Shown: positions 1 to 64,000 of the stretch, in pieces
Position numbering within the stretch: position 1 is the first letter of the stretch
How the letters are laid out: each line of letters starts with the position of its first letter
DNA from: Micrococcaceae bacterium Sec5.1
GTDB lineage: Bacteria; Actinomycetota; Actinomycetes; Actinomycetales; Micrococcaceae
Reading direction: 5' to 3'
Length of the DNA: 64,000 nt
NCBI GenBank assembly: GCA_039636795.1
Contig: CP143430.1
Coordinates: 1,922,001 to 1,986,000 of the forward strand
Position numbers and translations under genes: made by a program
Notes under the pieces: model-generated
What the model was told of the DNA's origin: nothing
The model's database searches: none
Seen by the model: the letters and a program-made list of their open reading frames with translations, nothing else

Positions 1-1105
1 AGGGGTCCGGAGCGCGGAATTCGATGCGCTTGGCCTTCGGGTTGGAGCCCGTGATGGGGATACGGATACCAGCAGAGCGGTTGCCCTGGGAGTACACCAT
101 GTTGACCGGAGCTTCGAAGCCCTTGACCAAGCGGCGGTACGAGTTGACGGTCGGGTTGGTGAACGCGAGGACCGCGGAGGAGTGCTTCAGCAGGCCGCCG
201 ATGTACCAGCGGGCAGTGTCGGAAAGGCCGGCATAGCCCTTCTCGTCGTAGAACAGCGGATCGCCGTTGCTCCACAGCGACTGGTGGCAGTGCATGCCAG
301 AGCCGTTGTCACCGAAGACCGGCTTCGGCATGAAGGTTACGGACTTGCCCCATGCGTCCGCAGTGTTCTTGATGACGTACTTGAACTTCTGGAGGTCGTC
401 AGCAGCTGCAGTCAGCGTGGTGAACTTGTAGTTGATCTCTGCCTGGCCGGCGGAGCCAACTTCGTGGTGGGAGCGCTCGACCTCAAGGCCGGCCTTGTCC
501 AGTTCAACGCACATGGCGTCGCGGAGGTCAGCCTGCTTGTCGGTGGGGGAAACCGGGAAGTAACCGCCCTTGACGGGGGTCTTGTAGCCGAGGTTTCCGC
601 CCTCTTCCTTGCGACCGGTGTTCCAGTGGGCTTCTTCGGAGTCAATCTTGTAGAAGCTGCCCTGCGGGGAGGACTGGTACTGGATGTTGTCGAAGACGAA
701 GAACTCTGCCTCGGGAGCAAAGAACGCCGTGTCCGCGATGCCGGTGGAGGCCAGGTAGGCTTCAGCCTTCTCGGCTACGCCACGGGGGTCGCGGTGGTAG
801 GGGTCGCCCGTACGGGGGTTCACGATGGAGAAGTTCAGCGCCAGCGTCTTCTCAATGCGGAATGTGTCGATGAAAGCCGAGGTCACATCCGGGATGAGCT
901 GCATGTCGGATTCAGCGATGCCCTGGAAACCGCGGATCGAAGATCCGTCGAAGAGCTGACCGTTCACGAAGAAGTCGTGGTCTACGCTCTTTGCCGGCAC
1001 ATTGAAGTGCTGCTGGACGCCCGGAAGGTCGGTGAAGCGGATATCGACGAATTTGACGTCTTCGTCTTTGATGAACTTGAGGACTTCGTCCGCAGTCTTG
1101 AACAT
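1..1105 (-). CDS. glnA: Glutamine synthetase type I (3' end outside window)
   Basis: Makes glutamine from glutamate, ammonia and ATP in the cytosol and is the main ammonium-assimilation enzyme. The frame opens with [11 protein letters not shown] at 1105 and is still open at base 1, giving about 368 of the usual ~474 residues; the C-terminal adenylylation-site region lies outside. Near the window edge it reads [19 protein letters not shown], the conserved ATP/glutamate-site region of GlnA. The ATG at 1105 has AAGGAG five bases upstream, which fixes the start. The upstream region carries a GlnR-like box at 1259-1274, so nitrogen control is likely. Identity is very secure; only the far end is unseen. 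Confidence 0.97.
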
Positions 1106-1258
1106 CTATGCTCCTTATGCATATCAAGTAACAGGCCCGGAAGGCCGCGTGAGCCAGCCCATGCCGGAGGCCCGGAGACACAAAAAATTCCCCTTGCCGC
1201 GGTGGCTAGCAACTCATACCACCTTAGGGAGATGGGATTTCCCGGGAGTGTCAGTATT

Positions 1259-1274
1259 GTTTCGGGCAGGTTAC
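1259..1274 (-). promoter_or_regulatory. GlnR-like operator upstream of glnA
   Basis: Read on the minus strand this is GTAAC-CTGCCC-GAAAC, a full match to the GTnAC-N6-GAAAC half-site pair bound by the nitrogen regulator GlnR in Streptomyces and mycobacteria. It lies about 155 bases upstream of the glnA start. A weaker second pair (TTTAC-N6-GATCA) lies just upstream, but its spacing is off by two bases. Binding here is inferred. Confidence 0.55.
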
Positions 1275-1418
1275 AGAATGATCTGTTGTGTAAACGGTAG
1301 TCGGCTTTCCTGTGTCAGGTCCAAGCGGGTCCAGTGGGCGAACACTTTGGCCCCAGCTAAGCGAAGGCGCAGGCACGATAGGTGCCCTCCGACGTCGGAC
1401 CGTCAGTCCGGCAGCCGT

Positions 1419-1424
1419 TAGGCT
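1419..1424 (+). promoter_or_regulatory. -10 hexamer of a probable leaderless transcript (RDD gene)
   Basis: TAGGCT ends exactly 6 bases before the GTG at 1431. Transcription would start at or next to the start codon. The GGAGG run touching the GTG is too close to act as a normal ribosome site. Confidence 0.5.
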
Positions 1425-1430
1425 TGGAGG

Positions 1431-1868
1431 GTGGTTGATCGAAAAGACATAGGCTCCTGGCTGAGCGGGCCGGACACATCCGGCATCTCTAAATACCCGG
1501 GTGAGAGACTCGGCCTTCCTGAGGCCGGACCAGGCTCGATGGCGCGGGCCGGACGTCGAATCCTGGCAATCGTGATCGACTGGACGATCGCCCTGGTCAT
1601 CAGCAACTTCGCATTTAGTGGAAACCAGTGGGCAACGCTCGCCATCTTTGCTGCGGAGCAGATTCTGCTGATCGGCACGCTCGGCTACAGCATTGGCCAC
1701 AGGATTGCCGCGATTCACGTGGTCCGCTTGGGGGGAGGCCCGGCCGGACCCCTCGCCGCTGTGGTGCGCACTTTGCTCCTGTGCCTGGTTATCCCCGCAG
1801 TCATCTTTGATCCGGATCAGCGTGGAATTCATGATAAAGCCATGAACACCATCCTCATTCGGATGTAG
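1431..1868 (+). CDS. RDD family membrane protein
   Basis: A 145-residue membrane protein with the RDD-type start of its domain (ARAGRRILAIVIDW, residues ~38-51). It has about three hydrophobic segments (near 44-60, 65-83 and 107-122) and the family's basic/acidic patches. RDD proteins have no single known function; some relatives are linked to ion or solute transport. The GTG start at 1431 is chosen because a TAGGCT hexamer sits 6 bases ahead and the N-terminus (VDRKDIGSWLSGP) resembles Arthrobacter relatives. An internal ATG (1540) would cut into the domain. Transcribed away from glnA; a strong terminator follows. Confidence 0.85.
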   Translation: MVDRKDIGSWLSGPDTSGISKYPGERLGLPEAGPGSMARAGRRILAIVIDWTIALVISNFAFSGNQWATLAIFAAEQILLIGTLGYSIGHRIAAIHVVRLGGGPAGPLAAVVRTLLLCLVIPAVIFDPDQRGIHDKAMNTILIRM

Positions 1869-1930
1869 CGTTTCAGTCCTCCCGGTTGGAACCAACCCCA
1901 TAGAAGCACCAATAAATAAGCAAAACCAAC

Positions 1931-1970
1931 AAAAACCGCCCTTGTCTCGTTTGAGACATGGGCGGTTTTT
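1931..1970. terminator. Bidirectional intrinsic terminator
   Basis: AAAAACCGCCC (1931-1941) pairs perfectly with GGGCGGTTTTT (1960-1970). The stem continues inward through TGTCTC/GAGACA across one T-T mismatch to a GTTT loop. A-tract and T-tract on the two sides let it end both the RDD gene and the convergent DUF4191 gene. Confidence 0.9.
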
Positions 1971-1999
1971 CGTATAGGCAATCAAGCACCTACGGACAA

Positions 2000-2761
2000 T
2001 CAGCGTCCGCGTGCAGCCTTGCGGTCCGGGCGGGCCTTGTAGGGGTCGATGCCCTTGGGGATCGGCAGGCGGGTGCCGAGGGAGTTGATGCGCTTGGACA
2101 CAGCATTGACCTCCACCTTGGTGAGTTCGTTCTTCATCTTTCCCATGGTCTTGGCGAGTTTGTTCAAAGGCACCTGGCCCTCACCGCGACCGGATTCCAG
2201 AACGTGGATGGTGACGTTGGGCAGGATGCGCGTGAGTCGCTTACGTTCAGCTTCCACCAGCGGCTTGACACGGTGCGTGGGACCTTCGCTGACCAAAACG
2301 ACGCCGGGACGACCAATTGCCATGAACACGGCGTCCTGGGTGCGAGGGTTAACCGCGACAGGCTGGTCCTGGGTGACCCAGCCGCGGCGGAGAGTACCCA
2401 AGGCCGCGCCGGAAGCACCAGGCTGGTTCTCGATCTGCGCGAATGCAGCCTTCTCTGCGCGACGGGAGAGGATGAAAACGGCGGCCAGGAGACCCAACGG
2501 AATACCGATGATGAGACCGGTAACCCAGTTGTCCAGGAGGAAGCCGACGAGGAAGGCCACGGCAACCACTGCCAGGAATGCCAGCAGCATGATCCACACA
2601 ACCTGGGGATCATTCCGCCGCGTCATCTTGAAGACTTCAGCGATCTGCTTCAGCTGGCTCGGCTTCTTGGCCTTGGCTTCCTTGGGCTTGCGCTGGAACA
2701 GCCCACGCTTGGGGGCGTCGGCCGAGGGGGTCGATTTGCTGGAATCAGAGGAATTCGCCAT
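2000..2761 (-). CDS. DUF4191 family membrane protein
   Basis: A 253-residue actinobacterial protein of unknown function. The N-terminus is basic and Ser/Lys-rich (residues 1-45). Two transmembrane helices lie near 55-75 and 79-97, followed by a ~155-residue cytosolic domain with EAERKRLTRILPNV and a basic tail. The gene lies just downstream of lipB-lipA in the same direction, separated by a hairpin at 2789-2829. This neighbourhood is common in actinobacteria and hints at, but does not show, a link to lipoylation. A TAGAAT hexamer lies 9 bases ahead of the ATG, and TTAAGG overlaps that gap, so the mode of start is unclear. Confidence 0.88.
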   Translation of the reverse strand: MANSSDSSKSTPSADAPKRGLFQRKPKEAKAKKPSQLKQIAEVFKMTRRNDPQVVWIMLLAFLAVVAVAFLVGFLLDNWVTGLIIGIPLGLLAAVFILSRRAEKAAFAQIENQPGASGAALGTLRRGWVTQDQPVAVNPRTQDAVFMAIGRPGVVLVSEGPTHRVKPLVEAERKRLTRILPNVTIHVLESGRGEGQVPLNKLAKTMGKMKNELTKVEVNAVSKRINSLGTRLPIPKGIDPYKARPDRKAARGR

Positions 2762-2788
2762 AGTGCCTTAATTCTACGTGATGGACGT

Positions 2789-2829
2789 CGAAGGACCGGA
2801 CGCCATTACGCTTGGCATCCGGCCCTTCG
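2789..2829 (-). terminator. Terminator-like hairpin after lipA
   Basis: CGAAGG-CCGGA-GCC pairs with GGC-TCCGG-CCTTCG with two single mismatches, a stem of about 16 positions around a 9-base loop. No T-run follows on the minus strand, so it may be a weak terminator or an mRNA 3'-end stabiliser between lipA and DUF4191. Confidence 0.5.
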
Positions 2830-2873
2830 GTACTGCTTCATGGTGTTGCCGGTGAAGTGTTGCCGACCCGGGG

Positions 2874-3881
2874 TCAGGCGTGGGCGGCGAGGATGGTGGA
2901 GGCTTCCTGGCGGGTGGTGCCGGAGGACTCGATGTGGGCCAGGGCGGCGGGGATTTCCCAGCCCTTCTTGCGCATTGCGGTGGCCCACAAGCGTCCGGCG
3001 CGGTAGGAGGAGCGGACCAGCGGACCGGACATGACACCGAGGAACCCGATCTCCTCGGCCTCGTGCTGGAGGTCCACGAATTCCTGGGGCTTGACCCACC
3101 GGTCCACCGGCAGGTGCCGTTCGGAGGGGCGCAGGTACTGGGTGATCGTGATCAAATCACACCCGGCCGCGTGAAGATCGCGGAGGGCTTCGGAGATTTC
3201 CTCGCGGGTTTCGCCCATGCCCAGGATCAGGTTGGACTTGGTCACCATGCCCAGGTCCCGGCCCTGGGTGATGACATCCAGGGAACGTTCGTACCGGAAC
3301 GCCGGGCGGATCCTCTTGAAGATCCTGGGCACGGTCTCGACGTTGTGCGCGAACACCTCCGGCTTGGAATCACAGATCGCGGCGATGTGTTCGGGTTTGC
3401 CGGAGAAGTCCGGGATCAGCAGTTCCACACCGGTGCCGGGGTTCAGTTCGTGGATTTTGCGGACAGTTTCGGCGTACAGCCAGACACCTTCATCGGCGAG
3501 GTCATCACGGGCCACTCCGGTGACCGTGGCGTAGCGCAGCTGCATGGCCTGCACGGACCGGGCCACCTTGGTGGGTTCGAACATGTCCACCGGGGAGGGT
3601 TTGCCGGTATCGATCTGGCAGAAATCACAGCGCCGGGTGCATTCGGACCCGCCGATCAGGAACGTCGCTTCCTTGTCTTCCCAGCACTCGAAAATGTTCG
3701 GGCAGCCTGCCTCTTCACAGACAGTGTGCAGGCCTTCCTTCTTCACCAGGTTCTTCAACCCGACGAACTCCGGGCCCATCTGGACTTTGGCCTTGATCCA
3801 CTCGGGCTTGCGTTCAACCGGGACAGCCGAGTTACGCTGCTCAACGCGCAGCAACTTACGGCCTTCAGGTGCCAGGGTCAC
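2874..3881 (-). CDS. lipA: Lipoyl synthase
   Basis: Radical-SAM enzyme that inserts two sulfurs into protein-bound octanoyl groups to make lipoyl cofactor. Both iron-sulfur clusters are visible: the auxiliary CX4CX5C set (C55, C60, C66) and the radical-SAM CX3CX2C set (C81, C85, C88 in CTRRCDFC). 335 residues is normal. The GTG at 3881 has AAGGAG 8 bases upstream and overlaps the lipB stop by 4 bases (GTGA), so the two are translationally coupled. Clients in this window include SucB (12.2-14 kb), which has two lipoyl domains. The [11 protein letters not shown]-terminal signature supports lipoyl synthase over a biotin synthase. Confidence 0.98.
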
Positions 3882-4546
3882 TGGAGTGCTCCTTCTGGGG
3901 TGGAAACGAGTGCTTCTTCATGCTTGCGGAACTCTTCCACGAAGCGGTCAACGATGTCAGCCGGGTTGATGGTCCGGCCAGTCTCCAGCGACATGGTGGT
4001 GACGCTGGCGTCGGTGATTCCGCACGCGATGATCTGCGCATATGGCGCGAGGTCGTTGCTGCAGTTGATGGCAACACCATGCATGGTGACACCCTCAAGG
4101 ACGCGGATGCCTATCGCGGCAATCTTGCGGTCCGGTCCTTTGTCATCGGCGAGGATCCATACGCCTGCCCGGCCCTTCACCGTGACTGCCGGGATTCCAT
4201 AGTCCGTCATGACGGCGATCATGATGGCTTCGAGGCGCTCCACATAGTCCCGGATTCCCGCACGGTTCTTGAGCTTGAGGATCGGATAGGCAATGAGTTG
4301 TCCCGGGCCGTGCCACGTTAACTTGCCACCACGATCCACGGGAACAACGGGGGTGCCGTCAAAGGGGCGTTCGTGGTCTTCGGTGAGCTTGCCTGCCGTG
4401 TAGACGGCGGAGTGCTCAAGGAGCAGGACGGTGCTGTTTTTCTCGCCGGCAACAACTTTGTTGTGGATCTCGCGCTGTAGGTCCCAGCCCTGCACGTAGT
4501 CAACGAAATCCGGGGCAAGACCCAGTTGTGAAAACTCAAGAGTCAT
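3878..4546 (-). CDS. lipB: Octanoyl-ACP:protein octanoyltransferase
   Basis: Moves octanoate from acyl carrier protein to lipoyl-domain lysines, the first step before LipA. Key family residues are present: H79 in [13 protein letters not shown]141 in the KIAAIGIRV segment, and the catalytic cysteine C162 in [11 protein letters not shown]. 222 residues matches the family. It is first in a lipB-lipA pair with a 4-base overlap. The start at 4546 has no Shine-Dalgarno sequence but has TAAGCT ending 7 bases upstream, as expected for a leaderless mRNA. Confidence 0.97.
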
Positions 4547-4553
4547 GGGTTCA

Positions 4554-4559
4554 AGCTTA
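4554..4559 (-). promoter_or_regulatory. -10 hexamer of a probable leaderless transcript (lipB)
   Basis: On the minus strand TAAGCT is followed by 7 bases and the lipB ATG. There is no purine-rich ribosome site in between. Confidence 0.5.
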
Positions 4560-4696
4560 GACCCAGCAGGTCACTCACCATGATTTTGTGGTGAACCTCT
4601 CAGTCGCATCCGTCAGCGTGGCTTTCGTACCCCGCAAGCTGGTGCTGCCTGTGGATAACTTCTGCGGGAAATCCGATCATCCGGTAGACCTTGGAT

Positions 4697-6415
4697 ATGG
4701 AAACTACTGACGATCCTGCCCCCTCGGTCCCGCACATTCCGGGATACACGCCATTACGCCTACTGGGTAGCGGTGGCTCGTCGACAGTCTGGCTTGCCAG
4801 CAGGGACAAGGACGGTGCCCGCTTCGCCATCAAGTGCATCATGGGAGGGCCCGGCAAGGATTCCCGTGGGTCGGCCGGACCAGAGTCCCAACATGGCTTG
4901 CGTGAGGGGCTGATCCTGTCCGGGCTCGAGCACGAGCACCTTATCCGACTCCACGATGTGATGGACCTGCCGGGAGTGGGGACGGGCAGTGTCGGGCTCG
5001 TCATGGACTTTGCCGCAGGAGGTTCCCTTGCGAATCTGGTGGGTGGCCGACGCAAGCTTGGAATCGGTGAAGCGGTGACGATTCTGACCCCTGTTGCCCA
5101 GGTCTTGGCTTACCTGCATGCCCAGGGAACGGCCCATGGGGATATTTCCCCAGGCAACGTCCTGTTTACGGCACAGGGGAAGCCCCTGGTGACAGACCTT
5201 GGCGTGGCGGGTGTTGTGGGTGAGGAGAATCAAAGCCTCGACGTCGGCACGGACGGCTTCGTTGATCCTTCTATTGCCGCGCGGGGTGCGCGGGGTGATG
5301 GAGCCGGAGGAGCTTTGCAGCCGGAACGGGATGTCTATTCGCTGGCCGCGCTTGGCTGGTATTGCTTGACAGGCATGGCGCCGGAAATCGCCAAGCACCG
5401 CCCACCGCTGCCTCTCTTGGTTCCCGATGTCCCCAAAGGGCTCGCCGCTGCCCTTGAGGCGGGACTGGATCCCGATCCGCGGGCGCGTCCCACGGCCCGG
5501 GAGTTGGGAACAGCGATTTATCGCAGCGCGGCCGCGGAGCCCGTGGATCTGGCTGGGTCCGTCCATTCTTCCGTGATTCCGGAGTTGCTGACGCGCCGGC
5601 AGGCTGGGGGACGACCCCAGCGCAGGAGTCCGCTGAGCAGGAGTCCAGTGCGCAGGAGTCGACTGAGCAGGAGTCCATTGAGCAGGAGTCCACTGGCCGG
5701 GGCTGTGTTGCGGCTTCCGCCCTTGCGGACAGCAAGGACTCCGCGTCCCGAACGCCGAACCCGAACAAGACAACCTCAGCGGAGAACTAAACCGCAGAGT
5801 GGGCCACGTTCCAGCATCCGAGTGGGGTTCCTGGTGGCTGCGGGAGTGTCGGTCGGGGCGGTTGGGTTTGCTGTCTGGCTGGGAATCCAGGAACCCGCGT
5901 CTGGTTTGACGTCCGTAGTAGATCCAGGGACGACGACCGTAGTCACGGAAGCTGCCCAAGCCACTGAAGCGGCCCAAGCCACTCAAGCCGCCCATCCCAT
6001 TCCGGACGCACTCTTGGACGCGCTGCACTCTGAGGATCCGGCAATCGCCATGCACGCGTTATCGGCGGTGCGCGACATGGCGCTGGGACTGGATCGTCTT
6101 GAATTGCTGGCAACCGTCAACGCAGCAGGCTCAGCTGCCCATGCGGCAGATGAGACGTTGAAGCAGCAATTAAGAGCTGACGGTATCCGCTTTGCCGGGC
6201 TCACCACCACCTTGGACAGCGTTTCGGTGTTGGGCCCACACGACGTTGATCGCGCAGTCGTTGCCCTGACCGCAACGACCTCAAGTTACGAGGAGCGCGA
6301 CGCATCGGATCGCTTGGTGAAGTCCCAGCCCGCCGGGGAGCGCCAGCAGCTGCGCCTCATCCTTGTCAGATTGGCAGGGCAGTGGAGCATCTCGGAGATT
6401 CTCGGTCCCGGTTAG
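4697..6415 (+). CDS. Membrane-anchored Ser/Thr protein kinase with RS-repeat linker
   Basis: A 572-residue Hanks-type kinase. Residues ~15-270 form the kinase domain: glycine loop GSGGSSTVW, K46, helix-C E71, catalytic loop HGDISPGNV (147-155; Gly replaces the usual Arg of HRD) and D167 in TDLGVA (DLG rather than DFG). Residues 308-334 are an Arg/Ser/Pro repeat encoded by five 15-bp units. One membrane helix (376-397) follows a basic stretch, putting the kinase inside the cell. The ~170-residue outer part starts with an Ala/Thr/Gln repeat (418-434) and has no sensor domain I recognise. I chose ATG 4697; a TTG six bases earlier is possible. Substrates cannot be read from the sequence. Confidence 0.9.
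   Translation: METTDDPAPSVPHIPGYTPLRLLGSGGSSTVWLASRDKDGARFAIKCIMGGPGKDSRGSAGPESQHGLREGLILSGLEHEHLIRLHDVMDLPGVGTGSVGLVMDFAAGGSLANLVGGRRKLGIGEAVTILTPVAQVLAYLHAQGTAHGDISPGNVLFTAQGKPLVTDLGVAGVVGEENQSLDVGTDGFVDPSIAARGARGDGAGGALQPERDVYSLAALGWYCLTGMAPEIAKHRPPLPLLVPDVPKGLAAALEAGLDPDPRARPTARELGTAIYRSAAAEPVDLAGSVHSSVIPELLTRRQAGGRPQRRSPLSRSPVRRSRLSRSPLSRSPLAGAVLRLPPLRTARTPRPERRTRTRQPQRRTKPQSGPRSSIRVGFLVAAGVSVGAVGFAVWLGIQEPASGLTSVVDPGTTTVVTEAAQATEAAQATQAAHPIPDALLDALHSEDPAIAMHALSAVRDMALGLDRLELLATVNAAGSAAHAADETLKQQLRADGIRFAGLTTTLDSVSVLGPHDVDRAVVALTATTSSYEERDASDRLVKSQPAGERQQLRLILVRLAGQWSISEILGPG
5630..5704 (+). repeat. Five 15-bp tandem units inside the kinase gene
   Basis: Units begin at 5630, 5645, 5660, 5675 and 5690 and share a GCAGGAGTC core. 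They encode RRSPL, SRSPV, RRSRL, SRSPL and SRSPL in the juxtamembrane linker. The in-frame 15-bp period means copy number can change without breaking the gene. Confidence 0.9.
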
Positions 6416-6468
6416 CCGTACTGCCATGGGACGTTCTTTGGCGTGAGTGGGTCTGGGATGCGGTTCGA

Positions 6469-7368
6469 TCAGCGGGAATGCTTGCTCGTCAGCCACTCCA
6501 TGGCTTCATCGAGCCCCGGGTGTTGCCACTGAAAACCGGCGGCGGCAAGCTTGGCTGGTTCCATCCTTTGGTTTGCCAGGACGAGCTCGTCAGCAAGCTT
6601 GCCAAGGACAAGCCGGAGGACGGGACGTGGGACGCGTAAGAAGGCAGGACGATGGAACGCTTTCGCGAGCCGCCTCACAATGGCGCTAACGTCCGCGCTT
6701 TCCGGGGCGCACACATTGACCGCACCTTCCAGATCGGACTTGAGGAGGAACGCGAGTGCAGCGGCTTCGTCGGCAAGGGTGATCCACGGCCAGTATTGTC
6801 GCCCGTTTCCGAAGGGTCCGCCAAGCCCAAGCCTGAGCAGTGGAAGCATTGGGCCCAATGCGCCACCGGAAGTGCTGAGCACCACTCCGGTCCTTGGTGT
6901 CACTACCCTCACGCTGGCTGGAGCGGTTCTGGCAGTCTGCTCCCATTCAACGCAGAGCGGTCCCAGCACTCCCGCGCCTGGACCGGAGTCTTCGCGGAGC
7001 ACACCGTCCCGGGAGGCGCCGTAGTAGCCGGATGCTGACTGGCTGACGAAAGACAATGCCGGCTGGCCCAAGCGACGCATGGCCGCAGTGAGTGTCCGGG
7101 TTGGCTGAAGGCGTGAGTCACGAATGACACTGATTCTGTGCTTGGTCCATGGCCGGTCGCCGATGCCGGCGCCGGACAAGTTGACCACCGCATCTGCGCC
7201 TTCCAGGATTGCCTCGTCCAGGACTCCAGCAACTGGATCCCATGTCCTTTCGTCGTCAGTCTTTGCAGGCCGACGAACCAGCCGGATGACCTCGTCACCA
7301 GCACTTTTTAACTGCTCGGACAATGCTGTCCCAATCATTCCTGAGGCTCCGGACATCACGATTCGCAT
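6469..7368 (-). CDS. TIGR01777 family NAD(P)-binding epimerase-like protein
   Basis: A 299-residue SDR-fold protein of the TIGR01777 (SDR39U1, YfcH-like) family. It has the dinucleotide motif GASGMIG (residues 7-13), NLSGAGI, the SQSASGYYG segment at the active-site position and a C-terminal DUF1731-like region with FLRVPRPVLRLVLG. The substrate is unknown for the family. The ATG at 7368 gives the expected MRIVMSGASG start; the frame stays open upstream but without family-like sequence. It runs tail to tail with the kinase gene with only 53 bases between them. Confidence 0.9.
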   Translation of the reverse strand: MRIVMSGASGMIGTALSEQLKSAGDEVIRLVRRPAKTDDERTWDPVAGVLDEAILEGADAVVNLSGAGIGDRPWTKHRISVIRDSRLQPTRTLTAAMRRLGQPALSFVSQSASGYYGASRDGVLREDSGPGAGVLGPLCVEWEQTARTAPASVRVVTPRTGVVLSTSGGALGPMLPLLRLGLGGPFGNGRQYWPWITLADEAAALAFLLKSDLEGAVNVCAPESADVSAIVRRLAKAFHRPAFLRVPRPVLRLVLGKLADELVLANQRMEPAKLAAAGFQWQHPGLDEAMEWLTSKHSR

Positions 7369-7452
7369 GACCCATCTCACCACGACCCCAGCATGAGGCA
7401 GAAACAGGTGCGAAGCGCGGGGCGGGTCCCTCTTGACACCGCGCCTCTTGAC

Positions 7453-7458
7453 TATGAT
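7453..7458 (+). promoter_or_regulatory. -10 hexamer of a probable leaderless transcript (tricorn protease)
   Basis: TATGAT is followed by 6 bases and the ATG at 7465. A TTGACA lies upstream at 7433-7438, but its 14-base spacing is short for a -35 element. Confidence 0.5.
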
Positions 7459-7464
7459 CGAACA

Positions 7465-10400
7465 ATGACCTCCTCCAGCTACCTCCGTTTCCCGCATGCC
7501 CATGGCGAATTGGTCACGTTCGTGGCCGAAGATGACATCTGGATCGCCCCCGTCTCCGGTGGCCGGGCCTGGCGTGTTTCCTCCCAGCAAATGCCGGCCA
7601 GGAACCCACGCTTCACTCCCGATGGCAAGCGGCTGGTGTGGACTGCTGTTGTTGGTACCTCACCGGAAGTTGTCACCGCGGACGTCGACGGCGGCGGGTA
7701 CAAGCAGCTGAGCTACTTTGGACACACCACAACCCGGGTCAAGGGTTTCACGCCCGCTGGAAACGTCCTGGTGACCAGCGCGTTCCAGCAGTCCGAGAGC
7801 CGCCACACCTATGCCTATAGCCTCCCCCTGAACGGAGGTGCCGCCGTCGAACTTCCTTTCGGACCGGTGGAGGCTGTTGCGTATGGACCCGAAATCGGTG
7901 ACGAGAAGCCAGTGGTCTTGGCGAGCGTCCTTTCCCGCGAACCGGCTTGGTGGAAGCGTTACCGTGGCGGCACTGCCGGCAAGTTGTGGATCGACGCAGA
8001 CGGCAATGGTGAGTTCGAGCGCTTGATCCCCGAAATTGAGGGCAACCTGACTGACCCGCTGTGGATCCAGGGGCGCATCGCCTTCGTCTCAGACCACGAA
8101 GGCTACGGAAACCTCTACTCCGTCCTTCCTGACGGATCAGGATTGCGTCGCCACACGGACCATGAAGATTTCTATGTTCGGCACGCCAGTTCGGATGGCC
8201 AGCGGATTGTTTTCGAATCTGCCGGTGAACTCTGGATCCTGCCCTCGTTGGACGCCGACGCTGAAGCCGTGAAGCTGGAGATCACGCTGGGTTCTGCATC
8301 ACCGGCGCGGCGCCCTGCCCCGCTGAAAACGTCTGCGCATCTGGGCGACGTTTTTCCGAATACTGCAGGAACGGCCAGCGCGGTCGAGTCACATGGCACC
8401 ATCCATTGGCTCCGCCATAGGGACGGGCCCTCGCGAGTAGTCGAAGCGACGCCGGGTGTCCGGGCCCGCCTCCCGCGTCCGCTGACGGATGGTCGTATCG
8501 CTTATGTGGCTGACCACGGGGGAGTGGAGGCTTTGTACGTCAAGCGCATCGCCGCACGCTTGTCCGGAGTTGTTGAGGTGCCGAAGGCGGCGGAACCTGT
8601 TGTTGCTTCCAGTGAAGCCGATGGACTCCCCAAGCCGGTCTCGGCATCCAACGTCCTGGGACAAGGTTCCACCGCAAACCAGCCAGCCAACCAGTCCATG
8701 GATACGGTCCAAGCGGCCGCACCCTCCGACGAAGCCGCCCAAGCCGAACCGTCACCAGACACAGTGGGGGGAACGGCGATACCTGTCGCATCCACAGGAG
8801 ATGATCAAGCGGACGATCTCCGGCTGGACTTCCCCGCACCTACAAGGACGAGCGCACTGGAGGCCAGTCCCGATGGCCGTTGGCTCGCCATCGGCACGTC
8901 TTTTGGCGACGTTTTCGTAGCCGACACCACGTCCGGGACATTGACTCGTTTGGTCAGTATTGGCGAAGGCAGCGTCGATCAGTTGTCGTGGTCGGCTGAT
9001 TCGCAGTGGCTCGCCTGGTCTGAGCCCGTGACGTCCTTCGGTTCCCGCAGCAAACTTCGGCTGGCACGGCCTTCGGCATCCGACGCCGACATTATCGATG
9101 CCACCGACGGCCGCTTCTGCGATGAATCACCCAGATTCACCCCGGATGGGAAATTCCTGGCCTTCCTGTCCAACCGGAGCTTCGACCCCGTCTATGACGG
9201 CCATTCTTTCGACCTTTCCTTCCCGAGCCCCATCAAGCCGTACCTGCTGGCCCTGGCCGCTGATACGCCGTCTCCTTTCGGTCCGTCCGTGGACACCCTT
9301 GAGGATGCTCCCGCCACAACAGCAAAGCACGACGACGGTGAAGCGCCAGTTGTGCGGGTCGACGCCGAAGGCCTTGCTCACCGCGTCATTACGGTTCCCG
9401 TGCCACAGGGAAACTACTCCGGACTCGCTGCCGGGGACGGGGCGCTGCTGTGGCTTGACACTGAGCTATCCGGTGTTACCGGCGAAGGGAAGGGCACTCT
9501 GCAGGATAAGAAGACAGCCCCCTCCCTGGTGCGCTTTGACCTTGCCAAGCGCAAGGAAACCACCCTCGTCGCTGCTGTGGACAGCTACCGGTTGTCTGGT
9601 GATCGCAAGACGGTTGTCTATGTCCTTGATAAGCAGATCGTGTCAGTTCCGTCAGACAGCAAGGTGGACGAAGAATCCGGGGAATTGGTCAAAGTGGACC
9701 TGAACAGGATCCGCGTGATCCTGGACCCGGTGGCTGCCTGGGGCCAGGCCTTCGATGAAGCATGGCGCTTGCAGAGGGACTTCTTCTGGGCTCCGGACAT
9801 GGCTGGCCAGGACTGGGACTCCGTCTACAATCGCTACCGTCCGATCGTGGAACGGCTGGGGTCTCATGATGACCTTGTGGACCTTTTGTGGGAGATCCAT
9901 GGCGAACTGGGGACCTCTCATGCCTATGTGCGGCCGGCCGCTGTGACTGAACCTGGTCGTAATGGTCAAGGCAGGCTTGGCGCGGAGTTGCAGCTCGGCA
10001 GCAAAGGCTGGGAGATAACCAGGATCCTGGCTGGAGAGTCTTCCGATCCCCTCGCAACTTCGCCCTTAACGCGTCCCGGCGCAGATGCCAAGGTGGGCGA
10101 CGTCCTCCTGGCGATTGACGGCGTCGAGCTTTCCGCGGCGCTGACGCCCGCCATGCAATTGGTGGGTGCAGCGGGGAGAACCGTTGAATTGACACTCTTG
10201 AATGGCGAAGGACATGGTGGAGCTGCGGGTGCCCAGCGGCGGGTTGCCGTAGTCCCCATCCGTGACGAGGAGCGTTTACGCTATCAGGACTGGGTCCGCG
10301 CCAACCGGCGCACGGTCCGTGAGGCATCCGGTGATAAATTCGGCTACCTGCACATCCCGGACATGATGGCCAATGGTTGGGCCCAGTTGCATCGTGACCT

Positions 10401-10974
10401 CGATACAGAAACCGCCCTGGACGGGTTGATCGTAGACGTGCGGCGTAACCGTGGCGGCCACACCTCACAGCTCGTGGCCGAGCTCATTGGCCGGAAGGTC
10501 ACTGGGTGGAGTATGCCGCGTGGCGAGAAGCCACGGACTTATCCCCACCATGCTCCCCGGGGTCCAGTGATTATCCTGGCAGACGAATTTGCCGGATCAG
10601 ATGGCGACATCATCACCCAAGTGTCCAAACTGAGGGGCATCGGCCCTGTCATTGGGGTACGGACATGGGGCGGCGTGGTGGGCATTGACAACCGCTTTGC
10701 CCTGGCTGACGGTACCGGCGTGACCCAGCCCCGCTATGCCACGTGGTTTGGCGGTGGGATCGGCTGGGATGTTGAAAACCGTGGTGTGGAGCCGGACATC
10801 GAGGTGCTCTTCCCGCCCCACGCCTATGCAGCAGGCAGCGATCCGCAACTCGAGTATGGCATTGGTGCCCTCAAGGAGATGATCCAGGAGCTACCTACTG
10901 ACCGCCCGCCGTTGCGTGAAGGCTACCGCCAGGTGCGGCCAGCGCCGTTGCCCGCCCGCCCGCAAGAGGGCTAG
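7465..10974 (+). CDS. Tricorn-type S41 serine protease
   Basis: A 1169-residue homologue of tricorn protease, which trims peptides released by the proteasome. The N-terminal ~680 residues show repeated beta-propeller motifs (SPDGRWLA, FTPDGKFLAFLSN). A core domain, a PDZ domain (~835-930) and the S41 domain follow. Catalytic residues are visible: S818-H819 in LGTSHAYV and the nucleophile S1045 in AGSDGD; E1104 or E1109 near WDVENRGVEPD should complete the site. Residues ~375-450 are a disordered Ala/Pro/Ser/Gln linker set into the propeller region. I chose ATG 7465 (MTSSSYLRFPHAHGEL) over an upstream in-frame ATG at 7393 because a -10 hexamer lies 6 bases ahead. Confidence 0.93.
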   Translation: MTSSSYLRFPHAHGELVTFVAEDDIWIAPVSGGRAWRVSSQQMPARNPRFTPDGKRLVWTAVVGTSPEVVTADVDGGGYKQLSYFGHTTTRVKGFTPAGNVLVTSAFQQSESRHTYAYSLPLNGGAAVELPFGPVEAVAYGPEIGDEKPVVLASVLSREPAWWKRYRGGTAGKLWIDADGNGEFERLIPEIEGNLTDPLWIQGRIAFVSDHEGYGNLYSVLPDGSGLRRHTDHEDFYVRHASSDGQRIVFESAGELWILPSLDADAEAVKLEITLGSASPARRPAPLKTSAHLGDVFPNTAGTASAVESHGTIHWLRHRDGPSRVVEATPGVRARLPRPLTDGRIAYVADHGGVEALYVKRIAARLSGVVEVPKAAEPVVASSEADGLPKPVSASNVLGQGSTANQPANQSMDTVQAAAPSDEAAQAEPSPDTVGGTAIPVASTGDDQADDLRLDFPAPTRTSALEASPDGRWLAIGTSFGDVFVADTTSGTLTRLVSIGEGSVDQLSWSADSQWLAWSEPVTSFGSRSKLRLARPSASDADIIDATDGRFCDESPRFTPDGKFLAFLSNRSFDPVYDGHSFDLSFPSPIKPYLLALAADTPSPFGPSVDTLEDAPATTAKHDDGEAPVVRVDAEGLAHRVITVPVPQGNYSGLAAGDGALLWLDTELSGVTGEGKGTLQDKKTAPSLVRFDLAKRKETTLVAAVDSYRLSGDRKTVVYVLDKQIVSVPSDSKVDEESGELVKVDLNRIRVILDPVAAWGQAFDEAWRLQRDFFWAPDMAGQDWDSVYNRYRPIVERLGSHDDLVDLLWEIHGELGTSHAYVRPAAVTEPGRNGQGRLGAELQLGSKGWEITRILAGESSDPLATSPLTRPGADAKVGDVLLAIDGVELSAALTPAMQLVGAAGRTVELTLLNGEGHGGAAGAQRRVAVVPIRDEERLRYQDWVRANRRTVREASGDKFGYLHIPDMMANGWAQLHRDLDTETALDGLIVDVRRNRGGHTSQLVAELIGRKVTGWSMPRGEKPRTYPHHAPRGPVIILADEFAGSDGDIITQVSKLRGIGPVIGVRTWGGVVGIDNRFALADGTGVTQPRYATWFGGGIGWDVENRGVEPDIEVLFPPHAYAAGSDPQLEYGIGALKEMIQELPTDRPPLREGYRQVRPAPLPARPQEG

Positions 10975-10991
10975 CAGCAGGTGAGCGCAGA

Positions 10992-11034
10992 AGAGCCCCG
11001 CCGCTCCCCTCAGGGGAGTGGCGGGGCTCTTTTG
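10992..11034. terminator. Bidirectional terminator between tricorn protease and OsmC genes
   Basis: AGAGCCCCGCC and CTCCCC pair with GGGGAG and GGCGGGGCTCT around a TCA loop, with one G/T mismatch, followed by a short T-run. It sits between two convergent genes. Confidence 0.88.
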
Positions 11035-11048
11035 CGCTTTGAAGGGTT

Positions 11049-11477
11049 TTACTGCGCGAGGGTGGCATCCAAGGTGATTTCGATGCTGGCCAGTGCACCG
11101 GAAACGGGGCAGCCCGTCTTTGCGTCTTCGGAAATACGGCGGAAGTCGGCTTCGGACAGGCCCGGAACCTTCGCGGTCATGGTCAGGTGGCTGCCCGTGA
11201 TGCCTGTGCCGGGAACGAAGGTAACGTCGGCCTTGGTCTGAACTTCTTCAGCTGTGAATCCCTCGCCGGCAAGTGCGTGGCTGAACGCCATGGAGAAGCA
11301 TGCAGAGTGGGCTGCAGCGATCAATTCCTCCGGGCTGGTCTTGCCACCGGACTGCTCGGTGCGTGCCTTCCAGGTGACATCGAACGTGCCCAGGCCTGAG
11401 CTATCCAGCGTCGTGTTGCCGGCACCCTCAATCAAGTTGCCGTTCCAAACCGTGTGTGCGGTGCGTGTTGCTGCCAT
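11049..11477 (-). CDS. OsmC family peroxiredoxin-like protein
   Basis: A 142-residue OsmC/Ohr-fold protein, expected to reduce organic or hydrogen peroxides in the cytosol. The two redox cysteines are in place: one in HSACFSMAF (near residue 60) and one in KTGCPVSGAL (near 125). The sequence begins AATRTAHTVWNG and has the LIEGAGNTTLDSSG stretch typical of the OsmC rather than Ohr branch. ATG 11477 has AAGGAG about 6 bases upstream; the frame extends further upstream without homology. Separated from the convergent tricorn gene by a strong terminator. Confidence 0.93.
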   Translation of the reverse strand: MAATRTAHTVWNGNLIEGAGNTTLDSSGLGTFDVTWKARTEQSGGKTSPEELIAAAHSACFSMAFSHALAGEGFTAEEVQTKADVTFVPGTGITGSHLTMTAKVPGLSEADFRRISEDAKTGCPVSGALASIEITLDATLAQ

Positions 11478-11663
11478 GTCCACTCCTTGGGGTCGTTTGT
11501 GTGTCGGCAACCAGCCATCGCCGGATGCCACCGGGGTCAATCCTATGGATTTGCCGGCTGCTCTGCACTGTCATTCCGCTGTCAGTGGATTGTGACCCCG
11601 GACCTGCGTTGACAAAGCAGCCGACCCCCCTGGCGAAGGCGGACCGGCTGCTGCGACGTGCGC

Positions 11664-12017
11664 TTAGTTCCAGAGCGTGGCAATGGCGATGTTCACCAGG
11701 GCCAATCCACCAACGCCGTGAGCCAAGCCGGTGGAAACAGGTTCGCCCTTCTTGACCTTGCGGGAGCCGATCACCGCTAGAACAGCAACGGCCACGCCGA
11801 TGGCGAATTTGATGCCGAGCTTGAAGTAGTTGGGATGGGCATCCGGCATGAGGGGCAGGAGGCCCATCATGGCAATGCCTGTAAGCAACTGCAGGAATGC
11901 GCCGTCCCGCTGGCGGGGGTGGACGGTGGGCGTCTTGATGGTGGCGATCCAGTAGCCCACAATCATGGCTGCGCCGACGATGTGCAAGAACAGCAGGATG
12001 TTGAAGAGAATACTCAT
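11664..12017 (-). CDS. Small integral membrane protein, function unknown
   Basis: 117 residues with four predicted membrane helices (about 4-24, 43-60, 66-84 and 97-115). Polar landmarks are HIVGAAMIVGYW, PDAHPNYF and a short basic loop SRKVKKGEP. I do not recognise a characterised family, though similar short four-helix proteins are common next to central-metabolism genes in Arthrobacter. It follows sucB in the same direction but has its own start signal: TAAGCT ends 6 bases before the ATG, with no ribosome site, so it is probably transcribed separately as a leaderless mRNA. Confidence 0.8.
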   Translation of the reverse strand: MSILFNILLFLHIVGAAMIVGYWIATIKTPTVHPRQRDGAFLQLLTGIAMMGLLPLMPDAHPNYFKLGIKFAIGVAVAVLAVIGSRKVKKGEPVSTGLAHGVGGLALVNIAIATLWN

Positions 12018-12023
12018 GGCCCC

Positions 12024-12029
12024 AGCTTA
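12024..12029 (-). promoter_or_regulatory. -10 hexamer of a probable leaderless transcript (four-helix protein)
   Basis: On the minus strand TAAGCT, then GGGGCC, then ATG: a 6-base gap to the start codon at 12017. Confidence 0.5.
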
Positions 12030-12111
12030 TCCAGTTGGTTCTACGTCCTGTAGCAAAGCCACGCTTAGTAGACGAACAGCGCCGCGGACAAATGGTGTGG
12101 GACAACGAAAC

Positions 12112-12146
12112 GGGGCAGGCTACCGGGTTTCCCCGGAGCCTGCCCC
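12112..12146 (-). terminator. Terminator-like hairpin downstream of sucB
   Basis: GGGGCAGGCT (12112-12121) pairs with AGCCTGCCCC (12137-12146), with a second inner CCGGG/CCCGG stem. On the minus strand GTTTCGTTG follows, a weak T-rich tail. It lies 50 bases past the sucB stop. Confidence 0.7.
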
Positions 12147-12197
12147 GCCTGGTTGAGTAGAGCGCCCTCCGTGAGGAGGGTCTGCTAACGCTTGGGC

Positions 12198-13952
12198 TTA
12201 GAGACCAAGATCTGCTTCGAAAGCACCTTCCTCAAGGCGGGCCTTGAGGGTCTGGAGGAAGCGGCCAGCGTCCGCGCCGTCCACCAGGCGGTGGTCGTAC
12301 GTCAGAGACAGGTACATCATGGAGCGGATGGCAATCGAGTCGTCGCCGTTTTCGTCGGCCACCACCACTGCGCGCTTGACAATTGCGCCCGTGCCCAGGA
12401 TGCCTACCTGCGGCTGGTTGATGATCGGGGTGTCGAACAGGGCGCCAACAGAACCGATGTTGGTGATGCTGAACGTACCGCCGGACAGCTCATCCGGGCC
12501 GATCTTTCCATCGCGGGTGCGTCCTGCGACGTCGGCGATCTTACCGGCGAGGCCTGCAAGGTTGAGGTTGCCGGCGTCGGAGATGACCGGCACCAGCAGG
12601 CCCTTATCGGTATCTACCGCAATGGCGAGGTGTTCGGCGTTGTGGTAGGTGATTTCCTGCTTGGACTCGTCGTAGGCAGCGTTCAGCTTGGGGTGCTGCT
12701 TCAGGGCTTCCGCCACAGCTTTGGCGATGAACGGCAGGAACGTCAGCTTCACACCGTTCTGGGCCTGGAACGAGTTCTTGGCCTTGAGGCGGAGCTTGGC
12801 GATCTTGGTCATGTCGACCTCGTGCACCTGGGTGAGCTGGGTGGAGATTTCCAGCGACTCGCGCATACGGCGGGCGATGACCTGGCGGATACGCGGAGCC
12901 TTCTCCGTGGTGCCTCGCAGGGAGGAAGCAACAACGGGTGCCGCAGCCTTGGCGGCAGGAGCGGCAGCAGGAGCCGCGGCCGGCGCTGCTGCGGCGGCTT
13001 GCTTGGCTTCGGCAGCGGCAAGGACATCCTGCTTGCGGATGCGGCCACCGACGCCGGTGCCGGACACGGATGCGATGTCCACGCCCTGCTGGTTTGCCAG
13101 CTTGCGTACCAGGGGAGTGACGTAACCAGACTCGGAGGACGAGCCGGCTTCTGCCGGCGCGGCAGCCGGAGCCGGCGCAGCAGCAGGTGCCGGTGCGGGG
13201 GCGGCAGCAGGTGCCGGTGCGGCTGCGGGTGCGGGTGCCGGTGCGGGTGCGGGGGCGGCAGCAGGTGCCGGTGCGGCCGGAGCTTCAGCGGCAGGAGCGG
13301 CGGGCGCCGGAGCCGGAGCGGGGGCTGCCGCGCCGGAGCCGATAACAGCCAGAACCGATCCAACTTCGGCGGTTTCGTCTTCGTTGACGCGAATTTCCTG
13401 CAAGGTGCCTGCAACCGGGGAAGGAATCTCGGTATCGACCTTGTCAGTGGAAACCTCAAGAAGCGGCTCATCCACCTCCACGGTGTCGCCAATAGCCTTG
13501 AGCCAGCGGGTGACGGTGCCTTCGGTAACGCTCTCGCCCAAGGCGGGCAGGGTTACTTCGTGGCCTTCGCCACCGGAGGCGGCGGGAGCTTCAGCCTGGG
13601 TTTCCTCAGCAGCCGGGGCGGCGGGAGCCTCTTCGGCGGGAGCAGCCTGCTCGGCAGCAGCGGGTGCTTCCTGAGCGGCGGGTGCTTCCTCAGCAGCCGG
13701 TGCGGCGGAGCCGGAGCCGTCGCCAATGCGTACCAGGGGGGCGCCAACCTCTGCTGTCTCGTCTTCAGCAACGAGGATTTCTTCGATGACGCCTGCGATC
13801 GGAGAAGGGATTTCGGTGTCTACTTTGTCGGTGGAAACCTCGAGCAGCGGCTCGTCGATCTCTACCCGGTCACCAACCTGCTTGAGCCAGCGTGTGACGG
13901 TTCCTTCGGTGACACTCTCACCGAGGGCGGGCAAGTTAACGGATTCAGACAT
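12198..13952 (-). CDS. sucB: 2-oxoglutarate dehydrogenase E2, dihydrolipoamide succinyltransferase
   Basis: E2 core enzyme that passes succinyl (or other acyl) groups from a lipoyl arm to CoA. The 584 residues are: lipoyl domain 1 (K43 in STDKVDTE), an Ala/Pro/Glu linker, lipoyl domain 2 (K171, same motif), a long Ala-Pro linker (~208-268), a subunit-binding domain (~276-313), another linker, and the catalytic domain ending in [11 protein letters not shown] with the active-site His and Asp. Two lipoyl domains are typical of actinobacterial SucB-like E2s. ATG 13952 ([14 protein letters not shown]) is the family start. It follows lpdA in the same direction. An E2 for pyruvate or branched-chain acids is the alternative. 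Confidence 0.93.
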
Positions 13953-14004
13953 GTCGTCCCCGTTCTCCTTATTGATCTTTTGTGCGGATGAATTCTGCTG
14001 GTCC

Positions 14005-14047
14005 GGACAAGGTGCATGCGGCAGATTCCGCGGCATGCACCCTGTCC
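14005..14047 (-). other. Strong hairpin between lpdA and sucB
   Basis: GGACA-GGTGCATGC pairs with GCATGCACC-TGTCC across single A/C mismatches, a 14-pair stem. There is no T-run on the sucB side, so an RNA processing or partial attenuation site fits better than a full terminator. Confidence 0.6.
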
Positions 14048-14066
14048 GTTTGTCTTGGGTAAAGAC

Positions 14067-15449
14067 TTAGCCGTGGAGCGGCTTGCCCGCGAGGGCGAGG
14101 TGGGCTTCGCCCAGGGTTTCGTTCTGGGTGGGGTGGGCGTGGACCAGCTGGGCCACGTCTTCCGGGTAGGCTTCCCAGTTCACGATGAGCTGCGCTTCAC
14201 CGATCTGCTCACCCATGCGTGAACCGATCATGTGAATGCCCACAACGGGGCCGTCCTTCTGGCGGACAACCTTGACGATGCCACCGGTACCGAGGATGGA
14301 ACTCTTGCCGTTGCCAGCCAGGTTGTACTCCTGCGTCTGGACTTGGTCGTCGCCGAACTTTTCCTTGGCGCCCTTTTCCGTGTAGCCGACTGTAGCGATC
14401 TCAGGCTCGCAGAACGTGACCTTGGGGATATTGACGTCTTCGACAATGGCGGGGTTCAGGCCGGCGATTTCCTCGGCGACGAAAATACCCTGCTGGTAGC
14501 CGCGGTGCGCGAGCTGGACGCCGGGGACGATGTCGCCCACTGCGTAGATGTTGCCGACGCCTGTGTGGAGGCGCTCATTGGTGATGACGAAGCCGCGGTC
14601 AAGGGTGATGCCGGCTTCTTCGTAGCCCAGGTTGGCAGTGACAGGGCCGCGGCCGACAGCCACGAGCAGGAGCTCCGCTTCGAACGTCTGGCCGTCCACC
14701 AAGGTGACCTTGACGCCGTCGTTGTTCTGCTCCACGCCCTGGAAGAAGACGCCGGTGCTGAACTTGATGCCGCGCTTCTTGAAGGCACGCTCAAGGTTCT
14801 TCACGATCGATGCGTCCTCGTTGGGAACCAGGGAGGGCAGGCCTTCGATGATGGTGACGTCCACGCCGAAGGACTTCCACACGGAAGCGAACTCGACGCC
14901 GATCACGCCGCCGCCCAGGACGATGACGCTCTTGGGGATGTAGTCCATGGTGAGGGCTTCATCCGAGGTGATCACCCTGCCGCCGATTTCCAGGCCTGGA
15001 AGGGAGCGCGAGTACGAACCGGTTGCAAGGACAATGTTCTTGCCCGTGTAGGCCGTGCCGTTGACGACGATGGTGTTGTTGCCCTGGAGCTTGCCTTCAC
15101 CCTCGATGACGGTGATGCCCTTGGACTTGATGAGACCCTGGAGGCCCTTGAACTTCCCAGCGACGATACCGTCCTTGTAAGCGTTCACAGCCGACATGTC
15201 GATGCCATCGAACGTGACGTTCACGCCGTACTTGGCGGAGTCCCGTGCGTGGTCGGCGAGTTCAGCCGAGTGCAGGAGTGCCTTGGTGGGGATACAGCCG
15301 TTGTGCAGGCAGGTTCCACCGAGCTTTGCCTTCTCTACAAGGCCAACGGTGAACCCAAGTTGTACGGCTCGAAGGGCTGTGGCGTAGCCGCCGCTGCCGC
15401 CACCGAGTACCAGGATGTCGAATTCTTGCGCAGTTGCCTGATCGGCCAC
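14067..15449 (-). CDS. lpdA: Dihydrolipoyl dehydrogenase (E3)
   Basis: FAD flavoprotein that reoxidises dihydrolipoamide of 2-oxo acid dehydrogenases with NAD+. The 460 residues show the FAD motif LGGGSGGY (15-22), the redox disulfide C47/C52 in GGTCLHNGCIPTK, an NAD-binding GGGVIGVEFA, a second GD motif (AVGDIVPG) and the C-terminal HAHPTQNE with the catalytic His-Glu pair. GTG 15449 (VADQATAQEFDILVLG) has GAGGGAG 7 bases upstream; an upstream in-frame ATG (15494) adds sequence unlike the family. It is first in an lpdA-sucB pair. Confidence 0.97.
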   Translation of the reverse strand: MADQATAQEFDILVLGGGSGGYATALRAVQLGFTVGLVEKAKLGGTCLHNGCIPTKALLHSAELADHARDSAKYGVNVTFDGIDMSAVNAYKDGIVAGKFKGLQGLIKSKGITVIEGEGKLQGNNTIVVNGTAYTGKNIVLATGSYSRSLPGLEIGGRVITSDEALTMDYIPKSVIVLGGGVIGVEFASVWKSFGVDVTIIEGLPSLVPNEDASIVKNLERAFKKRGIKFSTGVFFQGVEQNNDGVKVTLVDGQTFEAELLLVAVGRGPVTANLGYEEAGITLDRGFVITNERLHTGVGNIYAVGDIVPGVQLAHRGYQQGIFVAEEIAGLNPAIVEDVNIPKVTFCEPEIATVGYTEKGAKEKFGDDQVQTQEYNLAGNGKSSILGTGGIVKVVRQKDGPVVGIHMIGSRMGEQIGEAQLIVNWEAYPEDVAQLVHAHPTQNETLGEAHLALAGKPLHG

Positions 15450-15672
15450 TAAAACGCTCCCTCGCGTGAATGATGACACGGGACAACGCGTCATCTGGTC
15501 TTGGAACTTGTTCTGCCGTGATTATGCCAGCACCTAAGTTCTCTTGCATTTGTGACTATCGAGTTCACCTTAGCGAACCACCTACCCATGCTCCACCCTC
15601 CACGGGCGTTTGTGGAGCGCTTGTGTCCAGACTCACGTTCTCTTGTGACACAGCGCTACACGCCGCATAATT

Positions 15673-15723
15673 CCGGGGTTGTGCGGGCGGTACGGACCCA
15701 TCCGCCCTACCCGCACACCCCGG
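15673..15723 (-). terminator. Hairpin downstream of pepA
   Basis: CCGGGG and GTGCGGG pair with CCCGCAC and CCCCGG with a small bulge; an inner GGGCGG/CCGCCC stem is an alternative. It starts 24 bases past the pepA stop. The minus-strand tail is AATTATG, so the T-run is poor. Confidence 0.55.
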
Positions 15724-15746
15724 TTTAACGCAGTGGAGCGGGTTGC

Positions 15747-17270
15747 TTACGCGGAGGGCGCCAACAGATCCTCGGCGTAGGCCACCAAGGTACGGACTGT
15801 GCATCCCGTTCCTTGCTTGGGGGTGTAGCCGTAGGGGCTGCCGTTGTTGAACGATGGCCCGGCAATATCGACGTGTGCCCAGGGAATCTGCTGACCGTCC
15901 CCGTTCTTGCCCACGAATTCACGCAGGAAGACGGCTGCTGTCATCATTCCGCCGTTACGCTCGCCGATGTTGGCAAGGTCCGCAACCTGGGAGTCAAGGC
16001 TGGGGCGCAGTTCCTCGGGCAACGGCATCGGCCAGACAAGCTCGCCTGCCCTGTCAGCGGCGGACTTCAAGGCGGCCGTGACCGAATCGGAACCCATCAC
16101 TCCTGCCGTGCGCAATCCGAGCGCAATCAGCTGGGCGCCAGTGAGTGTCGCGACGTCGATGATTGCGTCCGGCTTTTCCAGGCTCGCGGCCACCAATCCG
16201 TCGGCCATGACAAGGCGGCCCTCGGCGTCGGTGTTCAAGACTTCGACTGTCTTTCCACCATAGACAGTCAGGACGTCCGCCGGACGCTGGGCAGCGCCGG
16301 AAGGCATGTTCTCAGCAATGCACAGCCACGCGGTCGCCTTGATGGGCAGGCCGAGCGAGGCGATGGCGAGGACCGTATTAAGAACGACGGCGGCGCCCGC
16401 CATATCGCTCTTCATGTCACCCATGCCGAGGGCTGGCTTAATGGAGATACCGCCGGTGTCGAAGGTGATGCCCTTGCCCACGAGGGCGATCTTCCGGGTG
16501 GCCTTTGCCGGAGCGTACTCGACCTTGACCAAGCGTGGCTGCCGGGTTGAACCCTTGCCAACGCCGAGGATGCCGCCAAAGCCTTCCTTTTCCAAGCGCT
16601 TTTCGTCCCAGACCGTCACCTTCACGGGAAGACCCTTTGCCAGTTCCTTGGCAGATTCGGCGAATGACTCGGGGTACAAGTGGCTGGGCGGCTGGTTCAC
16701 GAGCGTACGCGTTGCGTTGACGGCCCTGCCCAGCACTGTTGCCCGGTCAAGGGCAGGTTGGGCAGCTTTGGCATCAACGCCGGTCAAGATCAGAACCTTG
16801 GCCACCGGGTCCTTGAGCCCGTCCTGGCTGGAACGGTGTTCGGTGTAGGAATAGGCGCCCATGGCGGCACCTTCGGCGATTGCGGCGACGTCGGTGTCGG
16901 ACGCCGTCGGGAACGCCAACGTCACGGAGGGGACGCCGGCAAGTTGCCTGACCGCGGATCCGGCCGCCCGGCGCAGTGCCTCTTCAGGGATGGTGCCGTC
17001 CTCGGACAACTTGCCCACGCCTGCCAGGACCAGGATCCCTGAGCCCGTTTCCGGCAAACCCGGAAGGCGGTGCGCCTGGTCGGGAGCACCCGAGACGCCA
17101 AGGAGCTTCAGCGATCCCTCAAGGGATTCGGCGGCCTTGGCACTCAAAGGGTTCTCCAGCAGCACTGGTCCGTCCGAGCCCTGGGCAACTCCGATCACAA
17201 GTGCGTCGCTGGGTGACTTTTTCAGGTCCTTGGCGATGACGCCGAGGATGATGTCAGTAGTCTTGACCAC
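15747..17270 (-). CDS. pepA: Leucyl (cytosol) aminopeptidase, M17 family
   Basis: Two-metal aminopeptidase that removes N-terminal residues and completes peptide turnover begun by proteases such as the tricorn homologue here. Of 507 residues, the C-terminal half has the metal and catalytic residues: K266 and D271 in GKGITFDTGG, D289 in MKSDMAG, and the family signature NTDAEGRL at 346-353. The N-terminal domain is the usual divergent one. GTG 17270 has GAGG about 10 bases upstream. It lies upstream of lpdA-sucB but is separated from them by 297 bases and a hairpin. Confidence 0.96.
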   Translation of the reverse strand: MVKTTDIILGVIAKDLKKSPSDALVIGVAQGSDGPVLLENPLSAKAAESLEGSLKLLGVSGAPDQAHRLPGLPETGSGILVLAGVGKLSEDGTIPEEALRRAAGSAVRQLAGVPSVTLAFPTASDTDVAAIAEGAAMGAYSYTEHRSSQDGLKDPVAKVLILTGVDAKAAQPALDRATVLGRAVNATRTLVNQPPSHLYPESFAESAKELAKGLPVKVTVWDEKRLEKEGFGGILGVGKGSTRQPRLVKVEYAPAKATRKIALVGKGITFDTGGISIKPALGMGDMKSDMAGAAVVLNTVLAIASLGLPIKATAWLCIAENMPSGAAQRPADVLTVYGGKTVEVLNTDAEGRLVMADGLVAASLEKPDAIIDVATLTGAQLIALGLRTAGVMGSDSVTAALKSAADRAGELVWPMPLPEELRPSLDSQVADLANIGERNGGMMTAAVFLREFVGKNGDGQQIPWAHVDIAGPSFNNGSPYGYTPKQGTGCTVRTLVAYAEDLLAPSA

Positions 17271-17604
17271 GAGGATGTTTCCTCACTTCTCTCTGCATTG
17301 CTTGGCGGGGCCGCATGTTTGGCGGGCCAGCTCCCGGTACGCGCCCGACGTCCTGTTGCGACGGCGGCCTTGGTCTTCAGGTCCAGCGTCGCAAAGACGT
17401 CGGCCCGTTTCGATCGTAGTCTCTCGCAGGCTGCTGACAGCAATTAAATGAGAGCTGCGGCACACCAAGGGCAGGAATGCCTACTGGAGGTGCAGCGTTG
17501 TACAAAGAGACACAGAGTCCCCACACCACATTCATGGAGTCAGCGACGCCATGACCAGTGGCGCATGGGGGCACCGAAGCTTGCCACTGCGAAAGGAACA
17601 TGCC

Positions 17605-18543
17605 GTGTTTGAACGGATATCCGGCTCCCTCCTGGACCCCGAGGCGCTCTATGCGAGCAACATCGAGATCTTCCACAGCCCGGAACTGCGGGGGCTGAAT
17701 ATGGTCATGGGTTTCACGGGCTTTGCCGATGCCGGTCATGTGGTCAGGCAGATCAACGCGGAACTCCTGGACCAACTCGACGCTGAGGTCGTGGCCATGT
17801 TCGACGCCGACCAACTCATCGACTACCGCTCGCGGCGTCCCCACATCAGCTTCGTTGAAGACCATTTGCAGGACTATCAGGCACCCAGACTGGCGCTCTA
17901 CAAGCTCACAGACGGCCTGGGCCAGCCCTTCCTGTTGCTCGCCGGCTTCGAACCTGACTTGCAGTGGGAGCGATTCGCCCGTGCCGTCGTAGGAATAGTG
18001 GAGAAACTCGACGTCAACCTGGTGACTTGGATCCACTCCATCCCCATGCCCGTACCGCATACGCGGCCGGTGGGAGTTACCGTTCACGGCAACCGGCCCG
18101 AACTTATCGAAGGTATCTCGAGTTGGAAGCCAACGGTCGAAGTTCCCGCCGCCATTGGCCACATCCTTGAACTCCGGCTCACCGAGGCCGAACGCCATGT
18201 GGCCGGCTACGTCATTCACGTGCCCCACTATCTGGCTGAGGCCGAATATCCTCCAGCAGCGGTGGCAGGGTTGGAGTACCTCGGAGCGGCAACGTCCCTG
18301 ATGCTTCCTACTGACCGGCTCCGGGAGGCCGGCCGGGAAGTAGGCCGCCAGATTGCGGAACAGATTGAAGCCTCGGAGGAAGTGCAAGCCGTCGTCGCCA
18401 ACCTGGAGGCACGGTATGACGAGAAATCCGAGGGCATCGTCCGGCGTTCGTTGCTCGCCGATGAGAACGACGAACTGCCCAACGCCGAGGACATTGGAGC
18501 GGCTGTGGAGGCGTACCTGGCGCGGAAAGACTCGCCTCAATAA
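17605..18543 (+). CDS. PAC2 family protein (proteasome-assembly-chaperone-like)
   Basis: A 312-residue PAC2-domain protein. Landmarks are NMVMGFTGFADAGH near the N-terminus, FDADQLIDYRSRRP, the LYKLTDG and LLAGFEPDLQWE stretches, and an acidic C-terminal part. Actinobacterial PAC2 proteins are conserved but their role is not settled; the name comes from eukaryotic proteasome chaperones. I prefer GTG 17605, with AAAGGA about 7 bases upstream; an in-frame ATG at 17551 with a distant GGAG would add 18 residues. Transcribed divergently from pepA. Confidence 0.88.
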   Translation: MFERISGSLLDPEALYASNIEIFHSPELRGLNMVMGFTGFADAGHVVRQINAELLDQLDAEVVAMFDADQLIDYRSRRPHISFVEDHLQDYQAPRLALYKLTDGLGQPFLLLAGFEPDLQWERFARAVVGIVEKLDVNLVTWIHSIPMPVPHTRPVGVTVHGNRPELIEGISSWKPTVEVPAAIGHILELRLTEAERHVAGYVIHVPHYLAEAEYPPAAVAGLEYLGAATSLMLPTDRLREAGREVGRQIAEQIEASEEVQAVVANLEARYDEKSEGIVRRSLLADENDELPNAEDIGAAVEAYLARKDSPQ

Positions 18544-18565
18544 ATCAGCTTTGAACTGTGGCGGG

Positions 18566-18571
18566 CATAAT
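18566..18571 (+). promoter_or_regulatory. -10 hexamer of a probable leaderless transcript (MFS gene)
   Basis: CATAAT ends 6 bases before the GTG at 18578. The only purine run, GAGGA, touches the start codon and is too close to serve as a ribosome site. Confidence 0.45.
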
Positions 18572-18577
18572 TGAGGA

Positions 18578-19921
18578 GTGACTGCTCCCCGCGCCTGGCT
18601 CATCTGGACGATTGGCGTCTTTGCCTACCTGGTGGCCGTAGCACAGCGAACCTCATTTGGTGTCGCGGGTTTGGAAGCAACAGAACGCTTCCATGCCAGT
18701 GCTTCGGCCATCTCCTTTTTTACTGTATTGCAGTTGCTTGTCTACGCAGGCTTACAAATTCCGGTGGGCGTCCTGGTGGACAGATTCGGATCGCGGGTCA
18801 TGATTGCCGGTGGTGCCATCCTGATGGGACTGGGGCAGTTGCAGCTCGCCTTCGCGGATAGCATCCCTGGAGGGGTTTTGGGGCGCGTCCTGGTGGGAGC
18901 CGGTGACGCCATGACATTCATCTCCGTCATCCGGCTCGTTCCCTTGTGGTTCAGCCCGGTCAGGGTGCCCGTGGTTACGCAGCTGACCGGGATGTGCGGG
19001 CAGTTGGGCCAGCTCTTCAGCGTGGTGCCTTTCGCCTTGCTTCTTCACTCTGCCGGATGGACGCCCGCGTTCATGTCACTCGCGGCGATGTCCGTGCTGG
19101 CTGTCGTCCTGGTCCTCGTGCTGTTGCGGGACCAGCCTCCCGGGCATCCGCCCCGGGAAACCGGGCAGGGCCTTCGCGCTACCGGAGTTTCCCTGTCACG
19201 CGCTTGGAAGCAGCCAGGCACCCGGCTAGGTTTGTGGAGCCATTTCACCGTCCAGTTCAGTGGCAACCTCTTTGCGATGACATGGGGTTATCCGTTCCTC
19301 CTCTCTGCGCAGGGACTTGATGCCGGGACGGTCTCAGCATTGATGGCCTTGTTTGTGGCAACCGCCATCGTCTCGGGGCCTGGATTTGGTCGGTTCGTCT
19401 CCAAACATCCAATGCGCCGCTCGGCCATGGTCCTGCTCATCACTGCGTCCACTGCGCTGGCTTGGGCGGCGGTGCTCATCCTTCCTGACCGGGCACCACT
19501 CTGGCTCCTCGTGATGCTGGTGGTGGTGTTGGCAGTTGGCGGGCCGGGCTCCATGATTGGCTTCGACTTCGCGCGGACATTCAATCCTTCCCAGCGTATT
19601 GGTACCGCCACAGGGATCGTCAACGTGGGCGGATTCATCGCTGCCTTGGTGGCGATCTACCTCATTGGCCTGGTCCTGGACGTCCTGAACGCGAGCGGAT
19701 TCTCAGGCGGGGACTTGTACGGCCTTGATCCGTTCCGTGTAGCCCTCAGCGTCCAGTTCGTCCTGCTGGGCATCGGGACGGTCCTTATTATGCTGACCCG
19801 GCGGAAGGTGCGGTTGCAGATGGCCGAGCAGGGTGTCCACGTACCTCCTCTGGCTGCTACCTTGGTCCGGCAGCACCGCGAGAGGATCGAGCGCCGGCGA
19901 GCGGCACGTGCACAAAGGTAG
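18578..19921 (+). CDS. MFS transporter
   Basis: 447 residues with about 12 membrane helices and the major-facilitator loop 2-3 motif (VGVLVDRFGSRVM, near residue 68). A basic tail ends the protein (RERIERRRAARAQR). It resembles the nitrate/oxalate-like or general MFS_1 group; the substrate cannot be told. It follows the PAC2 gene by 34 bases but has its own -10-like CATAAT 6 bases before the GTG start. Confidence 0.9.
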   Translation: MTAPRAWLIWTIGVFAYLVAVAQRTSFGVAGLEATERFHASASAISFFTVLQLLVYAGLQIPVGVLVDRFGSRVMIAGGAILMGLGQLQLAFADSIPGGVLGRVLVGAGDAMTFISVIRLVPLWFSPVRVPVVTQLTGMCGQLGQLFSVVPFALLLHSAGWTPAFMSLAAMSVLAVVLVLVLLRDQPPGHPPRETGQGLRATGVSLSRAWKQPGTRLGLWSHFTVQFSGNLFAMTWGYPFLLSAQGLDAGTVSALMALFVATAIVSGPGFGRFVSKHPMRRSAMVLLITASTALAWAAVLILPDRAPLWLLVMLVVVLAVGGPGSMIGFDFARTFNPSQRIGTATGIVNVGGFIAALVAIYLIGLVLDVLNASGFSGGDLYGLDPFRVALSVQFVLLGIGTVLIMLTRRKVRLQMAEQGVHVPPLAATLVRQHRERIERRRAARAQR

Positions 19922-19987
19922 CCACCTTTATCCACATACACGCGATGGTCCCTGTTTTCAACCATTGGCGTTGCCCAAGCTTGAAGC

Positions 19988-21256
19988 ATGACCACCAAAG
20001 AGACGCTGAGCATTCATCAACCAGAAGACATCCTGGGTTACATACCGCATTTGTTGGGTTACTGGCCCGAGGACAGCCTTGTGGCCATCACGATGCAGGG
20101 GAGATTGCTCGGAGCCGCTCTCCGCGTTGACCTGCCTGCCCGGGCTTCGGGCCCCGCGCTTGCTGATTTTGCGGAGCATGTGCGTCACTACTTGGCGGCG
20201 GACACCCTTGCCGACGGCGTGGTCCTTGCCCTCTACACCGACGACGGTTGGGACGATGGCATGGTTGTCACCAGAACACTTCCACTGCTGGCTGAACTTC
20301 AAGAAACACTTGACCACGCTGATTTGCCTGTCCGGGACGCCTGGTTGGTTGGTCCTGAGTATTGGCGTGGCGCCTTCTGCGCAGACCAGGAGTGCTGCCC
20401 GGTGCCGGGCCTGCCGATAGAACGAATCCGGAACAGCAGGCTTAGCGCAGAAATGGTCTATCGAGGCAGCACCATCGGAGCTTCCCCAAGGAGCAAGGAA
20501 CTTCCGCCCGTTCCGGGACGTCCTGGTGCCCTCGATCCCGCAGTGGCCGAGGCCGAATCAGATTTTGCAAAGCGGATGCGAACGTCATGGCGCAGTGGGA
20601 GGTGCTTTGATGGCGTACTTGAGGTGTGGCGGCAAGTGCTGGACGACGCCCGGATCCGTCCCGGCAGTGAAACCGTGGATTTGCTAACCCCGCGAGTCGC
20701 GGGTTTTCTCAGGTCGACCCTTGGTGTCCCCGGATGGCGGGACGCTGTCATGATCATGGCAGCTGCTGGAACCGGTTCCGCGAAGGCAGGGGCAGCAGCG
20801 TTCGGATTGCGCAGTGGCGACGACGACTCCGAGCCACTTCCGTTCGACGCCGGCGAGCTGGCATTGCCCCCGGCTGATACCGACAAAGGGGTTGGGAAGG
20901 CCTTCGAAGCAAACGGGATGCTCAGCATCTTTGCCTATGCTGACGTCCTTCTGGGTGTTGAACCGGCCATTCCTGACTGGGGGCAGCTTGATGCCCTGCA
21001 GCGTGTCCTGTCGTACTTGTGTGTCCAAGGAGAAGTGGGGGAAGTTGCTGCTGCTGCCTTGACCTTGCAAGGCTGGATTGCCTGGTGCAAGGGTAGTGGG
21101 TCCTCTGCACACGCCTGCCTTATGCGCGCCAAAGCAGCCAGCCCCGGCTACAGGCTCGCCGAATTGCTGGACGAGATACTCGGGCAAGGAAGCATCTGCG
21201 CCTGGGCCAGCCGTCCAGAGTCCGCATGGGGAACCTACAAAGGATCCCTCCTGTAG
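19988..21256 (+). CDS. DUF4192 family protein
   Basis: A 422-residue soluble protein of the actinobacterial DUF4192 family, unknown function. It opens with the family pattern HQPEDILGYIPHLLGYWPEDSLV, and the C-terminal half is helical with Trp/Ala-rich segments (LCVQGEVGEVAAAALTLQGW). No catalytic motif stands out. It lies directly upstream of sigA. The ATG at 19988 lacks a ribosome site; CAAGCT sits 6 bases before it, a weak form of the leaderless pattern. Confidence 0.88.
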   Translation: MTTKETLSIHQPEDILGYIPHLLGYWPEDSLVAITMQGRLLGAALRVDLPARASGPALADFAEHVRHYLAADTLADGVVLALYTDDGWDDGMVVTRTLPLLAELQETLDHADLPVRDAWLVGPEYWRGAFCADQECCPVPGLPIERIRNSRLSAEMVYRGSTIGASPRSKELPPVPGRPGALDPAVAEAESDFAKRMRTSWRSGRCFDGVLEVWRQVLDDARIRPGSETVDLLTPRVAGFLRSTLGVPGWRDAVMIMAAAGTGSAKAGAAAFGLRSGDDDSEPLPFDAGELALPPADTDKGVGKAFEANGMLSIFAYADVLLGVEPAIPDWGQLDALQRVLSYLCVQGEVGEVAAAALTLQGWIAWCKGSGSSAHACLMRAKAASPGYRLAELLDEILGQGSICAWASRPESAWGTYKGSLL

Positions 21257-21510
21257 CCATCAGTAGCCATTACGCTTCATCAAGCGTGGGATTCATAAAA
21301 CCGTGAGACAATGGATGCCGAGACCCGGTTGGGTCCGCGTTTGAATGCCCGCAATGAGCCCGGAATCCGGGAACATTACGGTGTCGTTGGCAGTTGTACA
21401 TAGTGACTCTGCAGACGGCGATCGCATTTGAAATTGATCGCGGACTTGACAGGGTCATAGTGGTGTTGCCCGCATGGTGATTCCACAGACCGCCGCTAGA
21501 AAGGTTTTCT

Positions 21511-22830
21511 GTGACCCCGTCTTCCGTCGAGAAGGAACCCGCCGCCCAGGCCGAACTGTCCGCTGAGGAAAACAATGCGGCCACTTCGGCAAAGCGCGCG
21601 GCGACACGTGTTGCCACCAAGGCCTCAGAGGGCACCTCTGACAAGCCGGCACCAAAGAAGCGTGGACCCAAGCCCGGCGCCAAGGCCGCGGCCGAAGCCG
21701 CGAACAAGTCTTCGGACTCCGAGACCGACACCGAAGAAGTGGCTGTCGAGGACGAAGATTTCGATCCTGCAGCAGCTGAGGAAGTTGAAGTCGGAGACGA
21801 CGATGCCGAGGACGGCGCCGTAACCGGTAAAGACAAGGCAGCGCCCTCCGGATCCGGATTCGTCTACTCGGACGCCGATGACGACGACGCCCCTGTCCAG
21901 CAGGTCATGTCTGCCGGTGCCACGGCTGACCCCGTGAAGGACTACCTGAAGCAAATCGGTAAGGTCGCCCTGCTGAACGCTGAGCAGGAAGTCGATCTGG
22001 CGCTTCGCATCGAAGCCGGCCTGTTTGCTGAAGAAAAGATCAACGCCGACGACGGTTCCATGGACCCGAAGCTCAAGCGTGAACTTGAATTCGTTATCCA
22101 CGACGGCAAGCGGGCCAAGAACCACCTGCTCGAAGCCAACCTTCGCCTCGTTGTTTCCTTGGCCAAGCGCTACACCGGCCGTGGCATGCTCTTCCTGGAC
22201 CTCATCCAGGAAGGCAACCTGGGTCTCATCCGCGCTGTGGAGAAGTTCGACTACACCAAGGGCTTCAAATTCTCCACATATGCAACGTGGTGGATCCGTC
22301 AGGCCATTACCCGCGCCATGGCTGACCAGGCCCGCACCATCCGCATCCCCGTGCACATGGTGGAAGTCATCAACAAGCTCGCCCGCGTCCAGCGGCAGAT
22401 GCTTCAGGACCTGGGCCGTGAACCCACACCTGAAGAATTGGCGCTGGAACTGGACATGACGCCTGAGAAGGTCGTCGAAGTCCAGAAGTACGGCCGTGAA
22501 CCGATTTCGCTGCACACGCCGCTGGGTGAGGATGGTGACTCCGAGTTCGGTGACCTCATCGAGGATTCTGAAGCTGTTGTTCCGGCTGACGCCGTGAGCT
22601 TTACGCTCCTCCAGGAGCAACTGCACTCGGTTCTGGACACGCTCTCCGAGCGTGAGGCCGGAGTCGTAGCAATGCGCTTTGGTTTGACCGATGGCCAGCC
22701 TAAGACTTTAGACGAAATCGGCAAGGTCTACGGCGTTACGCGTGAGCGCATCCGCCAGATCGAATCCAAGACCATGTCCAAGCTGCGGCACCCGTCCCGC
22801 TCGCAGGTCCTGCGGGACTACCTGGATTAA
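21511..22830 (+). CDS. sigA: Primary RNA polymerase sigma factor
   Basis: Housekeeping sigma-70 factor. The first ~125 residues are the acidic, Lys/Ala-rich actinobacterial extension. Region 1.2 lies near 138-170 ([16 protein letters not shown]), region 2 near 200-270 ([19 protein letters not shown], then [13 protein letters not shown] for -10 recognition and melting), region 3 follows, and region 4.2 lies near 405-430 ([19 protein letters not shown]). It ends in [15 protein letters not shown]. The GTG at 21511 has AAAGG upstream. The 439-residue length fits group 1 sigma factors of this clade. Two hairpins follow. Confidence 0.97.
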
Positions 22831-22868
22831 AGAAGGACGACTTCTGCTAAAGAGGTCCGCAGTCAAAC

Positions 22869-22907
22869 AGTAACGGCCCGATCGGAGTATCCGATCGGGT
22901 CGTTACT
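22869..22907 (+). terminator. sigA terminator hairpin 1
   Basis: AGTAACG-CCCGATCGGA pairs with TCCGATCGGG-CGTTACT around a GTA loop with one G/T mismatch, an ~18-position stem starting 38 bases after the sigA stop. No T-run follows. Confidence 0.75.
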
Positions 22908-22930
22908 GTGTGGGCGTCCTGTATTCAACG

Positions 22931-22968
22931 GAACAGGGCCCCTCCCGGATGGGAGGAGCCCTGTTCTT
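22931..22968. terminator. Second terminator between sigA and DUF7455
   Basis: GAACAGGGC and CCTCCC pair with GGGAGG and GCCCTGTTC, with one C/A mismatch, around GGAT; CTT follows. It lies between convergent genes and can serve both. Confidence 0.8.
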
Positions 22969-23017
22969 GCTCGAAGTGATGTGGCAGGAGAGTGTCCAGC
23001 CTTACCGCCAGTCCTGT

Positions 23018-23239
23018 CTAGTCGACCGGAACGGGTGCCTTCTCGTTGAGGCGCTCGGTCTCGTCGTGCCAGTCGGAGGTCAGGGGCCGAAGCGTGGCCT
23101 CAACTGCGCGTGCGTGGTGGCCGCAAAACAGCAGCTCACCGCCGGAGGACTCGAGTACAACGCGGACATATGCTTGAGCCCCGCAACGATCGCATCGGTC
23201 AGCTGCGTTCAGTGTGCGGTCTGCAACTGCTGTTGTCAT
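23018..23239 (-). CDS. DUF7455 zinc-ribbon-like small protein
   Basis: A 73-residue protein with CDRCG (near residues 16-20) and a FCGHH motif (near 38-42), which together look like one zinc site. It is widely kept next to sigA in actinobacteria; the function is unknown. The ATG at 23239 has a near-perfect AAGGAGG 5 bases upstream, which rules out the longer frame that opens at 23296. Transcribed divergently from parE and convergently with sigA. Confidence 0.88.
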   Translation of the reverse strand: MTTAVADRTLNAADRCDRCGAQAYVRVVLESSGGELLFCGHHARAVEATLRPLTSDWHDETERLNEKAPVPVD

Positions 23240-23459
23240 GTCGGCCTCCTTAGTAGTTCTGTACATCCATATAACCAGTATTCGGAGCAGAACCATGGCA
23301 AGGATGGATCACTTTCGCTGTCCGCGTATCACATGTGCGTAACGTAACGAAGTAGAATGCCGGTTTCCGGGAGTGGCAACCGGTGCCGATGCGGGACCGA
23401 GACTAGCCTAAGATGGGCAGTGTTTGCCTTGAGATATACCCCGAAGGAGCACACCGCGA

Positions 23460-25568
23460 GTGGCACCGAGTTCTGAATACAACGCCCGGCATCTATCTGT
23501 CCTGGAGGGCCTGGAAGCCGTTCGCAAGCGCCCGGGCATGTACATCGGTTCCACCGACTCCCGTGGCCTTATGCACTGCCTGTGGGAGATCATCGACAAC
23601 GCTGTTGATGAGGCCCTGGCCGGCTTCGGGCATGACATCAAGGTCATCCTCCACGCGGATAATTCGGTCGAAATCCATGACGACGGTAGAGGCATCCCGG
23701 TAGACGTCGAACCGAAGACGGGACTTTCCGGCGTCGAAGTTGTCTTTACGAAACTGCATGCAGGCGGCAAGTTCGGCGGCGGTTCTTACACGGCTTCCGG
23801 TGGCCTCCATGGCGTAGGCGCCTCGGTGGTCAACGCTTTGTCGAGCCGGCTGGATGTCCAGGTCGATCGTGGCAGCAAGACGTACCAGATGTCCTTCCGC
23901 CGCGGTGAGCCCGGACGTTTCATTGATGCCGGCGCCAAGCCCAGCCCCAACGCGACCTTCGAGCCTTTCGTTGAAGATTCTGTGTTGGACGTGGTTGGCA
24001 AGGCCAAACGCGGAGTCACCGGTACAAGGGTGCGTTACTGGGCCGACCGCCAGATCTTCACTCCCGACGCCAAGTTCTCTTATGACGACCTCGCCTCGCG
24101 TGCACGCCAGACGTCGTTCCTCGTCCCCGGATTGAAGATTACTGTCCGCGACGAGCGCAAGCTTGCGGGCACTCCTGGTGAAAACGGTGTGCACGAGGAA
24201 GTCTTCCACCACGACGGCGGCATTTCGGAATTTGTGGAGTTCCTCGCGGCCGACTCCGGAGTGACTGACGTGTGGCGTCTCCACGGTTCGGGGAAGTTCA
24301 AGGAAACGGTCCCGGTCCTTGATGAAAACGGGCACAGCAAGATCGCTGAAGTCGAACGCGACTGCGAAGTCGACATTGCCCTGCGCTGGGGGATCGGTTA
24401 CGAGACGACGATGCGTAGCTTCGTCAATATCATTGCGACCCCCAAGGGCGGTACGCACCAGGCGGGCTTCGAGGCAGCGTTGCTGAAGACGTTCCGAAAA
24501 GCCGTGGAAACGAACGCCAGGAAGCTGAAGGCGGGCAACGACAAGATCGAGAAGGACGACGTCCTGGCCGGCCTCACCGCTGTGCTGACCGTCCGCTTGG
24601 CCGAGCCACAGTTCGAAGGCCAGACCAAGGAAATCCTCGGCACGTCCGCTGTTCGCGCCATCGTTGCCAAGGTGGTCGAGCAGGAAATTTCGAGCAGGTT
24701 GTCCTCTGCCAACCGCAATGACAAAGCACAGTCGGCACTGTTGCTGGAGAAGATCGTTGCGGAGATGAAGTCGCGAATTTCGGCCAGGGTGCACAAGGAG
24801 ACCCAGCGCCGAAAGAACGCACTGGAAACCTCTTCGATGCCCACCAAGCTTGCCGACTGCCGCACTGATGACGTGGCACGATCCGAGCTCTTCATCGTTG
24901 AGGGTGATTCTGCGCTCGGAACTGCCAAGCTTGCCCGGTCTTCGGATTTCCAGGCCCTGCTTCCTATTCGAGGCAAGATCCTTAACGTCCAGAAGGCTTC
25001 GGTAGGGGACATGCTCTCCAACGCTGAATGTGCTGCACTCATCCAGGTTGTCGGCGCCGGCTCAGGCCGGAGTTTCGACCTCGATGCAGCACGTTATGGC
25101 AAGGTCATCCTGATGACAGACGCTGACGTCGACGGCGCGCACATCCGCACGCTGCTGTTGACGCTCTTCTTCCGCTACATGCGGCCCATGGTCGAGGCGG
25201 GCCGGGTGTTCGCCGCAGTTCCGCCCCTGCATCGCGTGGAGGTCATCAATCCGGGCCAGAAGGCCAACGAGATGATCTATACGTACTCTGAGGCGGAATT
25301 GCATGTTCTCCTGGCCAACCTGGCCAAGGAGGGCAAGCGTTACAAGGAGCCCATCCAGCGTTACAAGGGCTTGGGCGAAATGGACGCACAGCAGCTCGCC
25401 GAGACCACCATGGACCCGCGTCACCGGACCCTTCGAAAGGTCGGGATTGACAGCGCCCAGCGTGCTGAAGAGGTTTTCGATCTCCTCATGGGCTCGGACG
25501 TCGCGCCCCGTAAGGAATTCATCATTGCCGGGGCAGCGACGCTGGACCGGGAGCGCATCGACGCCTAG
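23460..25568 (+). CDS. parE: DNA topoisomerase IV subunit B
   Basis: ATPase and TOPRIM subunit of a type IIA topoisomerase that unlinks daughter chromosomes. The 702 residues have the GHKL ATPase motifs (EIIDNAVDEALAG near 43, DDGRGIPV, GGLHGVGASVVNAL), and a TOPRIM domain with FIVEGDSA (~478) and DADVDGAHI, plus RYKGLGEM near the C-terminus. The GTG at 23460 has GAAGGAG 10 bases upstream. I call it ParE rather than GyrB because the partner at 36.9 kb lacks a GyrA box and neither gene lies by a replication origin. GyrB is the alternative. Confidence 0.9.
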   Translation: MAPSSEYNARHLSVLEGLEAVRKRPGMYIGSTDSRGLMHCLWEIIDNAVDEALAGFGHDIKVILHADNSVEIHDDGRGIPVDVEPKTGLSGVEVVFTKLHAGGKFGGGSYTASGGLHGVGASVVNALSSRLDVQVDRGSKTYQMSFRRGEPGRFIDAGAKPSPNATFEPFVEDSVLDVVGKAKRGVTGTRVRYWADRQIFTPDAKFSYDDLASRARQTSFLVPGLKITVRDERKLAGTPGENGVHEEVFHHDGGISEFVEFLAADSGVTDVWRLHGSGKFKETVPVLDENGHSKIAEVERDCEVDIALRWGIGYETTMRSFVNIIATPKGGTHQAGFEAALLKTFRKAVETNARKLKAGNDKIEKDDVLAGLTAVLTVRLAEPQFEGQTKEILGTSAVRAIVAKVVEQEISSRLSSANRNDKAQSALLLEKIVAEMKSRISARVHKETQRRKNALETSSMPTKLADCRTDDVARSELFIVEGDSALGTAKLARSSDFQALLPIRGKILNVQKASVGDMLSNAECAALIQVVGAGSGRSFDLDAARYGKVILMTDADVDGAHIRTLLLTLFFRYMRPMVEAGRVFAAVPPLHRVEVINPGQKANEMIYTYSEAELHVLLANLAKEGKRYKEPIQRYKGLGEMDAQQLAETTMDPRHRTLRKVGIDSAQRAEEVFDLLMGSDVAPRKEFIIAGAATLDRERIDA

Positions 25569-25570
25569 GT

Positions 25571-26818
25571 TCAGACCCGCGGTTTCCGGCCTGTTTTTGT
25601 GACGGAGCCGGAGGCCGCGGAAGCTGGTGCCGCAAAGGCCGCTGCCCCTACGGCCAGAGCAAGGGCACCCAAGCCCCAAGGGAGACCCGCTGCTACGGCA
25701 ATCCCGCCCACCAACAAGGGCCCGCCAGCATCGCCAAGCTCCCGGCCAAGTTCGGCCGAACCCATCGTGCGGCCCAGGCGTTCAGCGGGAGTCGCATCTG
25801 CCAAGTGCGCGAAGGCCAATGGGGTAGCGGTACCGATTCCCAGTCCGATCAAAACGGCGGCACAGTAAATCGGTACGGCGCGGTACATGGAAAGGGCACC
25901 GTTCATAGCCAGTGCTTCGGGGAGAAGGCCCGCGATGAGTACGCCGACGGTTATGGCCAGCAAACCACCCACCATGCCCGGCCGGTCTGCGAGGACTCCC
26001 CGATCCCGCAATCGTCCGATCCTTGGCTGGACCAGCGATGACGCCAAGGCCAAGACCGTTACGACGGCGACACTGCCGGCGGTGCCGAGGCCCTCCCTTG
26101 CGGCCAGCGCCGGGAGAAAGCCTACCGCTGCGCCCAGGGCGCCAGTCGAGGCCGCCAGCACCACGGTAGGCCCAAGGAATGATCGCTCGGTACTTTGCTT
26201 CCAGACATCAACGATGGTGTATCTGGGCCGATGCAGGGGAGCCAGGCGCGGCACGGAGATGGCGGCCCAGACGGCTACTGCGAAGCCCAATAGGGAGAGG
26301 ATGAGGAAGAGCAGGCTGAAACCGCCTGCGATGATCGCGACAGCGCCCAACAGGGGACCGACCGCGTAGCCAAGGCCCTTCCATGCGCCGTAACGGCCAA
26401 AGTAGCGACCCGTGTGTTTGCCGGCCAACCTCGCCACGCTGGCAGAGGATGCTGGTGAAAATGCCGAAGCAGCCATGCCTTGGCCCAGACGGGCTACGGC
26501 CAGCATGAGGGGTTGATCGGCCCACAGCCCGATGAGGGACGCAGCGGAGAAGGCCAGAAGCCCTCCGATGATCACGGGTTTGGGCCCAATGCGGTCGCTG
26601 AGGGCCCCGAAGACCGGCTTGAGGAAGACCTCCGCGATGTCGTACAGGGCCAACAGCACACCCAGGCCAAGCAGGCTCAAACCGATGTCCGCGCTTTCGG
26701 CGCCAAGTCCGGCGGCTACGGCGTGGGCGCCAAAAGCGGTGGTGAAGCCGGCTGCATAGAGGGGCCATCGGTGGCTGGGGGAGATGTCGGCACTCAAGCG
26801 CGACTTGTCGTCGTTCAC
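25571..26818 (-). CDS. MFS transporter
   Basis: A 415-residue transporter with about 12 membrane helices and the MFS loop 2-3 motif (KPVFGALSDRIGPKPV, near residue 58). It resembles drug/sugar efflux MFS proteins; the substrate is unknown. GTG 26818 (VNDDKSRLSADISPSHRWPLY) is chosen because TACATT lies 7 bases ahead; an in-frame ATG at 26854 would start inside the promoter repeat. It is convergent with parE, with only 2 bases between the stops and no terminator. Confidence 0.88.
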   Translation of the reverse strand: MNDDKSRLSADISPSHRWPLYAAGFTTAFGAHAVAAGLGAESADIGLSLLGLGVLLALYDIAEVFLKPVFGALSDRIGPKPVIIGGLLAFSAASLIGLWADQPLMLAVARLGQGMAASAFSPASSASVARLAGKHTGRYFGRYGAWKGLGYAVGPLLGAVAIIAGGFSLLFLILSLLGFAVAVWAAISVPRLAPLHRPRYTIVDVWKQSTERSFLGPTVVLAASTGALGAAVGFLPALAAREGLGTAGSVAVVTVLALASSLVQPRIGRLRDRGVLADRPGMVGGLLAITVGVLIAGLLPEALAMNGALSMYRAVPIYCAAVLIGLGIGTATPLAFAHLADATPAERLGRTMGSAELGRELGDAGGPLLVGGIAVAAGLPWGLGALALAVGAAAFAAPASAASGSVTKTGRKPRV

Positions 26819-26825
26819 GCCCCTC

Positions 26826-26831
26826 AATGTA
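26826..26831 (-). promoter_or_regulatory. -10 hexamer of a probable leaderless transcript (MFS gene at 26818)
   Basis: On the minus strand TACATT is followed by GAGGGGC and the GTG start codon, a 7-base gap. The hexamer lies in the first copy of the 16-bp repeat. Confidence 0.45.
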
Positions 26832-26858
26832 ACAACACCGCCATGTAACAACACCGCC
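26827..26858. repeat. 16-bp tandem direct repeat in the MFS promoter
   Basis: ATGTAACAACACCGCC occurs twice back to back (26827-26842 and 26843-26858). On the minus strand each copy carries a GTTACAT box, so the -10 region is duplicated. Confidence 0.85.
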
Positions 26859-26874
26859 AGCGCTGACCTTCTAC

Positions 26875-27921
26875 CTAGCCAAGCAATCCCGGGACGATAA
26901 GAAGCCCCGTGGGCACAGCCAGCAGCAAGGCTGAGGTGGCCAGCACCAGGGCGCGAAGACCTTTGGCGAGTGGAGGCTGTGGCGAGAGGAGGCGGCTCAC
27001 GCGTGACGCCGTCGTACGCGGTGAATCTGCCCCGCCGGTGGCGCTGATGCTGCCACCCTCGACGACGGCGCCCCCGCCGCTGAGCGCCCGCGGGCTGAGT
27101 GCCTGGCCGGCAAGAGCCTTGCCATTCGGTGCACCGCCGCTCACGGACTGTTCTCCCAGCCCTGGCGTGGAGGACCCGCTGGAGACTATGGCAATGGCCT
27201 TGATCAGCGTGACCTTGCTTTCGGTCCTGAGTGCGACGTCGTCAGCCAGCATTTCGATCAGGGAGTTCACGGCCGTCTGGGCAAGCCGTGTGGTGGGGAA
27301 CCAGGGGAGTGCCTGCCGCCAGGCTGCGAACGCCCAGAGCAGGAGGTCGTGACGTTGGGACAAGTGCGCGTTTTCATGGATGAGCACTGCGCGCAATTCC
27401 GCCGGTTCGAGGGCGGCCATGAGTCCGTCGGACAAGACTGTCACCGAACGTGCGCCGCCGGGCAAGCAGTAAGCCACAGGGGAGTCGTGGTTGATCACTA
27501 CGGTGCCCGGGCCGTCGTCCGAGGGTGATGCCAGAAGCGTGAGCAATTCGCGGTGTCGCCTGCGTTGCCGTTCAATTTTGTAGTAGGTCAAGAGCAGGGT
27601 GAACACCAGGTGGGCCGTTAGGAGTGCGGCCGCAGACAGGGCGAAGAGGTGCCAGAAGCCCAGCGCTGTGGTTGGCTCGTTATTGAAAACCATGCCGGCC
27701 AGGCTCCTGAGCCCAGCGATGAGGTTCTCACCGATTGGTTCCAGCCCGTAGACCAGCATTGCGCCGATCATGGACAGGCCACCTGCGAGGGCAATTGCCT
27801 GCCAGAGGACCATTGCGGTGAAGGGGGAGCGCGCAGGCCATTGCGCGCGCGAAAGCAAAACGGGTACCGGCCACGCCAGTATCAATGCCAGGACCGCCAG
27901 GAAGTATGAGGTCCAGAACAT
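26875..27921 (-). CDS. M56 family (BlaR1-like) membrane metalloprotease
   Basis: A 348-residue integral membrane zinc protease. Membrane helices lie near 3-23, 36-58, 88-112 and at the C-terminus (~325-345). The zinc motif HENAH (182-186) and E223/D227 in EMLADDVAL form the active site. It is much shorter than BlaR1 of staphylococci and has no penicillin-binding sensor domain; a Gly/Ser-rich stretch (~248-300) fills part of the C-terminal region. It starts 5 bases after the blaI stop, so the two form an operon. By analogy it would cleave BlaI when triggered; the trigger is unknown. Confidence 0.9.
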   Translation of the reverse strand: MFWTSYFLAVLALILAWPVPVLLSRAQWPARSPFTAMVLWQAIALAGGLSMIGAMLVYGLEPIGENLIAGLRSLAGMVFNNEPTTALGFWHLFALSAAALLTAHLVFTLLLTYYKIERQRRRHRELLTLLASPSDDGPGTVVINHDSPVAYCLPGGARSVTVLSDGLMAALEPAELRAVLIHENAHLSQRHDLLLWAFAAWRQALPWFPTTRLAQTAVNSLIEMLADDVALRTESKVTLIKAIAIVSSGSSTPGLGEQSVSGGAPNGKALAGQALSPRALSGGGAVVEGGSISATGGADSPRTTASRVSRLLSPQPPLAKGLRALVLATSALLLAVPTGLLIVPGLLG

Positions 27922-27926
27922 ACTGG

Positions 27927-28313
27927 CTAATTGTAGCCGAGCAGTTTGCGCAGGGTAGCGGCTTCACTTTCGGAGACGGAGCCAATGAAGCGGGCAAGAA
28001 CTGCTTCGCGGTCAGGAGCCGAGCCAAGAACTTCGTGCATGAGTTCCGCGGTGTGGTCGGCGCGGCTCGACACGGCTTGGTATCGGTGTGGCCTGGTCCC
28101 GCGTTCGCGTTCCACCAGGCCCTTCTTCTCCAGCCTGGAGAGCACTGTCAGGACCGTAGTCACTGCCAGGTCCTTGCCCTGGTGTCCCGCTGTGCCGTCG
28201 CCGGCTTCAGAGTCCTGCGCGAGAAGATCACGCAGGGTGTTGGCTGTTGCAGCCTCCTGGCCTGCCCAGAGCAGGTCCATCACTGCCCGTTCCAGTTCCC
28301 CAAGACTCGCCAT
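27927..28313 (-). CDS. BlaI/MecI/CopY family transcriptional repressor
   Basis: A 128-residue winged-helix repressor. MASLGELERAVMDLLW opens the domain, the recognition region is TVLTVLSRLEKKGLVERERG (near 52-72), and a C-terminal dimer helix follows (SESEAATLRKLLG). Relatives bind TACA/TGTA-type dyads and are inactivated by an M56 protease. ATG 28313 has AGGGAAG 5-6 bases upstream; a TTG three bases earlier is less likely. It is transcribed away from cydA, with three matching 17-bp dyads in the space between, so it is expected to control itself and cydABDC. Confidence 0.93.
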   Translation of the reverse strand: MASLGELERAVMDLLWAGQEAATANTLRDLLAQDSEAGDGTAGHQGKDLAVTTVLTVLSRLEKKGLVERERGTRPHRYQAVSSRADHTAELMHEVLGSAPDREAVLARFIGSVSESEAATLRKLLGYN

Positions 28314-28411
28314 CAATACTTCCCTACCTTCCGCGTCCCGGTGGCAAAAGCCGCCACCCGGGAGCGATGATCCAACGTTCCATCACAAATCTACCGCTTT
28401 TCAGCCTCTCA

Positions 28412-28428
28412 TTCTACGTGAGGTAGAA
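28412..28428. promoter_or_regulatory. BlaI operator candidate 1 (blaI side)
   Basis: TTCTAC-GTGAG-GTAGAA: 6-bp perfect inverted arms with a 5-base centre, 99 bases upstream of the blaI start. Same architecture as the two dyads before cydA. Confidence 0.75.
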
Positions 28429-28509
28429 CTATCGGCGCGTCGCGGACGGCGCTTGACCCTTGCGTGTGCGTAACGCCACTTGAAGAATGGCATGTGGTTC
28501 CCTCACTTG

Positions 28510-28526
28510 TTCTACACTGTGTAGAA
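28510..28526. promoter_or_regulatory. BlaI operator candidate 2 (cydA side)
   Basis: TTCTACACTGTGTAGAA is a perfect 17-bp palindrome (8-bp arms around a central T). It overlaps the likely -35 region of cydA. Confidence 0.8.
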
Positions 28527-28527
28527 G

Positions 28528-28533
28528 TAAAGT
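28528..28533 (+). promoter_or_regulatory. Possible cydA -10 element
   Basis: TAAAGT lies between the two downstream dyads, about 60 bases before the cydA ATG. The -35 region would fall inside dyad 2, so a bound repressor would block polymerase. Confidence 0.35.
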
Positions 28534-28534
28534 T

Positions 28535-28551
28535 TTCTACACAACGTAGAA
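28535..28551. promoter_or_regulatory. BlaI operator candidate 3 (cydA side)
   Basis: TTCTAC-ACAAC-GTAGAA, centred 25 bases downstream of dyad 2 and 41 bases before the cydA start. Confidence 0.78.
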
Positions 28552-28591
28552 GTAATTACACCGCACTTGGGCCGCCGGACAAAGGACAGCC

Positions 28592-30211
28592 ATGGACGCC
28601 TTGGAAATCGCACGCTGGCAATTCGGGATCACCACCGTCTACCACTTCATGATGGTGCCCCTGACCATCGGCCTTGGCCTGGTGGTGGCCATCATTCAGA
28701 CCCTGTGGTACCGCACGGGAAAGCCCGAGTATCTCCGCATGACCAAGTTCTGGGGCAAGCTCTTCCTCATCAACTTCATCATGGGTGTGGCAACCGGCAT
28801 CGTTCAGGAATTCCAGTTCGGCATGGCCTGGAGCGAATACAGCCGGTTCGTTGGTGATGTCTTTGGGGCACCGCTGGCCCTCGAAGCCCTTCTCGCCTTC
28901 TTCGTCGAGTCCACTTTCCTTGGACTCTGGATCTTCGGTTGGAAGCAACTTAAGCGCGGTGTCCACCTTGCCTGCCTGTGGATTGCCGTGATCGGTTCGG
29001 TCTTCTCCGCTTACTTCATCATCGTGGCCAATTCATGGATGCAGCACCCGGTGGGCGTTGAAATGGTGGAAGGCCGGCCTGTCATGACGGACGCCTGGGC
29101 AGTGTTTACCAATAACACTGCACTGGTTGCCGTACCGCACACTCTCTTCGGTGCCCTTGGTGTTGCCGGTGCCTTCCTGCTCGGAATCGCCTGGTACCAC
29201 TTGTGGCGCCGCCGCCATGACGGCATTGACGTGGTTGGTGCGGACGGCCGGCTGCTTGTCGGAGAAGCCGATATCCCGGGCCGCGACAAGGGTGACTACA
29301 CAGTATGGATGCGTTCCCTCCGGATCGGCGCCGTGGTGGCGATGATCTCCTTTGCCGGCACCGCCCTCACGGGCGACCTGCAAGGCAAGCTCATGTTCGA
29401 GCAGCAGCCCATGAAAATGGCTGCCGCGGAGGCGGCATGCCACGACGGCACCGGCTTTTCCGTACTGAGCGTCGGCAACCTGGGTGCCAAGAACTGTGAC
29501 GACATCGTCGCTGTCATCGAAGTGCCAGGGATCCTTTCCTTCCTCGCCAAGGGCGACTTCACCACAGAAGTGAAGGGCGTGAACAGCCTGCTTGGGGAGT
29601 ACAAGGAGAAGTACGGCACGCACTTGCCGGACAACCCGCTCTATGGCGACCGGGCCGGTCAGGAAATCCAGTACGTGCCCGTCATGGAAGTCACCTACTG
29701 GGGCTTCCGGATGATGATCGGCTTCGGGGGCGTCGCCGCACTGGCAGCGCTTGTGGCCCTATGGGTTACCCGCAAGGGCGTCGTCCCTGGGTCAAAATGG
29801 CTCATGCGCCTTGCCGTCTTCGGAATCCTGGCACCGTTCGGGGCCAACGCCGCCGGCTGGATCTTCACGGAAATGGGCCGGCAACCCTTTGTCGTAGCCC
29901 CAAATCCCGACATGAACGGTATTGACCAGGTCTTCATGTTCACCGCCGCTGCCGTTTCACCCGGCGTCAGTGCCGGTGAGCTCATGACCTCCCTGGTTGT
30001 CCTGACCGCCATCTACGCCGTCCTGCTGGTGGTGGAAGTCAAGCTCCTGGTCAAGTACGTCCGTGGCGGCGTCGCCTCAGCCATGCCTGAGCTTGCCCAC
30101 GCCGCGGACAAGCACCGCGCCAGCGATGACGAACGTGACAGGGACAAGGAAGGCGACGACGGCGCACCCGGCCCCGACAAAGCCGACGACGTCCTGGCGT
30201 TCGCCTACTAG
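28592..30211 (+). CDS. cydA: Cytochrome bd ubiquinol/menaquinol oxidase subunit I
   Basis: Haem-bearing subunit of the high-affinity terminal oxidase that reduces oxygen to water from quinol. The 539 residues hold about nine membrane helices, haem ligand H18 in YHFMMVP, H183 in VPHTLFG, acidic proton-path residues E98 and E106, a Met ligand in YWGFRMMIGF (~370) and the GRQPFVV signature (~428). The tail after residue ~500 is a highly charged ~40-residue extension. AAAGGA precedes the ATG. First gene of cydA-cydB-cydDC, with two repressor-type dyads in its promoter. Confidence 0.98.
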   Translation: MDALEIARWQFGITTVYHFMMVPLTIGLGLVVAIIQTLWYRTGKPEYLRMTKFWGKLFLINFIMGVATGIVQEFQFGMAWSEYSRFVGDVFGAPLALEALLAFFVESTFLGLWIFGWKQLKRGVHLACLWIAVIGSVFSAYFIIVANSWMQHPVGVEMVEGRPVMTDAWAVFTNNTALVAVPHTLFGALGVAGAFLLGIAWYHLWRRRHDGIDVVGADGRLLVGEADIPGRDKGDYTVWMRSLRIGAVVAMISFAGTALTGDLQGKLMFEQQPMKMAAAEAACHDGTGFSVLSVGNLGAKNCDDIVAVIEVPGILSFLAKGDFTTEVKGVNSLLGEYKEKYGTHLPDNPLYGDRAGQEIQYVPVMEVTYWGFRMMIGFGGVAALAALVALWVTRKGVVPGSKWLMRLAVFGILAPFGANAAGWIFTEMGRQPFVVAPNPDMNGIDQVFMFTAAAVSPGVSAGELMTSLVVLTAIYAVLLVVEVKLLVKYVRGGVASAMPELAHAADKHRASDDERDRDKEGDDGAPGPDKADDVLAFAY

Positions 30212-30228
30212 AAACAGAGGAATAGACA

Positions 30229-31305
30229 ATGGAACTGTTGCCAACCATCTGGTTCGTGGCCATCGCAGTACTATGGACCGGCTATCTCTTCCTTGAGGGC
30301 TTCGATCTCGGGGTAGGCATGCTCATGAAGCTGTTTGCGCGGAACAACACGGACAGGCGCGTGCTTCTCAATACCATCGGCCCCGTCTGGGACGGCAACG
30401 AGGTTTGGCTTCTCACTGCAGCCGGAGCCACCTTCGCAGCTTTCCCCCTCTGGTACGCCTCCTTGTTCTCGGCGCTCTATCTTCCGCTCCTGTGCGTCCT
30501 GGTGGCGTTGATCTTCCGGGCCGTGGCCTTCGAATACCGGGGCAAGGTGGACACTGAACGCTGGCGCACCACCTGGGACTGGGCAATCGCCGTTGGATCC
30601 TTTGTGGCCGCCTTCGGTATCGGCGCAGCCCTGGCGCTTACCACCACGGGCTTGCCGCTCAACGCCAACGGGGACCGCACCGGTGGACCGTTTGCCTGGT
30701 TCAGCGGTTACGCCCTCCTTGGCGGCTTCGGTGTGGTCGCCTTCGCCTTGGTTCACGCCCTGGCGTTCCTGGCGTTGAAGACCGACGGCGAGGTGCGGCT
30801 GCGTGCCCGCCGCTGGTTTGTGCGGCTGGTGCCGTTTGCTGTCTTGCCGATGCTCGCATGGATGGTTGCTGTGCAGTTCCTGAGCGGAAAGACCTGGACG
30901 TGGGTCATTGTTGTGGCCGGAGTCGTGTCCGTGGTTTTGGCCTGGCAGTGGGCACGCAACGGCTCGGAGGGCCGGGCATTTGGGGCAATCGGAGCTTTCG
31001 TCGTCTGTGCCACGGCGTCGATCTTCGGGGCCGCGTTCCCAGTGGTCATCCCCTCAACCGTAGATCCCGCGTTCAGCCTAACTATTTCCAATGCTTCTTC
31101 CTCCGACTACACGCTGGGCCTGATGAGCATTGTGGCTGCGGTGGGGCTTCCCCTGGTTATTGCCTACCAGGCCTGGACTTACTGGGTATTCCGGCGCCGT
31201 GTCAGCGCAGCGCACATTCCCGAAGCCCACGGTTTCCTTCCGGCCATCGCCGCCAAGGTGTTGGTTGGCAAGGAAAACACCAGCCCTTCCAACCCGGGAG
31301 CCTAG
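30229..31305 (+). CDS. cydB: Cytochrome bd oxidase subunit II
   Basis: Second subunit of the bd oxidase, 358 residues with about eight to nine membrane helices. The opening WFVAIAVLWTGYLFLEGFDLGVGML and GPVWDGNEVWLL are family hallmarks. It starts 17 bases after the cydA stop with an AGAGGAA ribosome site and is followed 7 bases later by cydDC, so all three are one operon. Confidence 0.97.
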   Translation: MELLPTIWFVAIAVLWTGYLFLEGFDLGVGMLMKLFARNNTDRRVLLNTIGPVWDGNEVWLLTAAGATFAAFPLWYASLFSALYLPLLCVLVALIFRAVAFEYRGKVDTERWRTTWDWAIAVGSFVAAFGIGAALALTTTGLPLNANGDRTGGPFAWFSGYALLGGFGVVAFALVHALAFLALKTDGEVRLRARRWFVRLVPFAVLPMLAWMVAVQFLSGKTWTWVIVVAGVVSVVLAWQWARNGSEGRAFGAIGAFVVCATASIFGAAFPVVIPSTVDPAFSLTISNASSSDYTLGLMSIVAAVGLPLVIAYQAWTYWVFRRRVSAAHIPEAHGFLPAIAAKVLVGKENTSPSNPGA

Positions 31306-31312
31306 CCTCGTC

Positions 31313-34300
31313 ATGAAGCCCGTGTTCCCCTCCGGCCCGGCCACCCGATCCGCCCTCTACGTCATAGGCCTGCTCTCAGCCCTCAAGGCACTTTCGCTGG
31401 TACTGATGGCACAGGCGGTGGCCGGTGCACTGGCCGGTTTGGCCGGAAGCCCGTCCGATTGGACCAACGGGCTGGTGTGGGGGGCCGTCGGAGCGGTGCT
31501 ACGGTCCCTGACCGTATGGGGCCAGGGCGTTGCGTCGCGCCGTGCCGCGCTGGGGGTCAAAGAGGAGCTGCGCTCGCAGCTTCTCAAGCGCTCACTGGCC
31601 GAGGGCGGAACAGCTGCGGTTGAGGGCACTAACGACGGCGGGCTCGCGATCCTCGCCACGCGCGGGCTGGACGCACTGGATGACTACTACACCCAATACC
31701 TGCCGGCCCTGGTGAACTGCGCGACCGTTCCGCTGCTCATCGGCGCCCGGATACTGTTTGCCGACTGGGTGAGCGCCGTGGTCATCGTCTTGACCGTTCC
31801 CCTTGTGCCGCTGTTCATGATCCTGATTGGCCGCCACACGGAAGACGCGGTCAGGGACGCCCAAACGACGCTTCGCAGGTTGTCCGGGCACATCCTTGAA
31901 CTCGCAAAGGGCCTGCCTGTGCTGGTGGGTTTGGGACGGGCCAGCGAGCAACGCGCGGCACTCGAAGACATTTCCGAGCAATACCGCAGCCGAACCATGG
32001 TCACGCTCCGGACGGCGTTCCTCTCGGCTCTTGCCCTGGAACTCATAGCAACCATCTCAGTCGCTGTCGTAGCAGTCTTCATCGGCGTGCGGCTGGTGGC
32101 CGGAGACATGGCCCTGGAAGCCGGGCTTTTGGCACTTATCCTTGCTCCTGACTGCTACTTGCCCCTGCGTGAGCTCGGTACCGCCCACCATGCCAGCGAT
32201 GACGGCAGGGCGGCCTTGGAAACTGCCAATACCGTGTTGAAGGCACCCACGCACCAGCGTCTTACTGATAACCAGCGTCTTACCGATAACCAGCCACTTA
32301 CCGACAACCCGACATCTCGCACCGGGCTCGCCGACATCGTGGTCAGAGGCCTCACGGTGACCTATACCGGACGGCCCGCACCCGCCGTCGAGCGCTTGGA
32401 TTTTACCGCTCCGGCAGGCCTGGTTACGGCGTTGGACGGAAACAGCGGCGCCGGAAAAAGCACTGTGCTGGGTGTCCTGGCCGGCCTGATCGGCCCGGGT
32501 CCGGGCGCATCCGTGACCGGCACCGTGACTGGTGTGGCACCGGGTACCGTCGCCTGGGTACCGCAACACCCCGTGATGGTGGCCGACACCGTGCAGGAGG
32601 AGATCGAGCTGTACCTTGGCGGGCAGCACTCAGTAGATACCGCGCAGGCTGTCGCGAGCATCCTGCGGAGAGTCTCTGCTGATCACCTTGCGGCCAAACA
32701 CCCTGCCGAACTCAGCCCGGGGGAGTTGCGCCGTGTGGCGCTTGCCCGGGGCCTGGCGCGGCTGGAGGCCGGCGCTGCCGTGCTGCTTCTGGACGAACCC
32801 ACCGCACATTTGGACCACTACTCAGCCAGCGTGGTCCGCTCTGCCATCACGTCCCTTCGCGGCTCTGCCACCGTCATCCTGATCGCACACGATTCCGCCA
32901 CCCGTGCGCTCGCCGACCATGTAGTCCGGGTAGAGCACTTGACGCCAGCGAATCGGCGTACCGACCTGCCGGAACGAAGGGCTGCATCTACCGCGGCCCT
33001 CGTATCAACCGATCTGCAGCAGTCCACCCGGACAGCTGCCGGTACTGGTCAAATTGAGCACGCAGAGGACGGAATCGTCCACACAGCCCTCAACCAGGGA
33101 TGGCTCCCCAACGTGAAACGGCTCGCGCTGGTCCTACGGCCGGTTCGAGGAAAGTTCGCCGCAGCAGGCGTGGTGGGAGTCCTCGCCGCGCTTTTCGCAG
33201 TTGCCCTGTCCGGCCTGTCAGGGTGGCTCATCATCCGGGCCAGCGACCAGCCACCCATTCTCTACCTCCTGGGCGCGATCGTTGGCGTGCGTTTCTTCGG
33301 CATCGGCAGGGCCGTCCTTCGCTACTGTGAGCGGCTCCTGACCCACGACGCCGTCTTTGCTGCGATGACACGCCTGCGCGGGGCGCTCTGGGCCACCCTG
33401 AGCCGCCGTGCACTCTCACTTCGCAGGCTTTTGCAAGGCGGTAACGTCCTGGGCTCGATCGTGGACGACGTTGACACACTCAGGGACCTTCTACCGAGGG
33501 TCGCCCTGCCTCCGTTGACTGCCGTGGGTGTTGGCGGTGCGGCCATCGCGGCAACGGCCATGGTGTTGCCCGTTGCCGTGCCCGCCGTTGCCTCTGCCAC
33601 CGTAATGGGACTCATTGTTGCGCCGCTTGTTGCCGTACTTGCTGACCGGAACGCCGCCAAGGCAGAACAACAGCTGCGCTCGGTGGTGCTCCGCGATGTT
33701 GCGGCCGCCCTCGATGCCCGCGCCGAACTAACCGCCAACGGTGTGGCCGGAAGCATCCTGACCGCACTCAGCGACAAAGATCGTGCGGCTACCGTTTCGG
33801 CGCAGCGTTCTGCCTGGGCCGAAGGTCTCGGCCAAGCTGTCACCGTCCTCGCCTGCTCGCTCGCCGCCCTATGGGCGGCACTCCTGGGCGCCGAATCGGT
33901 GCACGATGGTTCCGCCGCGCCTGCCCTTGTGGCCGTGATTGTGCTCATGCAATTGGCCCTCGTGGAACCTTTTGCGGCAACGGTTTCCGCCGTCCGCCAG
34001 GGCCCTGCGCTCGCAGACGTCTTGGGCGGCGTGGCAGTCACCGGGGCGTTGTCCGGCCCCGCCGATGCGGACAACGCAGATCACGACGCCGGTACGCACC
34101 CTTTGCCTGACCGCGACGGCAAGGCGGGGCTGGAGTTGAACGGAATTGCCGCTGCCTGGCCAGGTGGCCCGTCGGTGATCTCCGGAGTTACCGCCGAGGC
34201 CGGGCCGGGCCGATGGCTGGCAGTCACCGGCCCGTCGGGAGCCGGCAAATCGACGCTGCTTTCAGTCCTCCTTGGCTTCCTTCCTGTGAAGGAAGGAAGG

Positions 34301-34765
34301 GCACTGCTCACGGGGACAGCGGCGTGGTGCCCGCAGGAAGCCCACCTCTTCGACTCCACCATCCGGGGTAATCTCCTTCTGGCGAGGCCCCCGGGGAACA
34401 AGCCCAACGAACAAGAAATGGCCAAGGCCTTGCAGGATGTGGGTCTCGACGTATTGGTAGGGACCTTGCCGGAGGGGCTTGACACACGCATTGGATCAGC
34501 CGGGGCCTTCCTCAGTGGTGGCGAGCGGCAGCGTCTTGCCATGGCCAGGACACTTCTGACGGGCGCGAGCGTGCTGTTGCTGGATGAGCCTACGGCGCAC
34601 CTTGATGCTGAAGCCGCCCGCGAAATGATGGCCACCCTTCGCCGGGGTTTGCGGGACGTCACAGTAGTCTTGGTGACCCATAACCCGGATGACATCGATC
34701 CTGCAGACGCCAGGCTTGAGCTCCCCAGCGCGGCTGAGCTGGTGAGAGTTCCTACTCCCCAGTAG
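31313..34765 (+). CDS. cydDC: Fused CydD-CydC ABC transporter (bd oxidase assembly)
   Basis: One 1150-residue chain in place of two half-transporters. The CydD half has a membrane domain (~1-300), Walker A GNSGAGKST (376-384), signature LSPGELRRVALARG (from 467) and Walker B LLLDEP. The CydC half has a membrane domain (~600-850), Walker A GPSGAGKST (973-981), signature LSGGERQRLAMART (from 1067) and LLLDEPTAH. CydDC exports thiols (or handles haem) to the outside and is needed for bd oxidase maturation. ATG 31313 follows cydB by 7 bases; the frame extends upstream inside cydB without meaning. A repeat at 32254-32307 lies in the CydD linker. Confidence 0.95.
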   Translation: MKPVFPSGPATRSALYVIGLLSALKALSLVLMAQAVAGALAGLAGSPSDWTNGLVWGAVGAVLRSLTVWGQGVASRRAALGVKEELRSQLLKRSLAEGGTAAVEGTNDGGLAILATRGLDALDDYYTQYLPALVNCATVPLLIGARILFADWVSAVVIVLTVPLVPLFMILIGRHTEDAVRDAQTTLRRLSGHILELAKGLPVLVGLGRASEQRAALEDISEQYRSRTMVTLRTAFLSALALELIATISVAVVAVFIGVRLVAGDMALEAGLLALILAPDCYLPLRELGTAHHASDDGRAALETANTVLKAPTHQRLTDNQRLTDNQPLTDNPTSRTGLADIVVRGLTVTYTGRPAPAVERLDFTAPAGLVTALDGNSGAGKSTVLGVLAGLIGPGPGASVTGTVTGVAPGTVAWVPQHPVMVADTVQEEIELYLGGQHSVDTAQAVASILRRVSADHLAAKHPAELSPGELRRVALARGLARLEAGAAVLLLDEPTAHLDHYSASVVRSAITSLRGSATVILIAHDSATRALADHVVRVEHLTPANRRTDLPERRAASTAALVSTDLQQSTRTAAGTGQIEHAEDGIVHTALNQGWLPNVKRLALVLRPVRGKFAAAGVVGVLAALFAVALSGLSGWLIIRASDQPPILYLLGAIVGVRFFGIGRAVLRYCERLLTHDAVFAAMTRLRGALWATLSRRALSLRRLLQGGNVLGSIVDDVDTLRDLLPRVALPPLTAVGVGGAAIAATAMVLPVAVPAVASATVMGLIVAPLVAVLADRNAAKAEQQLRSVVLRDVAAALDARAELTANGVAGSILTALSDKDRAATVSAQRSAWAEGLGQAVTVLACSLAALWAALLGAESVHDGSAAPALVAVIVLMQLALVEPFAATVSAVRQGPALADVLGGVAVTGALSGPADADNADHDAGTHPLPDRDGKAGLELNGIAAAWPGGPSVISGVTAEAGPGRWLAVTGPSGAGKSTLLSVLLGFLPVKEGRALLTGTAAWCPQEAHLFDSTIRGNLLLARPPGNKPNEQEMAKALQDVGLDVLVGTLPEGLDTRIGSAGAFLSGGERQRLAMARTLLTGASVLLLDEPTAHLDAEAAREMMATLRRGLRDVTVVLVTHNPDDIDPADARLELPSAAELVRVPTPQ
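32254..32307 (+). repeat. Three 18-bp tandem units inside cydDC
   Basis: Units at 32254, 32272 and 32290 (CCAGCGTCTTAC-GATAA and variants; the third is more diverged) encode QRLTDN, QRLTDN and QPLTDN between the CydD membrane domain and its ATPase domain. The period keeps frame. Confidence 0.9.
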
Positions 34766-34768
34766 CCT
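34763..34768 (+). promoter_or_regulatory. -10 hexamer of a probable leaderless transcript (GNAT gene)
   Basis: TAGCCT overlaps the cydDC stop codon and ends 6 bases before the ATG at 34775. No ribosome site is present. Confidence 0.45.
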
Positions 34769-34774
34769 GTTGGC

Positions 34775-35797
34775 ATGTCTTCTGAGGTTCCACCCCTGAT
34801 GCAGCCTGATGCCGGCCGAACAGGTCTGCAATGGCGGCCGGCCACAACTGCGGACCTCGACAACTGGGCGGAATTGATCGCCCGGACTGCCGCCGTCGAG
34901 CGTCCCGTCTGGTTCGAAAAGCGTGCCGACCTTGTCCATGTCCTGGAGTCCACCAAGAATGATCCCAGGACCAACACGCTGCTGGGATTGGACCGGGATG
35001 GGGTTGCCCGCGCGTACGGACGCATCACCAAAAACCCGGAGGGGGACAAGGCCACAGGAATGGGATGCGTGGACCCGGACTGGCAACGCAGGGGCATCGG
35101 TTCAGCAGTCCTCGCGTGGCAGGAAGCACAGACCCGGAGAAGGTTCCACACGGACAAGGCTGCGGGGCACAGCAATGCCCCACCCCGCCTCCGCATCCGA
35201 ACTGAAGAACAACACCAGCACCAGGCAGCGTTGTTCCGGTCCCGGGGCTATGACGTTGTGCGCTGGTTCAATGAAATGCATCGGCCGTTGTCCGGGCCTG
35301 CTGCCAAGCCTGCTCCAGCAGCACGGCTCGAATCGGGATTGGAACTTTGCACGTTTGACGCATCCCTGCACGAGCCCGTTCGTCTGGCCCATAACGATGC
35401 TTTCAGGGACCACTGGGGAAGCGAGCCACGCGACGAAGAAACCTGGCGATTCACCATCGAGGAACCCACGGCGCGGCACGATTGGAGCGCTGTGGTAATT
35501 GATGCTTCCACAGGGGAAGTAGCTGGGTACCAACTGGCCAGCTACGATCCCGCTTCAGCGGTTGCCCGGGGTTTCAAGGAGGGCTATACCGAACTGCTTG
35601 GTGTCCGGCGTGCGTTCCGTGGCCGGGGAATAGCGCAAGCACTGCTGGCCGACGCCCTGCGGCGATTCACGGCCGCCGGGATGGACATTGCATCGCTGGA
35701 CGTCGATTCTGCCAATCCCACCGGGGCCCTGGCACTCTACCTTGGCATGGGATACAGCCCGGTGAACCGGAGCATGACGTGGGAGAAGACGCTGTAG
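34775..35797 (+). CDS. Tandem-domain GNAT acetyltransferase
   Basis: 340 residues with two GNAT folds. The first (~18-170) has the acetyl-CoA loop QRRGIGSAVL; the second (~185-340) has RAFRGRGIAQALL and ends in ALYLGMGYSPVNRSMTWEK. The layout recalls mycothiol synthase (MshD), but I see no feature that proves that substrate, and general two-domain GNATs are common. It starts 9 bases after cydDC, yet a TAGCCT hexamer 6 bases before its ATG points to its own leaderless transcript. Confidence 0.85.
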   Translation: MSSEVPPLMQPDAGRTGLQWRPATTADLDNWAELIARTAAVERPVWFEKRADLVHVLESTKNDPRTNTLLGLDRDGVARAYGRITKNPEGDKATGMGCVDPDWQRRGIGSAVLAWQEAQTRRRFHTDKAAGHSNAPPRLRIRTEEQHQHQAALFRSRGYDVVRWFNEMHRPLSGPAAKPAPAARLESGLELCTFDASLHEPVRLAHNDAFRDHWGSEPRDEETWRFTIEEPTARHDWSAVVIDASTGEVAGYQLASYDPASAVARGFKEGYTELLGVRRAFRGRGIAQALLADALRRFTAAGMDIASLDVDSANPTGALALYLGMGYSPVNRSMTWEKTL

Positions 35798-35807
35798 CCC
35801 AGCGGCC

Positions 35808-36326
35808 TTAGCCGTCAACGTCGTGTAGGTGATGGACGACGTCGTGCAGGAAGTATTGCGAGAACGTCAGCACCGTGAACTCGGAACCGTTGCTTCGCCG
35901 CCCTGTACGCTGCCATTCATCCTGCACCACCCGTGCGAAGGACTCGGCGATTTGCTCCCCTTCCGCGATCAGCTCGTCAGAGACAACGCGCGGATCCGAG
36001 CGTCCATACTCGCCGTCGATGGCCGCTTGGTCCTGGTCCCAGTTGGCAAATTCGGCGTTGTCATTACTCAGCATCAGGTTCAGCCTCTTATCGAAGAGGC
36101 TGAAGACATCGCGCACGTGGCATGCATACTCCATGGGAGACCACGTGTGGTCATTCGGGCGTACGGCGACGTCCTCGCGGCGCAGAACGGCGCGCCACCT
36201 CGGAAGCATATTCAGCACGGTGCCCGGGACCGTGGACGGCGTCACGGTGGAGGCGTCAAAGCCGCACTCGGGGCAGGGCTTTGAAAGCACCCATGTCCAG
36301 TCTTTTGCGTCGGGGATGATCGGCAT
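35808..36326 (-). CDS. DinB family protein
   Basis: A 172-residue DinB/YfiT-like four-helix-bundle protein. Probable metal ligands are in HTWSPMEYACHVRDVF (two His) and the C-terminal FLHDVVHHLHDV. The N-terminus also carries CPECGFD, a short knuckle seen in actinobacterial members that place a Cys pair before the bundle. Some relatives are thiol-dependent transferases; this one's reaction is unknown. The ATG at 36326 has TAGACT 6 bases upstream and no ribosome site. Convergent with the GNAT gene. Confidence 0.87.
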   Translation of the reverse strand: MPIIPDAKDWTWVLSKPCPECGFDASTVTPSTVPGTVLNMLPRWRAVLRREDVAVRPNDHTWSPMEYACHVRDVFSLFDKRLNLMLSNDNAEFANWDQDQAAIDGEYGRSDPRVVSDELIAEGEQIAESFARVVQDEWQRTGRRSNGSEFTVLTFSQYFLHDVVHHLHDVDG

Positions 36327-36332
36327 GCCGCC

Positions 36333-36338
36333 AGTCTA
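36333..36338 (-). promoter_or_regulatory. -10 hexamer of a probable leaderless transcript (DinB gene)
   Basis: On the minus strand TAGACT, then GGCGGC, then ATG: a 6-base gap. Confidence 0.5.
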
Positions 36339-36454
36339 AAGGGTCACCACCGGCAATCTCAGGCAAGGCGTAAAATCCGCAGCTGTTTGCCCCTGACTTC
36401 GTTGCCGCCCAGGAGTAAAGTTCGCTCCGGGGAGAGAGTCGGAAAGAGAAAAAC

Positions 36455-36838
36455 ATGCTCAAGGATCAGCAAGTGGGTGCCGTTCTTCCGGCATCGGATA
36501 TTGCCCGGGCCCGCGCTTATTACAGCGAGAAACTCGGACTCGAACCAGAAAATCCAGACGCCGACGACAACCTCCAGTACAGGTGCGGGGACGGGACCGG
36601 ATTCTTCATTTACCAAACATCCAATGCAGGTACGGCCAAGAACACCCAGATCGGCTGGATGGTCAGTGACCTCACTGCCACCGTATCGGAACTCCGCGAG
36701 AAGGGTGTTGTGTTCGAAGACTACGATTTCCCAGGCCTGAAGACTGAAAACGGCATTGCGACGATGCCGGACGGAACGGCAGCGGCTTGGTTCCTGGACT
36801 CCGAGGGAAACATACTGAGCCTCAACCAAAACGCCTGA
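36455..36838 (+). CDS. VOC (glyoxalase-like) family protein
   Basis: A 127-residue single-module vicinal-oxygen-chelate protein. VGAVLPASDIARARAYYSEKLGL is the typical first beta-alpha motif, and a second half with DLTATVSELREKGVVFEDYDFPG and AWFLDSEGNILSL closes the fold. Such proteins act as dimers in lyase, dioxygenase or drug-binding roles; the substrate is unknown. The ATG is preceded by GGAAAGAG. A 15-bp perfect terminator follows. Confidence 0.9.
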   Translation: MLKDQQVGAVLPASDIARARAYYSEKLGLEPENPDADDNLQYRCGDGTGFFIYQTSNAGTAKNTQIGWMVSDLTATVSELREKGVVFEDYDFPGLKTENGIATMPDGTAAAWFLDSEGNILSLNQNA

Positions 36839-36845
36839 CGCAGCA

Positions 36846-36880
36846 AGCAGGGCCGGTGGTCTTAAACCACCGGCCCTGCT
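36846..36880. terminator. Bidirectional terminator between VOC gene and parC
   Basis: AGCAGGGCCGGTGGT (36846-36860) pairs perfectly with ACCACCGGCCCTGCT (36866-36880) around CTTAA. GTTGTT follows on the plus side. Confidence 0.88.
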
Positions 36881-36911
36881 GTTGTTCCCTGTGCCATTGC
36901 TGGCTGTTGGC

Positions 36912-39437
36912 CTACTCGGTGGACACAGCCATTGCGTTCCAGGCCATGCTCGGACCGATCGCTTCGACTGGCTGTGACAGCGGCACACCTGACCCGTCCC
37001 TGCGGCCGTGCTCGTGGGGAAGTGCGCGGGCCACTCCGGCGGCCGATGACGCCTTCGCTGGTCCGTGTCCGGCCCACGCCAAGAGCAGGGTGTCCTCGCC
37101 CTTGAGGAAGCGGTGTACGCGGACGCCTCCGGTGGCCCGCCCCTTGGACGGGTATTCGTCGAAGGCAGTCACCTTCGCGGTCCCCGGGGCAGTGCCCGGC
37201 AGAGCGCCATTGGTTCCGGCAATAGTGACAACGACGGCGGCGGGATCGTCTGCGCGCACGGTGCCAAAGTGGATGACTTCGTCGTCGTCAGCGAGCTTGA
37301 TGCCTGCCATGCCACCAGCGGTCCGGCCTTGCGGACGCACGTTTGACGCACTGAACCTTAGCAATTGGGCTTGCTTGGTCACGAAGACGAGTTCGACGTC
37401 GTCCTCCTGGGCGGGTTCAACGGCAAGAACGGTGTCCTTGTCCTTGAGCGAAATGATTTCCCAGTCCTCACGGTTCAGCGGGTACTCCGGCTGAACACGC
37501 TTAACCACGCCCTGCACGGTTCCAATCGCAAGGATGGCGTCCAACGGAACGAACGCAACCAGTGTCTCGCCCTTGAGAAGAGTGATGAAATCCTTGGCCG
37601 GCACTCCACCGGCCAGATTTGGAAGGCCTCCGACAGGGGGCAGGGCTGGCATGTCCATGACCTGTAGGCGCAACATGCGGCCCAGGGAAGTGACGGCGCC
37701 AATCTCGCCACGTGCCGTGGTCTTCACCACCGAACGGAAGACGTCGTGCTTCGCCCGCGGACCAGCCTCGGCCAGCGGTTCCTGGTTGGTTGTCCGTGCG
37801 ATCTGCCCGGACACGCTGAGGAGGGCCCAGCAGGGGTCGTCCGGGATTTCGAGGGGGAGCGCTGCGGCCTTGCCCTTGGGCCCCGGTACCGCCGCCGCAA
37901 GGGCCGCGGCGACCGTGGGCGAAACTGCCTCGGACTCCAGGAGTACGGTGCGTCGGGGCGTACCGTACTTCGTGGCGATTTCGGCCAGCTCACCGGAAAC
38001 CAGGTCACGGAGCAGCTCGTCGGAGGCAAGGATGGCTTCCAGGGCTTCGATCTCGCGGCGCAGCTCGTCCTGTTCCTTCTCCAATTCAAGGCGGGAGTAC
38101 TTGGTCAGCTGCCGTAGGCGCAGTTCCAGGATGTAGTTGGCCTGGATCTCGGTGAGGTCGTAGATGGACATCAGCCGTTCACGGGCTGCGGAAGCTTCAT
38201 CAGAGGAGCGAATGATCTGGATGACTTCGTCGATATCGACGATCGCGATCAGCAGGCCCTCCACCAAGTGCAGGCGGTCCTTCTTCTTGCCCAACCGGAA
38301 AGCCGTCCTACGCCGGACCACGTTCAGACGGTGGTCCACGTAAACCTGCAGGAGCTCCAGCAGGCCAAGGGTCTGCGGCTGGCCGTCAACCAACGTGACG
38401 TTGTTGATGCCGAAGGAATCTTCCATGGGCGAATAGCGGTACAGCTGCTGAAGCACGGCGTTGGGGTTGAAGCCGTTCTTCAGCTCGATGACCAGGCGCA
38501 GGCCATGGTTGCGGTCCGTAAGGTCCACGACATCGCTGATGCCGGTCAACTTCTTGGCGTTGACGGCGTCCTTGATCTTTTCGATGACCTTTTCAGGGCC
38601 AACCATGTAAGGCAGCTCGGTCACCACCAGGCCGGTACGGCGGGCAGACAACTGCTCCACTTCCACCTTGGCGCGCGTCTTGAAGGAACCGCGGCCCGTG
38701 GCATAGGCATCGCGGATACCGTCCAGGCCCACGATGCGGCCACCGGTGGGAAGGTCCGGACCCGGGACGTACTTCATGATGTCGCCCAGCGTCGCATCCG
38801 GATTAGCGATCAAATGACGTGCGGCCGCAATGACCTCAACAAGGTTGTGCGGAGCCATGTTGGTTGCCATGCCGACGGCAATGCCCGTAGTTCCGTTAAC
38901 CAACAGGTTGGGAAACGCTGCCGGGAGGACGTCCGGTTGGGTCAACTGGTTGTCGTAGTTGGGGACGAAATCCACGACGTCTTCGTCGAGGTGGTCCGTC
39001 ATGGTCAGCGCAGCCGCGGCCAGGCGTGCCTCCGTGTAACGCGGGGCTGCCGGACCGTCGTCGAGCGATCCAAAGTTGCCGTGACCATCGATCAACGGCA
39101 GGCGGAGGGAGAAGTCTTGTGCCATGCGCACCATGGCGTCATAGATGGCGGCATCGCCATGGGGGTGGAGCTTTCCCATGACTTCGCCCACGACGCGCGC
39201 ACTCTTGACGTGGCCCCGGTCCGGGCGCAAGCCCATGTCCGCCATCATGTAGAGGATGCGGCGCTGAACCGGTTTGAGGCCATCACGTGCGTCAGGAAGG
39301 GCTCGGGAATAGATCACCGAGTAGGCGTACTCCAGGAAGGAGCCCTCCATCTCGGAAGTGACGTCGATATCGACGATGTTCTCGGTGAAATCGCCGAGAG
39401 GCTCGCCTTTGCGTGCGGGAGTTTGGCTGCGGGCCAT
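36912..39437 (-). CDS. parC: DNA topoisomerase IV subunit A
   Basis: Breakage-reunion subunit that works with ParE. Of 841 residues, the N-terminal part has [19 protein letters not shown], the catalytic tyrosine Y134 in [10 protein letters not shown], and the quinolone pocket [10 protein letters not shown] (91-100). The C-terminal beta-pinwheel lacks the GyrA box (QRRGGKG type) and instead reads [13 protein letters not shown], which favours ParC over GyrA. The positions matching E. coli GyrA S83 and its neighbour are Ala96 and Ala97, while D100 is kept. Transcribed divergently from the acyl-CoA-synthetase/GNAT gene with a 55-base gap. Confidence 0.93.
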
Positions 39438-39480
39438 GGGGTCGGTGGATCCTTGAAAGTTGTACTGCGGATGTTTTAGC

Positions 39481-39493
39481 TAGGCTAAGCCTA
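39481..39493. promoter_or_regulatory. 13-bp palindrome over the -10/start of the GNAT-ACS gene
   Basis: TAGGCTAAGCCTA is a perfect palindrome. Its left half, TAGGCT, also fits a -10 hexamer 6 bases before the ATG at 39493. A regulator bound here would block the promoter. It loosely resembles DtxR-type iron boxes. Confidence 0.5.
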
Positions 39494-42180
39494 TGGTGGA
39501 TCAGCCCGACGTCGGCATTTATCCGGAATATTGGGAGGCCGATGTCGTCCTGCGCGACGGCGGGACAGCCCACATCCGTCCCATCCGCCCCGAGGACGCA
39601 GACGCCCTGCAGGCCTTCCATGCCGGGCAATCGCAAACTTCCATCTACATGCGGTTTTTCTCCTTCAAGCCCAAACTGTCCGGAAAAGAAGTGCGGCGCT
39701 TCACTGAAGTGGACCATGTGAACCGGGTGGCATTCGTCATCACGATCGGTGGCGAAATCATGGGCGTGGGCCGCTACGACCGGCTGGAGGACCCCGACGA
39801 AGCCGAGGTGGCCTTCAACATTTCGGACGCCCATCAAGGCCGCGGCATCGGCTCGATCCTCCTGGAGCATCTCGCGGCGGCCGCCCGGGAGAACGGTATT
39901 CGTCGGTTCATTGCCGAGGTCCTGCCCGAGAACCGCAAGATGCTTATGGTCTTCGCTGATGCCGGCTATGACCTCAAGCGCGGGTTTGACGACGGCGTGG
40001 TGAGCGTCGAGTTCAATATCGACCCCACCGAGAAATCGCGGGCCGTCATGGAGTCCCGCGAGCACCGCGCAGAGGCCCGCAGCGTGCGCGACTTGCTGGC
40101 GCCGTCGTCGGTGGCTGTCATTGGTGCCAGCCGCAAGTGGGGGACCGTAGGCTACCAACTCCTGGAACACATTATTGAGGGTGGCTTTGAGGGCCCGGTC
40201 TATGCGGTCAACCCCGAGGCCTTCGAGCTCGCCGGCATGATCTCCTTTGCCCGCTTATCCGAGATCCCCGGGCCGGTGCAGTTGGCGATCATCGCCGTTC
40301 CCTACGAGGAAGTGCCCAAAGTAGTGGACGACTGCGCAGCAGCGGGCGTCAAGGGCATCGTGGTGGCAACCGCCGGATTTGCCGACGACGGCGAGAGGGG
40401 CCTTGCACGCCAACATGAGCTGGTCCGGCGCGCCCGGGCCAATGGCATGCGGGTGATTGGGCCCGAGTCCCTGGGGATCCTGAACACTCATCCGGCCGTA
40501 TCCCTCAACGCTTCCATGGCTCCGAGCATGCCGCCCCGAGGGGGCCTTGGCCTCTTCAGCCAGTCAGCCGCCGTGGGTGTCGCCGTCTACGCCGCGGCGA
40601 GGCGGCGCCGGTTGGGCCTGTCCACATTTCTCTCTGCCGGGAACCGCGCGGATGTCTCGGGCAACGACGCCATGCAGTACTGGGAGGACGACGCCGATAC
40701 TTCCGCTGTAGGGCTCTACCTCGAATCAATCGGGAATCCCCGTAAGTTTTCCCGGCTCGCCCGCAGGTTGTCCCGGAGCAAACCGGTGATCGTCGCAAAG
40801 TCCGACGTCACGGGCCTCCGCCTTCCGCCCGGACATGAAGTCCGGACCACGCAAGCGCCCGCCGCCGCAGTGGACGCAATGATGCGGCAGGCGGGCGTCA
40901 TCAGGGTGGGAACCATCGAGCAATTGATGGACATCGCCCAGATCGTCGCCTCCCAGGCATTGCCCACCGGCCCCGGCGTTGCGGTCTACTCCAATTCCGT
41001 CGCCCTGGCGAAAGTCGTCGCTGACAGCGCCGGACCACTCGGGCTTGATGTGAACCGGATGGTAACGGATGTGGACCTCGACGCCGGCATGTCACTCGCC
41101 CTTCCAGCGCTCCGGGCGAGCCTGCAGGCAAGCCTCGCGGACGAATCTGTCAACGCCATCGTGGCCGCACTCCTGCCTGCACGCGGACTCACTGTAGAAG
41201 CGCTGGCCGGTGTCCTGGCCGAGTGTGCGGCGGAGGCCGGCAAGCCGGTAGTGGCAGTGTTCACCGGCATTCTGGACCCCTCCATCCCTGTGGAAGGCAT
41301 GGTAGGCAACTCCGATCATCAGTTACTGCCCTCCTATTCCAATGCAGGTGCCGCAGTAGGCGCCCTGGCCGCGATCGTTCGCTACGCCCAATGGCTGGAC
41401 CGCGACCAAGGTCTTTTCATCGAGCCCGGTGCCTGCGATGTGGAAGGGACCAAGGAAACCCTGGCCAGGATGCTTACCGGCGTGACGGGGGAAAAACTCC
41501 GCAAGCTCGACGCCGGTGCTGCCGCAGAATTACTCGCGGGCTACGGCATCGCCGTGGTGCCAACAATCGGCTTCGCAACACCGGAGGAAGCTGTTGAAGC
41601 AGCCGAACGCCTGGGCTGGCCAGTGGTTCTGAAGACCACTGATCCCGCCCTGAGGCACCGCCTGGACCTGGGCGGCGTCCGCCTGGACATTGAAGATGCA
41701 GAGTCCTTGCTGCACAACATCGCCCAGATGAAGCGGGCACTGGAACCTTACGGTTCGCCGTCCCTCGAAGTTCAGGCAATGGCCCCGGTAGGCCAGGCGT
41801 GCACCTTCCGGGCGATAGAGGATCCTTTGCTGGGGCCGGTGGTGTCTTTCGGCCTGGCAGGGGACGCAGTGAATCTGCTGGACGATTGGGCACACCGGGT
41901 CCCACCATTGTCTGCGGCAGACCTGCACGACCTCATCCGCTCGCCGCGGGCTTCCAGGAAACTGTTCGGCTACCAGGGCCTCCCAGCCGTGGACGTCCCT
42001 GCCCTCGAGGACATCGCCGCCAGGCTGGCCAAACTCAAGGATGACCACCCCGGAATTGCCCTGGTGGAATTCAACCCTGTGCTCGCGGGCCCCACCGGTG
42101 CAACGATTCTGGGTGCTGATGTGTGGATAGGTAACGCGGCCAGGCGCACCGATAGCGCTCGCAGGGCAATGCGCGGTTAA
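39493..42180 (+). CDS. GNAT / ADP-forming acyl-CoA synthetase-like fusion (Pat-type)
   Basis: 895 residues. An N-terminal GNAT domain (~20-175, with DAHQGRGIGSILLEHL) is followed by a CoA-binding Rossmann domain (LLAPSSVAVIGASRKWGTVGYQL from ~200), two succinyl-CoA-synthetase-like flavodoxin domains and a C-terminal ATP-grasp domain (~670-895). Related Pat/PatZ enzymes acetylate lysines of metabolic enzymes such as acetyl-CoA synthetase, with the synthetase part acting as sensor. Here H448 (PPGHEVRTTQ) sits where active synthetases carry their phospho-histidine, though the following TG is replaced. No cyclic-nucleotide domain is present, unlike mycobacterial Pat. The ATG at 39493 has TAGGCT 6 bases upstream. 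Confidence 0.9.
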   Translation: MVDQPDVGIYPEYWEADVVLRDGGTAHIRPIRPEDADALQAFHAGQSQTSIYMRFFSFKPKLSGKEVRRFTEVDHVNRVAFVITIGGEIMGVGRYDRLEDPDEAEVAFNISDAHQGRGIGSILLEHLAAAARENGIRRFIAEVLPENRKMLMVFADAGYDLKRGFDDGVVSVEFNIDPTEKSRAVMESREHRAEARSVRDLLAPSSVAVIGASRKWGTVGYQLLEHIIEGGFEGPVYAVNPEAFELAGMISFARLSEIPGPVQLAIIAVPYEEVPKVVDDCAAAGVKGIVVATAGFADDGERGLARQHELVRRARANGMRVIGPESLGILNTHPAVSLNASMAPSMPPRGGLGLFSQSAAVGVAVYAAARRRRLGLSTFLSAGNRADVSGNDAMQYWEDDADTSAVGLYLESIGNPRKFSRLARRLSRSKPVIVAKSDVTGLRLPPGHEVRTTQAPAAAVDAMMRQAGVIRVGTIEQLMDIAQIVASQALPTGPGVAVYSNSVALAKVVADSAGPLGLDVNRMVTDVDLDAGMSLALPALRASLQASLADESVNAIVAALLPARGLTVEALAGVLAECAAEAGKPVVAVFTGILDPSIPVEGMVGNSDHQLLPSYSNAGAAVGALAAIVRYAQWLDRDQGLFIEPGACDVEGTKETLARMLTGVTGEKLRKLDAGAAAELLAGYGIAVVPTIGFATPEEAVEAAERLGWPVVLKTTDPALRHRLDLGGVRLDIEDAESLLHNIAQMKRALEPYGSPSLEVQAMAPVGQACTFRAIEDPLLGPVVSFGLAGDAVNLLDDWAHRVPPLSAADLHDLIRSPRASRKLFGYQGLPAVDVPALEDIAARLAKLKDDHPGIALVEFNPVLAGPTGATILGADVWIGNAARRTDSARRAMRG

Positions 42181-42261
42181 GGGCTCCGTATACGCCAGCG
42201 ACCACTCCAGTAGCGAAGCCGGCAGTTAGGAAGTCCCCAGTGGATCTGTGAAAATGGGGGA

Positions 42262-42987
42262 ATGAGCACCCAGTCTCCGACGCCTCAGTCCCGTCCGTCC
42301 AATGCCGGGCTCCACAGCGCCCATAACCACAGCTTGCAGGGACAGAGCCTGGACCAAGCGCTGCAACAGGCTGGTTTCTACCCCCGGCTGGTGGCCGACG
42401 TCGTGGATGACGCCTTGGATGGCCGCGATTGCCTGTCACACCTCGTGCACCTTGAAACACACTTTGATCGCGCCGAGGTTCGCCGCCACATCACAGTGCT
42501 GGTGCTCACGGAAGACATGCTGGTGATCACCCACGTTGATGATCAGCAGCTGGATGAAGCCGGGGAACAAATCGTCGCCCAGATTTCCACGGAGTCCGTG
42601 CCGGTTGCACAGATCCGTTCGGTGGTCCTTAGCTACATGTACGCCCAGCCGCAGGACTACAAGCCCTCGGATCCCGTGCGGGAAATGACAGTCTCCATCG
42701 CCTGGTCCGGTGGGCAGCGCCTGGACATGGGCCCGGCAAGCTGCGGTGACCCGCAGTGCGAAGCGGACCACGGCTACAGCGGAACCATCGCCCAAGAGGA
42801 TATCGTCCTGCGCATCAGTGCCGAAGCGGACGGCCTCCAGGCAGTCCAGGATGCGAAGGTCTTCGCACGCGCCCTTCGTGCCGTGAACACGGCAAATCCC
42901 ACACCCATCCCGCACACAGGAATCCCCGCGCCGCGCCCACGTTCGGGGGTCTTCAGCAACCGCTTGAGCCGCGGACACCAGCGTTGA
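42262..42987 (+). CDS. DUF5998 family protein
   Basis: A 241-residue actinobacterial protein of unknown function. The family core runs from DQALQQAGFYPRLVADVVDDAL through HLVHLETHFDRAEVRRHITVLVLTEDMLVITHVDD, mostly beta, with a Cys pair in GDPQCEADHGY and a disordered Pro-rich tail. It heads a tight same-strand run with the phosphodiesterase gene and tdk. GGGGGA touches the ATG. Confidence 0.87.
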   Translation: MSTQSPTPQSRPSNAGLHSAHNHSLQGQSLDQALQQAGFYPRLVADVVDDALDGRDCLSHLVHLETHFDRAEVRRHITVLVLTEDMLVITHVDDQQLDEAGEQIVAQISTESVPVAQIRSVVLSYMYAQPQDYKPSDPVREMTVSIAWSGGQRLDMGPASCGDPQCEADHGYSGTIAQEDIVLRISAEADGLQAVQDAKVFARALRAVNTANPTPIPHTGIPAPRPRSGVFSNRLSRGHQR

Positions 42988-43007
42988 GGGTGACTGCACA
43001 GGAGCAC

Positions 43008-44213
43008 ATGCAGCCGACATCCGGTACGGCGCCGGCCCCGGACCTCCCTTCGCCCCCGCTTTTTGGGAGCAGGTCGATCGCCGAAGTTTTTACCAGTGCT
43101 GCCGCCAGCATGGGCATCCCCGGATTTGCCAACCAGCTTCACCTGCCTGCTGCGCCGCGTGTCTGTGTGGTCCTCGCCGATGGCCTGGGCCGCAGCCTGC
43201 TCAAGCAAAAGGCTTCGCACACACCGTTCCTGCGTTCCCTCCTGTCCAGCGGACAGGGCAATGTCCCCAACTGGATTGATTCCGCTTTTCCCAGCACCAC
43301 GGCAGCTTCCCTGGCCAGCCTGGGAACAGGGCTTCCCGCCGGGCAGCACGGCATGGTGGGCTATGACGTCCTGGATCCTTCCCAGGACAAAGTAGTGAAC
43401 CTGCTGGGCAACTGGGACGCCCATGTGGACCCTGCGCTTTGGCAGCCGCACGCTACCGTCTTCGAACGCATAGGGGCCGAAGCCGACGTCGTTACTGTGA
43501 GCCTCCCGCAGTTCGGGAATTCGCCGATGACCCAGGCTGCCTTGCGGGGCAGCCGTTTCGTGGGCGGCACGAGCCTGCATGCGCGCACAGCCGCTGCAGC
43601 AGAGGCCATGTCCGGCGGTGGCCGTTCCCTGATGTACTTCTACGTCAATGAATTGGACAAAGCAGGTCACCGCTACGGCTGCCAGTCCGACCGCTGGGAA
43701 CACCAACTTGAAGAGCTCGACTCCACTGTCAAAAGATTGTCCGCGACGCTGCCGGCGGGAACCACTATCGTGCTGACCGGGGATCACGGAATGCTGGACG
43801 TTCCCGAGTCCCAGCGCATTGACTACTCAGCTGATGCTTCACTCGTCGCCGGGGTCCGCCACACTGCAGGCGAGCCCCGCATGGTTCATCTTTACCTTGA
43901 GCCCGGCCTTCCGGACACGCACCGCGAGTTGCTCATCTCCGCCTGGCGGGCAAGGTTTGGCGAACGCATCTGGGCTTTCACCCGTGAACAGGCGATAGGC
44001 GCAGGGCTGTTCGGCGACGTCCAGCCGGACGTGGCGCCGCGCATTGGCGACGTCATGATTGCCGCACGGGATACCCTTGCCCTTTACGACACCCGCAGGG
44101 TCCGTCCGGCATCGTTGGAAGTAGTGGGCCAGCACGGCTCCATGACGAAGGCGGAACGCGAAGTGCCGTTCCTTTGCTTCCCGGCAGCCGGTAAAAAGGG
44201 CAAACGTGGCTGA
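43008..44213 (+). CDS. Type I phosphodiesterase / nucleotide pyrophosphatase family protein
   Basis: A 401-residue alkaline-phosphatase-superfamily enzyme. Metal and catalytic residues are visible: D58 in VVLADGLGRS, the nucleophile region FPSTTAASL (S96-T98), NELDKAGHRYG with the second-site Asp and His, TGDHGMLD, and GQHGSM near the C-terminus. The bacterial NPP-like group hydrolyses phosphodiester or nucleotide pyrophosphate bonds; the substrate is unknown and no signal peptide is evident. ATG 43008 has GGAG 4 bases upstream; the frame is open far upstream inside DUF5998. It overlaps tdk by 8 bases. Confidence 0.88.
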   Translation: MQPTSGTAPAPDLPSPPLFGSRSIAEVFTSAAASMGIPGFANQLHLPAAPRVCVVLADGLGRSLLKQKASHTPFLRSLLSSGQGNVPNWIDSAFPSTTAASLASLGTGLPAGQHGMVGYDVLDPSQDKVVNLLGNWDAHVDPALWQPHATVFERIGAEADVVTVSLPQFGNSPMTQAALRGSRFVGGTSLHARTAAAAEAMSGGGRSLMYFYVNELDKAGHRYGCQSDRWEHQLEELDSTVKRLSATLPAGTTIVLTGDHGMLDVPESQRIDYSADASLVAGVRHTAGEPRMVHLYLEPGLPDTHRELLISAWRARFGERIWAFTREQAIGAGLFGDVQPDVAPRIGDVMIAARDTLALYDTRRVRPASLEVVGQHGSMTKAEREVPFLCFPAAGKKGKRG

Positions 44214-44970
44214 ACTCGTCTTCTTCTCCGGCACCATGGACTGCGGCAAGTCCACACTGGCTTTGCAAATGGACTACAACCACCGTGCTCGGGGCAGGGG
44301 CGGGGTACGGTTCAGCTGCAACGACCGCGCAGGTGATTCGACGATTTCCAGCAGGTTGGGCCTGAAGACAGACGCCGTTGAAGTCCATGCGGACACGGAC
44401 TTCTGGGATGAAGTGGTTGTACGCCGGACCGGTGGGCTCCGCGTGGACTACCTGATCTGCGATGAAGCCCAGTTCTACTCCGCCGCCCAGGTGGAGCAGT
44501 TGGCACGCCTGGTGGATGAGATGGACGTGGACGTCTTCGCGTTCGGGATCACCTCGGACTTTCGAACCACCCTGTTTCCCGGCTCTCAACGTCTGATCGA
44601 ACTCGCCGACAAAGTACAGGTGCTCCAGGTCGAGGCACTGTGCTGGTGCGGGCGTCGCGCAACTCAAAATGCCCGAACGGTGGACGGCATCATGGTGGTG
44701 GAAGGGGACCAGGTCATGGTCGGCGATGTCGCACCCCAGACAGGCGGCGACGCCCCGGGCGTGAACGATCAAATTACCCCTGGAGAAGCTGGCGGCCATG
44801 AACCCGTGGTGGGCTACGAGACCCTGTGCCGACGCCATTACATGCGCCGCGTGACAGCCCACGGCGCCAACCTCATGGCTGGGGGAGACCCGACTCTTCC
44901 GTTCGACGTCGATGCCTGCCTATGGCCGGGAGCCGGTTCCGGCAGTGGCTCCGGCTTGACGCGTAGCTAG
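44206..44970 (+). CDS. tdk: Thymidine kinase (type II)
   Basis: Phosphorylates thymidine for salvage. Walker A GTMDCGKST (9-17), the DEAQF catalytic segment (YLICDEAQFY, ~84) and FGITSDFRTTLFPGS are all family marks. Zinc cysteines appear in CWCG and CRRHY. At 254 residues it is longer than the usual ~200: an insertion of ~30 residues between the two zinc pairs and a Gly/Ser-rich tail account for this. The GTG at 44206 lies inside the end of the phosphodiesterase gene, so translation is coupled. It ends 40 bases before the convergent sepH stop. Confidence 0.94.
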   Translation: MAELVFFSGTMDCGKSTLALQMDYNHRARGRGGVRFSCNDRAGDSTISSRLGLKTDAVEVHADTDFWDEVVVRRTGGLRVDYLICDEAQFYSAAQVEQLARLVDEMDVDVFAFGITSDFRTTLFPGSQRLIELADKVQVLQVEALCWCGRRATQNARTVDGIMVVEGDQVMVGDVAPQTGGDAPGVNDQITPGEAGGHEPVVGYETLCRRHYMRRVTAHGANLMAGGDPTLPFDVDACLWPGAGSGSGSGLTRS

Positions 44971-44975
44971 GGCTG

Positions 44976-45013
44976 GTCGCCGCGCCAGAGGTTAGTCGCC
45001 ACGCCAGAGGTTA
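44976..45013. repeat. 19-bp tandem duplication over the sepH stop codon
   Basis: GTCGCCGCGCCAGAGGTTA and GTCGCCACGCCAGAGGTTA lie head to tail, followed by another GTCGCCG. The second unit contains the sepH stop (TAA on the minus strand), so the duplication copied the end of the gene into the space before tdk. Confidence 0.85.
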
Positions 45014-46399
45014 GTCGCCGCGGGCGCCGAAGACGATCTCGTCCCAGCTGGGGATACTTGATCGTTTCGGACGCGAGGGCTGGCGCTCTACGGGCGCCTC
45101 AGCATCCTTGTGCGTGTTCCGGTCCTCGGCCTCGAGGGATGCCTTGTCCTGTGAGGCTGTCTCTGTACGGGAGGCAGCACGATCAGTCTGTGTTTGCGGG
45201 GATGTGGCTCCGCCAAGCAGTTCGTCCAGCCCTGCCCGTTGCATCTGGTTGGTCGCGGAATCGATTCGATCCGCATCTTTGGGCTCAGGAGCGCTGGCCG
45301 CCCCCGGCTTGCGGTCGGTTAAGGAAGTAACGGGCCGCAATGGGCTTGCCACAACGGTGATTTCGCGCGTCTCCGTGCTGACGCCGTCATGGAGTTTCAG
45401 CGCGTCGTCGTCCGCGTCATGGTTCCGGGGCGCCAGGCTCAGCCGGGACAGCATGGACGGACGCCCATCCTTCCGCGTTGGCTCAGCCGCAGGGGAAGCT
45501 TGCGGTTCTGGGTGATCTCCGGCGGGTTCCTCGGCCGGCTCCTGATCTTCCCCGCCAGAACGCGGGTGGGCGGCCGGAACGTTGCTGAGCAGGACGGCCA
45601 AGGCGTCATCGCCGTCTTCGTCCACGCCCAGGCGCTGCCCACGGCGTGAGCGGAGCATTTCCAAGAGGCTGTCGGATTCCTTCGCCGACGCGCGTGCCGC
45701 GGTTTCGGCGTCGGTCTCGAAGTCGAAAGGACGATCCGAGACGGCGGCAAGCCGGCGTGCAGGAACGGGTCCGTCCAAGGGCTCCAGTTCACTGAGCTGC
45801 TGAGCCCAGCGGTTGGCGTTCTGCAGGGATTTCCGCTGCGGACTGAACGTCCACATGGCCGGTGGCTCCTCGCCGATGCTTCCGTGCGTACCGGGAACTG
45901 CATCAAAGCGCGCGACGACGGTCCAGGAACCATCGGAACGGCGCCAGGAGTCCCATTCAACCGTTGAAGAATCGATGCCGTGCGCCGACAGGCGGTGGGC
46001 CACCATTTCGCCGAGCGTCGCTGGGTTGTCGCCAAAGGCAGAGCGGTAGATGTCATGGCCAGGGGCCGGGGAAGCTACTTCAATGTTTCTGGCCTGCTGC
46101 GCAACGTACTCACGCTCGGCAAGGACAGGGCCCTCGTAACGTTGCACGTTGGCAAGGGGCAGCCCGGACAACTCCGCCACTTCGGCCGCCGTGGCTCCGC
46201 TGCGGATTCTGGACTGGATATCCCTGGGGGACATGGCAATCGGGGTGTTTGACGCCCGCGCAGCGACCTGGGCGGGTGTCCGGCTCGTCGCGGCACGAAG
46301 TGCCTCGTCGATCGGAAGCTGGAACATCGCACCGCCGGGTCCGCTCAGGAGCAGATGCCCGCCGTCGTCGTGGACGCCTACCAGCCGTAGATCCTGCAT
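45011..46399 (-). CDS. sepH: Septation protein SepH (DUF3071)
   Basis: Actinobacterial cell-division protein that binds FtsZ and promotes Z-ring assembly. The 462 residues start MQDLRLVGVHDDG; a helix-turn-helix-like segment (56-92, SPRDIQSRIRSGATAAEVAELSGLP) lies in the conserved N-terminal domain. The C-terminal half is long, charged and disordered, closing with the family motif IPSWDEIVFG. ATG 46399 has GGAGG 5 bases upstream; the longer frame to 46534 has no family-like sequence. Divergent from DUF4193. Confidence 0.95.
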   Translation of the reverse strand: MQDLRLVGVHDDGGHLLLSGPGGAMFQLPIDEALRAATSRTPAQVAARASNTPIAMSPRDIQSRIRSGATAAEVAELSGLPLANVQRYEGPVLAEREYVAQQARNIEVASPAPGHDIYRSAFGDNPATLGEMVAHRLSAHGIDSSTVEWDSWRRSDGSWTVVARFDAVPGTHGSIGEEPPAMWTFSPQRKSLQNANRWAQQLSELEPLDGPVPARRLAAVSDRPFDFETDAETAARASAKESDSLLEMLRSRRGQRLGVDEDGDDALAVLLSNVPAAHPRSGGEDQEPAEEPAGDHPEPQASPAAEPTRKDGRPSMLSRLSLAPRNHDADDDALKLHDGVSTETREITVVASPLRPVTSLTDRKPGAASAPEPKDADRIDSATNQMQRAGLDELLGGATSPQTQTDRAASRTETASQDKASLEAEDRNTHKDAEAPVERQPSRPKRSSIPSWDEIVFGARGD

Positions 46400-46705
46400 A
46401 ACACCCTCCACCACATGGCATAACTGACATTCGAAACTCTGCCACCCCCGTTGCCCTTTTCCTACTAGGACAAAGGGCGTGCCGTGATATTCCGGCGAAA
46501 GAGTCAGATTACAGGGTGGATCCTTTCCAGCCATCCCAGCCCAATTTGCCGCCTCTGGACAATCGCTGGGCAGGGGAGGACAATCTGGCCGATATCGGGC
46601 ACAAATCCGGGGCGTCCGGCGTTACACCCTTAGACCGGCGGCGGGCACGAAATCCGCCAGGCCGGAATCCTACCCGGAGCAAGTACGACAGGATGAAGAA
46701 GGACC
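46400..46705. other. Divergent sepH / DUF4193 intergenic region
   Basis: 306 bases with no convincing gene. It holds the sepH ribosome site, a dyad GCCCTTTTCC-TACTA-GGA-c-AAAGGGC at 46454-46479, and GAAGGA before the DUF4193 ATG. Open frames here lack start signals and family similarity. Confidence 0.5.
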
Positions 46706-47005
46706 ATGGCCACGGATTACGATGCCCCTCGAAAGACCGAGGAAGACGTCAGCGAGGACTCGATTGAGGAACTCAAGACGCGCCAGTCGGGGAAGCAATC
46801 CTCCGCGGTGGATGTCGATGAGACCGATCTTGCCGATGGCTTCGAGCTCCCGGGAGCAGACCTCTCCGGCGAAGAGCTCCTGATTCAAGTCATGCCACCA
46901 CAGCCTGACGAATTCACGTGCTACAACTGCTTCCTTGTGAAGCACCGCTCCCAGATTGCCACTGAGAGGGACGGGCACCTGTACTGCACGGAATGCGAGA
47001 GCTAG
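46706..47005 (+). CDS. DUF4193 zinc-ribbon protein
   Basis: A 99-residue protein conserved across actinobacteria near dut. The first 65 residues are acidic and probably flexible; the C-terminal end has two CXXC pairs (C72/C75 in TCYNC and C94/C97 in YCTEC) that should bind one zinc. Function unknown. The ATG has GAAGGA upstream. It lies next to the convergent DUF3093 gene, 38 bases between stops. Confidence 0.9.
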   Translation: MATDYDAPRKTEEDVSEDSIEELKTRQSGKQSSAVDVDETDLADGFELPGADLSGEELLIQVMPPQPDEFTCYNCFLVKHRSQIATERDGHLYCTECES

Positions 47006-47043
47006 CAGTACCGGCGACTTCAGGAGCTACCTAAGGGGAGCGG

Positions 47044-47535
47044 CTACCGCGCGCCCAGGGCAGCGACGAGTTCGTCCGGGTGGCGCGAAGAGACCAGCCA
47101 GTAAGGCGTTCGATCAGCGGGATCGGTAATGTCGATTTTCACCACGGCATCGACCCACCCGCGGAAGCACATGTAGGCGAGGCCGTTGAGGCGGGTTCCA
47201 CGTTCGGCGGTGGCCTCGTCTTTTTTGAAGGCCTCGGCGGTGCCGACGAATTTGCGGTCGATAGTGGCACGTCCCACCCGAAGGCTGTCCCGCGTAACGG
47301 TGATGGTAGGTGTTGTAACCACCAGCAGGGTGGTCATGACGGCCAGAAGCACCAGGGCGGCGATGACGCCCGCGGCGGCACTGATGGGCGCGAACATCAG
47401 GATTCCAGCGCTCGACAGGCCCACGACGACAACCCAGATCCAGATGGTGGGCCATAATTTCTCCGTGAACAACACCTCGGAGGCGGAGGGAGTATTCCGG
47501 GCAGGCATGGGGGCGGACTGGTCAGACGTAGGCAT
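47044..47535 (-). CDS. DUF3093 membrane protein
   Basis: A 163-residue protein with two adjacent membrane helices (~29-50 and 54-74) and a ~85-residue cytosolic or external domain with [22 protein letters not shown] and a terminal DEL-type helix. The family is actinobacterial and uncharacterised, and nearly always sits beside dut. The ATG at 47535 has TAAGCT 6 bases upstream and no ribosome site; dut starts 80 bases away in the other direction, also with a leaderless-type signal. Confidence 0.9.
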
Positions 47536-47541
47536 GGGTCC

Positions 47542-47547
47542 AGCTTA
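47542..47547 (-). promoter_or_regulatory. -10 hexamer of a probable leaderless transcript (DUF3093 gene)
   Basis: On the minus strand TAAGCT, then GGACCC, then ATG. Confidence 0.5.
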
Positions 47548-47600
47548 TCGGCCCTTGGGCTGGCTATCTCCCCGGAGTGCCCGCATGGATGTGCCCCACG

Positions 47601-47606
47601 TAGAAT
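47601..47606 (+). promoter_or_regulatory. -10 hexamer of a probable leaderless transcript (dut)
   Basis: TAGAAT ends 8 bases before the GTG at 47615. Confidence 0.5.
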
Positions 47607-47614
47607 GGTCCACT

Positions 47615-48124
47615 GTGAGCAACGAGACCGCAGTATTCAGTAATGACACCACCGCAGCGTATGGCACGCCCACTTTGGACGTTCAGCTGAAAATGCTCGA
47701 CGCCGGACTGGAAGCACCGTCCTATGCGCACCCAGGCGATGCTGGCGCGGACCTCCGGGCCCGCGAGGACGTTAAACTTGCCCCGGGCGAGCGGAAATTG
47801 GTTCCTACGGGCGTTTCAATTGCCCTCCCTGACGGCTTTGTGGCACTGATCCACCCGCGGTCCGGCCTCGCGACCAAGCATGGCCTCACGGTTGTCAACG
47901 CACCCGGAACTGTGGACGCAGGTTACCGCGGCGAAATCGCCGTCACGCTGCTGAACACAGACCAAAACCACGCCATTGAGCTCAAGCGCGGCGATAGAAT
48001 TGCCCAAATGGTGATTCAGCGCGTCGAGTACGCGCGCTTCGTGATGGTTGATGATCTATCCGACTCCGCCCGCGGTACGGGCGGCTTTGGTTCCACTGGC
48101 GGATTCAACGCACCGGTGGCCTGA
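47615..48124 (+). CDS. dut: dUTP diphosphatase
   Basis: Cleaves dUTP to dUMP and pyrophosphate, keeping uracil out of DNA and feeding dTMP synthesis. All five trimeric dUTPase motifs are visible in 169 residues: DAGADL (42-47), [11 protein letters not shown] (80-90), [11 protein letters not shown] (98-108), RIAQMVIQ (128-135) and the Gly-rich [11 protein letters not shown] (153-163). The first ~20 residues are a variable lead. GTG 47615 is chosen because TAGAAT lies 8 bases ahead; an in-frame ATG at 47586 precedes that hexamer. It heads a same-strand run with DUF3710, OB-fold and DUF3159 genes. Confidence 0.96.
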
Positions 48125-48180
48125 TAACCCACGGGGTTGCGGTTTACTTGGGGATAGACCACTACTAAGGAGACAACCCA

Positions 48181-48954
48181 ATGCTTTTTGGGCGCGGCAA
48201 AAAGTCCAAGGCCGAGCGGCCGGAAACCGCTGGCACCGTCGAGGAAAACGACGCGGCTGAGGCAACAGCCCCTGCAACCGGCGCGTCCGGTACCAAGGGT
48301 GATTTCCGGCTTGGCAAAGGTCCTTGGGACATCGATGAGATCGAGGAACGCGACGGATACGTGGATCTCGGCGCACTGCTGATCGCACCCGCCGATGGAC
48401 TCCAGTTGCGACTGGAAGTGGAAGAAGCTACTCAGCGCGTGGTGGCAGTGACCATGGACCTGGCAGGGTCAAGCCTGCAGCTCCAGGCATTCGCCGCTCC
48501 GCGTTCGGAAGGCCTGTGGGACGAGATCCGCGAGCAGATTGGCCAATCCGTAGCAAGCCAGGGTGGCGAGACAGAAGAAGTATCTGGAACGTTTGGCACA
48601 GAGCTCGTCGCCAAGCTCCCCGCCGAAGCTACTGACGGCAGCCGGGGTTTCCGGGCCGCCCGCTTCATGGGGGTGGACGGTCCCCGGTGGTTCCTGCGTG
48701 GTGTCCTCGGCGGCGAAGCTGCCCTGGACCGGGACGCCGCAGCAGGCCTGGAGGAGCTCTTCCGGCGCGTGGTTGTTGTACGCGGCGACAATCCGATGCC
48801 GCCGCGCGAACTGTTGCAGCTGCGTCTGCCCAAGGATGCTGCCGCCCAAGCCCCAGCTCAGGCCCCCGCTGAAGCTTCCGATCCCGCTGCACAGCAAGGT
48901 GGTCCCGCCCTGCACCAGCCGGAGCGGGGACCGGAGATCACCCAGATTGGCTGA
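48181..48954 (+). CDS. DUF3710 family protein
   Basis: A 257-residue actinobacterial protein of unknown function. After a charged ~40-residue lead, the conserved domain begins GPWDIDEIEERDGYVDLGALLIAP and includes QLQAFAAPRSEGLWDEIREQI and FMGVDGPRWFLRGVLGG. The C-terminal ~45 residues are Ala/Pro/Gln-rich. The ATG has AAGGAGA upstream. Its stop overlaps the TTG start of the next gene. Confidence 0.9.
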   Translation: MLFGRGKKSKAERPETAGTVEENDAAEATAPATGASGTKGDFRLGKGPWDIDEIEERDGYVDLGALLIAPADGLQLRLEVEEATQRVVAVTMDLAGSSLQLQAFAAPRSEGLWDEIREQIGQSVASQGGETEEVSGTFGTELVAKLPAEATDGSRGFRAARFMGVDGPRWFLRGVLGGEAALDRDAAAGLEELFRRVVVVRGDNPMPPRELLQLRLPKDAAAQAPAQAPAEASDPAAQQGGPALHQPERGPEITQIG

Positions 48955-49324
48955 TACGCCCGGCTTGCCAGGATCCGCCGGGCAGCAGTCCCGGCAACAC
49001 GGCGTCCGTGATCTCCCTGCCCGCGGCCGGGCCACCTGCACTGGATTCATCGAATCGGTCACGTACCAGCCGCCAAGTGAGCAACCCTTCTTTTCGGCGA
49101 TTGTCGTGGACGCGCTGGAGCACAGTTCCCAACCATCAGTGGGTGGCGGGGGCGTGAAAAGGCCGTATGCACGGTTGCGCGTCATCTGGTTGGGCAGGAA
49201 CCGGGTACCAGGGATTGAAGCAGGAGCGGAGTTGCGCTTGAACGGCGTGGTGACACATAAGGATGGCCTGCCTGCGATGTTCAATCCACGCTACGAAATA
49301 CTTTCCCGTCAGGAGCACTTATGA
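48947..49324 (+). CDS. OB-fold nucleic-acid-binding-like small protein
   Basis: About 125 residues with an OB-fold-like pattern: a conserved TGFIESVTYQPPSEQPFFSAIV strand region, then RLRVIWLGRNRVPGIEAG and ELRLNGVVTHKDGLPAMFNPRYEI. It keeps company with dut, DUF3710 and DUF3159 in actinobacteria; its ligand is unknown. I chose TTG 48947, which overlaps the DUF3710 stop and has GGAG about 10 bases upstream; this start is uncertain. Its TGA overlaps the DUF3159 ATG by 4 bases, so three genes are translationally linked. Confidence 0.78.
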   Translation: MADTPGLPGSAGQQSRQHGVRDLPARGRATCTGFIESVTYQPPSEQPFFSAIVVDALEHSSQPSVGGGGVKRPYARLRVIWLGRNRVPGIEAGAELRLNGVVTHKDGLPAMFNPRYEILSRQEHL

Positions 49325-50103
49325 CAGTGGCCAATGGATCAGAACCTAAGGATCCGGCGCAGCCTACGACCGGCAAGGGTGAAACTCCGACCACGGGGTC
49401 AGCCAAGACCCCTGCAGCCGAAAGCCCGGGGGTCGCGGATCTAGCTGCGGGCTATGCAGAAAAGGCGGGACTTCAGCGCAACAGTGCCGGCCATGTGGAC
49501 ATGTTGAAGTCTGCCGGGGGAGTGCAAGGCATCGCGGAGAGCATCCTGCCTGGCCTCGTCTTCCTCGTGGCCTTCACCATAAGCCGCGACTTGACGATTT
49601 CGTTGGTGGCAGCGTTGGCCACGGCAGCGATTTTCACTGTTGTTCGCCTGATCCAGCGACGCCCGTTGACGCAGGCACTTGCCGGTGTGGTCGGCGTCGG
49701 GATTTCTGCTTGGTTGGCCAACACCACGGGGAAGGCTGAAGACTTCTACGTTCTGGGCTTCTTCACCAACATTGCCTATATTGCGGGCATGGTGCTGTCC
49801 ATAGTGCTCAAGTGGCCTATCGCCGGCTTGCTGTTTGGTTTCGTCCGCAACGAGGGTCTCGAATGGCGCAAAGACCCGGAACGCCTGCGGGCGTACCAGC
49901 TTGGCACGTGGATTGTTGTGGCGGTGCTTGCGCTGCGGCTGGTGGTGCAGGTGCCCCTGTACTTCCTGGGTGAGCCAGGCTTGACGGCGTTGGCTACCAC
50001 CCGGCTCCTCATGGGTGCACCGCTATACATCCTCGGCCTTTGGGTGGCATGGCTTGTTACCAAGCCCGCACCTCAACCGTCGAAGCCGTCGTCCTCCGCC
50101 TGA
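49321..50103 (+). CDS. DUF3159 integral membrane protein
   Basis: A 260-residue membrane protein with about five to six helices in residues ~70-245 (GLVFLVAFTISRDLTISLVAALATAAIF and onward). The first ~45 residues are Thr/Pro/Lys-rich. The family is actinobacterial and uncharacterised; a transport or potassium-related role would fit its neighbours but is only a guess. It starts at an ATGA overlap with the OB-fold gene, and its last 31 bases overlap the opposite-strand TrkA gene. Confidence 0.9.
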   Translation: MTVANGSEPKDPAQPTTGKGETPTTGSAKTPAAESPGVADLAAGYAEKAGLQRNSAGHVDMLKSAGGVQGIAESILPGLVFLVAFTISRDLTISLVAALATAAIFTVVRLIQRRPLTQALAGVVGVGISAWLANTTGKAEDFYVLGFFTNIAYIAGMVLSIVLKWPIAGLLFGFVRNEGLEWRKDPERLRAYQLGTWIVVAVLALRLVVQVPLYFLGEPGLTALATTRLLMGAPLYILGLWVAWLVTKPAPQPSKPSSSA

Positions 50104-50807
50104 TCAGTAACGCTGGCATCGCCGTCGCGGGGTCCTTGGCCCGCCATTGAGGCTGGTGACAACAGGGCCCGCAGTCCGTCCTCTGCCTGGATGGTGGTGA
50201 CGAAGAACAGTTCGTCGCCACCATCGAGGACATCGTCACGACTTGGGGTGATGGGTGCCTGATCACGCAGGATGGCTACCAAGGTGGCGTCTTCGGGCCA
50301 CTCAATGGCGCCCACTGTGCTCCCAATGACGTGGGAGTCGTGGGGAACGGTAAATTCCACGATCGAGGCGACGCCGGTCTGCAATGTCAACAGCCGGACG
50401 ATGTCGCCGATTTCCACGGCTTCCTCAACCAGGGCAGTCATAAGCTGGGGAGTGTTGACGGCGACGTCCACACCCCAGGAGTCATTGAACATCCAGTCGT
50501 TCTTGGGGTTGTTGACACGCCCAACAGTGCGCCCTACGGCGAATTCCGTCTTGGCCAGCAGGGACACCACGAGGTTCACTTTGTCATCACCGGTAGCGGA
50601 AACCACGACGTCGGCATCCTCAAGTTTGGCGTCCTGAAGGGTGCTGAGTTCGCAGGCATCGCCCACCAGCCAGCGCGCACCCCGAAGGCCGCTGCGGCCA
50701 ATGACTTCAGGCTTGAGGTCGATGAGCAGGATTTGATGGTTGTGGGCCAGGAGCTCACGGGCAATGGACGAGCCGACGCTGCCTGCGCCAACGATGACAA
50801 CTTTCAC
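50073..50807 (-). CDS. trkA: TrkA/RCK potassium-transport regulator (CeoC-like)
   Basis: 244 residues with an N-terminal RCK/Rossmann domain (VGAGSVGSSIA, residues 6-16; LIDLKPEVI; VVVSATGDDKVNLVVS) and a C-terminal TrkA_C domain (~150-215). The RCK domain binds NAD(H) or nucleotides and gates potassium transport at the membrane. It begins at a GTG sharing one base (TAGTG) with the stop of the upstream TrkA gene. The tail runs 31 bases into the 3' end of DUF3159. Together with the next gene it matches the mycobacterial CeoB/CeoC pair. Confidence 0.93.
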   Translation of the reverse strand: MKVVIVGAGSVGSSIARELLAHNHQILLIDLKPEVIGRSGLRGARWLVGDACELSTLQDAKLEDADVVVSATGDDKVNLVVSLLAKTEFAVGRTVGRVNNPKNDWMFNDSWGVDVAVNTPQLMTALVEEAVEIGDIVRLLTLQTGVASIVEFTVPHDSHVIGSTVGAIEWPEDATLVAILRDQAPITPSRDDVLDGGDELFFVTTIQAEDGLRALLSPASMAGQGPRDGDASVTDQAEDDGFDG

Positions 50808-51478
50808 TAAGACTCCTTGGCCGGTGCTTTGGCAAGGACCCGGCTGATCTCCGAAGTCCTGTCCAGGCTCAACATTGCATGGACGGTATCGCCTTCCTGA
50901 TAGGCCGTGCCTGGCAGGGGCAGGAGGCCCTCGCCGAAACGCGTCAGGAAGGCGACACGGATGCCTGCGGCAGCTTCAATGGACGTCACGCTATGGCCAA
51001 TCCATCCCTCGTGCAGGTCCACTTCCGCCAGGACGAGCCTGCCGGATGGCTCCCGGTAATCGCCGGCGAGATGCTGCTCCGGAAGGATGCGCCTGAGGAC
51101 CTGGTCGGCGCTCCAGCGCACCGCGGCTACGGTGGGAATGCCGAGGCGCTGGTAGATTTCGGCGCGTCCGGGATCGTAGATGCGGGCCACGACGTGTCCA
51201 ACATGGAATGTCTCCCGTGCCACACGGGTGGCCAGGATGTTGGAATTGTCACCACTTGAAACAGCGGCGAATGCGTAGGCCTCTTCCACTCCTGCCTGCT
51301 TGAGTGTGTCCCTGTCGAAACCTACGCCGGTGACCTTGCGGCCGGTAAACGTGTTGCGAAGCCGACGGAACGCCCGCTCGTCCTGGTCGATGATGGCCAC
51401 CGAATGGCCGGCGTCTTCCAAAGTATGTGCCAGGGTTGCGCCAACACGGCCGCAACCCATGATCACGAAGTGAGCCAC
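50807..51478 (-). CDS. trkA: TrkA/RCK potassium-transport regulator (CeoB-like)
   Basis: 223 residues, same architecture as its downstream neighbour: MGCGRVGATLAHTLEDAGHSVAIIDQD at the N-terminus, VSSGDNSNILATRVARE, and a TrkA_C domain with ASIEAAAGIRVAFLTRFGEG. The GTG at 51478 has AAGGAGA upstream. It is transcribed away from the KimA-like permease with only 79 bases between starts, so the two units probably share regulation. The two RCK proteins likely form a hetero-complex acting on a potassium carrier. Confidence 0.93.
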   Translation of the reverse strand: MAHFVIMGCGRVGATLAHTLEDAGHSVAIIDQDERAFRRLRNTFTGRKVTGVGFDRDTLKQAGVEEAYAFAAVSSGDNSNILATRVARETFHVGHVVARIYDPGRAEIYQRLGIPTVAAVRWSADQVLRRILPEQHLAGDYREPSGRLVLAEVDLHEGWIGHSVTSIEAAAGIRVAFLTRFGEGLLPLPGTAYQEGDTVHAMLSLDRTSEISRVLAKAPAKES

Positions 51479-51557
51479 CGTGTCTCCTTATGTGTGTTTA
51501 CCGTGTCGCTGCGTATGACTTTACCGGTGCGCTGGACGTAAGTCGGAGACCGCCGTC

Positions 51558-53570
51558 ATGACATCGCTGGGGATTCAGAGTAGTTTTGCGAAAGTGTTGA
51601 CAATACTGAATGCTGCGAAGCGTGTGTTGGTGGGCCGGCCAGTCCGGAATGACCGCCTATCCCACACCCTCTTGCCCAAGCGCATCGCTTTGCCGATCTT
51701 CGCCTCGGATGCCCTGTCTTCGGTGGCCTACGCACCGGATGAAATCCTGCTGACCTTGGCTCTCGCGGGTGTGAGCGCGGTAGCGTTCTCCCCCTTTGTT
51801 GGGTTGGCAGTGATGGTGGTGTTGCTCACAGTGGTGGCCTCTTACCGCCAGAATGTGCATGCCTACCCGTCGGGCGGAGGGGACTATGAGATTGCCAACG
51901 TCAATCTGGGCAAGTACGCCGGGCTCACCGTTGCTGCTGCGCTCCTCGTGGACTATGTCCTGACCGTTGCAGTGTCGATGTCCTCTGCCGCTGCATATCT
52001 CACCACGGCGATCCCTTCGTTGCACGGCCAACAGGCGATGATCGCGACTGTGGGCGTGATCATTCTCGCTTTGGTCAACCTGCGAGGCATCAAGGAGGCC
52101 GGCACGGTCTTCGCCGTTCCCACCTACATTTTCATGGCCTCCATCATTGGCATGACCCTCGTGGGCATCTTCCAGGCCATTACGGGACAACTGGGCCAGG
52201 CGGCGTCCGCCAACTTCACCATCGTGCCCGAGGCCGGCTTCGACGAAGGCCTCGTTGGCCTTGCCGGTGCATTCCTGTTGCTGCGTGCCTTTTCCTCGGG
52301 TGCTGCTGCCTTGACGGGTGTGGAGGCGATCAGCAACGGCGTGCCCAACTTCCGGAAGCCCAAGAGCAAGAACGCTGCCACCACCCTGTTGTTGCTCGGC
52401 GCGATCGCGGCGGCCATGCTGGCCGGCATCCTTTACCTCGCCAACGCCACGAAGGTGCACATTGTCTTGGATCCCGCCAAGGAGTTCCTCCTTGATGGCA
52501 AGCCGTTGCCCGAGGGCTATATCCAGAATCCGGCCATCAGCCAGATCGCCGACACCATTTTTGGGGCCGGTTCCATTCCGTTCTACATAGTGGTGGCTGC
52601 CACCGGCGTCATTCTCGTGTTCGCTTCCAACACCGCGTTCAACGGCTTCCCTGTGCTGGGCTCCATCCTGGCTCAGGACGGTTATCTGCCCCGCCAGCTC
52701 CGCACCCGCGGCGACAGGTTGGCCTTCAGCAATGGCGTGCTGGCCTTGGCTGCCGGAGCGCTGGTTCTCATCCTTTCGTTCAACGCTGATGTCACCAAGC
52801 TCATCCAGCTGTACATCGTGGGGGTCTTCATTTCCTTCACCGCCAGCCAGCTTGGCATGGTCCGCCACTGGGGCCGCGAACTGAAACTCGCGCGGGACAA
52901 ATCGGTACGCCGCAGGATCATCAAATCGCGGACCATCAACATGGTGGGTTTCGGCATGACTGCGCTCGTCTTGGTCATCGTCCTCATCACCAAATTTGAG
53001 CAAGGTGCCTGGATCGCACTTCTGGCAATGTTCGTGCTGTTCCTCATCATGTGGAGTATCCGGGCGCACTATGACAATGTTGCCAAGGAATTGGCTGTTG
53101 ACGAGGATTCATCGCCACGCGCGCTGCCTACCCGTGTCCACGCCGTACTGCTTGTTTCGCACGTCCGCAAACCTGTATTGCGGGCCCTGGCTTACGCCCG
53201 GGCGTCGCGGCCCTCGCGACTGGATGCGATTACCGTGGACATCAACTCCGAAGAGACAGAACATACCGTGCGGGATTGGGAGAAGCTGGAAATTCCAGTA
53301 CCGCTCACCGTACTGGCCAGCCCCTACCGTGAGACCGTGACTCCCATCATGGAGTACATCAAGAACATGCGACGCGACTCACCCCGGGACTTGATCGTGG
53401 TGTACATCCCCGAGTACGTCGTGGGCAAATGGTGGGAGCAGCTGGTTCACAACCAGACGGCACTCAGAATCAAGACGCGGCTCCACTTTGAACCTGGAGT
53501 CATGGTTGCCAGCGTTCCTTGGCAGCTCAAGTCCTCCGAAGAAGCAAAGGCACTGCAGGATACACAATGA
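51558..53570 (+). CDS. KimA-like APC superfamily permease (probable K+ uptake)
   Basis: 670 residues: about 12 membrane helices in the first ~500, then a ~160-residue cytosolic domain. Near the N-terminus LPIFASDALSSVAYAPDEILL is close to the KimA/KUP-type signature of APC potassium transporters, and YPSGGGDYEIA follows. The two neighbouring TrkA/RCK genes support potassium over amino acids as substrate, and the same trio is found in M. tuberculosis (Rv2690c with ceoB/ceoC). Amino-acid permease is the usual automatic label and remains possible. Its stop overlaps the ATG of the methyltransferase gene. Confidence 0.85.
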   Translation: MTSLGIQSSFAKVLTILNAAKRVLVGRPVRNDRLSHTLLPKRIALPIFASDALSSVAYAPDEILLTLALAGVSAVAFSPFVGLAVMVVLLTVVASYRQNVHAYPSGGGDYEIANVNLGKYAGLTVAAALLVDYVLTVAVSMSSAAAYLTTAIPSLHGQQAMIATVGVIILALVNLRGIKEAGTVFAVPTYIFMASIIGMTLVGIFQAITGQLGQAASANFTIVPEAGFDEGLVGLAGAFLLLRAFSSGAAALTGVEAISNGVPNFRKPKSKNAATTLLLLGAIAAAMLAGILYLANATKVHIVLDPAKEFLLDGKPLPEGYIQNPAISQIADTIFGAGSIPFYIVVAATGVILVFASNTAFNGFPVLGSILAQDGYLPRQLRTRGDRLAFSNGVLALAAGALVLILSFNADVTKLIQLYIVGVFISFTASQLGMVRHWGRELKLARDKSVRRRIIKSRTINMVGFGMTALVLVIVLITKFEQGAWIALLAMFVLFLIMWSIRAHYDNVAKELAVDEDSSPRALPTRVHAVLLVSHVRKPVLRALAYARASRPSRLDAITVDINSEETEHTVRDWEKLEIPVPLTVLASPYRETVTPIMEYIKNMRRDSPRDLIVVYIPEYVVGKWWEQLVHNQTALRIKTRLHFEPGVMVASVPWQLKSSEEAKALQDTQ

Positions 53571-54934
53571 CCTCCCACAGCATTTCCCCCCTCACTGACA
53601 ACAGCGGAGGCCAAGGTACGCCCGGCACCGAACTGACCGTTGACGTTGGCCCTGTCGCACACGGCGGGCATTTCGTCGCACGCCATGAAGGTCGCGTCAT
53701 CTTCGTACGCCATGGCATTCCGGGGGAGAAGGTCCGGATCCGATTGACCGACTCCGGCGACTCGTCGCGCTTCTGGCGTGCCGACGTCGTCGAGGTCCTG
53801 GAAGCCTCGCCGGACCGCGTGCCGCATTTCTGGAAGCCGGCCGATTCGCTGGCGGCCTGGCAGCACGGGAATCCACCCGTGGGCGGCGCCGAGCTCGGCC
53901 ACATTTCCCTGCAACGGCAGCGTGCCCTGAAGGCCGAAGTGTTGTCCGAGCAACTCAAGAGACTCGCGGGCCTGGACCTCGCGGTCGAGGTTGAGGGCGT
54001 GGGTGCCAACGACGACGGCGGACTCGGCTGGCGTACGCGCGCCAGCTTTGCTGTCACACCCAAGGGACGGCTGGGAATGCATGCCCACCGTTCGGACGTC
54101 GTGGTGCCCATACGGGAGATGCCACTGGCGCTCTCCGGAATCAACGACCTCAAGTTGTGGGACCTTGATCTCAGCGGGATAGCACGCGTAGAAGTGGTGG
54201 CGCCAGCCAATGGCTCCAGGCCGCTCGTGTTGCTGGCGCCGGAGGAAACAACAAGTCCCAAGCGGCTGCACAGCATCCTTTCGCAGTTGTCGCACGAAGT
54301 TTCCGTAGCCAGCTTCGATCCCGGCAAGGGCCAAGTACTGCAGCTTCGGGGACGGACCTGGGTGCAGGAATCGGCGGCAGGGCATGAATACCGGGTGACA
54401 GGCGAAGGCTTCTGGCAGATTCACAAAGACGCGCCGGAGACGTTGGTCAACGCGGTGACCGGCTACCTCGCAGGCGGTGGGTATCTCCAACCGGGTGCTG
54501 CGGTGGCGGACCTCTACGCCGGCGCAGGCCTGTTTACTGCTCCTTTGGCTGATGCGGTAGGCGTTACGGGTTCGGTATTGTCCGTTGAAGGATCGCCTGG
54601 CACCAGCCGTGATGCGCGCAAGAACCTGCACGGAGAATCCCATGTTGAGATCGTGCAGGGACGAGTGGAGCGGGTATTGCACCAGCGTCCCAGGAACTTT
54701 GATTCCCTGGTCCTGGACCCGCCGCGCGTGGGGGCTGGAAAAGCCGTGGTAAACCAACTCATGGCCTCACATCCCCGCGCAATTGCCTATGTGTCCTGTG
54801 ATCCGGCTTCTTTTGCACGTGATCTGGGTTACTTCCAGCAGGGCGGTTGGCGCCTGGAGTCGTTGAGAGCGTTCGACCTGTACCCCCACACTCATCACTT
54901 GGAGACCGTCAGCCTCATCGTTCCCGCCGGTTAG
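53567..54934 (+). CDS. TRAM-domain class I SAM RNA methyltransferase (TrmA/RlmCD family)
   Basis: 455 residues. An N-terminal TRAM RNA-binding domain (~20-80, with DVGPVAHGGHFVARHEGRVIF) precedes the SAM fold with DLYAGAGLFTAPLAD. The catalytic cysteine is C411 in VSCDPASFARDL, where uridine-C5 methyltransferases carry it. The target may be 23S rRNA or tRNA uridine; the sequence does not decide which. No CX5CX2C iron-sulfur set is evident. ATG 53567 overlaps the permease stop (ATGA), so the two are co-translated. Confidence 0.9.
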   Translation: MTSHSISPLTDNSGGQGTPGTELTVDVGPVAHGGHFVARHEGRVIFVRHGIPGEKVRIRLTDSGDSSRFWRADVVEVLEASPDRVPHFWKPADSLAAWQHGNPPVGGAELGHISLQRQRALKAEVLSEQLKRLAGLDLAVEVEGVGANDDGGLGWRTRASFAVTPKGRLGMHAHRSDVVVPIREMPLALSGINDLKLWDLDLSGIARVEVVAPANGSRPLVLLAPEETTSPKRLHSILSQLSHEVSVASFDPGKGQVLQLRGRTWVQESAAGHEYRVTGEGFWQIHKDAPETLVNAVTGYLAGGGYLQPGAAVADLYAGAGLFTAPLADAVGVTGSVLSVEGSPGTSRDARKNLHGESHVEIVQGRVERVLHQRPRNFDSLVLDPPRVGAGKAVVNQLMASHPRAIAYVSCDPASFARDLGYFQQGGWRLESLRAFDLYPHTHHLETVSLIVPAG

Positions 54935-54940
54935 GCGTCT

Positions 54941-54972
54941 ATCGCCCGCCGCGCCACCGGATGGCGGGCGAT
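54941..54972 (+). terminator. Hairpin after the methyltransferase gene
   Basis: ATCGCCCGCC (54941-54950) pairs perfectly with GGCGGGCGAT (54963-54972). No T-run follows. Confidence 0.6.
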
Positions 54973-55098
54973 TCGTCGAGGGTGCCGCGCTGGGTGCAAC
55001 TGCCTGCGGCAGTGCTTCAACATGATCGATGCCACTACGATGGGCATAGTAGTCCCACATAGCAGCCCCACTCCGCGTAGTTCCGCGGGGGATAGGGG

Positions 55099-55146
55099 TT
55101 GACCAACTGAGAGTGCCGCCCGGCTAAGTAAGGTGCGCCTAACTGG
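55099..55146 (+). promoter_or_regulatory. acnA promoter region with possible DtxR-type box
   Basis: TTGACC (55099-55104) could be a -35 element. TAAGGT-GCG-CCTAAC (55129-55143) matches one half of the DtxR/IdeR box (TWAGGTTAGSCTAACCTWA) well and the other partly. It lies 53 bases before the ATG, where a bound repressor would block transcription. Iron control of aconitase is plausible but unproven here. Confidence 0.35.
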
Positions 55147-55198
55147 CTAGCGGCCAACCACGCGACAAAGATGAAACTGTTGCGAGAGGAGTCCTGCC

Positions 55199-58009
55199 AT
55201 GAGCACTGTGGACAGCTTCGGTTCCAAAGGCGTACTGAATGTAGCCGGCACCGATTATGAAATTTTCCGGTTGAACTCCGTAGAGGGCGCAGACAGCCTT
55301 CCGTTCAGCCTCAAGGTATTGCTTGAAAACCTCCTGCGGACTGAGGATGGCGCCAATATAACGGCTGACCACGTCCGCGCCCTGGCCGGTTGGGACCCCA
55401 ATGCGGAGCCCGACACGGAGATCCAGTTCACCCCGGCCCGAGTCATCATGCAGGACTTCACCGGCGTACCCTGCGTTGTAGACCTCGCCACCATGCGCGA
55501 GGCAGTTAAAGAACTTGGCGGCGACCCCAAGCGCGTCAACCCCTTGGCGCCAGCCGAAATGGTCATCGACCACTCCGTCCAGATCGACGCCTTCGGTAAC
55601 TCCGGCGCACTGGAGCGCAACATGGAGATCGAATACCAGCGCAATGGTGAGCGCTACCAATTCCTGCGGTGGGGCCAGACGGCCTTTGATGACTTCAAGG
55701 TTGTCCCCCCGGGAACCGGCATTGTCCACCAGGTCAACATCGAGTACCTGGCCCGCACGGTCATGACCCGTGAGATCGATGGCGTGCTTCGTGCCTACCC
55801 GGACACCTGCGTTGGAACCGACTCCCACACCACCATGGTCAACGGTCTGGGAATCCTGGGTTGGGGCGTCGGCGGCATCGAAGCCGAGGCTGCCATGCTT
55901 GGCCAGCCCGTCTCCATGCTGATTCCCCGCGTCGTGGGCTTCAAGCTCAGCGGCAGCATCCCGGCAGGCGCCACCGCAACGGACGTTGTGCTGACCATCA
56001 CCGAAATGCTGCGCAAGCACGGCGTGGTGGGTAAGTTCGTCGAATTCTACGGTGAAGGCGTTGCCGCTGTGCCGCTGGCAAACCGCGCAACCATCGGAAA
56101 CATGAGCCCGGAATTCGGTTCCACGGCCGCCATGTTCCCGATTGACGATGTCACCTTGGAATACCTGCGCCTGACCGGCCGGTCCGAAGAGAATGTCGCC
56201 CTTGTGGAGGCATACACCAAGGAGCAGGGCCTCTGGCACGATCCTTCCCGCGAGCTGCGCTTCTCCGAGTTCCTAGAGCTGGACCTTTCAACGGTTGTTC
56301 CGTCCATCTCCGGCCCGAAGCGTCCGCAGGACCGCATCGAGCTGACGGATGCCAAGGAGCAGTTCCGGAAGGACATCCACAACTACGTCGCCATTGAAGA
56401 TGGCAGTGTAGACGAATCCCTGGACGAGTCCTTCCCGGCTTCGGATTCACCGTCCTTCACGCACGCCGACTCGCACACGACGGAGACGGCACGCGTTGCG
56501 TCCGCCGCCAACGGTGCGCACGGCCGCCCGTCCTCCCCGGTGCACGTGAAGACAGCCGACGGCCGCGAGTTCGAGCTGGACCACGGTGCAGTGTCGATCG
56601 CCTCGATCACGTCCTGCACCAACACCTCCAACCCGTCTGTCATGTTGGCTGCAGCCCTCCTTGCACGCAACGCTGTTGACAAGGGCCTGACGTCCAAGCC
56701 GTGGGTCAAGACCTCTGTGGCTCCGGGCTCGAAGGTCGTCACCGACTACTACGAGAAGTCCGGCCTGACCCCGTACCTGGAGAAGCTCGGCTTCTACATC
56801 GTGGGCTACGGCTGTGCAACGTGCATCGGCAACTCCGGCCCTCTGGAGCCGGAGATCTCCGAAGCCATCCAGGCCAACGACCTCTCCGTGACGGCTGTCC
56901 TCTCGGGCAACCGCAACTTCGAAGGCCGTATCAACCCGGACGTCAAGATGAACTACCTGGCTTCCCCGCCGTTGGTCATCGCTTACGCCCTGGCCGGTTC
57001 CATGGACTTCGATTTCGACACCGATGCCCTGGGCACGGACTCCGAGGGCAACGAAGTTTTCCTGAAGGACATCTGGCCGAACCCCATCGAGGTGCAGGAA
57101 GTCATTGACTCCTCCATCGACAAGGCTATGTTCGCCAAGGGTTACGAGGGCGTCTTCGACGGCGACGAGCGCTGGAAGGCACTCGACACCCCGGCAGGCG
57201 ACACGTTCGCCTGGGCCGAGGACTCCACCTACGTGCGGAAGCCCCCATACTTCGAAGGCATGAAGGCGCAGCCGGATCCCGTCAAGGACATTGCAGGTGC
57301 ACGCGTGCTCCTGAAGCTTGGCGATTCCGTCACCACGGACCACATCTCCCCGGCCGGCTCGTTCAAGTCGGACACGCCTGCAGGCCAGTACCTCCTGGCC
57401 AATGGCGTGGAGCGCAAGGACTTCAACTCCTACGGCTCGCGCCGTGGCAACCACGAAGTCATGATCCGCGGTACCTTCGCCAACATCCGCATCAAGAACC
57501 AGCTCCTGGACGGCGTCGAGGGTGGCTTCACCCGCGACTTCAGCCAGGAAGGTGCACCGCAGGCCTACGTTTACGATGCCGCACAGAACTACCAGGCTGC
57601 GGGAACGCCGCTGGTTGTCCTTGCAGGCAAGGAATACGGTTCCGGATCGTCCCGTGACTGGGCAGCCAAGGGCACTGCGCTCCTGGGTGTCAAGGCCGTC
57701 GTTGCCGAGAGCTACGAGCGCATCCACCGCTCCAACCTCATCGGCATGGGCGTTCTTCCCCTGCAGTTCCCCGCTGGCGAGTCCGCGGCAACGCTCGGCC
57801 TGACCGGCACGGAGACGTTCTCGGTTGAAGGCGTTACGGCGCTGAACAACGGCACCACGCCCAAGACGCTCAAGGTGACGGCAACGGCCGAGGACGGCAC
57901 GTCCAAGTCCTTCGACGCTGTCCTGCGCATCGATACCCCGGGTGAAGCGGACTACTACCGCAACGGTGGCATCCTGCAGTACGTGCTTCGGCAAATTAGC
58001 GGTTCCTGA
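55199..58009 (+). CDS. acnA: Aconitate hydratase
   Basis: TCA-cycle enzyme that isomerises citrate to isocitrate with a 4Fe-4S cluster. The 936 residues match the AcnA/IRP1 type. Cluster ligands are C473 in [12 protein letters not shown] and C539/C542 in [12 protein letters not shown]. The swivel domain near the C-terminus has [14 protein letters not shown] and [17 protein letters not shown] ~65-residue Ser/Asp/His-rich insert at ~395-455 is typical of actinobacterial aconitases. The ATG has GAGAGGAG upstream. A strong terminator follows, so it is a single-gene unit. Confidence 0.98.
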
Positions 58010-58081
58010 GCTGATCGGCTCGGATACCAGAGGATCTGGTCGCTGACTCGCTTTCACCGGCTGTCACACTAGAGTCTCGCT

Positions 58082-58117
58082 CAAGTGCCCCGTCAGGCTT
58101 CGGCCTGGCGGGGCACT
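58082..58117. terminator. Terminator after acnA
   Basis: AAGTGCCCCG-CAGGC pairs with GCCTG-CGGGGCACTT around a TTCG tetraloop with one T/G mismatch. It lies between acnA and the convergent hydrolase gene. Confidence 0.9.
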
Positions 58118-58143
58118 TCTGCTTTGTAGGTCCGACTCCGGGC

Positions 58144-58983
58144 CTACGCGGACGCGCCGCCCAGCCGGAAAGGCTCGCCCGGTGCGAGCACGCGGATGCG
58201 CTTGGGGTTGACCACGACGTCCCAGAGCGTGTCCGGGTCGGCGTTGAACGGGGAAAAATCGGGGGAGTCCACCGAGCCCCAGTGGTGCAGGATCAGGTCT
58301 GCGTCGGGGTAGGCATTGGCCATCTCGACCGCGCCGTCGAAGGTGAAATGCCACTCGCTGTCCGAGAAGTCGAACAGTAGCGCGTCCGGGGTCGGCATGG
58401 TCAGATGGTGTTCGCGGATCAGCCGTGAGTCCCCTGGTGCCCAGATCACGCCGTCACGGGTCTCGATCCAGAAGCCGCACGAGTCCTCATCGCGGAAGGT
58501 GCGCTGTCCCGGCTTGGGCGCGGCATTCTGCCAGGCATGGTCCGCCGGCGTGACCGTGACCCGGACCCCGCCGATGGAGAAGGCGTCGCCGGTGCCGTGG
58601 CCCTCGGCGGGCATGCCCAGTTCCTGCATCAGATCGGAGACGTAGCGCGTCGAGTGGAACCGCTGCGTGACTTCATTCAAGGCATTACACGTCGGCACGC
58701 TGAAGTGGTCATTGTCCGCGTGAGTGACCAGGATCCCATCGACTCGGGGGACGTCTGCCGCCCGGAGCGGGTAGTCGATGAGCACAGGCATGTCAAAGTC
58801 CTGGAGCAGCGGATCGACCATAATCAGCGTCCCCCGTGCATTGATCAGAAATCCCGCCATGCCGAGCCAGTAAAGGACGGTACCGTGCGGGTTATCGAAG
58901 GCCTCAGCACGAATTGGCATAGTTTTCGGGGCCATGGCCTGCCCGCGGGGGCTGTGCCGGAGCGGTGGGTGCGAATGGTTCAT
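58144..58983 (-). CDS. MBL-fold metallo-hydrolase (UlaG-like)
   Basis: A 279-residue metallo-beta-lactamase-fold enzyme. The metal motif THADNDHFS supplies H88, D92 and H93 (HxxxDH variant of HxHxDH); further ligands are probably in PADHAW and WAPGDS, with HHWGS near the end. It resembles UlaG-type lactonases; the substrate is unknown. Of two adjacent ATGs I chose 58983, which places AAGGAG 5 bases upstream; 58986 is equally readable. It lies downstream of the shikimate-dehydrogenase-like gene in the same direction and may share its transcript. Confidence 0.87.
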   Translation of the reverse strand: MNHSHPPLRHSPRGQAMAPKTMPIRAEAFDNPHGTVLYWLGMAGFLINARGTLIMVDPLLQDFDMPVLIDYPLRAADVPRVDGILVTHADNDHFSVPTCNALNEVTQRFHSTRYVSDLMQELGMPAEGHGTGDAFSIGGVRVTVTPADHAWQNAAPKPGQRTFRDEDSCGFWIETRDGVIWAPGDSRLIREHHLTMPTPDALLFDFSDSEWHFTFDGAVEMANAYPDADLILHHWGSVDSPDFSPFNADPDTLWDVVVNPKRIRVLAPGEPFRLGGASA

Positions 58984-59023
58984 CATGTCTCCTTGGGTCT
59001 ATTCTGCGGTGCAATGGGAGTGG

Positions 59024-59863
59024 TCACTGTTCACTCCGGCGACCGAGCATGAAATCAGCCATAAGATCTTGCACGGCCTCAACCATGTGCTCACCGGCGG
59101 CAGTTCCGCAGCCAACGGAACGGGCGGCAGCAATGAGAGGTGTAGTGCCGTGTCCCGAGACGACGTCGCCGACGAACATTGAGGAGGTCAGCAACGAGCG
59201 ATCCACCGGCAACGGGTCTTTGTCTCCCATCCCCAGAGGGGTCGCGTTGAAGACCAGGTCGAAGCCCGTTGGGTCGACCGTCCCGGCACGCGCGCGGCCA
59301 GGATCCATCATCTCCAGCAGGTCCAGTAAACCGCTCACGCGCGACAGGTCGGCGTCGTGGAGCACGAGCTCCCGCACCCCGGCTTCGATGAGGGCGATTG
59401 CGATCGCACTGCCCGCGCTTCCGGTACCCACTAGCAACGCTCGTGAGCCGTAGATGGTCGCGCCGTGGTCCTGCTGCGCCTTGACGAACGCGAGGCCGTC
59501 GAGCATGTCCCCATGCCAGGTGCCGTCCGGGTTGCGGCGCATGACGCTGACGACGCCAGAGCGGCTCGCACGGTCGGTGCTGGTGGAGCAATAGGTGAAG
59601 GAGCCGTGCTTGTGCGGCATCGTGACCAGGATCCCGTCGACGTTCGGCGTTGCTGTGAGTCCGGCCATGACGGCATCGAGTGCGCCCTCTGGTACTTGCA
59701 TCGGTACGCAGATCCCGTTATGGCCGCGCTCCGCGAAAGTCCGCGTGAGCCATATAGGGGACTGCACGTGCGTGATGGGGTCTCCGATGATGGGAAACAA
59801 GCGGGTGGCTCCGCTCAGATGTTGCAGCGTCTCTGCTGTTCCGTCCGGGATCCATGCGGTCAT
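59024..59863 (-). CDS. Shikimate/quinate dehydrogenase-like enzyme
   Basis: A 279-residue AroE-fold oxidoreductase. The substrate-binding N-terminal domain has SPIWLT (35-40) at the SxxLT position and TMPHK with catalytic K85; D121 in MLDGLAF matches the second catalytic residue. The NAD(P) motif is VGTGSAGSAIA (~144-154). It differs from housekeeping AroE (for example HVQSPIWLTRTF and TMPHKHG), so a catabolic quinate/shikimate or related polyol-acid role is more likely than aromatic biosynthesis. ATG 59863 has AAGGAG 9 bases upstream. It sits in the accessory patch after acnA. Confidence 0.85.
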   Translation of the reverse strand: MTAWIPDGTAETLQHLSGATRLFPIIGDPITHVQSPIWLTRTFAERGHNGICVPMQVPEGALDAVMAGLTATPNVDGILVTMPHKHGSFTYCSTSTDRASRSGVVSVMRRNPDGTWHGDMLDGLAFVKAQQDHGATIYGSRALLVGTGSAGSAIAIALIEAGVRELVLHDADLSRVSGLLDLLEMMDPGRARAGTVDPTGFDLVFNATPLGMGDKDPLPVDRSLLTSSMFVGDVVSGHGTTPLIAAARSVGCGTAAGEHMVEAVQDLMADFMLGRRSEQ

Positions 59864-59934
59864 GGGTGGTTTCTCCTTCTCGGTAGGGGTTTCCCCGCCG
59901 CGTCGGGTGTTTCGCGTGTATCTGGAGCCCGGTG

Positions 59935-60075
59935 TCAGGCGTCCTCGACGACGTTCTTCAGCACGGTCGTCGCGCCCATCCCGTTGGGCCAGCCGGCGTA
60001 GAAGGAAAGGTGCAGTAACGCTTCCTTGAGCTCCTTTTCTCCTTCGTCGTAGTTGCTCGAATGCCTCTATTCCAT
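59935..60075 (-). pseudogene. Carboxymuconolactone decarboxylase family remnant
   Basis: Reading from ATG 60075 the frame gives M-E-stop, then continues in the same frame as an open stretch containing EKELKEALLHLSFYAGWPN and ending TTVLKNVVEDA before a proper stop. The last ~35 residues match the C-terminus of carboxymuconolactone-decarboxylase/AhpD-like proteins, whose usual length is over 120. So the two ends survive and the middle is gone, with a TAG at codon 3. It cannot make a working protein. Confidence 0.75.
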
Positions 60076-60151
60076 CGCGACTGCGGCAGGGGAGGGGAGT
60101 CTCTAGTGAAGGGTGTACCAGCGGGGCCTCCCTCCAAGCCAGTGGCCCGAA

Positions 60152-60157
60152 TAGCGT
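60152..60157 (+). promoter_or_regulatory. -10 hexamer of a probable leaderless transcript (MmyB-type regulator)
   Basis: TAGCGT ends 7 bases before the ATG at 60165. Confidence 0.4.
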
Positions 60158-60164
60158 TGTGTGC

Positions 60165-61094
60165 ATGAACACCAAGGATGAAGCACGGGAGTTCCTCATA
60201 TCCCGTCGGGCGAACATCAGCCCCGAGCAGGCCGGACTGACGGTCTCGGGGCACCGTCGCGTCGCGGGCTTGAGGCGGGGGGAGGTTGCGATGCTTGCGG
60301 ACGTGAGTCCGGAGTACTATGCCAAGATCGAGCGAGGCAACCTCGCCGGGGTGTCCGACTCCGTGCTGGAGTCGGTCGCACGGGCCCTGCAGCTCGACGA
60401 TGCCGAGCGCGAGCACCTTTTTGATCTCGCACGGGCCGCAAACGGAGGCGCGCAGCACGTGCGCCGGCGCAAGTCGAAGACATGGGTGGCGCGGGATAGC
60501 CTGACCCGTGCGCTGGACGTCATCGTGAACGGTCCGGCGTTCGTACGCAACGGACGGATGGACATCTTGGCGACCAACGCCCTGGGTCGCGCCTTCTATG
60601 ACGAGGTCTTCGACGGGCCCGGGCAGGGGAACCTCGCCCGGTACTGCTTCTTCGACGAACGCGCAAAGACGTTCTACCCGGACTGGGAGGCGGCGGCCGA
60701 CGTCACCGTGGCGATTCTGCGCACGGAGGCCGGTCATGATCCTCGTGACAAGCAGTTGCATGACCTTGTCGGTGAACTCTCCACCCGCAGTGACGCGTTC
60801 CGTACGCGGTGGGGTGCGCACAACGTCCGCCGCCACGGCTCGGGCACGAAGGACTTTCACCACCACGAGGTCGGCGACCTCACCCTCACCTACGAAGGAC
60901 TCGAGCTGACCGCCGAGCCGGGGCTTTCGTTCCTCATTTACACCGCCGAGCCCGGTTCGCCGAGCGATCAACGGCTGCACTTGCTGGCAAGCCTCGCCGC
61001 CACCGTAACCGCGACGCGTCGCACCCCGTACTCGGCGACACCACCACCACGAAGGACTGATCATGCAGACCAGAGCACTGGGCCAGGGGCTTGA
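60165..61094 (+). CDS. Helix-turn-helix regulator with MmyB-like ligand domain
   Basis: 309 residues. The N-terminal Xre-type helix-turn-helix (~5-95) reads GHRRVAGLRRGEVAMLADVSPEYYAKIERG; the rest (~100-275) is the PAS-like MmyB domain (NALGRAFYDEVF, FFDERAKTFYPDW, HHHEVGDLTLTYEGLEL). In this group the regulator usually controls the divergent or downstream oxidoreductase genes. The 3' end looks shifted: in the +1 frame the same bases read DTTTTKD-stop, ending just before the next ATG, so a lost base may have extended the tail into the neighbouring remnant. Confidence 0.88.
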   Translation: MNTKDEAREFLISRRANISPEQAGLTVSGHRRVAGLRRGEVAMLADVSPEYYAKIERGNLAGVSDSVLESVARALQLDDAEREHLFDLARAANGGAQHVRRRKSKTWVARDSLTRALDVIVNGPAFVRNGRMDILATNALGRAFYDEVFDGPGQGNLARYCFFDERAKTFYPDWEAAADVTVAILRTEAGHDPRDKQLHDLVGELSTRSDAFRTRWGAHNVRRHGSGTKDFHHHEVGDLTLTYEGLELTAEPGLSFLIYTAEPGSPSDQRLHLLASLAATVTATRRTPYSATPPPRRTDHADQSTGPGA

Positions 61095-61128
61095 GGTCTC
61101 CGCGATGATCGTGCCGATCCCCGGCACA
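61063..61128 (+). pseudogene. Aldo/keto reductase remnant 1
   Basis: Starts MQTRALGQGLEVSAM, the typical N-terminus of YajO/AKR13-type reductases, then jumps straight to IVPIPGT, a motif found ~230 residues later in intact enzymes. The frame then runs without similarity into the cupin gene. More than 200 residues are missing, so it cannot be active. Confidence 0.75.
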
Positions 61129-61170
61129 TGGCTTACCTCAACCGCTGGACGGAACAAAAGGAAAAGCAAA

Positions 61171-61605
61171 ATGACTGACAACGAATTCGACCAGATCTTC
61201 CCGCTCGGGGAAAAGAACGACGCCTACGCCCAGTACTTCATCGGCCAGAGTTATCTGGCCCCGCTCGCCTCGGGAAGTGTTCCGGTCAGCAACGTCTCCT
61301 TCGAGCCGGGATGCCGCAACAACTGGCACATCCACCACGGCACCGATGGTGGAGGAGACCAGATCCTGATCTGCACTGCGGGCAGCGGCTGGTACCAGGC
61401 AGAGGGCACCGAGCCGATCAGCCTGGAGCCCGGAACGGTGATCCACGTCCGGGCCGGCACGAAGCACTGGCACGGTGCGAAGGCCAATTCGTGGTTCTCC
61501 CACGTTGCTTTCATCACCCCGGGCGAAGGCGTAAGCAACGAATGGCTGGAGCCGGTCACCGACGAGGTGTACGGCGCGCTTCCGACCAACGGAGAGAACG
61601 CATGA
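61171..61605 (+). CDS. Cupin-domain protein
   Basis: A 144-residue single cupin. The metal-binding motifs are NWHIHHGTDG (H53, H55, H56) and the second-motif HW-H (H99, H101). It resembles the small cupins that accompany carboxymuconolactone decarboxylase and aldo/keto reductase genes. The ATG at 61171 has AAAAGGAAAA upstream; a longer frame from 61063 belongs to the reductase remnant. Its stop overlaps the next ATG (ATGA). It appears intact although both flanking reductase genes are collapsed. Confidence 0.88.
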   Translation: MTDNEFDQIFPLGEKNDAYAQYFIGQSYLAPLASGSVPVSNVSFEPGCRNNWHIHHGTDGGGDQILICTAGSGWYQAEGTEPISLEPGTVIHVRAGTKHWHGAKANSWFSHVAFITPGEGVSNEWLEPVTDEVYGALPTNGENA

Positions 61606-61736
61606 GCATCCTGAACGAGAGCTACACCCTGTCCAACGGCATCGAGATCCCGAAGCTGGGGCTCGGCACGTGGTTCATCGACGATGACGAGGCAGCGGGC
61701 GCGGTCGCCGCGATCGACGTCTACAGCGGCAAGTGA
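61602..61736 (+). pseudogene. Aldo/keto reductase remnant 2
   Basis: 44 codons. The first ~33 (NESYTLSNGIEIPKLGLGTWF) are the N-terminus of an AKR5-type 2,5-diketo-gluconate-reductase-like enzyme, ending near DDDEAAGAV. The last eight codons (IDVYSGK then stop) look like the C-terminal end of such a protein. About 230 residues between them are missing while the frame is kept. It overlaps the cupin stop by 4 bases, as an intact operon partner would. Confidence 0.72.
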
Positions 61737-61815
61737 CGCAGGAGGACCAAGTAGCATGACTGCGTGGAACCGGTGACGCCGTCACGTCCTCCGATCGTCC
61801 GGCGATCTGGACGGC

Positions 61816-61844
61816 TTGACGTGACTCATATCACCTGACATGAT
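61816..61844 (+). promoter_or_regulatory. PTS gene promoter with CRP-like dyad
   Basis: TTGACG (61816-61821), a 17-base spacer and CATGAT (61839-61844) make a good vegetative promoter. Inside the spacer, GTGA-CTCATA-TCAC (61821-61834) has the core of a CRP/GlxR site (TGTGA-N6-TCACA), placed where binding would compete with polymerase. Confidence 0.65.
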
Positions 61845-61868
61845 GATTTCTGGTTCTTTCGAGACCTG

Positions 61869-61903
61869 GGTATGTAACTCGCTTCGGGCGAGGCAAGGCT
61901 CAA
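61869..61903 (+). promoter_or_regulatory. RAT-like antiterminator target in PTS leader
   Basis: GGTATGTAACT, a small hairpin CTCGC-TTCGG-GCGAG, then GAGGCAAGGCTCAAG. This follows the layout of BglG/LicT RNA targets (GGATTGTTACT ... GCAGGCAAAACCT). Its 3' part is also the left arm of the terminator at 61897-61943, so forming one structure excludes the other. Confidence 0.62.
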
Positions 61904-61943
61904 GCTCTGCGACCTTCATCGGTCAACCGGCTTGGGCCTTTTT
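61897..61943 (+). terminator. Leader terminator before the PTS gene
   Basis: GGCTCAAGC (61897-61905) pairs with GCTTGGGCC (61930-61938) with one G-U pair; GACC/GGTC forms an inner stem. Five T follow at once. It lies ~93 bases before the PTS ATG and would stop transcription unless relieved. Confidence 0.75.
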
Positions 61944-62035
61944 CGTGCCCTGATACAGGATCACCTGAAACAGCTCAAGCCGCGTTGCCTCACACCCCGC
62001 CCAATGAAGGGCGGATCTGAGAATGCGAGGAAATC

Positions 62036-63979
62036 ATGAGCAAGCAATACGCTCCCTTAGCCGCAGACATAGTGCGGCTCGTTGGCGGCAAAGCCAACAT
62101 TACCGAGGCCTACCACTGCCAGACCCGGCTTCGTTTCGCCCTAAAGGATGAATCCGCCGTCGCGCTGGACGAGCTGAACGCCACTGAAGGCATCGTAAAA
62201 ACCCTCTCCAAGGGAGGGGTCTTCCAAGTGGTGGTCGGCATGCACGTCAAGGAAGTGTTCAACGAAGTGGAGCGCGAGCTCGGCGATTTGTCTGTCAACG
62301 CCAAGGACGACGGCGGCGCGGCCAAGGTCAAGCGCAATAACGTGGGCAGCGCGGTGATCGAGTTCGTCTCCAGTGTCTTCCAGCCCCTCATCCCAGCATT
62401 GTCTGGAGCTGGTATGGTCAAGGCGCTCCTTGCCCTGCTCGTAGTGCTGAATCTCGTGTCCCGGGAATCTCAGACTTACGCTTTGGTCAACCTTTTCGCA
62501 GATGCAGTGTTCTACTTCCTCCCCGTGCTGCTGGCTTTTAGTGCGGCTCAGAAGTTGAAGATCAGCCCGATCCTGGCAGCCGCGGTCGCTGCCATGATGC
62601 TGCACCCCAACTGGGTCGCCCTGGTGACGAAGAAGGACCCGGTCACCTTCTTCGACATCTTGCCGTTCCCCTTGGTCAACTACTCGGGCGCGGTCATTCC
62701 GATCATCTTGGTCGTGTTCGCCCAGTACTACGTGGAGCGTGGTCTGACCCGGGTGGTTCCGAAGTCCGTGAACCTGGTGTTCGTGCCGATGCTGACCTTC
62801 CTCATCATGGGTACCCTGGCCCTCGGTGTGCTCGGACCCATTGGCAGCATTCTGAGCGGCTACCTTGGTTCCTTCTTCACATTCCTGAGCACCAACGCAG
62901 CCTGGGCCCCGGCCCTGCTGGTCGGTGCGACACTTCCGGTCATGGTCATGTTCGGCCTGCACAACGGCATCGCCCCGCTCGGTGTCGTCCAGCTCGCCCA
63001 GACGGGCAAGGAAAGCATCTTCGGCCCCGGTGCCCTGGTCTCCAACATCGCCATGGGCGCAGCGTCCCTGGTGGTCGCTTTCCGAACCAAGGACAAGAAG
63101 ACGCGTCAGATTGCCACCGCAGGCGGCATCACAGGCCTGATGGGCATCACGGAACCGATTCTCTATGGCATCGCCCTCCCCAAGCGTTACCCGCTCATCG
63201 CGGCCATGATCGGCGGTGGCGCGGGCGGCTTGTACGCGGGCTTGACCCAGACGCACCGCTTTGCCACCGGCTCCTCCGGCCTGCCCGCCGTTCTGCTCTA
63301 CATCGGTGACAACACGCTGGTGAACATGATCAACATCATCATCGCCCTGGTCATCTCCGCCGTCGTCTCCGCCGTGCTGACCTTTGTGCTCTCGTTCAAG
63401 TTCGAAAAGCCCGCCGTCGAAACGGCCTCGGCAGCGGACGACGATGCGGCCCCGTCCGTCCGTCGCCCTGCTGCCAAGGAGACCGCCGCCGTCGCCGGTG
63501 GCACAGCAACTCTGGTGCGGACCGAAACCATTGAATTGGCAGCGCCCTGCGCCGGCACCGTTGTTCCGTTGGCCGACGTCGGCGATCCGGTCTTCGCCTC
63601 CGGAGCCATGGGTCCGGGCGTCGCCGTGGAACCGTCCGAGAGCGTCATCGTCTCCCCGGTGAGCGGAACGGTAGCCGTGGCCATGAAGACCGGCCACGCC
63701 TTCGGCATCAAGACCGACGACGGCGTAGAGGTACTGGTGCACGTGGGCATCGACACGGTGACCATGAAGGGTGAGGGTTTCCACGGCGCGCTGGAACGCG
63801 GGACACGCGTGGAGGCAGGGCAGCCGCTCGTCACGGCCGACCTGGACGCCATTCGCGCCGCCGGCCATCCGGCCACCGTACTGGTGGTCGTGACCAACGG
63901 ACCCAAGGACGCACCGGTGGAGCAGCTTGAAGGCGGCTCCGTGGTGGCAGGCGCGGCGATCGCCGTCGTCGGACGCTGA
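62036..63979 (+). CDS. PTS beta-glucoside-type transporter EIIBCA
   Basis: 647 residues in EIIB-EIIC-EIIA order. EIIB phospho-cysteine is C28 in YHCQTRLRF. EIIC (~105-460) has about ten membrane helices with GITEPILYGIALP. EIIA carries H554 (TGHAFGIKTDDG) and phospho-histidine H569 (LVHVGIDTVTMKGEGF). The transporter takes up and phosphorylates a sugar, most likely a beta-glucoside (BglF-like); sucrose or trehalose relatives are less likely because they often lack the EIIA part. GAGGAAA precedes the ATG. Control by antitermination is predicted from the leader. A GAAAGGA site at the window edge suggests another operon gene follows. Confidence 0.93.
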   Translation: MSKQYAPLAADIVRLVGGKANITEAYHCQTRLRFALKDESAVALDELNATEGIVKTLSKGGVFQVVVGMHVKEVFNEVERELGDLSVNAKDDGGAAKVKRNNVGSAVIEFVSSVFQPLIPALSGAGMVKALLALLVVLNLVSRESQTYALVNLFADAVFYFLPVLLAFSAAQKLKISPILAAAVAAMMLHPNWVALVTKKDPVTFFDILPFPLVNYSGAVIPIILVVFAQYYVERGLTRVVPKSVNLVFVPMLTFLIMGTLALGVLGPIGSILSGYLGSFFTFLSTNAAWAPALLVGATLPVMVMFGLHNGIAPLGVVQLAQTGKESIFGPGALVSNIAMGAASLVVAFRTKDKKTRQIATAGGITGLMGITEPILYGIALPKRYPLIAAMIGGGAGGLYAGLTQTHRFATGSSGLPAVLLYIGDNTLVNMINIIIALVISAVVSAVLTFVLSFKFEKPAVETASAADDDAAPSVRRPAAKETAAVAGGTATLVRTETIELAAPCAGTVVPLADVGDPVFASGAMGPGVAVEPSESVIVSPVSGTVAVAMKTGHAFGIKTDDGVEVLVHVGIDTVTMKGEGFHGALERGTRVEAGQPLVTADLDAIRAAGHPATVLVVVTNGPKDAPVEQLEGGSVVAGAAIAVVGR

Positions 63980-64000
63980 CCAGGAAGCCACGAAAGGAAC

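Follow-up and report, generated by a model that had tools for sequence, protein, structure and literature searches.

A probable BlaI/M56 respiratory regulon beside the cytochrome bd genes of an Arthrobacter relative, apparently old in Actinomycetes

There is no settled account of how actinobacteria sense a blocked respiratory chain and induce cytochrome bd; mycobacteria that lack this oxidase are reportedly more sensitive to respiratory inhibitors (PMC5587683). The locus described here, in which a BlaI-type repressor gene and a membrane protease gene lie divergent from cydA, raises the question of what this protein pair controls and what signal it answers. On our best reading, it is a BlaI/M56 respiratory regulon that is old in Actinomycetes, and a protein pair that owes its name to penicillin resistance would then be seen as a regulator of respiration. 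The window, that is, the whole stretch of DNA analyzed, comprises 64,000 nucleotides (genome positions 1922001-1986000) and contains the following features.

26875..27921, minus strand: M56 (BlaR1-like) zinc metalloprotease gene, 348 aa (Pfam, hydropathy, alignment)
27927..28313, minus strand: blaI, winged-helix repressor of the BlaI/MecI family (PF03965)
28388..28393, minus strand: putative blaI -10 box TAGATT (block kept in the gaps of 15 genomes, apart from the dyads)
28412..28428, no strand: O1, TTCTAC-GTGAG-GTAGAA, presumed blaI-M56 operator
28510..28526, no strand: O2, TTCTAC-ACTGT-GTAGAA, presumed cydA operator over the -10-like TACACT
28535..28551, no strand: O3, TTCTAC-ACAAC-GTAGAA, second presumed cydA operator
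28592..30211, plus strand: cydA, cytochrome bd subunit I (Pfam PF01654, 501 bits)
30229..31305, plus strand: cydB, cytochrome bd subunit II (Pfam PF02322, 341 bits)
31313..34765, plus strand: cydDC-type fusion (ABC_tran in two stretches plus ABC_membrane, in one frame)

The repressor matched PF03965 (Penicillinase_R) with 74.8 bits against a cut-off of 22.6 and was the one PF03965 protein found in the genome. Its ATG lies at 28313, and the open reading frame list starts it one codon further upstream, with TTG at 28316. A single-sequence search with BlaI returned 2g9w as the sole solved chain; the best solved relative is M. tuberculosis BlaI (Rv1846c), the partner of BlaR (Rv1845c). The protease scored marginally against PF05569 (31.4 bits, cut-off 31), below its score for M48 (PF01435, 36.8 bits). 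Its active site reads HENAH, and residues H182, E183, H186 and E223 were invariant in an alignment of 24 sequences. Hydropathy gave approximately four hydrophobic segments (about 1-28, 34-63, 85-116 and 317-348), and the chain stops with the last of these; there was no Pfam match to a penicillin-binding sensor domain. A first-pass annotation had described an M56 protease with HENAH but without a penicillin sensor, and the HExxH motif with its downstream Glu, the hydropathy and Pfam all agree with that description. Staphylococcus BlaI-BlaR1 and MecI-MecR1 likewise pair a winged-helix repressor and a zinc protease of the membrane; the staphylococcal BlaR1, however, carries an extra sensor domain (PMC9834060). 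On the cydA side, the CydDC name comes from position and resemblance, and we placed the start of this frame at MKPVFPSG (31313), the open reading frame list giving TTG at 31130. A neighboring YkoE-like protein is of no relevance.

The intergenic gap contains exactly three copies of TTCTAC-N5-GTAGAA, beginning at 28412, 28510 and 28535, as the first-pass annotation had reported. With up to two mismatches, the pattern occurred four times in the window against 0.58 expected from shuffles. That annotation had also proposed a genome-wide scan, and in the single contig of 5,426,886 bases that makes up the genome we found seven exact dyads, three of them in the blaI-cydA gap, with target genes that are named below. 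If the density of the four dyads elsewhere is taken as the rate, the Poisson chance of three exact dyads in one 275-bp gap is approximately 1e-12. When one mismatch was allowed, the genome held 16 matches to the dyad and 16 to a reversed control pattern; weight was therefore given only to exact sites or to conserved one-mismatch sites.

The putative blaI -35 position (28411-28416) overlaps O1, and the -10-like TACACT at 28513-28518 lies inside O2. A sigma-70 scan of 28250-28650 on both strands returned no promoter-like site, so the -10 assignments are based on conservation only. Judged from these assignments, O2 would sit over the cydA -10 box and O3 just downstream of the cydA start. The spacing of 25 bp that had been given for the cydA-side pair was correct; the pair does not bracket the -10 region as had been claimed, since O2 covers the -10-like box and O3 falls just past the start. 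With O1 over the blaI -35 position, O2 over the presumed cydA -10 box and O3 at the transcript start, repression is the natural reading.

The dyads, the neighboring genes, their conservation and the active-site residues were read directly from the sequences. Our sample consisted of the best 80 of 215 relatives in a scan of named genomes, these 80 being Arthrobacter, Paenarthrobacter and Pseudarthrobacter, and three exact dyads were kept in 80/80 loci, side by side in 76 and split into one and two in four. Where blaI is divergent from cydA, exactly three exact dyads were present in 76/76 loci; loss of dyads despite a kept gene order, which the first-pass annotation had named as the outcome that would speak against it, was thus not seen. 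In the four loci where cydA stands apart from blaI, one exact dyad accompanied blaI and two accompanied cydA, and this division of the dyads with the genes assigns O1 to blaI and O2-O3 to cydA. The step between O2 and O3 was 23-26 bp across the 76 loci. The O2 core began with ACT in 74 of them, so that the TACACT box is preserved, and O3 showed 38 different cores with invariant arms. An alignment of 15 intergenic regions revealed that the kept parts were the dyads, a stretch by the cydA start and the blaI -10-like block. The best match in the scan of named genomes was Paenarthrobacter histidinolovorans, at 100%.

Could the dyads be chance inverted repeats? The equal counts of one-mismatch and control sites would fit such an explanation. 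In opposition to it, the arms are invariant while the cores vary, and exact sites were present in 101/101 same-genus genomes with a mean of 7.4 (range 3-9), compared with 1.2 (0-4) for the control. We regard chance as having next to no probability, and it was rejected as contradicted by conservation.

The four exact sites outside the gap were found upstream of four further genes. One precedes the flavohaemoglobin gene hmp, which adjoins an Rrf2 regulator (Pfam); another precedes hemQ, followed by hemH, hemC and hemD (Pfam). A third lies upstream of a histidine-phosphatase gene that is followed by ResA-like, CcdA-like and ResB cytochrome-c biogenesis genes, and the last lies upstream of a gene for a 117-residue membrane protein. 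The latter had no family in Pfam or NCBIfam, and among 120 of its 516 homologues the names were absent, 'hypothetical' or 'uncharacterized', bar one unrelated SecY label. Every exact site was then taken from seven other same-genus genomes (49 sites, 35 loci), and 48/49 fell in the five promoter regions already named, with 21 at blaI-cydA, seven at hemQ, seven at the cytochrome-c operon, seven at the membrane protein and six at hmp. The odd site (L057) is upstream of a gene whose 144-residue product gave a weak match of the NimA type. The earlier proposal that the regulon comprises cydABDC and blaI itself is therefore supported for those genes and was too narrow, as haem, cytochrome-c and further respiratory targets are also included. 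Such a defined operator and target list in a genus that is harmless and culturable makes the question of bd induction directly testable.

Weaker sites were also observed, with the AtpB, QcrC and CtaE families assigned by Pfam. A one-mismatch dyad lies approximately 960-1010 bp before atpB in 14/15 genomes, with a two-mismatch match in the fifteenth, and it sits upstream of the small membrane genes that head the atp operon. At qcrC, a dyad with at most one mismatch was present approximately 70 bp upstream in 9/15 genomes; one genome had two mismatches and five had none. Dyads with one mismatch also occurred near sucC and near an Mca-like gene, and these were not counted as targets.

The dyads might instead belong to another transcription factor, with BlaI as a mere neighbor. 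The Rrf2 regulator beside hmp could be taken in this sense, as could published control of cyd by Rex in Streptomyces and by Crp in M. smegmatis (PMC7739888), systems that share the target operon and answer respiratory signals. Unlike in those systems, the gap here had no match to a Rex consensus on one strand with up to four mismatches and only one Crp-like site, with three mismatches; Rex and Crp, which also belong to different protein families from BlaI, were therefore rejected as the main regulator in this gap. Additionally, the dyads co-occur with BlaI. In 248 genomes of the order, a BlaI match at E 1e-10 was found in 95 and an exact dyad in 47. On sorting by hand, the dyad was present in 40/42 genomes with a BlaI score of at least 100 bits, in 4/53 with a weaker match and in 3/153 with no match (Fisher 2e-36 for 40/42 vs 7/206, a statistic that ignores kinship and uses a 100-bit cut picked post hoc). 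Among the best 30 BlaI loci of the order, M56 was downstream in 30/30, an exact dyad upstream in 30/30 and a divergent cydA present in 28/30. The two exceptions (G170 and G212) retained BlaI and its dyads, with no cydA match anywhere in either genome, which again argues against a factor other than BlaI. We consider control by such a factor very improbable.

The targets in these more distant relatives were examined as well, using a simple gene caller that mis-called some frames and left several sites (among them L137, L142, L146, L153 and L162) without an assigned gene; part of the names came from Pfam/NCBIfam and the rest were given by eye. G170 alone had 15 exact sites. All but three of these (L137, L142 and L144) could be placed: by hemQ, by a SufR-like regulator that faces an ABC transporter, by CopD/CtaG, SURF1, sdhC and a ResA-like gene, and also by ctaC, ctaB (UbiA), isocitrate lyase, a gene homologous to that of the 117-aa protein, a flavin-type protein and blaI. 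In one family (f6), sites were taken from 6 of 13 dyad-bearing genomes (G124 6/10, G316 6/8, G213 4/6, G227 4/6, G305 5/7 and G254 5/7), the omitted sites being mostly blaI ones. They include hmp, CtaG, CopC, DUF1775 (YcnI-type), CcdA and universal stress proteins, and one lies by a membrane gene that is followed by PCuAC.

We also used the M. tuberculosis BlaI chain as a query and examined the best 30 loci (L222-L251). Of these, 25 come from one genus, which we take to be Mycobacterium, with 84-95% identity to the query. M56 was alongside blaI in 30/30, and no CydA match was found in any of the 30. A 6-N5-6 dyad of the TAC(G/T)AC-N5-GTAGTA type, whose arms left no more than one position unpaired, lay less than 100 bp before blaI in 30/30, and a 6-N5-6 dyad with other arms precedes blaI here; the presence of the former without CydA also counts against a factor other than BlaI. 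In three Mycobacterium-like genomes, TACKAC-N5-GTMGTA occurred seven, seven and four times against two, five and three for the control, a modest excess. These 18 sites comprised three each at blaI, the atp operon, cydA and a DUF3817-type gene, two at a 142-144-aa membrane protein and four elsewhere; the cydA, atp and blaI sites were each present in 3/3 genomes.

Published work points in the same direction. When M. tuberculosis BlaI was overexpressed in M. smegmatis, the Rv1303 homologue at the head of the atp operon was lowered, and the protein is reported to bind the promoter of Rv1303 in vitro (PMC12565901); action of M. tuberculosis BlaI on the atp operon is also described in PMC5874750. 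The atp site found here carries weight because of this binding, Rv1303 being the first gene of that operon. BlaI is further said, on the authority of Sala 2009, to bind the cytochrome bd promoter of M. tuberculosis (PMC5473688). The link between BlaI and respiration is thus already in print for M. tuberculosis, and what is new here is a dedicated and conserved regulon. The abstract of Sala 2009 reportedly lists the atp operon and not cyd. Passages of a genome-wide DNA-binding paper name BlaI only where methods are compared, in a figure and in a reference (PMC4301838), and the main text of a study that put M. smegmatis cydAB induction under respiratory inhibition down to Crp1 does not name BlaI (PMC7739888). 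The open-licence literature matches listed, from a collection that mostly leaves subscription journals outside, included none that deals with this regulon in Arthrobacter or any other Micrococcales.

The M. tuberculosis system and the present one both have a protease without a sensor domain, as stated for the M. tuberculosis BlaR orthologue (PMC5473688). M. tuberculosis BlaI acts on the atp operon, and here a candidate dyad with one mismatch lies before that operon in 14/15 genomes. Unlike in M. tuberculosis, blaI adjoins cydA, and the arms read TTCTAC instead of TAC(G/T)AC. Exact sites also stand before genes for haem, cytochrome c and flavohaemoglobin, and a search for class A beta-lactamases gave none.

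This last difference bears on whether BlaI and M56 form an ordinary sensor of beta-lactams or cell-wall stress, with the respiration genes merely part of an antibiotic response. The family names BlaI and BlaR1 speak for such a function, and in M. tuberculosis both proteins are tied to blaC and both blaI-blaR and cydAB are raised by amoxicillin-clavulanate (PMC5473688). However, the M56 protease has no penicillin sensor domain, PF13354 was absent from the genome in a search limited to class A enzymes, and no beta-lactamase was recognized beside any of the seven exact sites. The locus differs in the same respects, and in its targets, from the Staphylococcus systems. A beta-lactamase function for the pair was rejected, and the broader antibiotic-response explanation appears improbable to us.

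We instead favor as likely the reading that the dyads are operators of the adjacent BlaI, and that a respiratory-biogenesis regulon is released when M56 cuts BlaI on impaired respiration. What follows on binding, repression, cleavage and signal is our inference. A BlaI dimer at O1 would repress blaI-M56, and dimers at O2, on the -10 box, and at O3, just past the start, would repress cydABDC. The same protein would repress hmp, hemQ-hemH-hemC-hemD, the cytochrome-c biogenesis operon and the one membrane protein gene, and weaker sites may extend its reach to the atp operon and, in many species, to qcrC. Impairment of the respiratory chain would lead the membrane protease, a BlaR1 without the penicillin sensor, to cut BlaI near Phe110, and the whole regulon, protease included, would be turned on. 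In S. aureus, the cut that BlaR1 makes in BlaI falls between Asn101 and Phe102 (PMC9834060). In a profile alignment this Phe102 corresponded to Phe110, which was invariant in 18/18 BlaI sequences. Hydropathy left the protease only short far-side stretches, and a signal received within the membrane or via a partner is therefore likely. The identity of the trigger is our guess from the target list: a copper-free oxidase, flavohaemoglobin and the supply of haem and cytochrome c suggest impaired respiration, and the oxidase-assembly and copper-insertion targets of relatives suggest the same.

Alternatively, BlaI could be released from its sites by binding a small ligand in the cytoplasm, with no cut by M56. 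Work on B. licheniformis described a peptidoglycan dipeptide that binds BlaI/MecI and destabilizes the DNA complex (PMC3305447), which lends this route some plausibility. The invariant Phe at the scissile position argues against it, as do the conserved active-site residues of M56 and the position of its gene directly downstream in 30/30 orthologue loci. Release by a ligand is therefore judged unlikely, and cleavage by M56 remains the preferred route.

Twenty loci were picked by hand to stand for other families of the class. A CydA match lay within 5.5 kb in 12, two of these matches being only 26% identical, and there was none within that distance in the other 8/20. A globin identity for a small protein at one locus (L148) was unsupported by Pfam and NCBIfam. 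It is conceivable, at slightly less than an even chance in our estimation, that the sensor-less M56 and BlaI are an ancestral actinobacterial master switch that senses the state of the chain in the membrane and co-regulates cytochrome bd, haem, cytochrome c, oxidase assembly, copper insertion, NO detoxification and ATP synthase. If so, the beta-lactam role of the family in actinobacteria would be a secondary use. The repressor also had a weak NCBIfam match to the copper repressors CopY/TcrY (TIGR02698, 26.7 bits), far below the cut-off of 121.95. A likeness to CopY/TcrY was also seen in some relatives, where the sites precede PCuAC, CtaG, CopC or CopD genes or operons.

The gene of a small membrane protein was found behind an exact (mismatch-free) copy of the presumed BlaI operator, the dyad TTCTAC-N5-GTAGAA, in the Sec5.1 genome:

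L014:6026-6379, minus strand, membrane protein of 117 residues with no named family, downstream of an exact dyad

The exact dyad lay ahead of this gene in all 8 same-genus genomes examined, and a homologue in G170 (locus L133) was likewise downstream of one; G170 is a small genome from the same family in which no cydA match was found. G170 carried 15 exact dyads (L132-L145); several were upstream of a SufR-like gene, oxidase subunits, SURF1, ctaB and sdhC, as though the regulon had come to include the main respiratory chain. In some genomes, an exact dyad preceded the gene of a small split-barrel flavin-type protein (L057:3012, L140:2263 and L157:2193), as named by eye; the L057 protein gave a weak NimA-type match.

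In family f6, universal-stress-protein-like genes followed exact dyads at L171, L181, L184, L187 and L191 (Pfam check covering L171 and L181), an arrangement reminiscent of hypoxia regulons. At the Sec5.1 hmp locus (L011), a larger inverted repeat, ACATCT...AGATGT, enclosed the dyad at approximately 6745-6785 and is possibly a second operator, for the adjoining Rrf2-type regulator.

The best loci for the M. tuberculosis BlaI query (L222-L251) and the Mycobacterium-like sites (L252-L269), set against the Arthrobacter sites, showed a difference in the second arm base, TAC in the Mycobacterium-type operator versus TTC in the Arthrobacter operator, accompanied by helix changes from TTVLTVLSRLEKKGLV to TTIMTVLQRLAKKNLV; operator and repressor have possibly changed together between the two types. 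In the M56 protease (window 26875-27921, minus strand), an A-Y-C-x-P stretch N-terminal to the active site was invariant across 24 aligned proteases, and its cysteine, Cys152, could have a structural role or be a sensor residue.
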